From Candidatus Uhrbacteria bacterium CG10_big_fil_rev_8_21_14_0_10_48_11 (GTDB lineage: Bacteria; Patescibacteriota; Patescibacteriia; GWA2-46-9): DNA of 33,445 bases. Location: the NCBI GenBank assembly GCA_002793855.1, contig PFET01000010.1, positions 1 through 33,445 on the forward strand, read 5' to 3'. Below are positions 1 to 33,445 of this stretch, piece by piece; within the stretch, counting starts at the first letter, position 1, and the number at the start of each line of letters is the position of its first letter. Position numbers and translations under genes: made by a program. Under the pieces are notes generated by a model. That model did not search any database. It was not told the DNA's origin and saw nothing but the letters and a program-made list of their open reading frames with translations.

Positions 1-85
1 GCGGAAAGGGTTTTGAAAAAATTGACAGCGCGATTTTGGCTCCCGCAAAATCGCTCCATTTTCTTAATTCCGACAATGTTTCGTT

Positions 86-161
86 TGGTGGACCCGAGGG
101 GAATCGAACCCCTTACCTCTGCAATGCGAATGCAGCGCTCTACCAGATGAGCTACGGGCCC
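86..161 (-). tRNA. tRNA-Ala(CGC)
   Basis: Read on the minus strand this gives a full cloverleaf. The acceptor strands GGGCCCG and CGGGTCC pair with a G3:U70 wobble, the identity mark of alanine tRNA. The anticodon stem CTGCA/TGCAG encloses loop TTCGCAT, so the anticodon is CGC (codon GCG). The T arm contains GGTTCGATTCC. The discriminator is A, and the 3' CCA is encoded at 86-88. Confidence 0.96.
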
Positions 162-173
162 GTACAATAAAGT

Positions 174-377
174 GCAAATAGCGTATAGCAAATAACGAGA
201 AAAGAAAAGTTGTTTGCGTAGTGATTCGCCGTTTGTTATTTGCTTACATGTGGTTGTCTCTTGCTGAGCCATACGAGTCACTCTTTTTCGAGCACCACAA
301 CCGAACGTAGCTCTAGCGGAAGCGAAAAAAAATAAGCACGGCCTTTCTCGTCTAGCTATTTGCGATTAGCTATTTGC
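174..377. repeat. AT-rich inverted repeat units between two tRNA genes
   Basis: The gap between the two tRNA genes carries GCAAATAGC (174-182) and AGCAAATAAC (188-197), then their complements GTTATTTGCT (235-244) and GCTATTTGC (355-363 and 369-377). The outer pairs form an imperfect inverted repeat of about 24 bp around a 150-bp spacer. No open frame of credible coding character lies in between. The 13-mer GCAAATAGCTAAT, seen here on the minus strand at 365-377, recurs at 21090-21102. Confidence 0.4.
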
Positions 378-380
378 AAC

Positions 381-455
381 TGGTGCCCCCGGAGGGAATC
401 GAACCCCCATCTCCCCCTTAGGACGGGGTAGCTCTATCCGTTGAGCTACGGAGGC
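381..455 (-). tRNA. tRNA-Arg(CCT)
   Basis: Minus-strand cloverleaf with acceptor GCCTCCG paired to CGGGGGC (one T-G wobble), discriminator A and encoded CCA at 381-383. The anticodon loop is GTCCTAA between CCCC and GGGG, giving anticodon CCT (codon AGG, arginine). The unusual G at loop position 32 and the mismatched outermost anticodon-stem pair are visible but do not prevent the fold. Confidence 0.93.
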
Positions 456-509
456 GTAGTGCAAGAGAATGGTCTGAATGTAGCGCAGCAAAACATTGTT
501 GGCAACTTT

Positions 510-538
510 TTGACAAAGCGGCAATACCCCGATACGAT
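510..538 (+). promoter_or_regulatory. sigma70-type promoter for the bactofilin gene
   Basis: TTGACA (510-515) and TACGAT (533-538) are separated by 17 bp. The predicted start lies about 25 nt before the ATG at 569. No Shine-Dalgarno sequence is visible before that ATG. Confidence 0.65.
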
Positions 539-568
539 TACAAAGTAATTCCACTAATTTTTAGGCGC

Positions 569-997
569 ATGTTTACACAGAAAGAAGAGGGGTTCGCTGG
601 GGCAACAGTAATTGCCGAAGGTGTACTCGTTGAGGGAAATTTTAAAGGTGAGGGCCCGATGGTTATCGATGGCACGGTCAAGGGTACGGTCTCGACCAGC
701 CAGTCAGTCGAGGTAGGAAAATCTGCCTCCATTGAAGCAAACATCAAAGCTGACTCGGTCGTGGTTGGTGGTTTTGTAAAAGGAAATATTGTGGCAAAAA
801 GCCGCCTTGAGTTACTAGCCGGCAGCCGTGTTGAAGGTGACATTGCGACGAGCACGCTTGTTGTTGCCGAAGGTGCTACCTTAAACGGCAAGTGCACGAC
901 GGGTACCCGATCAAATGATAGTGCTTCGGAAAAAGCAAGCAACAAACTGAAAGAATCAGAGCCAGAACAAAAAGCAAACGGTAAGTCACGAGCCTAG
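569..997 (+). CDS. bactofilin (polymer-forming cytoskeletal protein)
   Basis: A 142-residue protein. Residues about 12-110 show the repeating beta-helix pattern of the bactofilin family (DUF583): short hydrophobic strands separated by glycines, for example VIAEGVLVEGNFKGEG, VIDGTVKGTV and LLAGSRVEGDI. The last 30 residues are charged and low in hydrophobic residues, as in the disordered tails of the family. There is no signal peptide or membrane segment, so a cytoplasmic polymer near the membrane is expected; family members organise envelope synthesis and shape. The ATG at 569 is preceded by a good promoter but no ribosome site. It is followed after 30 bp by the kinase-like gene, probably in one transcript. 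Confidence 0.9.
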   Translation: MFTQKEEGFAGATVIAEGVLVEGNFKGEGPMVIDGTVKGTVSTSQSVEVGKSASIEANIKADSVVVGGFVKGNIVAKSRLELLAGSRVEGDIATSTLVVAEGATLNGKCTTGTRSNDSASEKASNKLKESEPEQKANGKSRA

Positions 998-1027
998 TCG
1001 GCGACAATTCGGGCCGTCCAACCTTGT

Positions 1028-1753
1028 ATGCATTTTTACGTCTATGGCGAGTCGCTCTCCAATGCGAAACTGACCCATGCGGTGGCAGAAATAGAAACAC
1101 GCCTCACCGACCTTGAGCTCCAGGGTCGCATCGGACGACTTGGCCCCCTGAAGAGCGCCAAAGATATGATTCGCCAAGCGATTCGCGCTGGGGCGACAAC
1201 AGTCGTTGCCGTTGGAAACGACAAAACCGTTGCTGAGGTCATTAACGCCCTTGCTGGTAGCGATATTGCCCTTGGCATCCTTCCGGTAGGCAGTCCAACA
1301 ACCATAGCGGAGCTGCTTGGCATCCCTGAGGGGGGAGCCGCGGTTGAAGTATTGGCAGCGCGCAAAATTGAAACAGTAGATCTTGGAAAAATTAACAACC
1401 ACTATTTTTTAACATCGGCAGAACTTACCGTCGAAGACGCGGTAACGCTAGAGTGTGATGAACACTACACCATAAGCTCGCCGGCAGGCTCATCGGTTGT
1501 TACTATTGCCAACTTGTCACCAGGAGCTAAGTGCCAAGATGGGTACCTTGAAGCAACGATAGAGTCTTCGCAGCGGCGTTGGCTAAAACGGTCGCTGGTC
1601 CGCAGTATCGTTCCCTTCCGCCAAGGTCGTATCGCCAGCGCTGAAGGAGCAACGGCGGTCGTTGAAAATACCTACCTAGTAAAGTTACCGACAACTATAG
1701 AAATCATCCCCCGTACCCTTCGTGTCATTGTCGGAAAAGACAGAGTTTTTTAA
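1028..1753 (+). CDS. degenerate diacylglycerol-kinase-like protein
   Basis: 241 residues. The N-terminal half resembles the catalytic domain of the DAGK/sphingosine/NAD kinase superfamily: a Rossmann-like start, then VAVGNDKTVAEV where active members have a GGDGT motif followed by NEV, then ILPVGSPTTIAELLGIP where they have GTANDFARSLGIP. The C-terminal half is beta-rich like the lid domain of this family. The nucleotide-binding motif is altered to GNDKT and the second motif to GSPTT, so catalysis is doubtful. It lies directly after the bactofilin gene. Its stop overlaps by 4 bp the stop of the convergent PRC-barrel gene. Family assignment is fairly safe; activity and substrate are unknown. 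Confidence 0.75.
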   Translation: MHFYVYGESLSNAKLTHAVAEIETRLTDLELQGRIGRLGPLKSAKDMIRQAIRAGATTVVAVGNDKTVAEVINALAGSDIALGILPVGSPTTIAELLGIPEGGAAVEVLAARKIETVDLGKINNHYFLTSAELTVEDAVTLECDEHYTISSPAGSSVVTIANLSPGAKCQDGYLEATIESSQRRWLKRSLVRSIVPFRQGRIASAEGATAVVENTYLVKLPTTIEIIPRTLRVIVGKDRVF

Positions 1754-2022
1754 ACTACACTGCCTGTCGGCGCGCCAGCAACTACCATCCCTGGGACTAT
1801 CGCATCTTCAACAATCATCTTTTCTTTGCTGATACTTAAAACTTGAGCTGGAGGAATAAGCAGAGTGTCGGCAAATGGTTTGGCAAAAGGTGAAGGCTTG
1901 ACATAGTAACAGGCAATGCCTTGTGTCTCTGTGTCAACAGCAAACGATTGCACCAACCCAAGCGGGGTGCCCGACTTGGTTTCAACTTGCAGCCGTAATA
2001 GCTGGCGGTGTTGAATCTTCAT
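1750..2022 (-). CDS. PRC-barrel domain protein
   Basis: 90 residues consisting of a single PRC-barrel-like beta domain: LRLQVETKSGTPLGLV near the start is the usual first strand and turn, followed by short strands up to residue about 75 (IPPAQVLSISKEKMIVED). PRC barrels occur in ribosome maturation (RimM) and photosynthetic complexes; free-standing ones have no fixed function. The start at 2022 is the only ATG and places the gene start 41 bp inside the end of yidC, which implies translational coupling at the end of the rpmH-rnpA-yidD-yidC block. In many bacteria a jag/RNA-binding gene occupies this position; none is seen here. Confidence 0.75.
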   Translation of the reverse strand: MKIQHRQLLRLQVETKSGTPLGLVQSFAVDTETQGIACYYVKPSPFAKPFADTLLIPPAQVLSISKEKMIVEDAIVPGMVVAGAPTGSVV

Positions 2023-2749
2023 TGCTGTTGAGAGGTTTCTTTTTTTTATGAAAGAGATACCACTGCTGCAGTGCCAACAGGAACGTACTTAAAAACCAGT
2101 AGATACCAACCCCAGAAGGGAAACGCCAAGCAATGGCAATAGTGGCAATTGGCATAACGTAGGTCATCTGCTGGTTGAGAATTGCAGAAAAATCTTCATC
2201 TTTTGCTCCTTTGTCTTTAACTTTTGGTCGATGACGGGTAAGCATATGCCCCTGCCAAAACTGTGCGGCACCGGCAAGGATGGCGATAACGGCACTTGGT
2301 GCATTTAGGTTGAGCAGCCCAAAAAATCCTACGGCATTGATGGCTTCCGGCCGCGCCACGAAACTGTAAAGCGTGTCGAGACTGGTTGGATCGGTGACGT
2401 TACGAAGTGCGTGAAATAGCGCCAACAAAAAAGGCAGCTGCAACAGAAGCGGTAAACACGAAGAGAGCGGGTTAATTTTTTCTTCACGATAAAGTTTCAT
2501 TGTTTCCTCGGCTTGCTTCTCGCGTTTCCCCACGTACTGCTTTTTGATAGCGTCCAGTTTTGGTTGCAGCTCTTGTAACCCTTTTTGGGCGCGAATTGAT
2601 TTTAACGAAAGTGGGTAGAGGACAAGCCGGATAGCAATGGTTAGTAGCACAATCGCAATACCGAGATCGCTTCCCGGAAGGACGTTATAAAGAAAAACGA
2701 GTAAGTTAAAAATCGGCTGGTAGAAGAACGTGTTATAGAGTGCAAACAT
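1982..2749 (-). CDS. yidC: membrane protein insertase YidC/Oxa1
   Basis: 255 residues, the short form without the large periplasmic domain of proteobacterial YidC. Several membrane segments are visible: FNLLVFLYNVLPG, LGIAIVLLTIAIRLVLYPLSL, LPLLLQLPFLLALFHAL, AVIAILAGAAQFW and a last pair near residues 200-230. The conserved hairpin region IRAQKGLQELQPKLDAIKKQY and the basic C-terminal tail HKKKKP are typical. It inserts proteins into the cytoplasmic membrane alone or with SecYEG. It lies 8 bp after yidD in the conserved origin-proximal block. The gene ends with TGA, one of the codons that fixes the standard code in this window. Confidence 0.95.
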   Translation of the reverse strand: MFALYNTFFYQPIFNLLVFLYNVLPGSDLGIAIVLLTIAIRLVLYPLSLKSIRAQKGLQELQPKLDAIKKQYVGKREKQAEETMKLYREEKINPLSSCLPLLLQLPFLLALFHALRNVTDPTSLDTLYSFVARPEAINAVGFFGLLNLNAPSAVIAILAGAAQFWQGHMLTRHRPKVKDKGAKDEDFSAILNQQMTYVMPIATIAIAWRFPSGVGIYWFLSTFLLALQQWYLFHKKKKPLNSNEDSTPPAITAAS

Positions 2750-2757
2750 AAAAACGA

Positions 2758-3030
2758 TTAGCAGTTACTAACTTTGTGAAGCGACTCCGGCTGTTGTTTT
2801 GTTGGTACGTGGTCAATTCCACCCTTGCTCCACGGGTTACAGCGCAGTACGCGTCCGGTAGCGTAAAACAAGCCGCGGTAGCCATGGGTAGCGGTGGCTT
2901 CTAAAAAGTACTCCGAACAGGTTGGGTAGAACTGACACCAGCCATAAGGATGGCGATGCTTAAATAGCCCATGGTCTGGGGAAAGTGTTTTTTGGTAGAG
3001 AAGAACCAAATAGCGGAGAAGAGTAAGCAT
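2758..3030 (-). CDS. yidD: membrane protein insertion efficiency factor YidD
   Basis: About 90 residues from the ATG at 3030. The family core is intact: YQKTLSPDHG, then WCQFYPTCSEYFLEA with the paired cysteines, then GRVLRCNPWSKGGIDHVP. YidD is a small membrane-associated protein that helps YidC. The open frame extends upstream to 3099, but that extension lies inside rnpA and has no family similarity. The ATG at 3030, 4 bp after the rnpA stop, fits the normal length. Confidence 0.95.
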   Translation of the reverse strand: MLTLLRYLVLLYQKTLSPDHGLFKHRHPYGWCQFYPTCSEYFLEATATHGYRGLFYATGRVLRCNPWSKGGIDHVPTKQQPESLHKVSNC

Positions 3031-3034
3031 TACG

Positions 3035-3391
3035 TTACGGTTTTCTTTTGGGGTAAATACGATCGAGGAGTTGAGCAAGCGCTTTCGCTCGTACCTCACT
3101 TGGCTCTTTAAGGATGGCCGCTCTTGGGCTCACCATTAAATCCATACCGATGGTGGTAGCATTTCGCTCATTGAGCTGCTGGCGCAGTAAGTGGCGAAGC
3201 TGGCGTTTTAGTCGGTTACGTACCGTTGCTCGCTTAGAAACCGCCACCCCAACAACAACGGTCACGCGAGGGGATTTTGTAACCGAAGGCATCGCCCGAA
3301 GCATAAGCAGCGGATGCGGGAAACGGCGACCACGCCGCAACACTGCATCAATGTCTTTGCGGCGGCGTAACCGTTGCGCACGGGGAAACAT
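3035..3391 (-). CDS. rnpA: ribonuclease P protein component
   Basis: 118 residues. The start MFPRAQRLRRRKDIDAVLRRGRR and the basic helix with KRATVRNRLKRQLRH are the hallmark of RnpA, the protein subunit that helps the RNase P RNA cut tRNA 5' leaders. It starts 3 bp after rpmH and is followed by yidD, the universal gene order. No clear RNase P RNA gene was found in the window, although a short stretch at 20808-20816 resembles its first conserved region. Confidence 0.96.
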   Translation of the reverse strand: MFPRAQRLRRRKDIDAVLRRGRRFPHPLLMLRAMPSVTKSPRVTVVVGVAVSKRATVRNRLKRQLRHLLRQQLNERNATTIGMDLMVSPRAAILKEPSEVRAKALAQLLDRIYPKRKP

Positions 3392-3394
3392 GTG

Positions 3395-3535
3395 CTAAGA
3401 AACAGCAATCCGCTTTCTTCCTTTTGCTTTGCGGCGCTTAAGGACAAGGATACCGCCCGGTGTTTTGCTGCGGGAGCGGAAACCGTGTTTCTTCAGCTTC
3501 TTTCTGTTCTTTGGCTGAAACGTTCGCTTTGGCAT
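3395..3535 (-). CDS. rpmH: 50S ribosomal protein L34
   Basis: 46 residues, starting [19 protein letters not shown] and rich in arginine and lysine throughout, the normal size and pattern of L34. Start ATG is at 3533-3535 and stop TAG at 3395-3397. It is the first gene of the minus-strand block rpmH-rnpA-yidD-yidC, with a promoter 30-60 bp upstream, divergent from dnaA. Confidence 0.97.
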
Positions 3536-3564
3536 GTAATTACAAAACAATAATTAACGCACCA

Positions 3565-3594
3565 AGTATACCTAAGAGTCTACCTATTGGTCAA
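3565..3594 (-). promoter_or_regulatory. promoter of the rpmH-rnpA-yidD-yidC block
   Basis: On the minus strand TTGACC (3589-3594) and TATACT (3565-3570) are 18 bp apart, placing the transcript start about 20-25 nt before rpmH. It faces away from dnaA. Confidence 0.6.
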
Positions 3595-3825
3595 AGTTTG
3601 CGTAGTTTGCCCACCATGTAAACCATTAAAAAAATCGGGAAAATCAATTTGTTGAAAAATTGGCTTGTGCACAAGCTATCCACAAGTTATTAACAAACGA
3701 TCATCTTTTTGCTTGTTTTGACAGTCCCGCGACTGTGTTATATTGTGGGGTACACCTCGTCTCCCTCTTGTGCGTACCCAAATGAAACAAAATATGACCA
3801 CCGTTAGCCTTAATGCAGCTTCTCT
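3595..3825. other. rpmH-dnaA intergenic region, candidate part of oriC
   Basis: This region between divergent rpmH and dnaA holds one DnaA-box-like 9-mer, CTATCCACA at 3676-3684 (one difference from TTATCCACA), and adjoining AT-rich sequence with TTATTAACA. A rpmH-dnaA gap and the dnaA-dnaN gap are the usual bacterial origin positions. Only one good box is visible, so the origin assignment is tentative. Confidence 0.4.
3718..3746 (+). promoter_or_regulatory. promoter of dnaA
   Basis: TTGACA at 3718-3723 is followed by TATATT (3739-3744, spacer 15) or TATTGT (3741-3746, spacer 17). It lies about 35 bp after the DnaA-box-like site, which would allow autoregulation. The leader to the ATG at 3826 is about 75 nt. 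Confidence 0.5.
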
Positions 3826-5169
3826 ATGACCAACGATCAGTTATGGCAAGCGGTGCTCGGTGAACTTGAACTAGTGCTGAGCCGTGCAAACTTTACCACT
3901 TGGTTTAAGAACACGTTCATTGTTGACACAAACGATGGTCGTCTCATTATAGGAGTACCAAACACCTTTACCAAAACATGGCTGGAGAAGAAATACCATG
4001 AAGCCATTGTCTCTGCTATTCAAAACATTACCCAAGAGAGCGTTCGAGAAGTTATTTATAAAGTGGAACCGCGTCGAACTGACATCCCGACCGGCCCCGC
4101 CCCGGCCACCACTGAACCAAGACCAATAACAGTCAGCCCTTCTCAGCAACATTTTGGACTTAACGATCGTTACCGTTTTGAAAATTACATCGTCGGCAAG
4201 GGGAATGAGCTCGCTCACGCGGCCGCCCTTGCGGTTGCCAGTAACCCCGGCCGCTCTTACAACCCGCTGTTCATCTACGGCGGTGTCGGACTTGGAAAAA
4301 CGCACCTCCTGCAAGGTATAGGGCTAAACCTTCTTGAGAAAGGAGCGCGCATTCTTTACGTCACCAGTGAACGGTTTACCAATGACTACATCCAATCGGT
4401 CCGCGCCGGTAGGGCAAAAGAGTTTAAAGATCAGTACAGGTCGGTTGATGTACTCCTCATTGATGACATTCAGTTTATTGCCGGTAAAGAAGCGACCCAG
4501 GAAGAATTCTTCCACACCTTCAACGCACTGCACCAGAACAACAAGCAAATTGTTCTCACTTCCGACCGTCCACCAAAAGCAATCCCCGCTCTTGAACAAC
4601 GACTACTCTCTCGTTTTGAGTGGGGCATGATTGCAGACATTGCCAACCCAGATCTTGAAACTAGAATTGCTATTTTGCAGTCAAAATGCCGAGAAAAAAA
4701 CGTCTCTATAGAAAGAGAAGTCCTTAACTTCTTAGCTAGTGTGGTGCAAAACAATGTTCGAGAGCTTGAAGGAGCACTTAACCGTATCCTTGCAGAGCAA
4801 GATTTTAGCGGAGGAATACTCTCTATAGAAAGAGTTAAAAAATTGTTTCACGGAATGGAGCAGGCGGTATCTCGAAGAGATTATGTTTCCCCAAAACAGC
4901 TCCTAGAAATTGTCTGCAGTTACTATTCTATTAACCACACCGACCTTGTGGGTAAGAGTCGAAAACGAGAACTGGTGGTACCGCGACAAATCAGTATGTA
5001 TCTTCTTCGTGAAGAAACTCAAGCCTCATTCCCCTCTATTGGACAAGAGGTTGGGAAGCGTGACCACACCACCGTTATGCACGCCTATGAAAAAATTAAG
5101 AGAGCAATTGAAACAAATGAAAAAATAAAACGCGACGTACTTTCTCTTCGTCAACAGCTGTACATGTAG
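3826..5169 (+). CDS. dnaA: chromosomal replication initiator DnaA
   Basis: 447 residues with the full domain order: N-terminal domain I (LWQAVLGELELVLSRANFTTWF), a proline-rich linker near 85-105, the AAA+ domain from about 110 with Walker A GGVGLGKT (151-158) and Walker B LLIDDIQF (209-216), and the C-terminal helix-turn-helix with signature GKRDHTTVMHAYEKI near 410. It binds DnaA boxes and opens the origin. dnaN follows after a 217-bp AT-rich gap. Start is the ATG at 3826; upstream ATGs at 3782 and 3794 are out of frame. Confidence 0.98.
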   Translation: MTNDQLWQAVLGELELVLSRANFTTWFKNTFIVDTNDGRLIIGVPNTFTKTWLEKKYHEAIVSAIQNITQESVREVIYKVEPRRTDIPTGPAPATTEPRPITVSPSQQHFGLNDRYRFENYIVGKGNELAHAAALAVASNPGRSYNPLFIYGGVGLGKTHLLQGIGLNLLEKGARILYVTSERFTNDYIQSVRAGRAKEFKDQYRSVDVLLIDDIQFIAGKEATQEEFFHTFNALHQNNKQIVLTSDRPPKAIPALEQRLLSRFEWGMIADIANPDLETRIAILQSKCREKNVSIEREVLNFLASVVQNNVRELEGALNRILAEQDFSGGILSIERVKKLFHGMEQAVSRRDYVSPKQLLEIVCSYYSINHTDLVGKSRKRELVVPRQISMYLLREETQASFPSIGQEVGKRDHTTVMHAYEKIKRAIETNEKIKRDVLSLRQQLYM

Positions 5170-5386
5170 GTAACGTGTTCGTAACCCTGTGTGTGCAGTG
5201 TGTTCTCTTTGGGGTTAAAAAAGTAAAATGATAAACTTATCCCAAACAGCAAACTTGCCCACTACTTATAAACAACCAATATCCCTTTTTTACCCGCACC
5301 ACAACAACAAAATAAACCAAAAAAACTCCATTATTAACTCTTTTCCACTATTCTACAACGCTTACTGTTATTACTATTTTTTATAT
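5170..5386. other. AT-rich dnaA-dnaN gap, candidate DNA unwinding region
   Basis: The gap is strongly AT-rich, with runs such as TTACTATTTTTTATATATG just before dnaN, and has only weak DnaA-box-like strings (TTATCCCAA, TTTTCCACT, two differences each). The dnaN frame is open through most of it, but the encoded Asn/Tyr-rich stretch has no family similarity. A role in origin opening or in the dnaN leader is possible and unproven. Confidence 0.35.
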
Positions 5387-6496
5387 ATGAAATTTTCTTG
5401 TTTAAAAGAGAACCTAAGTGTGGGGGTAAGCAGTGTTGGGCATGTTGCTTTACGCTCCGGCGGTCTTCCTATTTTACATAATATTTTTTTCTCCTCGGGA
5501 GATGCGGGGCTACATCTTTCTGCTACCAATTTAGAAATAGGGATAGAACATACTGTACGAGGAAAGCTTGAAGAAGCGGGTGAATGCTTGGTTTCCGCAA
5601 AGTTATTACTCGATTTACTTCCTTTACTTCCTGAAGGACAACTTTATTTAGAAAATACAAAAAACGGATTAGTAATCACCACAAACGATACTACCTCAAC
5701 ACTTCGGGTAACCCCCCCAACAGATTTCCCTTTAATCCCTCGTGTTGAGAACAAAAAAGGTGAATTTTCACTTCCCCAACCAATTATACAAGAGGTTCTA
5801 GAGAAGACAGTGCTTGCTATTGGTCGGGTCGAACAACGACCACAGTTTGGAGGTGTCTACTTTTCCTTTAAAGAAAACCTATTAACCGCCGCCGCTACTG
5901 ACGGTTATCGGCTCGCAGAAGCGGTCGTACCCCTTTCTGGGGGGTCTTATGTAGGTAGTATTATTATTCCAGGACAAACTATTGAGGAGGTTATTCGTTT
6001 ATTTAGTACAAATACTGACGACGCCGCTATTACCTTCGTTGTTGGGGACAACCAGGTTAATATTACAGTTGGTGCAACCGCCCTTACCTCGCGCTTAATT
6101 GAGGGCGACTTTCCTGACTACGAAGCACTGTTTCCCACCGAAACAACACCGCTTACTGTTTCACCTATTGCCCTTACTAAAGCAATAAAAGCGACAACAC
6201 TTTTTTCTCGGTCAGGGATTGCCGATATTACCCTCAATCCACAAACAGAGGGGAAGATTGAAATTTTTTCGGAGAGCGGTGAAATTGGCTCTCATCATAC
6301 TAGCGTTACCTCTTCTGGGGAGGTTAAAAATACAAACCCGGTGGTGCTCAATGCAAAATTTTTTATGGATGGGTTGGGTGCGTGTGGGAACGATGCCACT
6401 GTCGCTCTCCATGGCCCGGAGCGGCCAGTACTCATTAGTCCAGTAAGCCAAGGTGCCGTTCGTTACCGTTACCTTATAATGCCTATTCGCGAGTAG
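5387..6496 (+). CDS. dnaN: DNA polymerase III beta subunit (sliding clamp)
   Basis: 369 residues, the normal clamp length. It begins MKFSCLKENLSVGVSSVGHV and contains recognisable clamp segments: LPILHNIFFSS, TDGYRLAEA in the second domain, EGDFPDYEALFP, and the C-terminal PVLISP and YRYLIMPIRE, which in the family line the protein-binding pocket. It forms a dimeric ring that holds the replicative polymerase on DNA. The reading frame opens at 5228, but the ATG at 5387 gives the correct N terminus. The stop is 4 bp from the stop of the convergent penicillin-binding protein. Confidence 0.97.
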   Translation: MKFSCLKENLSVGVSSVGHVALRSGGLPILHNIFFSSGDAGLHLSATNLEIGIEHTVRGKLEEAGECLVSAKLLLDLLPLLPEGQLYLENTKNGLVITTNDTTSTLRVTPPTDFPLIPRVENKKGEFSLPQPIIQEVLEKTVLAIGRVEQRPQFGGVYFSFKENLLTAAATDGYRLAEAVVPLSGGSYVGSIIIPGQTIEEVIRLFSTNTDDAAITFVVGDNQVNITVGATALTSRLIEGDFPDYEALFPTETTPLTVSPIALTKAIKATTLFSRSGIADITLNPQTEGKIEIFSESGEIGSHHTSVTSSGEVKNTNPVVLNAKFFMDGLGACGNDATVALHGPERPVLISPVSQGAVRYRYLIMPIRE

Positions 6497-6500
6497 TAGC

Positions 6501-9050
6501 CTACGGAATGTAGTTGAAGTTTCGTTCGATTACTTTTTTATTGCCAACATCGTCAGCAGCTTCTACTTTTAAAACATGAAAACCAACACTCGTTCCTGTG
6601 GGGAATGGGACACTGGTGTTTCCAGAGCTATTACTAGTGGTGAGCTCTTTGCCGTCGAGGAAATAAGTAATGGCTTTAATACCACGGGGAGCTGTCGCTA
6701 CGGTTGTAATGGTCAGGTTTGTTCCGCGAACCGTTTGTCCTGGGGCTGGTTCTGTAACAATGAGCTGTGGTTGGTTTTCCGCGGTGTGGACGTCGTCATA
6801 TTGCGTTGGCGCGGTAACCCCTACCGTTTCTCCGTGCGCCGTTGCCCACGCTTGCACACCTGCCTCCCATGAAACAAAGTTTTGGTCGTCTTCTGGGTGC
6901 TCCGGGGAAGGACCAGTTGGGTTTGCCGGGTTGATGTAGTAGAGAATGCTATGAAGTTGTGGGAATGTTTTTGTTTCTCGATACTCTGGAGGGGTAAAAT
7001 CAGTAGCAAGTTTTCCTGAGGCCTTATCGATAACTACTGTGGTCGTACTGGGCACCTCGCCGTAGAGTGCGGGGTTTCCGGTTTGTTGAATTGGTTGTGG
7101 TGCAGGGAATGATTCAACGGGGGTTCCTTTTAGTGCTTGTTGCATGAACGCATGCCAGATAGGTGCGGCGACGACAACACCGTCCGCCCCCTTGTGCATG
7201 GATGAGTTGTCGTTGTTGCCGGTCCAGACCCCCGCTACTAGCGAGGGGGTAAATCCGACCGTCCACCCGTCTCGGAAGTCATTGGTTGTCCCTGTTTTTG
7301 CAGCTACTGGCCGATCGCTTAAAATAAGCGGGCTAGAAGGGCCAAAGACGTAGCTGCGAGCATTATTATCAGAGAGAACGTTTGCCATCTGTCGGGCGAC
7401 CTCGGTTGGCAGTGCCTGAGTGCTTTGTGGTTCAAACGATTCAAGTACATTGCCATTGGCATCTTCGACGCGCAGAATGGCAACTGGTGGGTGGTAGACG
7501 CCGTTGTTGGCGAACGCTTGGAAGGCTGCTACGTGCTCAAGTAGTTTTACCTCTCCCCCGCCAAGAACCAACGAAAGCCCAAACCTGCTGCGATCCCCAA
7601 GCGTGGTGTAACCAAGCCGCTCTGCTTCGTTGAGTACATTATCGATGCCGGTTAGGTAAAGTATTTTGACAGCCGGAATATTTAATGAGCCCGCAAGCGC
7701 CTGTCTGATAGTTAGTGGTCCTCGTTCCTTGCCATCATAATCTACTGGTTGGTAAGGTGCGGCACCGCCAACAAAGGTAGTAGCAACATCAAAGAGGACA
7801 GTACTTGGTGTAAAGCCACGCATGAAAGCAGTAGCGTAGGCGATTGGTTTAAACGAAGAGCCTGGCTGACGAGGCTGCAGCGCAACATTAACGTTTCCGT
7901 CGATAGACTCGTCAAAGTAGTCTCGTGAACCAACCATACTGAGGATTTGGCCAGTCTTAGGATCAAGCGCTACGAGTGCCCCATTGTTCCCGCCGTAGCG
8001 TTCGGCGTTTCGCTCCGCTCCTGTTTTGACTGCGTCTTCAGCTGCCGCCTGCATCTTGGCATCTACTGTTGTAATAATTTTTAGCCCGCCTGTTTCTACA
8101 TACTGGTCTCCGTACTTTTGTCCAAGTAGTGACTGCACATAGAAAACAAAGTGCGGGGCAACAATCGTATCACGAAGCGGTGCGAACGTGAGTGCTTCTG
8201 CCTCATCCGTTTTTTTTTGTTCATCGGTCAAGTACCCAAGCCGAGCCATTTCGTCCAAAATGTAGTGCTGGCGCTCTATGAGGCGATTCTTGTTGCCACC
8301 ATAAGGAGAGAGAGATGAAGGTGCTTTAAGAAGAGACGCCAGTACTGCCGACTCGGCAACCGTCAGGTCTTTAGCACTTTTAGCAAAGTAGCGGTTGGCA
8401 GCCGCCTCCACCCCATAAGCGCTACCGCCATAAGGCACGGAGTTGAGGTACATTTCCAAAATTTGGTCTTTGCTAAATTGTTGCTCGATACGATAGGCAA
8501 GAATGAGCTCTTTAATTTTTCTCGAATATTTTTTTTCACCACCAACGATGGTATTTTTGACCAGTTGTTGCGTGATGGTTGATCCGCCTTGGGTGCCACT
8601 ACTGAAAATGTTTAACAGCGCCGCACGGACGATGCCTGTGATGTCGAATCCATTGTGGTGGTAGAAGTCGCGATCTTCGGCGACAATGGTGGCATTCTTT
8701 ACGCTGTCGGGAAGTGAGCCCAGGGATACTGGTGTGCGCTTTTGGTCACCATGTATTTGGTAGAGGAGTGTTTTGCCGGTACGGTCGTAGATTCTGGTGG
8801 TTGCTTCGGTGGCACGGTGGGTTAGGTTGCTTGGGTCTGGCAGATCTCTTGAGTACCAAGCAAAGAGGCCGAGCCCAAGAAGAAAGGCCACAACAGCACC
8901 CACACCAAAAACAGCAAAAAGTTTTGGTACTATGTTTTGAAATCGGCCCGAAGAGCGGCGCCGACGCCGAGGGTGGCGCAGCGGCAAGCGAGGACCTCGC
9001 GAACGCGAGGGCGGTGTATAGGCAATACGTTTAAAATGGGGGTGAGGCAT
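6501..9050 (-). CDS. bifunctional class A penicillin-binding protein (PBP1 type)
   Basis: About 849 residues from the ATG at 9050. Order: a basic cytoplasmic stretch, one membrane segment (LFAVFGVGAVVAFLLGLGLFAWY), a family-51 glycosyltransferase domain with EDRDFYHHNG near residue 123 and GGSTITQQLVKN, then a transpeptidase domain with SSFK near 398, SLN near 453 and KTGTT near 584. The last 100 residues form an Ig-like beta domain (VTEPAPGQTVRGTNLTITT to the end). It polymerises and cross-links peptidoglycan outside the membrane. The frame extends to 9071, but MPHPHFKR at 9050 follows a promoter by only about 15 nt. The final Ig-like module may bind wall or partner proteins (inference). Confidence 0.95.
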   Translation of the reverse strand: MPHPHFKRIAYTPPSRSRGPRLPLRHPRRRRRSSGRFQNIVPKLFAVFGVGAVVAFLLGLGLFAWYSRDLPDPSNLTHRATEATTRIYDRTGKTLLYQIHGDQKRTPVSLGSLPDSVKNATIVAEDRDFYHHNGFDITGIVRAALLNIFSSGTQGGSTITQQLVKNTIVGGEKKYSRKIKELILAYRIEQQFSKDQILEMYLNSVPYGGSAYGVEAAANRYFAKSAKDLTVAESAVLASLLKAPSSLSPYGGNKNRLIERQHYILDEMARLGYLTDEQKKTDEAEALTFAPLRDTIVAPHFVFYVQSLLGQKYGDQYVETGGLKIITTVDAKMQAAAEDAVKTGAERNAERYGGNNGALVALDPKTGQILSMVGSRDYFDESIDGNVNVALQPRQPGSSFKPIAYATAFMRGFTPSTVLFDVATTFVGGAAPYQPVDYDGKERGPLTIRQALAGSLNIPAVKILYLTGIDNVLNEAERLGYTTLGDRSRFGLSLVLGGGEVKLLEHVAAFQAFANNGVYHPPVAILRVEDANGNVLESFEPQSTQALPTEVARQMANVLSDNNARSYVFGPSSPLILSDRPVAAKTGTTNDFRDGWTVGFTPSLVAGVWTGNNDNSSMHKGADGVVVAAPIWHAFMQQALKGTPVESFPAPQPIQQTGNPALYGEVPSTTTVVIDKASGKLATDFTPPEYRETKTFPQLHSILYYINPANPTGPSPEHPEDDQNFVSWEAGVQAWATAHGETVGVTAPTQYDDVHTAENQPQLIVTEPAPGQTVRGTNLTITTVATAPRGIKAITYFLDGKELTTSNSSGNTSVPFPTGTSVGFHVLKVEAADDVGNKKVIERNFNYIP

Positions 9051-9066
9051 GGAAATAATTGCTTGT

Positions 9067-9116
9067 ATCATAGCAGAAGCGGCACCCTTGCAAAAGTGTG
9101 AGCATTACCGTATAGT
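9067..9116. promoter_or_regulatory. overlapping divergent promoters for PBP and S1 genes
   Basis: Plus strand: TTGCAA (9088-9093) and TATAGT (9111-9116), spacer 17, directed to the S1 gene. Minus strand: TATGAT (9067-9072) with the same self-complementary TTGCAA/TTTTGC region as its -35, directed to the PBP gene. The two promoters share their -35 region, so they may compete. Confidence 0.5.
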
Positions 9117-9126
9117 GTCAGAACCT

Positions 9127-10314
9127 ATGATGACAACCCAAGTAAAAACCCCAAACAAAATCACTCAGAGCGAGCTCCAGCAGCTTCTGGAGGATCGGCA
9201 ATTTTTGGCTATGCCAAAGGTTGGCGACGTCGTTCGTGGAGTGGTAACCAATGCCTCCAAGAATGAGGTTCATCTCGATTTAGGCGGCTGTTCCGGTGTT
9301 ATCCGTGGACGCGAGCTCTATAACGAATCAGACGAGTACGGAAAACTCATTCTCGGGGATGAAGTTGAGGCAACGGTTCTAGATTTAGAGAACGAGCTCG
9401 GCGAGGTAGAGCTTTCGTTCCGCTATGCCGGTCAGCAGCGTTCGTGGGAGCATTTGGCAGAACTGCAGTCGAGCGGCGAAGTGGTCACCGCCACCGTCAA
9501 AGAGGCAAATAAGGGCGGGCTTATTATTGACCTCAACTATCTCGAAGGGTTCCTTCCGGTTTCCCAGCTTTCACAAGAGCACTATCCTAGAATTCCTGGT
9601 GGCGACAAAGCGCGCATTCTTGAGAAGCTCAAAAGCTTTGTCGGGCTGAAGCTTCCTGTAAAAGTGCTTGACGCAAACCAGCGCGAAGAGAAGCTCATCG
9701 TTTCCGAAAAACGGATTGAAGAAGATCAGCAGCTCAAAGAAATTGCCGGTCACAATATTGGTGAGGTTTGCGAAGGAGCGATAACCGCCATTGCTGATTT
9801 TGGCGCCTTTATGGAGTTTAGCGAAGGGCTCACCGGGCTCATTCATATTTCAGAGCTTGCTTGGCAGCGAGTCGAACATCCATCAGAGGTGGTAAAGATT
9901 GGGCAGAAAGTAAAAGCTGAAATCATCAACATCAACGGGCCTAAAGTATTCCTTTCAATGAAGCGATTACTCCCCGATCCGTGGCAGCGTGTTGCCGAAC
10001 ACTATGCGGTGGGTCAGCGAGTGAAGGGGAGCGTTAAGAAAATTAATACTTTCGGGTTGTTTGTTGAGCTCGACCCTGAAATCCACGGGCTTGCTCACAT
10101 CTCAGAACTGGATATGAAACCGGAAGAAGTTACCAAAAAGGTAAAAATTGGCGATGTTCTTGAATTCACCATTGTTTCCCTAAAACCAGAAGAGTATCGT
10201 CTTGGGTTATCGTTGACTAAGACCCCAGAAGAGGCATTGGCCGAAGGGTCTGCTACTGACAAAAAAGACATTGACGCAACCAACGAAGACACCAAAGAAA
10301 AGGCCGCAAACTAA
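9127..10314 (+). CDS. rpsA: S1-domain RNA-binding protein (30S ribosomal protein S1-like)
   Basis: About 395 residues with four S1 repeats: residues 30-98 (VGDVVRGVVTNASKNEVHLDL), 115-190 (GEVVTATVKEANKGGLIIDL), 205-280 (GEVCEGAITAIADFGAFMEF, LTGLIHISELAW) and 290-365 (GQRVKGSVKKINTFGLFVEL, HGLAHISEL). The third and fourth are the most canonical. S1 proteins bring mRNA to the 30S subunit; four repeats is usual outside proteobacteria. The C terminus is acidic and lysine-rich. The ATG at 9127 (or 9130) is chosen because it lies 10 bp after a -10 box; the frame upstream is open but passes through the promoter. A terminator follows. Confidence 0.9.
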   Translation: MMTTQVKTPNKITQSELQQLLEDRQFLAMPKVGDVVRGVVTNASKNEVHLDLGGCSGVIRGRELYNESDEYGKLILGDEVEATVLDLENELGEVELSFRYAGQQRSWEHLAELQSSGEVVTATVKEANKGGLIIDLNYLEGFLPVSQLSQEHYPRIPGGDKARILEKLKSFVGLKLPVKVLDANQREEKLIVSEKRIEEDQQLKEIAGHNIGEVCEGAITAIADFGAFMEFSEGLTGLIHISELAWQRVEHPSEVVKIGQKVKAEIININGPKVFLSMKRLLPDPWQRVAEHYAVGQRVKGSVKKINTFGLFVELDPEIHGLAHISELDMKPEEVTKKVKIGDVLEFTIVSLKPEEYRLGLSLTKTPEEALAEGSATDKKDIDATNEDTKEKAAN

Positions 10315-10339
10315 GAGCGGCACCAGAAAGCGACTATAG

Positions 10340-10373
10340 AAAATGCCGACGCGTTGGCGGGTCGGCATTTTCC
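10340..10373 (+). terminator. intrinsic terminator after the S1 gene
   Basis: Perfect 11-bp stem AAAATGCCGAC (10340-10350) / GTCGGCATTTT (10361-10371) with a 10-nt loop, ending in a short T run. The ftsH promoter starts inside its loop. Confidence 0.85.
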
Positions 10374-10382
10374 TGTTACACT
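10355..10382 (+). promoter_or_regulatory. promoter of ftsH, overlapping the preceding terminator
   Basis: TTGGCG (10355-10360) lies in the terminator loop and TACACT (10377-10382) follows the stem, spacer 16. The ATG of ftsH is 21 bp downstream. Confidence 0.45.
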
Positions 10383-10402
10383 AAGATTTACTTTTTACCT
10401 CT

Positions 10403-12220
10403 ATGAGAAACCTCATCAAAAATTTTCTTCTCTTCACCTTGCTCTTCTTTGCTATTGCCGGAGCAGTTTCTACTTTTTCGAGTTTAAACCAGAAACCCAC
10501 CGAGGTCGGGCTGGAAGCCTTTGTTGCCGCGGTGGAGACCAGTAAGGTGCAGTCGGTTAGTATCAAAGACGATACAACCATCACCTTTACTTTGACGGAT
10601 GGTACCAAAGAGGTGTCCTACAAAGAACCCACCGAATCTTTGCCGACCTTGCTTATTCATTACGGCATTGACCCCGAGGTTGTTCGTCGCCTTCCTATTA
10701 CTGTTGAACAACAGGGTGGCTTGAGCTTTTGGTTAACCACCATTTTACCATTCCTTTTACCATTCTTGTTAATTGGGGTGCTCATCTACTTCATGATGCG
10801 CCAAGTGCAAGGGATGAATAATAAGGCGATGATGTTCGGGCAGAGCGGTGCCCGTGAATTTGGTGATCAACGTCGCGAGACCACTACCTTCCGTGACATT
10901 GCCGGCGCAACAGAGGCCAAAATTGAGCTTGAAGAGGTGGTTGAATTTTTGAAAGAACCAACAAAGTTTCAAGCGATGGGGGCTAAAATACCGCGCGGTG
11001 TTCTCTTGATGGGTGCCCCTGGTACCGGTAAGACGTTGCTCGCGCGCGCGGTTGCCGGAGAAGCTGGTGTCCCCTTCTTTCACATTTCCGGTTCAGAGTT
11101 TGTAGAGATGTTTGTTGGGGTCGGCGCCTCTCGGGTTCGTGACCTTTTTCGCCGTGCTAAAAAGGTATCGCCGGCAATTATCTTTATTGATGAAATTGAC
11201 GCCGTTGGTCGGCAGCGAGGGTCAGGGCTTGGCGGTTCGCATGACGAGCGCGAGCAAACATTAAACCAGATTTTGGTTGAGATGGACGGTTTCGAACCCT
11301 CGACGAACGTTATTGTGATGGCGGCAACCAACCGTCCAGACGTGCTGGATGCGGCGCTACTTCGTCCCGGCCGTTTTGATCGACGCGTTACCATAGACTT
11401 ACCCGACATTAACGACCGTGAAGCAATTTTGAAAATTCACGCCCGCAAAAAACCCATCAGTCCCGAGGTGTCGCTGCGCGCTATTGCCGAGCGCACCCCA
11501 GGTCTCGCTGGGGCGGATCTGGCTAACGTTATGAACGAGGCGGCAATTTTTGCCACCCGCCAAGGGAAGAAAATTATCGACCAACGTGATTTATTGGAAA
11601 GTGTGGAAAAGGTCATTCTTGGGCCAGAGCGGCGTAGTCGAGTGATATCGGATAAAGAAAAGAAGATTACCGCATACCACGAGGCGGGGCATGCGCTGGT
11701 GGCGCATCTGTTGCCAAACGCTGACCCTGTCCACAAGATTTCCATCGTTTCCCGTGGACACGCTGCTGGTTACACGCTAAAGTTGCCGACCGAGGACAGG
11801 AACTTTCATACTAAGAGTGAGTTCATTGACGATCTTGCGGTTATGCTTGGTGGTTATACGGTAGAGCAAGAGGTACTAGGAGAGCTAACCACCGGTGCTT
11901 CAAACGATTTGCAGCAGGCAACCAAACTGGTGCGACGGCTCATTAAAGAATACGGTATGAGCGAGCTCGGTCCTCGTACTTTTGGTCAAAAAGAAGAACT
12001 TATTTTTCTTGGTCGAGAAATTCACGAACAGCGTGACTACAGTGAGAAGGCGGCCGAACATATTGACGAAGAAGTCGCGGCGTTCCTCCAGCGAGCACAG
12101 GCAACCGCCAAGCGTCTAGTGAAGCAGCATACCGCTAGTCTAGAGCGCATCGTGGCAGCGCTTCTTAAGAAAGAAGTACTAGAGCGACAAGAGTTTGAAG
12201 CAATTATGAGTGCCGTATAA
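10403..12220 (+). CDS. ftsH: ATP-dependent zinc metalloprotease FtsH
   Basis: 605 residues. Two membrane segments flank a small extracytoplasmic domain ([16 protein letters not shown] near 6-22 and [20 protein letters not shown] near 112-131). The AAA+ domain has Walker A GAPGTGKT (203-210), Walker B IIFIDEID and the arginine-finger region [19 protein letters not shown]. The zinc protease motif HEAGH is at about 426-430, with the further acidic ligand in the later protease helices. It degrades misassembled membrane proteins and short-lived regulators. It stands alone between two terminator-like hairpins. Confidence 0.98.
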
Positions 12221-12227
12221 AATAAAT

Positions 12228-12256
12228 AATGACCGCAGCTCATTGCTGCGGTCATT
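12228..12256 (+). terminator. hairpin after ftsH
   Basis: A perfect 12-bp stem AATGACCGCAGC (12228-12239) / GCTGCGGTCATT (12245-12256) with a 5-nt loop. There is no T run downstream, so termination strength is uncertain. Its right arm contains the -35 element of the next gene. Confidence 0.6.
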
Positions 12257-12271
12257 AGTATCTGGTATACT
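12243..12271 (+). promoter_or_regulatory. promoter for the membrane protein-pilB pair
   Basis: TTGCTG (12243-12248) and TATACT (12266-12271), spacer 17. The -35 is inside the preceding hairpin. A strong ribosome site AGGAGG (12282-12287) stands 3 nt before the ATG at 12291, unusual for core genes in this window. Confidence 0.6.
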
Positions 12272-12290
12272 GTGAGCACGTAGGAGGAAT

Positions 12291-13319
12291 ATGAAAAATA
12301 TAACACCCGTGTATCGAACCGTTTTACAGCAGGCACTCAAATTAACCAAAGAACGCAAAGCGCTTTGGTTTTGGGGACTCTTTGCTGCTCTTCTTGGGGA
12401 TGCTGGAGAGTACCGCTTTCTTTCCACTGCGTTTACCAGTGCGGTAAGCGGTGCCGAGCCACCATCTCTCCTGACGTTTACTGCCCCGCCACTGTCAGTG
12501 TTATCTGGTCTCTGGCAAGCGACGACAACCGATCCCTTTTCTGTTTTTATTTTGCTACTCTTGAGTGCGTTCGGGGCTGGTCTCGTTGCGTTTTTTGTTT
12601 GGTTAATCACCGTTTCGGTTATTGGGCTCATTCGTGGCGCCGCGGCACGCAATTGGAAATCACAAGGGCTTGTTGCTGAGCTGAACGAAACGGTTCGCGA
12701 ATCAAAAAAACCATTCGGGGCAGTTCTCGTGACCTACTTTTTTGGTCGTACCTTGCTTTGGTTAATCGTGGGGCTGGTTACACTTTTTGGCACGCTTGTG
12801 TTCGTCGACTTTTATCTAGGCCTAGCTCTATTTATTGTTGCCTTCGTTGTCCTTGTTCCCGTTCTCTTTTTTGTTTCTTTTGTAGTTCGCTTTGCTATTA
12901 TGGCCGAGGTGTTAAAAGGGAAAGGCATTATTGAAAGTGTTGAAATGGCAATACATCTCGTACGGAAAAATTGGATGGTAGCAACCGAGCTGGCACTGCT
13001 GCTAGTGCTCATTAACTTTATCGCAGGCCTTCTCTTGCTGGTATTTATCTATGTCGGTGTCCTGCCATTTCTTGTTACCGCATCAGTATTCTGGCAGTCG
13101 AACATTGCCGGCTGGGCGGTTTTATTGGCGACGCTTTCGGTTGTTGGTTTTCTGGCAACAGTTTTTGTGTTTGGTGCGTTACTAAGCACTTTCCAGTGGG
13201 CGGCGTGGACGGTACTTTTTGTGTACCTTCAGCAACGCAGCCGCGCTCTTCCTAAAATTGTTCGTTTTCTCGGTCGTTTTATTTCGAATCGTCCAGTACG
13301 GTTGTCAGGCCGTTCGTAG
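12291..13319 (+). CDS. multi-pass membrane protein of unknown function
   Basis: 342 residues with about six hydrophobic segments: near 25-37 (ALWFWGLFAALLG), 85-110 (FILLLLSAFGAGLVAFFVWL), 147-200 (LLWLIVGLVTLFG, LALFIVAFVVLVPVLFFVSF), 238-262 and 270-305. Between them are loops such as RGAAARNWKSQGLVAEL and VEMAIHLVRKNWMVATELA; the latter resembles the repeated unit of bacterial membrane proteins with DUF975-like or GDPD-membrane-like domains, but this is not certain. No catalytic motif is seen. It is 2 bp upstream of pilB and shares its transcript, so a role near the pilus motor or envelope is conceivable (inference). Confidence 0.7.
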   Translation: MKNITPVYRTVLQQALKLTKERKALWFWGLFAALLGDAGEYRFLSTAFTSAVSGAEPPSLLTFTAPPLSVLSGLWQATTTDPFSVFILLLLSAFGAGLVAFFVWLITVSVIGLIRGAAARNWKSQGLVAELNETVRESKKPFGAVLVTYFFGRTLLWLIVGLVTLFGTLVFVDFYLGLALFIVAFVVLVPVLFFVSFVVRFAIMAEVLKGKGIIESVEMAIHLVRKNWMVATELALLLVLINFIAGLLLLVFIYVGVLPFLVTASVFWQSNIAGWAVLLATLSVVGFLATVFVFGALLSTFQWAAWTVLFVYLQQRSRALPKIVRFLGRFISNRPVRLSGRS

Positions 13320-13321
13320 CT

Positions 13322-15025
13322 ATGGCCGCCTCCGGATTTGGCGGTGGACAAAAACTTTCCGACCTTTCGTCGGCCAATGCTGCGCAGAAGCTTACCGATA
13401 AGCTGCGCAGTTTGCGCTTTCAAAGTAAAGAAGTAGAGGTGCAGGCAGAAGCGAGTAGTTCTGGTCTACCTTATTTTAATCTCGAGGGGTTCCCAATTAA
13501 CCCGGAAAGTTTAGGGCTTATTACCGAAGAAGAAGCTAGATCCTTAGGGCTGGTTTGTTTTTGGTTTTCCATTGATGATATGCGCCTCGGGAGCGTTAAC
13601 CCAATGTCTTCCGCTGTACAAAAAAAGGTTGCTGAGCTTGCGGCCGCTCATCACACAACACCAAAACTCTATTTCATTTCTTTTGAGAGTTTGCGCATTG
13701 CCCTTGCGGCCTACAGCCGCGTACCTAAGGTGCGAAACCACCACGCAGGGGTCGAGGTGACCGCCAAAGATATTGCTAAGCACACCGCAGAGATTGCAAC
13801 ATTAAAAGAACTTGGTCCACAGCTGGAGAACGTGTCAACAACAGAGGTGGTAACAACGGCCATTGCAGGTGCTCTCCAAACTAAGGCAAGCGATATACAC
13901 GTCGAAGCAGAAGAAAAATCGGTAGCACTTCGTTATCGCATCGATGGTGTCCTCTATCCTGTTGCCACCATTAAGCGCGAGGTGTACAAGAAATTGGTAG
14001 CGCGCATTAAGTTGTTAGCTGGACTTAAAATTAACGTTTCTGACAAACCACAGGATGGTCGCTTTACCATACGGCAGACCAAAGGCAAGGTTGATGTCCG
14101 TGTTTCAACCCTGCCAACAGCGCATGGCGAGAGTATTGTTATGCGCCTACTTACCTGGGACGAGAAGCGGGTCAGTTTTGAAGAGTTGGGTCTTACCGGC
14201 GAGGCATATGAGGCACTAGCTAAAGAATTGGCAAAACCAAACGGGATGATTCTCTCGACCGGTCCAACTGGTTCCGGTAAGACGACAACCCTGTACGCTA
14301 TTTTGATTAAACTTAAAAAAACGCAGAACAAAATTATCACCCTCGAAGACCCAATAGAGTATGAGCTGCCGGGGGTGAACCAAAGTCAGGTAGAAGAAGA
14401 GCGCAGTTATACGTTTGCGGCGGGTCTACGTTCAATTCTTCGCCAAGACCCAAATATTATTATGCTTGGAGAAATTCGAGACCGTGAGACGGCAGACATT
14501 GCGGCAAACGCCGCGCTCACTGGCCACCTTGTACTTTCCACTCTGCACACCAATAATGCCGCCGGCGCTATTCCAAGGCTATTGAATATTGGGCTTAGAC
14601 GATTTCTTATTCCACCGGCGCTGAATGCTGTTATTGGTCAACGATTGGTGCGACGACTTTGCCCTTCTTGTAAAAAACCAGCAACGTTTGAAGCCGATGT
14701 ACAAAAACGACTCGATGCCGTCATTGCCGGGCTGCCAGACAAAGAGAAGCAGCGCCTACCTAAAAAGGTTTCGTTTTTCACCGGTAGCGGTTGTGACAAA
14801 TGCCAAGGACTTGGCTACAAAGGACAGATTGGTATTTTCGAAATTCTTGTTATGAATCACGCTATCGCAGACTCGATACTAGGCCCAGACGAGGTATCCG
14901 AATCTAACATTTCGGCGCTTGCCAGAAAAAATGGGATGCTTACCATGATTGAAGATGGGGTGCTTAAGGCTATTTCTGGTATCACCAGCATCGAAGAAGT
15001 GTTCCGAGTAACGAAAGAGGAGTAA
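13322..15025 (+). CDS. pilB: type IV pilus/type II secretion assembly ATPase PilB/GspE
   Basis: 567 residues. An N-terminal GspE-like domain (to about residue 140) precedes the ATPase domain: ASDIHVEAEEKSVALRYRIDG, Walker A GPTGSGKTT near 313-321, ITLEDPIEYELPG (Asp box), LRSILRQDPNIIMLGEIRD (Walker B) and TGHLVLSTLHTN (His box). The tetracysteine zinc motif is complete: CPSC near 446 and CDKC near 490. It powers pilus extension or secretion from the cytoplasmic face. No pilC, pilT or pilin genes are in the window, so the other parts must be elsewhere. The stop is 2 bp from the convergent tsaE stop. Confidence 0.93.
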   Translation: MAASGFGGGQKLSDLSSANAAQKLTDKLRSLRFQSKEVEVQAEASSSGLPYFNLEGFPINPESLGLITEEEARSLGLVCFWFSIDDMRLGSVNPMSSAVQKKVAELAAAHHTTPKLYFISFESLRIALAAYSRVPKVRNHHAGVEVTAKDIAKHTAEIATLKELGPQLENVSTTEVVTTAIAGALQTKASDIHVEAEEKSVALRYRIDGVLYPVATIKREVYKKLVARIKLLAGLKINVSDKPQDGRFTIRQTKGKVDVRVSTLPTAHGESIVMRLLTWDEKRVSFEELGLTGEAYEALAKELAKPNGMILSTGPTGSGKTTTLYAILIKLKKTQNKIITLEDPIEYELPGVNQSQVEEERSYTFAAGLRSILRQDPNIIMLGEIRDRETADIAANAALTGHLVLSTLHTNNAAGAIPRLLNIGLRRFLIPPALNAVIGQRLVRRLCPSCKKPATFEADVQKRLDAVIAGLPDKEKQRLPKKVSFFTGSGCDKCQGLGYKGQIGIFEILVMNHAIADSILGPDEVSESNISALARKNGMLTMIEDGVLKAISGITSIEEVFRVTKEE

Positions 15026-15027
15026 GT

Positions 15028-15480
15028 CTACAGACTTAGGGTTACCGTTCGTTTGGTCGCAGTAAAAGAGAAGGTCAGCCAGCGCGTTGTTTTTGGCAAC
15101 GCTTTTTTTATCGTGTCGGCCCACTCAATGATAACTACCGTGTTGGGGTCGCCAATATAATCAGCAAGACCGACAGCTGAAAGATCTTCGGCACCTCGCA
15201 GGCGGTAGGCATCAACATGACAGAGTGAAAAATCATAGGGCTTCGCGGTTTGGTAGAGCTGCAAAATGGTAAAGGTCGGGCTCTTAACGGCTTGCTTAAC
15301 ACCGAGCGTTTTAGCGAGCGCTTGCACAAAGTTTGTTTTGCCGGTGCCGAGTTCGCCGACAAGGCCAACGACGTCGCCACCACGAAGGGTCGCCGCAAGT
15401 TCTTTGGCGAGCGCGGTAGTGTCGTCAAGGGTGCGCAGAGAGTATTTTTTGGCGTTAGTTTTTCCTAAATGCTTTTTCAT
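15028..15480 (-). CDS. tsaE: tRNA t6A biosynthesis ATPase TsaE
   Basis: 150 residues, the usual TsaE size. Walker A GELGTGKTNF is near 42-51, followed by VKSPTFTILQLYQ and HVDAYRLRGAEDLSAVGLADYI, which are the family signatures, and VVIIEWAD as the Walker B-like strand. TsaE works with TsaD and TsaB to place threonylcarbamoyl on A37 of ANN-decoding tRNAs. Its ATG overlaps the tsaD stop by 4 bp (ATGA), so the two are translationally coupled. Confidence 0.95.
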   Translation of the reverse strand: MKKHLGKTNAKKYSLRTLDDTTALAKELAATLRGGDVVGLVGELGTGKTNFVQALAKTLGVKQAVKSPTFTILQLYQTAKPYDFSLCHVDAYRLRGAEDLSAVGLADYIGDPNTVVIIEWADTIKKALPKTTRWLTFSFTATKRTVTLSL

Positions 15481-16541
15481 TTGAGTGGAAGGTGAGGGTT
15501 TACCCGCAGCGTGGCTGGTTGACTCTTTGTGCCATTAAGGTAGCGAATAACACCGGCCGCACCAATCATCGCGCCGTTGTCTGTTGTGTAGGCAAGGAGT
15601 GGCGTAAAAAATTTGGTCTTCGGTGCCGTTTGTTTAAGTGCTTTTTCGAGCTCACTTCGTAGTAATCGGTTTGCGGCTACCCCACCGGCAATGACAACAC
15701 CTGCTGGGCGGTAGCGTTCTACTGCGCGTATCGTTTTACCAACCAACGCGTCAACAATAGCGAGCTCAATACTTGCTGCGACGTCTCGTCTATTGATACG
15801 CTTTTGCTTTTTAAGGTAAGTCGCGACCGCAGTTTTAAGTCCAGAAAAACTAAACTCTAAGTTATCGCTCTTGAGCATCGGCCGCGGGAAAGTGATTGCC
15901 GTTGGGTCGCCCGTGCGCGCAAGTGTTGAGAGCGCCGGCCCTCCTGGATAAGGAAGACCCAAAAGTTTTGCCGTTTTATCAAACGCTTCCCCTGCCGCGT
16001 CATCTCTCGTTGTGCCGAGTATGCGGTAATTGAGGTGCTGCTTCATTAGTACAAGTTCAGTATGTCCACCGGATACAATAAGCACCAAAAGCGGGAACAC
16101 AAAATCCCTCTGTTTGTGCCTTTCCCCTTTGTTTGGTTTTAGTAGGCTCGCATAAACGTGTCCCTCCAAATGGTTGACTGGTACAAGCGGTTTTTCCCAA
16201 GCAAGCGCAATTGTTTTTGTTACCTCAACCCCAACCAGAAGGGAGGTGACGAGACCCGGACCCGCAGTAACCGCAATCGCATCAACCTCTTGCATGAGTG
16301 CGGCAAGCGGTATTTTTTTACTCAATGCCACTAGGAGCCGCGGGAGCTGAACAGCGTGTTCGCGCGCGGCGACTTCAGGTACAACACCACCTGTTTTTTT
16401 GTGCGTGGCAATCTGTGAATGTAGCAGGTGTTCACGAACCGTCAGCTCATAGCGGTTGCCGGATTTTTTGCCCGTGACGACAGCAACGCCGGTTTCATCG
16501 CAGGATGTTTCAATGGCAAGTACTGTTGCGGATTTACCCAT
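15477..16541 (-). CDS. tsaD: tRNA N6-adenosine threonylcarbamoyltransferase TsaD
   Basis: About 354 residues from the ATG at 16541 (MGKSATVLAIETSCDETGVA). The family features are present: the metal-binding HLEGHVYAS motif, GGHTELVL, GEAFDKTAKLLGLPYPGGP, and GGVAANRLLR with TDNGAMIG near the end. It transfers the threonylcarbamoyl group to tRNA in the cytoplasm. The frame runs on to 16580, but that stretch contains the -10 element of a strong promoter, so the later ATG is preferred. It ends with TGA overlapping the tsaE start. Confidence 0.96.
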   Translation of the reverse strand: MGKSATVLAIETSCDETGVAVVTGKKSGNRYELTVREHLLHSQIATHKKTGGVVPEVAAREHAVQLPRLLVALSKKIPLAALMQEVDAIAVTAGPGLVTSLLVGVEVTKTIALAWEKPLVPVNHLEGHVYASLLKPNKGERHKQRDFVFPLLVLIVSGGHTELVLMKQHLNYRILGTTRDDAAGEAFDKTAKLLGLPYPGGPALSTLARTGDPTAITFPRPMLKSDNLEFSFSGLKTAVATYLKKQKRINRRDVAASIELAIVDALVGKTIRAVERYRPAGVVIAGGVAANRLLRSELEKALKQTAPKTKFFTPLLAYTTDNGAMIGAAGVIRYLNGTKSQPATLRVNPHLPLK

Positions 16542-16551
16542 AGTACTCGAG

Positions 16552-16580
16552 AGTATACGGTTTGGCTGTCTTTTCTGCAA
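16552..16580 (-). promoter_or_regulatory. promoter of tsaD-tsaE
   Basis: Minus strand TTGCAG (16575-16580) and TATACT (16552-16557), spacer 17. The predicted transcript starts only a few bases before the ATG at 16541, so the mRNA may be almost leaderless. Confidence 0.6.
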
Positions 16581-16590
16581 TTCTATTTGG

Positions 16591-16606
16591 TTGACTTACC
16601 AGTCAA
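16591..16606. promoter_or_regulatory. TetR-operator-like palindrome
   Basis: TTGACTTACCAGTCAA is a perfect 6-bp inverted repeat with a 4-bp centre, similar in form to operators of TetR-family repressors. It sits 42 bp before the secreted-protein gene and 10 bp beyond the tsaD -35 element, and could affect either. Confidence 0.35.
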
Positions 16607-16647
16607 AAGAAGGTAAAAACCATAAGTTTTTATGGAGGGAGCGCATT

Positions 16648-17121
16648 ATGAAGAAGTATGGAATGTTGCTAGCAGTAGTGGTGGTTGTGGGAGTGCTTAT
16701 GACGCGCCCCGTTCTCGGAGCAGAGCAGTACGCGGCGGGAAGCATTTTTGCCGCCAACGCCGCGGAGTGCGAGCAGGTGAACGGGAAAGATAGCGTTCCG
16801 AATCCTTGTTGCTACTTTCTGCATCGGATGGAGGAGGGTCTCTCTTCCCTCTATCCGAAACACGAAGCCATAACCTCGGAGCTTTTGGCGGTGGAGGGCT
16901 TCGGTCAAGCATGGGAGCACTGCGCCGGCGTCGCTATCAGTGCGACCAATAGGCTCACCGAGTATCTGTGCACTTATCTCGTGGGAGACGATCCCGACGA
17001 AGCGGCACAGAGATTTGCACCGCAGGGGTACGACGAACGTACCCTGGCGCCGCAGAGGGGCTCTAGTAGTGCGGGGCGGTTGCCAACAGCAACCGCCCCC
17101 CCCGATCCCCTTCTACCTTGA
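16648..17121 (+). CDS. secreted Cys-containing protein, unknown function
   Basis: 157 residues. The N terminus MKKYGMLLAVVVVVGVLMTRPVLGAEQ is a good signal peptide with probable cleavage after VLG or VLGA. The mature part has five cysteines (AAECEQ, NPCCYF, EHCAG, YLCTYL), enough for disulphides or metal binding in an oxidising compartment, and a Pro/Ser/Ala-rich tail. A strong ribosome site GGAGGGA stands 8 nt before the ATG. The open frame begins earlier, but only this start gives an export signal. The base composition is more G/C-rich than the flanking core genes. No family is recognised. A perfect GC-rich hairpin lies inside its last 50 bp. Confidence 0.7.
   Translation: MKKYGMLLAVVVVVGVLMTRPVLGAEQYAAGSIFAANAAECEQVNGKDSVPNPCCYFLHRMEEGLSSLYPKHEAITSELLAVEGFGQAWEHCAGVAISATNRLTEYLCTYLVGDDPDEAAQRFAPQGYDERTLAPQRGSSSAGRLPTATAPPDPLLP
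17073..17099 (+). terminator. GC-rich hairpin inside the 3' end of the secreted-protein gene
   Basis: Stem GGGGCGGTTGC (17073-17083) / GCAACCGCCCC (17089-17099) with a 5-nt loop. It is within the coding frame, which ends at 17121, and no T run follows. It may be a terminator remnant overtaken by a frame extension, or a mRNA 3' stabiliser. Confidence 0.4.
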
Positions 17122-17320
17122 TTCAAACGCAAAACAACGCTACTATCTTCAAACAATCTTCTTTGTTTACGGCAACGAGATTGACAAAAGGGTATCGCCC
17201 ATGGATGTTGGCATATAGAGAAAAGTATGATACGAAAACAGAAACGAGAAATCGAGAAGTTGAATTGAAAAAGAACAGCAAGAAATGCAGAGATCTTTTT
17301 GCCTCGCTTGGCCTTAATGA

Positions 17321-17392
17321 GGCCCCATCGTCTAATGGTTAGGACGTCAGGTTTTCATCCTGGAAATAGGGGTTCGATTCCCCTTGGGGCTA
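17321..17392 (+). tRNA. tRNA-Glu(TTC)
   Basis: Acceptor GGCCCCA pairs with TGGGGCT (the first pair is G-U). The anticodon stem CAGG/CCTG has loop TTTTCAT, so the anticodon is TTC. The T arm is GGGGTTCGATTCCCC. The 3' CCA is not encoded, in contrast to the two tRNAs at the window start, and the last base already belongs to the next terminator stem. Confidence 0.94.
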
Positions 17393-17430
17393 AAAGAAAA
17401 AACCCGACTTCTTGTCGGGTTTTTTCTTTT
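17392..17430 (+). terminator. strong terminator directly after tRNA-Glu
   Basis: A 17-bp stem, positions 17392-17408 with 17414-17430, core CCCGAC/GTCGGG, flanked by A and T runs and a 5-nt loop. It could work in both directions. It abuts the tRNA discriminator base. Confidence 0.9.
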
Positions 17431-17590
17431 ACTGTGATGGGGTTGAACCCAGGAAAGGGCGTTGGGAAAACTCTAGTTTTCTCGTGGCGGAATTATTCAA
17501 ACCTAGGGGTTTGATGGAACTTTAGCGACGAGGGTTCTAGCGAAGCGGATTCCCTTTGGGTAATCAAATCGTTCGCGGTATAATAAATGA

Positions 17591-17953
17591 CTCAAACTAC
17601 TTTTTCATAACCAAATCAAAACACGCAAAACGTGTACCACATCGACTGCGCCAGCAGGAGAATTTGCGGTGCTATCTCAATTGGCGCTGAATGAGTACGA
17701 TGCGAACCTCACATTAAGGGATACTAAAAATATGAACATTTTAGTTTCGATTCCACGCGGGGATATGTATCGTTTAGAAGTAAAGACAAGCGTTAACAAA
17801 CCAAGTAGAGCAAACGATTTTGGGTATTGCTTAAGTTGGAGAATGGATATCAAGCATGAAACAATTAAAGACAAATTTCCCTCTCGCCCTCCTTTGTTGT
17901 GCCCGAATTTGCCTCGGGCGTTGATCATATTTTGGCCACAGACGTCGGACTGA
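17591..17953 (+). pseudogene. decayed PD-(D/E)XK nuclease-like gene
   Basis: The readable stretch PAGEFAVLSQLALNEYDANL, then TLRDTKNMNILVSIP and YRLEVKTSVN, matches the conserved core of a small nuclease-like family seen in CPR genomes: an N-terminal Gly-Glu-Phe helix, then D/N-I-L-V and a final E-V-K with the PD-(D/E)XK spacing. The first acidic residue of the core is replaced (NMNILV where the family has VDILV). The family's C-terminal segment is missing: after IKDK the frame runs into unrelated residues and ends at 17953, overlapping the end of the convergent gene by 29 bp. A TGA at 17588-17590 blocks the frame upstream, and the nearest ATG (17587) is out of frame. It sits close to tRNA-Glu, a common integration site. 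Confidence 0.55.
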
Positions 17954-18323
17954 CCGTGTGTCGGTGGTCCTTCAACTTGAGCCGGAAGTTCGCGGTGATG
18001 CCAACGACTTCTCGTCTCCCGAGTTGTCGGTGAAGAACTGTGTCGCCGATCTTGACATCGAGCTCCTTCAGCGCGGCACGAGGCTCGAGGTAGCGGATCA
18101 TCGCCTCGGCGATCGCCAGTATCTGATTGGCGCTGTCGCGTGCATCTCGCGGTAGCCAACAAGCATCGGCCACGGCGTATACACGCGCAAGATACGCGAC
18201 CCTATCCGTCGCGTCGGTCGTCTTGACCTGTGTCAATCCCGCCTTGATCGTCTCGGCGACCGTGGAGCTGACCAGCTGCGGGTTATCACCAATATGCTGT
18301 TGGTGAGAAAACTTGTCCCTCAT
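17925..18323 (-). CDS. 132-residue protein of unknown function
   Basis: Starts MRDKFSHQQHIGDNP with ribosome site AGGAGGT (18334-18340) 10 nt upstream, which fixes the start at 18323. The middle is alanine-rich and helical (VAYLARVYAVADACW, ANQILAIAEAMIRYLEPRAALKEL). The last 45 residues look like a small beta domain (LDVKIGDTVLHRQLGRREVVGITANFRLKLKD), reminiscent of SH3-like barrels. There is no signal peptide or membrane segment. It is the third gene of a minus-strand cassette with the 73-residue gene and the deaminase remnant. Its G/C-rich codons and strong ribosome site differ from the core genes. No family is recognised. Confidence 0.65.
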   Translation of the reverse strand: MRDKFSHQQHIGDNPQLVSSTVAETIKAGLTQVKTTDATDRVAYLARVYAVADACWLPRDARDSANQILAIAEAMIRYLEPRAALKELDVKIGDTVLHRQLGRREVVGITANFRLKLKDHRHTVSPTSVAKI

Positions 18324-18374
18324 CTTTTTCCATACCTCCTCGTTGTTACTTGAAGGTGCCTCAGTTGGTAACGG

Positions 18375-18596
18375 TTACACGATGATGATGTTGCCGCTCG
18401 GTCCGAAGACCATAACACTGAACATCGTCATCTTCATGGGACCGCATGTAGTGCTCATGCTCGATATCGCGGGACAACCGTCATACCCGAGCTCGCCCTT
18501 GATGCGGGTTCTGCCTTGTTCGTCGTCGTGACACCGGGCGCAGATGTCTCGAATGGCTTTCCGCACTTCTTCATTGCTCGTCAGTTTCCAGCTCAC
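18375..18596 (-). CDS. small Cys-rich protein of unknown function
   Basis: 73 residues from a GTG start at 18596, chosen because GAGGAG (18604-18609) lies 7 nt upstream; the longer ATG frame starts inside the upstream gene. It contains CARCH at 19-23, a cysteine at 41 and another at 51, a set that could bind zinc. There is no export signal, so heme attachment at the CXXCH string is unlikely. The last 20 residues are hydrophobic beta-like (TMFSVMVFGPSGNIIIV). The ribosome site overlaps the last codons of the deaminase remnant, which shows the genes evolved as one transcript. Confidence 0.6.
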   Translation of the reverse strand: MSWKLTSNEEVRKAIRDICARCHDDEQGRTRIKGELGYDGCPAISSMSTTCGPMKMTMFSVMVFGPSGNIIIV

Positions 18597-18600
18597 TGCT

Positions 18601-19196
18601 TTACTCCTCGCGTTCCGCATGCAGTTGCACGAGCTCGTTGAAATTGCATTCTTCGGTGTGGATGATGTCGCCATCAATCCCTGCCGTTAGGATTCGAGTG
18701 TCGCTACGCATCTCAGGAAACGCGGAGAGTGTTCGTCTGCAGACGCCACAGGGAGGTAACGTCCGATGAGTCAGACCGCTGTCGTGATCGGCTTGCGGTA
18801 TGCCGACCACCGCAAGCCCAAGGATGCGCGTGTAGCCAGCCATACGAGCTGCCGACACTGCACCCTGCTCCGCACAGACCGGACGAATGTTCTCAGCTGT
18901 TTTCAGGTTTGCTCCGACGAACGTAGTCCACCGGACACCCATGTAATCAGCAACATCTTCGTCGACCCGCCAAGGTTCCTTCGCTTCTCAGTATGGTCGC
19001 CATGCGTAGACGGCGCAACCGACCTTGAAGCTACGATACGAGATCGCCTTGTTCGGGCTGCATATGCCAGCCAAAGAAGCGTTTCTCGGTTCGCGATCCA
19101 TCTACGGAAGTGTTCCTCTTCGTCGATTTTTTGATGGGGGTCCAGCACCTCCGGATTATCTCGGAGGAACTGCGTCATTACACATACGCTATTCAT
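18601..19196 (-). pseudogene. cytidine deaminase gene broken by a frameshift and a stop
   Basis: The start at 19196 (MNSVCVMTQFLRDNP) has an AGAGG ribosome site. The frame runs LLWLAYAARTR and then leaves the family; in the -1 frame from about 19050 the sequence continues KAISYRSFKVGCAVYAWRPY, meets TGA at 18988-18990, and then reads through a normal deaminase core: VGANLKTAENI, catalytic CAEQ, and PPCGVC as the second zinc motif, ending at 18601. Joined, these give about 197 residues with both zinc-ligand motifs. Cytidine deaminases convert cytidine to uridine. As it stands, one missing base and one nonsense codon prevent a full product. A shorter product from the ATG at 18942 would keep both zinc motifs but lack the first strands. 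Confidence 0.75.
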
Positions 19197-19397
19197 GGTT
19201 CCTCTTGTAATCTTCTATTGTCGGCGAGCATTCCTTACTATTTATCGCGGTTGCTCATGGCGATTACATAGATCCCCTACGGTTGTAGGCGACCAAATAA
19301 GTTACTACTTTTATTGCAAAAGTTAACCCTATTTTATTCTGAAGCGATGCCCTCCTTGCTAGGAGTACCTTTCTTTCAACATTAAAAAACTCGCGTA
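19197..19397. other. non-coding stretch upstream of the 19443 gene
   Basis: No credible gene. Small hairpins are visible: CCTAC-GGTT-GTAGG near 19275, ACTTTT-ATTGC-AAAAGT near 19310 and CTCCT-TGCT-AGGAG near 19352. No clear promoter was found for the minus-strand cassette. Confidence 0.4.
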
Positions 19398-19423
19398 AGC
19401 AATCAATCAAAGGGTTTGAGTTT
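19398..19423 (+). repeat. 26-bp direct repeat, copy 1
   Basis: Sequence core CAATCAATCAAAGGGTTTG (19400-19418). The 26-bp unit differs from copy 2 at 2 positions. It lies 20 bp before the ATG at 19443. Flanking AAAACTC and GAGTTTT can pair around the unit. Confidence 0.7.
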
Positions 19424-19442
19424 TATCCTTTTAAAGTGTAAG

Positions 19443-19919
19443 ATGGGTAAAACCATGAAAAGCAGGGAAAGAGTTAATCAAGAAGAGACCGCCGAATCTT
19501 TACGTCCCCAACAACGGATGGAGATTTTTTTAGGCATCATGGGAAGCGATGAAGCCCGAGAGCACTTCCTTGAACTTGGTCGCCAGTATCTACGTGAGCG
19601 CAGGAGAACAACAGCGAACACAGATAGCGAAAACTTTTTTCGGCAGATTAGGTACTCTCCTCCTCAGCGGGCAGCGCTGCATAACGCGATTATGGAGATC
19701 ATTGGACGTGTAGCTATTCAAAAGAGAAACCCTACCAAGATAGAACGTAGAGTAATGAACGATTTTGCAAGTCGAGAAGAGGTCGTCGCGTCTCTTGAGG
19801 CTTATCTTGAGGACAAGAAGACGTTAGTATCTGAAGATGAACCGGATGACGATAAGCCGCACACGAGACCTGGGCCCTCAAAAGCTGCTTTTTGGCACCG
19901 TAAAGGGAGAGAGCACTAA
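19443..19919 (+). CDS. hypothetical protein, hydrophilic, 158 residues
   Basis: From the ATG at 19443 (MGKTMKSRERVNQ); an in-frame ATG at 19455 is equally possible because neither has a clear ribosome site. The middle is predicted helical and charged (RMEIFLGIMGSDEAREHFLELGRQYL, then an RERRR cluster, then ERRVMNDFASREEVVASLEAYLEDKK). The C terminus is acidic and then proline/basic (DEPDDDKPHTRPGPSKAAFW). No cysteine, signal or membrane segment is seen. Flanked by the two copies of the 26-bp repeat. No family is recognised; a small DNA- or protein-binding factor would fit the composition, but that is a guess. Confidence 0.6.
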   Translation: MGKTMKSRERVNQEETAESLRPQQRMEIFLGIMGSDEAREHFLELGRQYLRERRRTTANTDSENFFRQIRYSPPQRAALHNAIMEIIGRVAIQKRNPTKIERRVMNDFASREEVVASLEAYLEDKKTLVSEDEPDDDKPHTRPGPSKAAFWHRKGREH

Positions 19920-19951
19920 TTTAAAGATAATTTTTTAAAAAAAGCCCTCCA

Positions 19952-19977
19952 AACAATCAATCAAAGGGTTTGCGTTA
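19952..19977 (+). repeat. 26-bp direct repeat, copy 2
   Basis: Core CAATCAATCAAAGGGTTTG at 19954-19972. Here CAAAC at the left edge can pair with GTTTG at the right. It lies 105 bp before the ATG at 20082, in the same orientation relative to the next gene as copy 1. Confidence 0.7.
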
Positions 19978-20081
19978 GGACAACTTGTATCTAAAATATA
20001 CCATTCACTATACGTGGGTTTTGTTGTAAAATGGAGGTGTGAGTTGAGCACCGCTTAGTATTTTTATGTTATGGTATAGCT

Positions 20082-20474
20082 ATGGAAAAAGAAGTTGGAG
20101 AACAAGGAGAAAAAAATAGTCAAAAAACGCGAGAGATGAATTTTGCGGATGCACTCGGGCTCGATCTTAGTACCCCAGGAGGCAAAAAACTCTATGACGA
20201 AGCAATGCGGTTAATGGAAGAGGAAGCACCAGAAACCGCTGCCGCACGAGTTGCAAGAGAAAAAAGGGGGCCTTTAAAAGAAAAGCTTCCGCCTATTTCT
20301 CCAGAAGCTAACGAAGGGAAACCTGAGCGAGTCTATACATGGGATGCGGGAGGGAGAGAGCAGCACAGGACGGCATTACTAGATTTTGCTAAAAAGAATG
20401 GCATAGATGTTGATGTCGAAACAGAAGGATGGGAGAAGCGAGTTGAAGATGCCATAGCTAAACTAACGGGTTAA
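20082..20474 (+). CDS. hypothetical protein, 130 residues
   Basis: Starts MEKEVGEQGEKNSQKTREM and is strongly charged. Visible blocks are FADALGLDLSTPGGKKLYDEAM (a helical stretch), a Pro/Lys-rich linker near 65-80, and a C-terminal helical region (TALLDFAKKNGIDVDVETEGWEKRVEDAIAKLTG). No export signal and no cysteine. The codon pattern resembles the core genes more than the G/C-rich cassette genes. TTGAGC and TATGGT upstream make a poor promoter candidate. No family recognised. Confidence 0.6.
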   Translation: MEKEVGEQGEKNSQKTREMNFADALGLDLSTPGGKKLYDEAMRLMEEEAPETAAARVAREKRGPLKEKLPPISPEANEGKPERVYTWDAGGREQHRTALLDFAKKNGIDVDVETEGWEKRVEDAIAKLTG

Positions 20475-20599
20475 AGTTTTTATAGGGTTGACCAGCTGTG
20501 TGGCGAGGATTAGGCTTCTTGTATGGAGGCAAAGCAAGAGGGACACTCCATGTTTAGCGTCGAATGGACCCGGCGCTTCTCTAATGGAGTGCTCCATCA
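20475..20599 (+). other. non-coding leader-like region with alternating complementary segments
   Basis: No gene. ATGGAG (20523-20528) and CTCCAT (20546-20551) can pair, as can ATGGAG (20584-20589) and CTCCAT (20592-20597); the segments are interchangeable, so alternative hairpins are possible just before a strong terminator. CTTCTTG and CAAGAGG inside also pair. Confidence 0.4.
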
Positions 20600-20646
20600 G
20601 CCGGACAGGTGGTACCCCCCCTGCCACCCGTCCGGCGCCTTTTAAT
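20600..20646 (+). terminator. strong GC-rich terminator
   Basis: 13-bp stem GCCGGACAGGTGG (20600-20612) / CCACCCGTCCGGC (20624-20636) with a single A-C mismatch and an 11-nt loop, followed by GCCTTTTAATAAA. It ends the transcript from the 20082 gene, or a separate small RNA. Confidence 0.75.
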
Positions 20647-20761
20647 AAACAGATAGATGCAAAAACTCTTGGTAGGCTATCAGGGGTTTTTATTTTGGTT
20701 TTTAATAAATGTTTTAATTTAAATTTTCTATACTGACTTAATATTGTACCGACTAAGCATC

Positions 20762-21128
20762 GGGGCTGAGGTTTGTCATTTCTTTGTGCGGGCAAAGAAA
20801 TGGTGGTGGAAAGTCCGTCGAAGGCCGATCCGTCTCTGGCGGAAAAACCAGCCCCACGCAGACACTAGAAGTCAGTGGGCGATCCTAAGACTCACCGGTG
20901 ACGGTGAACTCCCCAGCCCTTTCTGTGCCGTCGCGTCTCAAGAAAGGGCTGGATCAAACAGTACCGTCGCTACTCGGCTCGTCAGTCGTCCGCACACTCT
21001 CCTAGGGCGGCGAAGGGGTAGGGAGGTAGCAAATGGCCACGACGCTATATTAGCAAGCTAATGAATCGGGGCTCCGATTACTCGTCGGAGCAAATAGCTA
21101 ATAGTGAAGTGGAAAGAACCTTAGGGAA
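20762..21128 (+). ncRNA. structured RNA, tmRNA (ssrA) candidate with atypical layout
   Basis: A G/C-rich, gene-free stretch of about 365 nt inside AT-rich flanks. The ends can pair: CTGAGGTT (20766-20773) with AACCTTAG (21117-21124). Strong helices inside are ATTTCTTTG/CAAAGAAAT (20778-20801), CCAGCCCTTTCT/AGAAAGGGCTGG (20913-20952) and GCTCCGA/TCGGAGC (21071-21091). At 21029-21064 a frame reads ANGHDAILAS followed by TAA TGA, the pattern of a tmRNA proteolysis tag (Ala-Asn start, Leu-Ala-Ser/Ala end, double stop). The weak point is that no tRNA-like domain with a T arm was found, and the tag lies near the 3' end, which would need a permuted or very divergent gene. GGAAAGTCC at 20808-20816 also resembles conserved region I of RNase P RNA, but its P4 partner was not found. 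Confidence 0.45.
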
Positions 21129-21267
21129 ATTATATACTTAAATAAGTAATTAATTATGTAATTCTTTTGGTCTTGTTTTTCCCAAGAAGTGGAAGATGTA
21201 CTTTGGTTTAAAGTTTGAACAGTTGTTTTTTAAAAAAGCAAAGGAGTAAAAATACGTGATCAAAATT
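21129..21267. other. AT-rich spacer without gene
   Basis: AT-rich sequence between the structured RNA and the terminator of the minus-strand receiver-like gene. I see no gene or clear promoter. Confidence 0.4.
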
Positions 21268-21268
21268 G

Positions 21269-21302
21269 TTGAGCCGTCGAGGTTAATGTTCCTCGACGGC
21301 TC
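21269..21302 (-). terminator. terminator of the receiver-like gene
   Basis: Perfect 12-bp stem GAGCCGTCGAGG / CCTCGACGGCTC with an 8-nt loop. Read on the minus strand it follows the receiver-like gene and leads into AACAATTTTG, a weak T run. Confidence 0.6.
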
Positions 21303-21330
21303 TCTGTTGTCCTCTGCGCGGCGTCGTCGT

Positions 21331-21831
21331 TCAAAACGACGGCGCGCAGAAAAAAAGGTAATAGAGAAGGGCGGTGGTAAGGGGTACCCCCATCACCAAT
21401 ACCAGCGTCAGCCCTATGGCAGACCGCAGCGTCTCGCACCACGCCGTTTTTTTAACCACCTCTACCTCCTTCTGTTTTTGTAGAATCATCCTGATGGATG
21501 CTTCTACTTGACCCATGTAAACTGGTTGCTGCACCGACCGGTCCGCCCATTTCTGCGGATTCCAGTCGTGATGATACCAGTAGATCACGCAGATCTTCTG
21601 GTTATTCGCACGAGCTAGCTCGGCGAGCGTTTGGCCGTCGGTGTCGATGGGCCGGTTGCATTCAGCCTGTTCACCAATGACGGCGACGTCGACGCCGTTT
21701 AGACGCTCGAGGACCTTGTGCGCTTCCTCGTACGAGATTGCTACCCCCGCAACCCTAATGCCGAGTTCGGCGCAGACTTCTCGAACCGCATCAACGACCC
21801 TCTGGTCCGGGTCGTAAATAAAAACCTTCAT
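21331..21831 (-). CDS. receiver-like protein with C-terminal membrane anchor
   Basis: 166 residues. Residues 1-115 have the alternating strand-helix pattern of response-regulator receivers: MKVFIYDPDQRVVDAVREV with the acidic pair at D7/D9, then VAGVAISYEEAHKVLERL, then VDVAVIGEQ, where the usual phospho-accepting Asp at the strand end is replaced by Gly. ICVIYWYHHD is the next strand. Near 140-160 a membrane segment (AIGLTLVLVMGVPLTTALLYYLFF) ends the protein, so it is tail-anchored with the domain in the cytoplasm. No DNA-binding output domain and no kinase gene nearby. G/C-rich codons like the deaminase cassette. A pseudo-receiver is the best reading; function unknown. Confidence 0.65.
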   Translation of the reverse strand: MKVFIYDPDQRVVDAVREVCAELGIRVAGVAISYEEAHKVLERLNGVDVAVIGEQAECNRPIDTDGQTLAELARANNQKICVIYWYHHDWNPQKWADRSVQQPVYMGQVEASIRMILQKQKEVEVVKKTAWCETLRSAIGLTLVLVMGVPLTTALLYYLFFCAPSF

Positions 21832-21950
21832 CCTCTTGTTTCCCCTTGCTTGTATTTGTCCGCGCTGTTACGTGGACATTGCACTATAGCTACAATACCA
21901 CAACCAGTCCATGGTGGGGCTTGCCTGCATAAACCAGCAAAGCTACACTT

Positions 21951-22319
21951 ATGCCCATGCAAGAACATCAAGTTGTGCTGAGCGGCGACAATACTATAGA
22001 AATTACACTCTATGCCGAGGACAGCCCCGAAAAGGCGGCTCGTTTGGTGGCACAGTTGCTTAGTCTTGTAGAAGAACACGCCAACCAGACCTTTGGCGTT
22101 GTGGTAAACCTATCAGCAGCTAGTCACTCTGCCGAGCCGGCGACCCTTAAGGCCTACAAGCCAGCCATTGAGCACCCACGCATTCGTAAAATTGCTTTTG
22201 TCGGTGCTATTGATGAGACGCAGAAAATTTTTGTGGACTTCGCCATCAAGTTTGCGCAGAAAGATAGCGTAACTTTTTTTGAAACGGTTACCGAAGCTAA
22301 AGCCTGGTTGGCGATATAA
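21951..22319 (+). CDS. SpoIIAA-like (STAS/SEC14-fold) protein
   Basis: 122 residues. The C-terminal part PRIRKIAFVGAIDETQKIFV and TFFETVTEAKAWLAI fits the SpoIIAA-like family, small cytoplasmic alpha/beta proteins with a STAS- or SEC14-like fold whose roles are mostly unknown. The ATG at 21951 or 21957 can serve. It is followed after 15 bp by the isomerase-like gene, with a TATAAT (22316-22321) spanning its stop, so the downstream genes may also have their own promoter. Confidence 0.65.
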   Translation: MPMQEHQVVLSGDNTIEITLYAEDSPEKAARLVAQLLSLVEEHANQTFGVVVNLSAASHSAEPATLKAYKPAIEHPRIRKIAFVGAIDETQKIFVDFAIKFAQKDSVTFFETVTEAKAWLAI

Positions 22320-22334
22320 TTTGATTAGACAGCA

Positions 22335-23153
22335 ATGCCAAGATTAAAACTTTCACTTTCCGACCAAACGTTTCATCGCTTTGGCGTCATCGGTCATTCG
22401 CTTGACCGTGTTTTTAAATTTGCTAAAGAGGCAGGGTTTGACGGCATCGAGCTTTCAGAAACCATTACCACGCGTCTGCTTCAACCAAAGCGCATCAAAG
22501 CTATTGCTGACCATTTTGCGCTACCAGTAACTAGCGTTCATCAGTCACCCTTGCGAATGTTGTGGAGCTCGCTTGGTTCTATTGAGCACGTCGCCGGTCG
22601 GGCGAGTCGAATGGGGGCGCAAGCTGCAACCATACATTTTGCTTCGGTGCATCGTCGGGCAACCAACAACCGTTTCTTTGGAAAAATTCGTGCCCTCGAA
22701 GAACGCTATCAGCTATCGATTGGTCTTGAAAATGCAATGGCGCAGTTCGCTTTTTTTAAATTGAACGCCCTTGGGTATACACACGATCCGGTTCGGTTTC
22801 GTGAAACAATTAAACGGCATAACCTTCACGCCACCTACGACATTGGTCATATGGCATCTTTGGTTAAAGATCCGGCAACCTACTTCGATACCATCAAAGA
22901 GCGACTCGTCAACATTCACATTCAAGATTATCGTGCCGGCTTTGATCACCTGTCACTTGGTAAGGGCACCCTTCCGATTGCGAAATTTCTCCGCCATCTT
23001 GTAGAGAGTAATTACCAAGGGCTAATCACGTTAGAGGTTTTCCCTTTGAATCATCACCTCTTTATGTCACTTGCCGAAGTAGAACGGACGATGCGCGAGA
23101 ATCTTGCTTTTTTTCGGGAGCATAGCGAAACCACACAACCAGCTACCACCTAA
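22335..23153 (+). CDS. sugar phosphate isomerase/epimerase-like TIM barrel
   Basis: 272 residues of the xylose-isomerase-like/AP endonuclease 2 superfamily. Seen: FKFAKEAGFDGIELSET (first strands), LPVTSVHQSP, ATIHFASVH, LSIGLENAM with the metal-ligand Glu, HATYDIGHMASL with Asp and His, VNIHIQDY and a final GLITLEVFP with Glu. These are the metal-site positions of the fold, so an active enzyme is likely, though sugar epimerase, isomerase and endonuclease IV members share it. The length favours the isomerase side. It lies between the SpoIIAA-like gene and the glycosyltransferase, which suggests a sugar-linked role (inference). Confidence 0.85.
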   Translation: MPRLKLSLSDQTFHRFGVIGHSLDRVFKFAKEAGFDGIELSETITTRLLQPKRIKAIADHFALPVTSVHQSPLRMLWSSLGSIEHVAGRASRMGAQAATIHFASVHRRATNNRFFGKIRALEERYQLSIGLENAMAQFAFFKLNALGYTHDPVRFRETIKRHNLHATYDIGHMASLVKDPATYFDTIKERLVNIHIQDYRAGFDHLSLGKGTLPIAKFLRHLVESNYQGLITLEVFPLNHHLFMSLAEVERTMRENLAFFREHSETTQPATT

Positions 23154-23182
23154 GTTGTCGGTTTGGTGTATACTAATGATAT

Positions 23183-24529
23183 ATGCCAAGCAAAAAACAA
23201 ATAGAACAAAAAGCGTGGGTCGCTTCGGTCGATATGGGATACGGCCATGAGCGCGCTGCCTACGCCCTTAAAGATCTTGCTTTTGGTCGCATTGTCATTG
23301 CCAACAACTATCCGGGCATTTCAAAAAAAGACAGAGAGTTGTGGGAGAAGAGTCGTACGTTTTACGAAACAATCTCGCGACTCAAGTCGGTTCCGGTTGT
23401 CGGTAACTACATTTTTGAAACGTACGACAAACTGCAAGAGATTAAACCTTTCTACCCACGTCGGGACCTTTCAGCCCCGTCCTTGCAAGTGCGACAACTG
23501 TATTATCTTATAGAACATCATGGGTTTGGCAGAGACCTCATCGACCGTTTACGTCGACGCAACCTGCCAATGGTCACGACGTTCTTTATGCCCGCTTTCG
23601 CGGCCGAGGTATTTGGTTTTCCGGGCGAAATCTACTGTGTGGCTACTGATGCTGACATTAGTCGTGCTTGGGCACCACTCGATCCCAAAAAGAGTCGCAT
23701 CAAATACTTTGCTCCAAATGGGCGCGTTGTTGAGCGGCTCAAACTGTACGGCGTTCGCCCTGAAAATATTTTCTTGACCGGTTTTCCGTTACCCAAAGAA
23801 CTCGTAGATGGTCCAGGCGCTATCGAGTTAAAACAGGACATTGCCCGACGACTCAATAATTTGGATCCAAACGGTATCTTCCGCCGTGAATACGACCGGA
23901 CGCTACATCAAAATTTGGGAAAGCACTGGCACACTCGTCCGCCAAAGAAACGAACTCTCACGCTTACCTTTTCGATCGGTGGCGCCGGCGCTCAGTGGAA
24001 ACTAGCCCTACAGATATTAAAATCACTTCGCGTTCGTATTGCCCGTGGCGAGATTGTATTTAATATGGAAGCCGGTACGCACACAGCTGTAAAAAAAGCA
24101 TTCTTGCAAGGGGTCAGAGAAAATCGCCTACAGCGCTACCTCGGCACCTTCGTCCACGTTCGTCACAGTAAAACACGTGCCGAATATTTTCGGTCTTACA
24201 CTCGCCTGCTCAAAAAAACCGATATTCTCTGGACGAAGCCCTCGGAGCAGTCATTCTACACGGGCGCCGGTATTCCTATTATCATCGCACCGCCAGTTGG
24301 GTCACAAGAAGATTTTAATGCTCGCTGGTTGCAGACGGTTGGTGGAGGCGTACCGCAGAATGATCCCCGCTACACTAACGAATGGTTGTTTGATTGGGTG
24401 GAGAGTGGCGGGCTTGCCCGCATGGCATGGAGTGGCTACGCCGAAGCGCCAACACACGGAGCCTACCGTATTCAAAGCGTTATTACCGACGAGCAGTTCC
24501 CCCTTCGTAAAGTACCGCTAATTGTTTAA
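23183..24529 (+). CDS. GT-B type glycosyltransferase (MurG/MGDG-synthase-like)
   Basis: 448 residues. The start VASVDMGYGHERAAYALKDL is the glycine-rich N-terminal loop of MurG/MGDG-synthase-like GT-B enzymes. In the C-terminal half LTFSIGGAGAQWKLALQIL begins the second Rossmann domain, and TDILWTKPSEQSFYTGAGIP followed by IIIAPPVGSQEDFNARWL is the sugar-nucleotide-binding region. No membrane segment. It probably glycosylates a lipid or surface-glycan precursor at the cytoplasmic face. A TATACT at 23169-23174 places the transcript start at or next to the ATG, so the mRNA may be leaderless. The DUF3048 gene follows 2 bp later. Confidence 0.8.
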   Translation: MPSKKQIEQKAWVASVDMGYGHERAAYALKDLAFGRIVIANNYPGISKKDRELWEKSRTFYETISRLKSVPVVGNYIFETYDKLQEIKPFYPRRDLSAPSLQVRQLYYLIEHHGFGRDLIDRLRRRNLPMVTTFFMPAFAAEVFGFPGEIYCVATDADISRAWAPLDPKKSRIKYFAPNGRVVERLKLYGVRPENIFLTGFPLPKELVDGPGAIELKQDIARRLNNLDPNGIFRREYDRTLHQNLGKHWHTRPPKKRTLTLTFSIGGAGAQWKLALQILKSLRVRIARGEIVFNMEAGTHTAVKKAFLQGVRENRLQRYLGTFVHVRHSKTRAEYFRSYTRLLKKTDILWTKPSEQSFYTGAGIPIIIAPPVGSQEDFNARWLQTVGGGVPQNDPRYTNEWLFDWVESGGLARMAWSGYAEAPTHGAYRIQSVITDEQFPLRKVPLIV

Positions 24530-24531
24530 GC

Positions 24532-25632
24532 ATGGTTGAAAATAAAACGATTGAAATAGTAAAAGCTTTTTGCAGACAGAATATTTGGATCATCCTCGCA
24601 CTCGTTGTCCTTACGCTTAATATTATTTTAGTGTACGTAAATTTTTTGGCGCCGTCTTCGCCTCCCCCTGTTGTTCCAGCAGTGCCCGAACCAGTTGTTG
24701 TCGAACAGGCGCCCGAGGGTATGGTTCGCTCTTCGCTAATCGGCGAGTACATAGCCGAAATGTCGGCAGCGAGGCGACCCTTTGCCGTAATGCTTGATGA
24801 TTTCCCAAGCGCTCGTCCAGAGTCTGGCGTGAGCAATGCCGACTGGGTCTGGGAGACACTGGTCGAGGGCGGGGTTACCAGAGTGATGGCGGTGTTTCAA
24901 TCAGCCGACAGTGCAACTATTGGCCCGGTCCGTTCTGCTAGGGAGTATTTTTTGCCGCTAGCAAGTGAGCTAAATGCCATTTACGTTCATTCTGGCGGTA
25001 GCCCGGCAGCGTTACAACAACTAGCTACCACAAAAATGCTCACCAACGCCGATGAGTTTGCCAATGGTTCAGCGTTTTATCGTCGAGCAAATTTGGTTGC
25101 GCCTCATAACCTTTTTACCTCGATAGAAAAGTTGACAACACTTAGTCTGGCGAAAAAATGGAACACTCCAGCCGAAGTTAGCGCGCGGCAATTTTCTGAT
25201 GACGTACCAGCGGGTGGCGAAGCGGCCAAAACAGCGACCATAGATTTTTCTCTGCCGAGTTATCGGGTTACTTGGCGTTGGGACGATGTACATGGTCGCT
25301 ACCTTCGTTTTGTAGGCGGCGTGGAGGCAACCGATCGTGAAAATGCAAACAAGGTTGGCGCGGCAACGGTGGTGGTAGAGCTGACTAAGGTTGCTCCTGC
25401 CCCACGGGTAAACGTTCCTGCCGCAGTTAGTGTAAGCACTGTTGGCGAAGGGGATGCGTGGTTTTTTAGAAATGGCAAGGCGTTTACTGGTCGCTGGCAG
25501 AAAAAGTCAGCAAGTTCTGCTACTGCATTTCTTGATGCCAATGGTCAGCCGTTTACGTTTGCTCGCGGTTCGGTTTGGGTTGAGGTTGCATCGGCTTCGC
25601 GGAAGAATGTGGTTTCTTTTAGCGCAGAGTAA
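24532..25632 (+). CDS. DUF3048 (YerB-like) membrane-anchored protein
   Basis: 366 residues. One membrane segment near 18-40 (IWIILALVVLTLNIILVYVNFL) with a proline-rich linker after it; there is no lipobox cysteine, so it is anchored by the helix. The DUF3048 signature is clear: RRPFAVMLDDFPSARPESG, WVWETLVEGGVTRVMAVFQ, IGPVRSAREYFLPLA and IYVHSGGSPAA. The C-terminal beta domain is also present (RWDDVHGRYLRFVGG). The family is extracytoplasmic and of unknown biochemical function. Starts 2 bp after the glycosyltransferase, so the two are one transcript. Confidence 0.9.
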   Translation: MVENKTIEIVKAFCRQNIWIILALVVLTLNIILVYVNFLAPSSPPPVVPAVPEPVVVEQAPEGMVRSSLIGEYIAEMSAARRPFAVMLDDFPSARPESGVSNADWVWETLVEGGVTRVMAVFQSADSATIGPVRSAREYFLPLASELNAIYVHSGGSPAALQQLATTKMLTNADEFANGSAFYRRANLVAPHNLFTSIEKLTTLSLAKKWNTPAEVSARQFSDDVPAGGEAAKTATIDFSLPSYRVTWRWDDVHGRYLRFVGGVEATDRENANKVGAATVVVELTKVAPAPRVNVPAAVSVSTVGEGDAWFFRNGKAFTGRWQKKSASSATAFLDANGQPFTFARGSVWVEVASASRKNVVSFSAE

Positions 25633-25658
25633 ACCTTGCCCCGCCCTGTTACCTCTTC

Positions 25659-25664
25659 TATACT
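25659..25664 (+). promoter_or_regulatory. -10 element of the Hsp20 gene
   Basis: TATACT 21 bp before the ATG of the Hsp20 gene. No strong -35 was recognised. Confidence 0.4.
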
Positions 25665-25684
25665 AGTCGTATACGTAGCAATTT

Positions 25685-26137
25685 ATGTCTTTATTCAAAA
25701 AACAAAATGAAAAGCAAAACCTTTCTGTGCCAATAGCAGATGAAGCCGAAGCTGCGTGGCAGGGCAGCGACGTGGTGGCGGTGTCGCCTGCTGGCAACTG
25801 GGTTGAGCAAGAGGGGGAGCTTTCTCTTGACGTTTACGTTACAGATGCTACGGTGGTCGTTCGAACCGTAGTGGCTGGTGTTAAACCAGAGGTAGTAAGC
25901 GTGGCGTTTCACAATGATCTCCTAACTATTCGCGGGCGACGTGAAGAAGAACGCACTGAAGAAAATCGTCACTACGTTTTGCAAGAATGTCATTGGGGAG
26001 CGTTTTCTCGGTCCGTTGTGTTACCGGTATCGGTGCAGGCGGATAGCGCAGAAGCCGTTATGAAAAATGGTGTTCTAACTGTTACCTTAGCGCGCGGCGA
26101 ACCAACCTCTGTTTCCATCCGTGAAATCGAAGACTAA
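25685..26137 (+). CDS. small heat shock protein, Hsp20 family
   Basis: 150 residues with an alpha-crystallin domain from about 48: LSLDVYVTDATVVVRTVVAG, VVSVAFHNDLLTIRGRREEE, HYVLQECHWGAFSRSVVLP and the closing AVMKNGVLTVTLAR, matching the family's A-x-x-x-N-G-V-L. The C-terminal tail contains SVSIREI, an I-x-I-like oligomerisation motif. An ATP-independent holdase in the cytoplasm. The N-terminal arm is acidic. The 73-residue gene follows 2 bp after the stop. Confidence 0.93.
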   Translation: MSLFKKQNEKQNLSVPIADEAEAAWQGSDVVAVSPAGNWVEQEGELSLDVYVTDATVVVRTVVAGVKPEVVSVAFHNDLLTIRGRREEERTEENRHYVLQECHWGAFSRSVVLPVSVQADSAEAVMKNGVLTVTLARGEPTSVSIREIED

Positions 26138-26139
26138 TT

Positions 26140-26361
26140 ATGCAGCACACACAGAAAGCAACCATAGCACAAATAACTACCGAGGCGGCGGTGTTAAAAC
26201 TAACGAGCGGTGCAACGCTGCCGTGGCCGATTAAAGAATTACCCTCCGAGGTTAAGGTTGGTGATACCGTTTTTGTGAGCTTGCGATCAGAAGCTAAGGC
26301 AGCGGATGATGAACAGGCAGAAGCCCGCCGGCTGTTGAATGAAATTTTACAGAGTGAATAA
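26140..26361 (+). CDS. small hypothetical protein downstream of Hsp20
   Basis: 73 residues. A short beta region (TIAQITTEAAVLKLTSGATLPWP, then EVKVGDTVFVSL) resembling an OB- or DUF3006-like small barrel is followed by an acidic helical tail (DDEQAEARRLLNEILQS). It starts 2 bp after Hsp20 and is probably cotranscribed and co-regulated. The function is not known. Confidence 0.65.
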   Translation: MQHTQKATIAQITTEAAVLKLTSGATLPWPIKELPSEVKVGDTVFVSLRSEAKAADDEQAEARRLLNEILQSE

Positions 26362-26365
26362 CACA

Positions 26366-26386
26366 ACCCCGACATAGCGTCGGTGT
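26366..26386 (+). terminator. hairpin after the Hsp20 pair
   Basis: ACCCCGAC / GTCGGTGT with a 5-nt loop and one mismatch; followed by GTATTGTTTTG. A modest terminator candidate. Confidence 0.5.
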
Positions 26387-26390
26387 GTAT

Positions 26391-26515
26391 TGTTTTGAAG
26401 AAGGGGAAGTGCATCCAAGGAATCCTGCATGGGGAAGTCCCGAGTAAAAAACCGAGGACTCCTTCGCGCCAGGACACCACGCTTGTCGTGGATGCACTTC
26501 CTCTTTCGCAAAACA
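26391..26515 (+). ncRNA. long hairpin, possible small RNA
   Basis: The ends pair in three blocks: TGTTTTG (26391-26397) with CAAAACA (26509-26515), a perfect 13-bp block GGAAGTGCATCCA (26405-26417) with TGGATGCACTTCC (26489-26501), TCCTG with CAGGA, and AGTCC with GGACT near the tip. A small CCACG/CGTGG hairpin sits on the 3' side of an internal loop. This gives a rod of about 125 nt, like 6S or SRP RNA in outline, but the conserved SRP tip sequence is absent. It may be an RNA gene or a mobile palindromic element. Confidence 0.4.
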
Positions 26516-26557
26516 GATTACCCTATCACAGGTAGCCATTCCTGTCAAGCACACCGT

Positions 26558-28003
26558 ATGCTCCAGCACCGGGCACTCACCCACAACACCGTCGTCCAAA
26601 CGCTAGGAAAAATCCTGAGCGTTATCATTGGCTGGGCGACAGTGCTCGCTATGACAAACTATCTTGGCGCGGCAGGGTTTGGTTCGTACACCATCATGAC
26701 CGCGTACCTACAGTTTTTTGGCGTAGCGGCAGATCTCGGTTTAGTATTGGTAAGTTCCCAACTTTTTGCCGAACGTGCTAACGACCGAGAACGTATCTTT
26801 GCCAACCTCTTGGGTTTTCGACTTACAACAAGTGCAATCATTCTCGTTTTTGCTCCTTTCTTCATTTGGCTCTTTCCCTATTCTGCCGTTATAAAAACCG
26901 GCGTCGTTATTTTGACGCTATCGTTTCTGTTCGTCGCGTTGCTGCAAGTGTTCACCGGCTTGTTTCAGCAGGCACTTACGATGTGGCGTTCGGTTGCCGG
27001 AGAGCTACTTGGTCGAGCGGCACTGCTGGCATTTGTTCTAGCTGCGATTTTTGAACAGCGAGGTATTTTGTTCGTCGTTATCGGCGTTACTGTCGGCAGT
27101 TTTCTCAATCTTGGTCTCGCGGCGCTGTTGAGTCGTGGTCTGGTACGTTTGCGAGTGGCGTTTGAGAAAGAGTACTGGCAGTTAATTTGGCAGCGGTCGT
27201 GGCCGATTGCTCTAGGTGTCGTATTCAATCTTGTCTACCTTAAAGCGGACACTATTATTCTGTCGTTTGTGCGACCGGAAGCCGAAGTAGGTGTGTATGG
27301 GGCGATGTATCGGGTACTTGAGGTGCTTATTGCCTTCCCTACTATGTTTGCCGGTATCTTGCTGCCGGTTCTTGCTGGTGCTTGGGCGGCTGAGCGGTAC
27401 GAAGAGTTCCGCCATACCGTTAGCGAATCGTTTACTGCAATTGTGTCGGTTGCTTTACCGCTGGCAGTCGGCATCGCAATGACCGCCCCGCGCATCGTCG
27501 GTTTTTTGGGAGAAGATTTTGTTCGGCTTGGTACTGACGTGTTGCGCCTACTTGGGGTTGCAACCGCCATTATTTTTGTTGGTACGTTTTTTGGTCACGT
27601 CATTGTGGCGATGAACAGACAGCGCTCGATATTGTGGGCATATGCCCTTACCGCCCTCCTTAGTCTTGTTGGGTACCTCGTTGTCATTCCAGTTGCCGGC
27701 GCCGTCGGTGCGGCTGCAGTTACGGTGGCGGTCGAATTATTTATTGCGCTGCTGCTTTATTACTATGTTCGTCGCTACAGTTTGGTATCACTTCTTTTCC
27801 GTTCCCTTGTTCCTGCATTTGCTGCCAGTTGTGGGATGGCAACGTGGTTACTGGTTGCCAGTTTTTTACCTACTCTATTTTTTATCCTCTCAGCGATGCT
27901 TATCTATGGTGCGCTGCTTTACCTTTTTGGCGGTTTCCCTCGTGCCCTTGTTGAAGAGATTTTTTCTTTTTCTCGCCGAGGTGACAACAACCGTGTCGAG
28001 TAG
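26558..28003 (+). CDS. polysaccharide flippase (MOP superfamily, Wzx/RfbX-like)
   Basis: About 481 residues with 12-14 membrane segments over the whole length. The start HNTVVQTLGKILSVIIGWATV followed by TNYLGAAGFGSYTI is typical of polysaccharide-synthesis flippases, as is IILSFVRPEAEVGVYGAMYRVLEVL in the middle. It would move lipid-linked glycan repeats across the cytoplasmic membrane. The frame opens at 26429, but that part lies in the long hairpin and has no family likeness, so the ATG at 26558 is chosen. The ligase gene follows 33 bp later, a common functional pair. Confidence 0.9.
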   Translation: MLQHRALTHNTVVQTLGKILSVIIGWATVLAMTNYLGAAGFGSYTIMTAYLQFFGVAADLGLVLVSSQLFAERANDRERIFANLLGFRLTTSAIILVFAPFFIWLFPYSAVIKTGVVILTLSFLFVALLQVFTGLFQQALTMWRSVAGELLGRAALLAFVLAAIFEQRGILFVVIGVTVGSFLNLGLAALLSRGLVRLRVAFEKEYWQLIWQRSWPIALGVVFNLVYLKADTIILSFVRPEAEVGVYGAMYRVLEVLIAFPTMFAGILLPVLAGAWAAERYEEFRHTVSESFTAIVSVALPLAVGIAMTAPRIVGFLGEDFVRLGTDVLRLLGVATAIIFVGTFFGHVIVAMNRQRSILWAYALTALLSLVGYLVVIPVAGAVGAAAVTVAVELFIALLLYYYVRRYSLVSLLFRSLVPAFAASCGMATWLLVASFLPTLFFILSAMLIYGALLYLFGGFPRALVEEIFSFSRRGDNNRVE

Positions 28004-28024
28004 GCAATCAGGGCTTTTCAGCGC

Positions 28025-28030
28025 TATACT
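28025..28030 (+). promoter_or_regulatory. -10 element just before the ligase start
   Basis: TATACT ends 6 bp before the ATG at 28037, so transcription would start at the ATG itself (leaderless). The -35 region is poor. Confidence 0.35.
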
Positions 28031-28036
28031 ATTTAT

Positions 28037-29656
28037 ATGCTGTCAGCCCTCATAAGTAGCTATCTTGTTCTCTTCGCTTACCTTACCTACCGTTCGCCAC
28101 GGTTGGCCCTCGCTACTTTGGTAGCAGTACTGCCGTCGTATCTAATTCGTTTTACTGTTTTTGGAGTGCCAGCAACATTACTCGAGGTAACCATTTGGAC
28201 TTTTGCGTTTATATGGTTTTTGACGGCGTACCGTCAGCGAGGTGGATTTCGTCTGCTAAAACCTGCACAAGCAGTTTCAAAAAACAATCCGTTTCATCCT
28301 TATTTTTTTCCAATCCTCCTCTGGCTGACGGTTGCAACGGTGGCGGCAGTCGTTTCACCAAACCCAGTAGCGGCACTTGGGGTATGGAAGGCGTACTTTG
28401 TAGAGCCACTACTTATTTTTTCAATCGCGATAGTTGAGTTTGTGGAGGCAAAAGAACGACGTTGGCTCGTCTATGGGCTTGGCGTGGCTGCGTTAGCAAT
28501 TGCGCTTGGCGCGTGGTTTCAAAAAATTACCGGACTTTTCATCCCGGAGCCGTATGCAAGCGCGCTTCCTTTAAAAGTAACAAGCTTCTTTGCCTACCCA
28601 AACGCCGTTGGTCTTTTCTTGGCGCCGGTTATCGCTCTGTACGCGACATGGGCGTTCTACAACGCGCGTAATAGTTTGCGACTTCTCTGGCAAGCGATTG
28701 TTGTCATTTTTGGCATTGGTGCCATTGTATTTTCTATGACCAAAGGCGCGTGGATTGGTGTTGTTACTGGTATTTTGTTTGGTGCCTTTTTTGCACTACG
28801 CGGTCGTCATCGCATCGCTCTCTTTGCTGTTGGCGTTATCGCGTTACTCGCGGTGTTAGTGCTTCCGGTTACTCGTCAGACAATTATCGAACAGGCAACC
28901 CTTCACTCTCCATCAGGCAAAATGCGTGTGGCGGTTTGGCAAGAAACGATGGCGATGCTCACCGCTCACCCTGTTGTGGGGGCTGGTCTAGCAGGATATC
29001 AAATAGCCGTTGCGCCATACCATCAAGACTGGCGGCCGGAAGTTACCCCCTACAAAATAGAAATTTTTCTCTACCCGCACAATGCCTTTTTAAATGTCTG
29101 GGCAGAACTCGGCATTGCCGGGCTGCTTGTTTTTTTCTGGTTACTCTTTGCGTTCTTTCGTCTAGCGTGGGATAGGCGCGGGCAAGCGTTAAGTGTCGCG
29201 GCAATGGCAGCAATGGTGGCACTGCTCGTTCATGGGTTGGTTGACGTGCCGTACTTCAAAAACGATCTTGCGTTTCTGTTTTGGATACTCATGGCAATTT
29301 CGCTTTTAGAGAGTCTTCGTGTCCATGTTCTCCATGTTGGTGAAGATTCTTTTTCGGCAATTTCACGTGGCGCTCGGCAGGTTGAAGCGCGACTCCTCGA
29401 CCGACGTCATCGCGCAATTAATGTTGGCGATATATTGCTTTGCTACCCACACGAAAATTCGTACGAGTGCGTACGCGCCGAAGTGGTAGAGCTCACCCCA
29501 AAAGAAACATTTTCAGAGCTCTTGGCAACCTATCATCCGGCTGAACTAGGGTTTGAAACAGAAGCACACGGTCTGGCAACGTTGCGTCAGCGCTATAGCG
29601 AAGAAGACGAGCAGTATTTGGGCGTTGTGGGTATTCGTTTGCGCGTCGTTCGCTAG
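28037..29656 (+). CDS. O-antigen ligase/polymerase (Wzy/WaaL type) fused to an ASCH domain
   Basis: 539 residues in one frame. Residues 1 to about 424 have ten or more membrane segments and the ligase signature YPHNAFLNVWAELGIAGLLVFF near 345, as in the Wzy_C family that joins or polymerises lipid-linked glycans at the outer face. From about 426 the sequence changes: VHVLHVGEDSFSAISRGARQ, VEARLLDRRHRAINVGDILL, FSELLATYHPAELGF and YSEEDEQYLGVVGIRLRVV. This follows the ASCH domain from end to end, including the G-x-(K/R)-x-x-E-x-R motif, and lies after the last membrane helix. ASCH domains bind RNA or nucleotides in the cytoplasm. The flippase gene precedes it. The fusion is unusual. Confidence 0.85.
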   Translation: MLSALISSYLVLFAYLTYRSPRLALATLVAVLPSYLIRFTVFGVPATLLEVTIWTFAFIWFLTAYRQRGGFRLLKPAQAVSKNNPFHPYFFPILLWLTVATVAAVVSPNPVAALGVWKAYFVEPLLIFSIAIVEFVEAKERRWLVYGLGVAALAIALGAWFQKITGLFIPEPYASALPLKVTSFFAYPNAVGLFLAPVIALYATWAFYNARNSLRLLWQAIVVIFGIGAIVFSMTKGAWIGVVTGILFGAFFALRGRHRIALFAVGVIALLAVLVLPVTRQTIIEQATLHSPSGKMRVAVWQETMAMLTAHPVVGAGLAGYQIAVAPYHQDWRPEVTPYKIEIFLYPHNAFLNVWAELGIAGLLVFFWLLFAFFRLAWDRRGQALSVAAMAAMVALLVHGLVDVPYFKNDLAFLFWILMAISLLESLRVHVLHVGEDSFSAISRGARQVEARLLDRRHRAINVGDILLCYPHENSYECVRAEVVELTPKETFSELLATYHPAELGFETEAHGLATLRQRYSEEDEQYLGVVGIRLRVVR

Positions 29657-29794
29657 ATTCGGGCTTGTCTAGCCGGCGTTGGCGTGCTAGCGTGCGACTA
29701 TTCACTCTATGGGGAGACGCTTAGCGGTCAAATGGGCCGCTCTCGCCCCGCACGTTTATAGAGGGTTTGTTAATTTTTCTGGGTTCACGGTAGG
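29657..29794. other. spacer before tRNA-Ser
   Basis: No gene is visible. The stretch is G/C-rich at first and AT-rich near the tRNA; TTGTTA at 29767-29772 could be part of a weak promoter. Confidence 0.3.
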
Positions 29795-29881
29795 GGAAGG
29801 GTGGCTGAGTGGTCGAAGGCGCCGCTCTCGAAAAGCGGTAGATCCGCAAGGGTCTCGAGGGTTCGAATCCCTCCCCTTCCG
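29795..29881 (+). tRNA. tRNA-Ser(CGA)
   Basis: Class II tRNA of 87 nt. Acceptor GGAAGGG/CCCTTCC, discriminator G as usual for serine, anticodon stem CCGCT/AGCGG with loop CTCGAAA (anticodon CGA, codon TCG), a variable arm of paired GATCC/GGGTC type, and T arm GAGGGTTCGAATCCCTC. CCA is not encoded. Confidence 0.96.
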
Positions 29882-29996
29882 TGAGCTCAGGAGAAAACGT
29901 GCTGGATCATGAAAAAACGGTAGACCGGTGAGAATCCAAGGGTGTAGACTTGTGGCAAGTCCTATGAACCAATCCCTCCTTCTTAGAAGAAAAAAG

Positions 29997-30024
29997 TTTC
30001 TGCCCATGTGGCAGGAATTTTTTT
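29997..30024 (+). terminator. intrinsic terminator downstream of tRNA-Ser
   Basis: Stem TTTCTGCC (29997-30004) / GGCAGGAA (30010-30017), one wobble pair, 5-nt loop, followed by seven T. Transcripts from tRNA-Ser would end here, 115 bp after the tRNA. The remaining sequence up to 30185 is AT-rich and shows no gene. Confidence 0.85.
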
Positions 30025-30185
30025 ATGGTAAAGTTTAAGAGTTATGATCACTTCCAACTACTTTAAGTTCGTACTTTTACTCGTAAAAAATCTCAGGCGT
30101 ACATTCTACGTCAGCAACAAAAGGGTTTTATTTTTCAACAGAAAGTCGACTATGTACGAGTCATATAAAGCGTTAGCTTTTTAAT

Positions 30186-30857
30186 ATGTTCAAAATTGTC
30201 GGTCATCGCGGCGCTGCAGGATGTGAGGCAGAAAACACCCTTTCCTCTTTTCAGAAAGCCATTGATCTTGGTTGTGACCGGACAGAACTTGATGTTCATC
30301 TCTCTAAAGATAACGAGCTCATCGTTATTCACGACGCCACGCTTTCTCGGACGACAACAAGTCGGGAACGAGTGAAGAATAAAACACTTGCAGAACTCAA
30401 ACAGTTGCATTGTGTAAATGGTGAGCAGTTGCCGACCCTGCAAGAGGTTGTCACTTTTTGCAAAAATAAAGTCAGCCTTCTCATAGAGCTAAAAGCCGCC
30501 GGGACACCCGCAGCCGTTACTGCACTCGTAAAAGAAAATGATATTACTGACGACGTCATTGTTATCTCATTTGACGACACGCTATTAAAGGAAATGGAAG
30601 CGTTAAATCCGAAAATAAAAAGAGGACTTCTCTTTGGGCGTTACTCTAAAAAAATAGAGCGACTCATCGAGAGTATGCCTCTCGATTACCTTGGCCCAAA
30701 ATATAGTGCCGTGACCCCAGCGCTCGTAGAGCGTGCTCACACCAATAGTCAGCTCGTCTATGCTTACCATGTTAACGACAAAAAAACCGGTGAGCGGCTA
30801 CTGGCTCTTGGCGTTGACGAAATTGGTACTGACTTTCCTGAGTTATTCATCAAATAA
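30186..30857 (+). CDS. glycerophosphodiester phosphodiesterase (GDPD family)
   Basis: 223 residues, a complete GDPD TIM barrel. Catalytic features: VGHRGAAGCEAENTLSSF (His, Arg and Glu of the HR...E-N motif), CDRTELDVHLSKDNELIVIHD with the metal-binding Glu-Leu-Asp and the catalytic His, LLIELKA and a last strand GVDEIGTDFPEL. It hydrolyses glycerophosphodiesters to glycerol 3-phosphate and an alcohol. No signal peptide, so it acts in the cytoplasm. No ribosome site is visible before the ATG. It stands alone, with no partner gene nearby. Confidence 0.93.
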   Translation: MFKIVGHRGAAGCEAENTLSSFQKAIDLGCDRTELDVHLSKDNELIVIHDATLSRTTTSRERVKNKTLAELKQLHCVNGEQLPTLQEVVTFCKNKVSLLIELKAAGTPAAVTALVKENDITDDVIVISFDDTLLKEMEALNPKIKRGLLFGRYSKKIERLIESMPLDYLGPKYSAVTPALVERAHTNSQLVYAYHVNDKKTGERLLALGVDEIGTDFPELFIK

Positions 30858-31030
30858 GTATCCAGTGGTGTCAATTAGTTGCACATATATAGGAAACACT
30901 CAAAATTTTTTCAAGACGCAGTTAGTTTAACCCCATACTTACAGCGGGGTGATTTTACCGTCGGTTTTTCTTGATTATTGACACCTTAGGGCGTAGGTTA
31001 ACCGCGTAAATATTATATTATTATTGTTTC
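30858..31030. other. AT-rich spacer before the tyrA remnant
   Basis: A weak hairpin ACCCC/GGGGT near 30930-30950 followed by GATTTT may terminate the GDPD transcript. TTGACA at 30978-30983 has no -10 box at a proper distance. Confidence 0.3.
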
Positions 31031-31852
31031 ATGAACTCTGTATGGGTAGGAATTATTGGGATTGCTGGATTGTGTGGCCGTTGGTTTGAGCGGGTATTTT
31101 ACGAATTTGGCTGTATCGTCGACGGGTCTGACCCACAATTTGACAGCAGCATCACTCAGCGAAACCGCGAGGTGGTAGAAAATGCTGACGTCGTTATTTT
31201 TGCTGTACCCCCACATCTTTTACCGGACATTGTACGGAGCGTCGTTGAGGTATCTCGCGCGGACCAACTTTGGATAGATTGCAGCTGTCTCCAGAGTGAA
31301 CCGGTTCGAGCCGTGCTTGAATCGCGAGCCGAGGTTGTTGGGTTGCACCCCATGTGCGCACCAACAAAAAGACTTTGGGAAGGACAAACCGTAATTGTTT
31401 GTCAGGCACGTTTACGGCAGTGGCGGACATGGTTCGAGGACTTTATGAAAAAGACTGGCGCTCACAGTAAAGTAAGTACGCCAGAAGAGCAGGATAAAAA
31501 TATGGTGATCATCGAAGGGTTAATTCATGCCAATGTACTTATCATGGCGGGACTCCTGCGGCGCTTGAAGGTGAACGTGACGGATGTCATGGAACATATG
31601 AGTCCTATCTATAAACTATCTTTCAGTTTTCTTGGCCGTATTCTTCGTTAAGATCCCCATCTCTACGCTGACATCCAAATGATGAACCCTGAGACGAAAG
31701 AGGTTCTTGACGGTCTTAGTGAAGAAGTAAATGTTTTTCGTCAGGTGGTTGAAAAACGCGACGTCGAAGCGTTTGCTGATTCGTTTCGGTTGTCGGCAGA
31801 ACATTACGCAATAAAAACCTTTTCTCTTCATACTACCTATATGACGAGATGA
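31031..31852 (+). pseudogene. tyrA: prephenate dehydrogenase-like gene interrupted by one TAA
   Basis: The frame reads 206 residues, then TAA at 31649-31651, then 66 further residues in the same frame to TGA at 31852. The N-terminal part is an NAD(P)-binding domain (GIAGLCGRWFERVF, DVVIFAVPPHLL), followed by VVGLHPMCAP with the catalytic-site His and a helical dimer domain (IIEGLIHANVLIMAGLLRRL). After the stop, DPHLYADIQMMNPETKEVL is the expected continuation; TyrA proteins commonly have Gln just before D-P, so a CAA-to-TAA change is the simplest explanation. TyrA converts prephenate to hydroxyphenylpyruvate for tyrosine. As written, only a truncated product can be made unless the stop is read through or is a sequencing error. 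The stop overlaps the ACT gene start. Confidence 0.8.
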
Positions 31853-32100
31853 GCCAAATGTTAACCGATCGCGCTAGCGAAAATCAGATTCTCTTGGCCA
31901 TTGAAGATAAGCCGGGTTTGCTTCATCAGCTATCACGGTACTTTAGGGACGAAGGTATCAATCTGACTTCACTGCATACCTTCCGTACACCGAATGGTTA
32001 TTACATGCGTATCAATCTTGGTTGCAAGCGCAGTGCACCGGAAGCAGAACATACCATTCGGGCAATTATCGCGGATGGCCTGGCAACACTCATCTCGTAA
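31849..32100 (+). CDS. ACT-domain protein
   Basis: 83 residues. NQILLAIEDKPGLLHQLSRYF, then GINLTSLHTFRTPNGYYMRINL, is the ACT pattern of aromatic amino acid enzymes (as in prephenate dehydratase and some TyrA), where it binds phenylalanine or tyrosine. It is a lone regulatory domain whose ATG overlaps the tyrA TGA by ATGA, so it is probably the separated regulatory part of that enzyme, coupled to it in translation. With tyrA broken, its role is unclear. Confidence 0.8.
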   Translation: MSQMLTDRASENQILLAIEDKPGLLHQLSRYFRDEGINLTSLHTFRTPNGYYMRINLGCKRSAPEAEHTIRAIIADGLATLIS

Positions 32101-32160
32101 CATTGTTATCCGGGCAGTAGTAAAAGGTTTCGTTGCGCAGCGTACACGTTCAACAAATTT

Positions 32161-32205
32161 GTACTAGTACATAGAAAGACTGCATAGCAGAAAGGAGCGA
32201 TCGCT
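32161..32205. promoter_or_regulatory. two short palindromes before the binding-protein gene
   Basis: GTACTAGTAC (32161-32170) and AGCGATCGCT (32196-32205) are perfect 10-bp palindromes 25 bp apart, upstream of the candidate promoter. They could be operator sites; single occurrences of this length are not decisive. Confidence 0.3.
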
Positions 32206-32220
32206 TAGCAGCACCTCACC

Positions 32221-32248
32221 TTGTTTTTTTGGCTTTATTTGCTATTAT
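32221..32248 (+). promoter_or_regulatory. promoter candidate for the binding-protein gene
   Basis: TTGTTT (32221-32226) and TATTAT (32243-32248), spacer 16, 27 bp before the ATG at 32275. Confidence 0.4.
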
Positions 32249-32274
32249 GGAGAGGTCATTTACTAAGTTTTTCT

Positions 32275-33384
32275 ATGAATACCGCATCGAAATATCTTAC
32301 TGGTGTCGTGGTTGCCTTGGTTGTTGTCTGGTCTGGGTACACCATTTATCAGCAACAGTTGTTGCCAAAACAAACAGTACCCGCTGGTCCGGTTAAAATT
32401 GGTTGGATTGGTCCCTTGTCTGGTGGAGCCGCCAGTTACGGTGAGAGCATTAAACGTGGCGTAGAGATGGCAGCCAAAGAAGTTAATCCGGGTACGGTAG
32501 AAATCGTGTACGAGGACACTAAATGTGAAGCGGCTGATGCCGTTAATGCAATGACTAAGCTTGTCACTGTTGACCATGTGTCTGCTATCGTTGGCGAAGT
32601 TTGTTCAGGTGCTACGCTTGCAGCCGCACCAATTGCGAATCAGAACAAAGTGGTGATGATTAGTCCCTCGTCGACAAGCCCAAAGCTGTCCGACGCCGGC
32701 GCATACATTTTTAGAACCATACCGTCGGATACACTGCAAGGTTCGTTTGGCGCCCAGATTGTCTACGATCACGGATTACGTAAATTGGCTGTTCTCTATA
32801 GTAACGAAGAGTATGGCATTGGTTTTAACGACGTCGTGACCGCAAAGTTTAAAGACTTGGGTGGCGAGGTTGTCGCCAACGAAGCGTTTGGGCGAGACGA
32901 CGTAGATATGCGTACGCAGATTACTAAAATTAGGGATACCAAACCAGACGCCATTTATATTATCGTGAATAACCCGGACAGTGCCGTTGCTGCACTAAAA
33001 CAATTGAAAGAGCTTGGTCTAAATGCGGCTCTGTTTGGCTCCGAAGGATTAAAGAGCCCCGATGTTCTAAAAGCTGGCAGTGCCGCTGAAGGGTTAACGG
33101 TTACTTCGGTAAGTTCTGGGTCTAGTGGTTTTGTCGACCGTCATCGTGCAGAGTACGATGGTGCAGATCCGGGTCCATTCGCGGCGCAAGGGTACGATGC
33201 AATGCGCGCTATCAATTTGACTATTCTTGGCGGGGCACGCACTGGCGAAGAAATTGAGAAAGCACTTCGCACTACCTCATTTGATGGCGCTTCAGGGCAT
33301 ATCTCCTTTGATGAACAGGGTGATGTCTCAGGTGGGTACAACGTGTTGACCGTGAAGAACGGAGCCTACGTTCCTGTAAACTAG
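32275..33384 (+). CDS. periplasmic binding protein of the branched-chain amino acid (LivJ) type
   Basis: 369 residues from the ATG at 32275. One membrane helix (YLTGVVVALVVVWSGYTIY) at the start without a lipobox cysteine, so it is membrane-anchored by that helix. The rest is a type I periplasmic binding fold: KIGWIGPLSGGAASYGESIKRG, VSAIVGEVCSGATLAAAPIA, VVMISPSSTSPKLSDAG, KLAVLYSNEEYGIGFNDVV and DAIYIIVNNPDSAVAALKQL. The family delivers leucine-type amino acids or other small ligands to an ABC transporter, or acts as a sensor. No permease or ATPase gene is in the window. The frame extends to 32221, but that part overlaps the promoter. Confidence 0.9.
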   Translation: MNTASKYLTGVVVALVVVWSGYTIYQQQLLPKQTVPAGPVKIGWIGPLSGGAASYGESIKRGVEMAAKEVNPGTVEIVYEDTKCEAADAVNAMTKLVTVDHVSAIVGEVCSGATLAAAPIANQNKVVMISPSSTSPKLSDAGAYIFRTIPSDTLQGSFGAQIVYDHGLRKLAVLYSNEEYGIGFNDVVTAKFKDLGGEVVANEAFGRDDVDMRTQITKIRDTKPDAIYIIVNNPDSAVAALKQLKELGLNAALFGSEGLKSPDVLKAGSAAEGLTVTSVSSGSSGFVDRHRAEYDGADPGPFAAQGYDAMRAINLTILGGARTGEEIEKALRTTSFDGASGHISFDEQGDVSGGYNVLTVKNGAYVPVN

Positions 33385-33412
33385 TAGTTGTTTCATGCGC
33401 TGATTAATTCCA

Positions 33413-33434
33413 CCCCGGCATTGCGCTGGGGCGG
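33413..33434 (+). terminator. terminator after the binding-protein gene
   Basis: CCCCGGC (33413-33419) / GCTGGGG (33425-33431), one wobble, 5-nt loop, followed by CGGTTTG. The window ends 11 bp later. Confidence 0.55.
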
Positions 33435-33445
33435 TTTGCATTGCT

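Follow-up and report, generated by a model that had tools for sequence, protein, structure and literature searches.

The window analysed here, that is, the whole stretch of 33,445 nucleotides (contig PFET01000010.1), is contig 16 of a Candidatus Uhrbacteria draft genome of 891 kb in 16 contigs. On its forward strand, an ORF at 28037-29656 starts with ATG and encodes 539 aa without any internal stop, exactly the uninterrupted frame described in an earlier note on this DNA, and reading of the ORF confirmed that a ligase part and an ASCH part share this single frame of 539 codons. Upstream of it lie DUF3048, HSP20 and Wzx-type flippase genes, the last of which (26429..28003, forward strand; Pfam Polysacc_synt 6e-17, also supported by synteny with L061) ends 33 bases 5′ of the ligase start codon. 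The order DUF3048-HSP20-Wzx-ligase is the same in L061, a locus of the sister genus. A tRNA-Ser (cga) gene follows downstream at 29795..29881 (forward strand) and is found downstream of the L061 ligase as well, but there the tRNA has a dissimilar sequence and is separated from the ligase by two other ORFs, thus this synteny is weak. Since the SBP gene used in the downstream comparison is on a different contig in G001, the nearest genome compared, synteny supports the upstream side only. Reading by eye revealed a TATACT-like sequence at 28022-28036, directly 5′ of the ATG of the ligase, and no obvious ribosome-binding site, hence the start may be leaderless.

The membrane part of the protein (residues 1-425, 28037..29311, forward strand) was assigned to the WaaL-fold Wzy_C glycan ligases/polymerases by Pfam and by the structure model. 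Wzy_C (PF04932) matched residues 222-367 (28700..29137, forward strand) at 5.4e-20 and 72.1 bits against a curated cut-off of 31.7, while NCBIfam gave only sub-cut-off matches for the fused protein, to IctB and RfaL. This part was confidently predicted in the full-length model (pLDDT mostly >90), with WaaL (7tpg) as the best PDB fold match (E 3.4e-8, TMt 0.67); the sequence profile search against solved structures returned only noise and did not reach WaaL. The signature PHNAFLNVWAELG, by which the membrane part had originally been recognized as a Wzy/WaaL-type ligase, occupies residues 347-359 (29075..29113, forward strand), and its His348 opens the H[NSQ]x9Gxx[GTY] pattern. P347 and G359 are invariant and H348 is near-invariant in the alignment of the ligase family, and the original assignment holds in Pfam domain, fold and motif alike. 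In WaaL 7tpg, the key residues are the Und-PP-binding arginines R191 and R265, and H313. R297 and H348 are present in the window ligase, both being near-invariant across the family, and residue 180 (28574-28576) is a Lys, which is Arg in all 45 of the 45 aligned relatives; no sequence match to 7tpg was found. Judged from the alignment, the Lys180 change may touch substrate binding, and the membrane part may be altered by it.

In the full-length model, the last membrane helix reaches approximately residue 432, so the ASCH domain starts at once after it, as had been proposed. A large loop (residues 276-349) situated between helices carries the family motif and is followed by three helices, and the loops 254-256 and 379-383, both basic, are on the same side as the C-terminus. 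The three helices after the large loop, together with the basic loops on the C-terminal side, suggest that the C-terminus is inside. Accepting the modelled helices, the ASCH tail would be cytoplasmic, the side the earlier note had given it, and the large loop extracytoplasmic.

The C-terminal ASCH domain (residues 426-539, 29312..29653, forward strand) was identified by both Pfam and its predicted fold. Using the whole protein as query, Pfam ASCH (PF04266) matched residues 432-538 at 1.8e-4, above the curated cut-off, and residues 426-539 alone gave 5.6e-6 and 27.4 bits (cut-off 21.2). The latter match spans positions 1-102 of the 103 profile positions, which means that the domain is complete, and the claim of an entire ASCH domain of about 114 residues proved correct. 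An ASCH profile that includes the window sequence itself matched 29318-29650 (forward strand). The tail, for which hardly any relatives were aligned, was poorly predicted in the full-length model. Residues 426-539 were also modelled alone by AlphaFold, from an alignment that included one viral relative. This model had a mean pLDDT of 88, and its top 15 Foldseek matches were all ASCH proteins, among them PH0355 (TM 0.83-0.88), PF0455, PF0470, an Enterococcus ASCH protein, YqfB and ZmASCH.

The fold is that of an ASCH domain, and its sequence departs considerably from the family. A GxKxxxxR motif has been described as conserved among ASCH proteins (PMC5615036). The corresponding octapeptide of the window domain (GARQVEAR, 29369..29392, forward strand; GxKxxExR in the family according to alignment A1) retains the Gly and the final Arg and has Arg in place of the Lys. 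At this position, Gln is found in the two closest relatives, L033 (35% identity) and L036 (32% identity, the closest on the tree), yet both are ASCH proteins by profile, which indicates that the Lys is common in the family and not required for membership. The core retains E25, R27, L28, G39, D40, F67, Y95, G104 and I108, whereas K32 and R33 are replaced by R and H. In total, 9 of the 24 well-conserved columns are changed, K22 and K32 among them, compared with 0-4 in typical members. Its end branch is the longest in the tree, about seven times the median (3.48 vs 0.5). Such divergence suggests either that the function shifted after the fusion or that the constraint on the domain is weak. The extreme case would be a tail which was joined by a deletion, is no longer selected and is now drifting. 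The long branch, the unusual composition, the number of changed columns and the fact that the fusion is a singleton are consistent with such decay, but the frame has remained fully open over 114 codons, the fold prediction is good, the domain retains 7 of 8 nearly invariant positions and a divergent subgroup (L054, L056 and L059, only these three) deviates as much as the window domain, all of which make decay rather unlikely. YqfB, an ac4C amidohydrolase with the same ASCH fold as the tail model, was considered as a functional counterpart. It needs Lys21, Thr24 and Glu74 (PMC9599836), and the places of Lys21 and Thr24 would be occupied by Arg and Glu in the window octapeptide if the two octapeptides are aligned. 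Since these two members of the triad are missing, hydrolysis of the YqfB type by the window domain is unlikely.

As a sequence, the fusion is real: both domains score over their curated cut-offs and lie in one frame. The last in-frame start before the ASCH core is the ATG at codon 419, within the last membrane helix, and no in-frame ATG, GTG or TTG was found after it up to codon 444. Having no start codon of its own, the ASCH core can be produced only as part of the fused protein, and the loss of a stop codon alone cannot explain how the two parts were joined.

The fusion was sought in 57 relatives, 381 genomes of the class and the 80 best loci of genome contigs. Ligase matches occurred in 326 of the 381 class genomes and ASCH relatives in 27 (the window's genome and 26 others), the latter mostly as separate small genes. 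The loci read contained 113 ligase matches, including duplicates and the window, which represent about 100 distinct ORFs. The same ligase-ASCH order was found neither in these approximately 100 ORFs nor among the matches listed in the 381 class genomes, which for the ligase were the best-scoring ones, so the expectation that it would be conserved in related lineages was not borne out. The related ORFs continue for at most 37 residues beyond the region matching the ligase part and have no ASCH domain, no ASCH was detected in their flanks by the ASCH profile, and in the loci read none of the ASCH genes adjoined a ligase. The closest ligase, L061 from Ca. Uhrbacteria RIFCSPLOWO2_01_FULL_47_25, is 52% identical, lacks ASCH and appears to be the same as that of G001. 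The ligase frames of G294, G113 and G360 are longer through 5′ extensions only, and the G116 ligase (L171:288-1946, reverse strand) continues C-terminally for about 110 residues beyond the last helix, a stretch that had no Pfam match and is not ASCH. Because the window's own domain escaped the Pfam ASCH search of the phylum, absences in that search were not used. A phage origin of the domain was also considered and rejected: tblastn gave no match in phages, viral contigs gave none with the window ASCH as query, and the alignment of free ASCH sequences retrieved a single distant relative from a viral contig (L176).

These data also bear on the possibility that two distinct adjacent genes were merged by an error of sequencing or assembly, which a single draft genome of 16 contigs and relatives having the ligase alone might suggest. 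However, such an error would have to have removed both a stop and the start of the ASCH gene, the upstream synteny holds, GC and GC3 are similar on both sides of the join, and none of the ligase relatives read has a flanking ASCH. The pattern expected for an artefact, two adjacent genes divided by a stop in relatives, was not seen; the ligases of the relatives lack ASCH, and free-standing ASCH genes are found elsewhere. We thus regard an artefact as quite improbable.

Elsewhere in Patescibacteria, the long ASCH frames read carry other enzymes, not Wzy_C. ASCH lies inside LeuRS (L149:674-3241 and L215:1624-4452) and inside other class I tRNA synthetases (L208:1498-4092, L214:363-2975 and L207:643-3378), that is, in class I aminoacyl-tRNA synthetases of five Patescibacteria genomes, four of them detected by Pfam over the cut-off and L207 by the ASCH profile only. 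Our literature search found no description of ASCH inside class I aminoacyl-tRNA synthetases, and these insertions appear to deserve more attention than the ligase fusion. GNAT acetyltransferase-ASCH fusions (L162:436-1815, L166:460-1818, L169:442-1818, L211:674-1474 and L210:250-1068) recur in several Patescibacteria, often near a second, free ASCH gene, and may recall cytidine acetylation chemistry. Further examples are an ASCH-inorganic pyrophosphatase-GrpB protein (L146:1486-2775), a histidine phosphatase-ASCH protein (L144:940-1842) and an ASCH-RNase H protein (L150:1492-2304). The attachment of ASCH to so many unrelated enzymes in the phylum indicates that the domain is promiscuous and readily joined to partners.

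This promiscuity is relevant to the regulatory role suggested in the earlier note, according to which the cytoplasmic ASCH domain would bind a nucleotide, a modified nucleoside or RNA and thereby change ligase activity, so that the surface glycan answers an internal signal. The physical linkage right after the last helix, the ASCH fold with most core residues retained and the precedent of WadA, in which a GT121 ligase carries a GT25 domain (PMC10920833), speak for such coupling, and a nucleic-acid signal might control ligation, the linkage being the evidence for it. On the other hand, the fusion is present in none of the relatives read, the signature Lys is replaced, the active site is expected across the membrane from ASCH and no coupling path is visible. 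Nothing found supported the proposed regulation of glycan ligation, as the fusion occurs in one genome and its promiscuous ASCH domain is the fastest-evolving in the family sample. Regulatory coupling is accordingly unlikely, and it is very unlikely that a cytoplasmic nucleoside or RNA signal controls surface glycan assembly in this ultra-small bacterium, which would be the first such link described.

As no relative examined shares the fusion, it is most likely a chance event of one lineage, not a new signalling system. We consider it probable, with some reservation, that the protein arose by an in-frame fusion specific to one lineage, that of a Patescibacterium close to Ca. Uhrbacteria, in which an ordinary WaaL-fold Wzy_C enzyme tethers an essentially independent PH0355-type ASCH domain; the occurrence in a single genome, the long end branch and the changed ASCH columns including K22 and K32, which may mean decay, and Lys180 in the ligase count against it. 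According to this explanation, the fusion would have placed ASCH where the last membrane helix ends on the cytoplasmic side. As for the membrane part, its most likely activity is that of its unfused relatives, the transfer or polymerisation of a lipid-linked glycan, which would be supplied by the Wzx-type flippase of the preceding gene. The tethered, essentially independent cytoplasmic ASCH domain probably binds nucleic acid or a nucleoside like other ASCH domains, with an activity that is possibly weakened or changed. Topology, the binding ability of ASCH and the independence of the two parts are what we infer from the data. The significance of the fusion is in showing that ASCH, already present on many soluble Patescibacteria enzymes, is able to become attached to a glycan enzyme of the membrane as well; only proof that the tail controls this enzyme would give the fusion greater importance.

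Among known systems, the window protein resembles WaaL/Wzy_C (PF04932; CAZy GT121 and related polymerases) in its Pfam domain, the 7tpg fold, the H[NSQ]x9Gxx[GTY] pattern and, at the level of the locus, the adjoining Wzx-type flippase. It differs from them by the extra 114-residue cytoplasmic domain, and from solved WaaL by lacking a sequence-level match; by fold and Pfam it is called here a ligase/polymerase. The predicted fold of the tail is similar to the PH0355/PF0455-type ASCH proteins (PDB 2z0t and 1s04, TM 0.74-0.88), and 2z0t is matched at 2.5e-30 by a profile built from the window ASCH together with free relatives of it; unlike these proteins, the window domain is joined to a membrane enzyme, and its signature Lys and K32/R33 are changed. 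No paper reporting ASCH fused to an O-antigen ligase was found in the literature search, so the ligase-ASCH architecture appears to be undescribed, in line with the first reading of the sequence, which likewise knew of no such system. The nearest precedent for an O-ligase with an added globular domain is WadA, a GT121 O-ligase with a GT25 domain; the domain added there is a glycosyltransferase acting in the same pathway and occurs in several genera (PMC10920833), whereas that of the window protein is an ASCH domain and a singleton.
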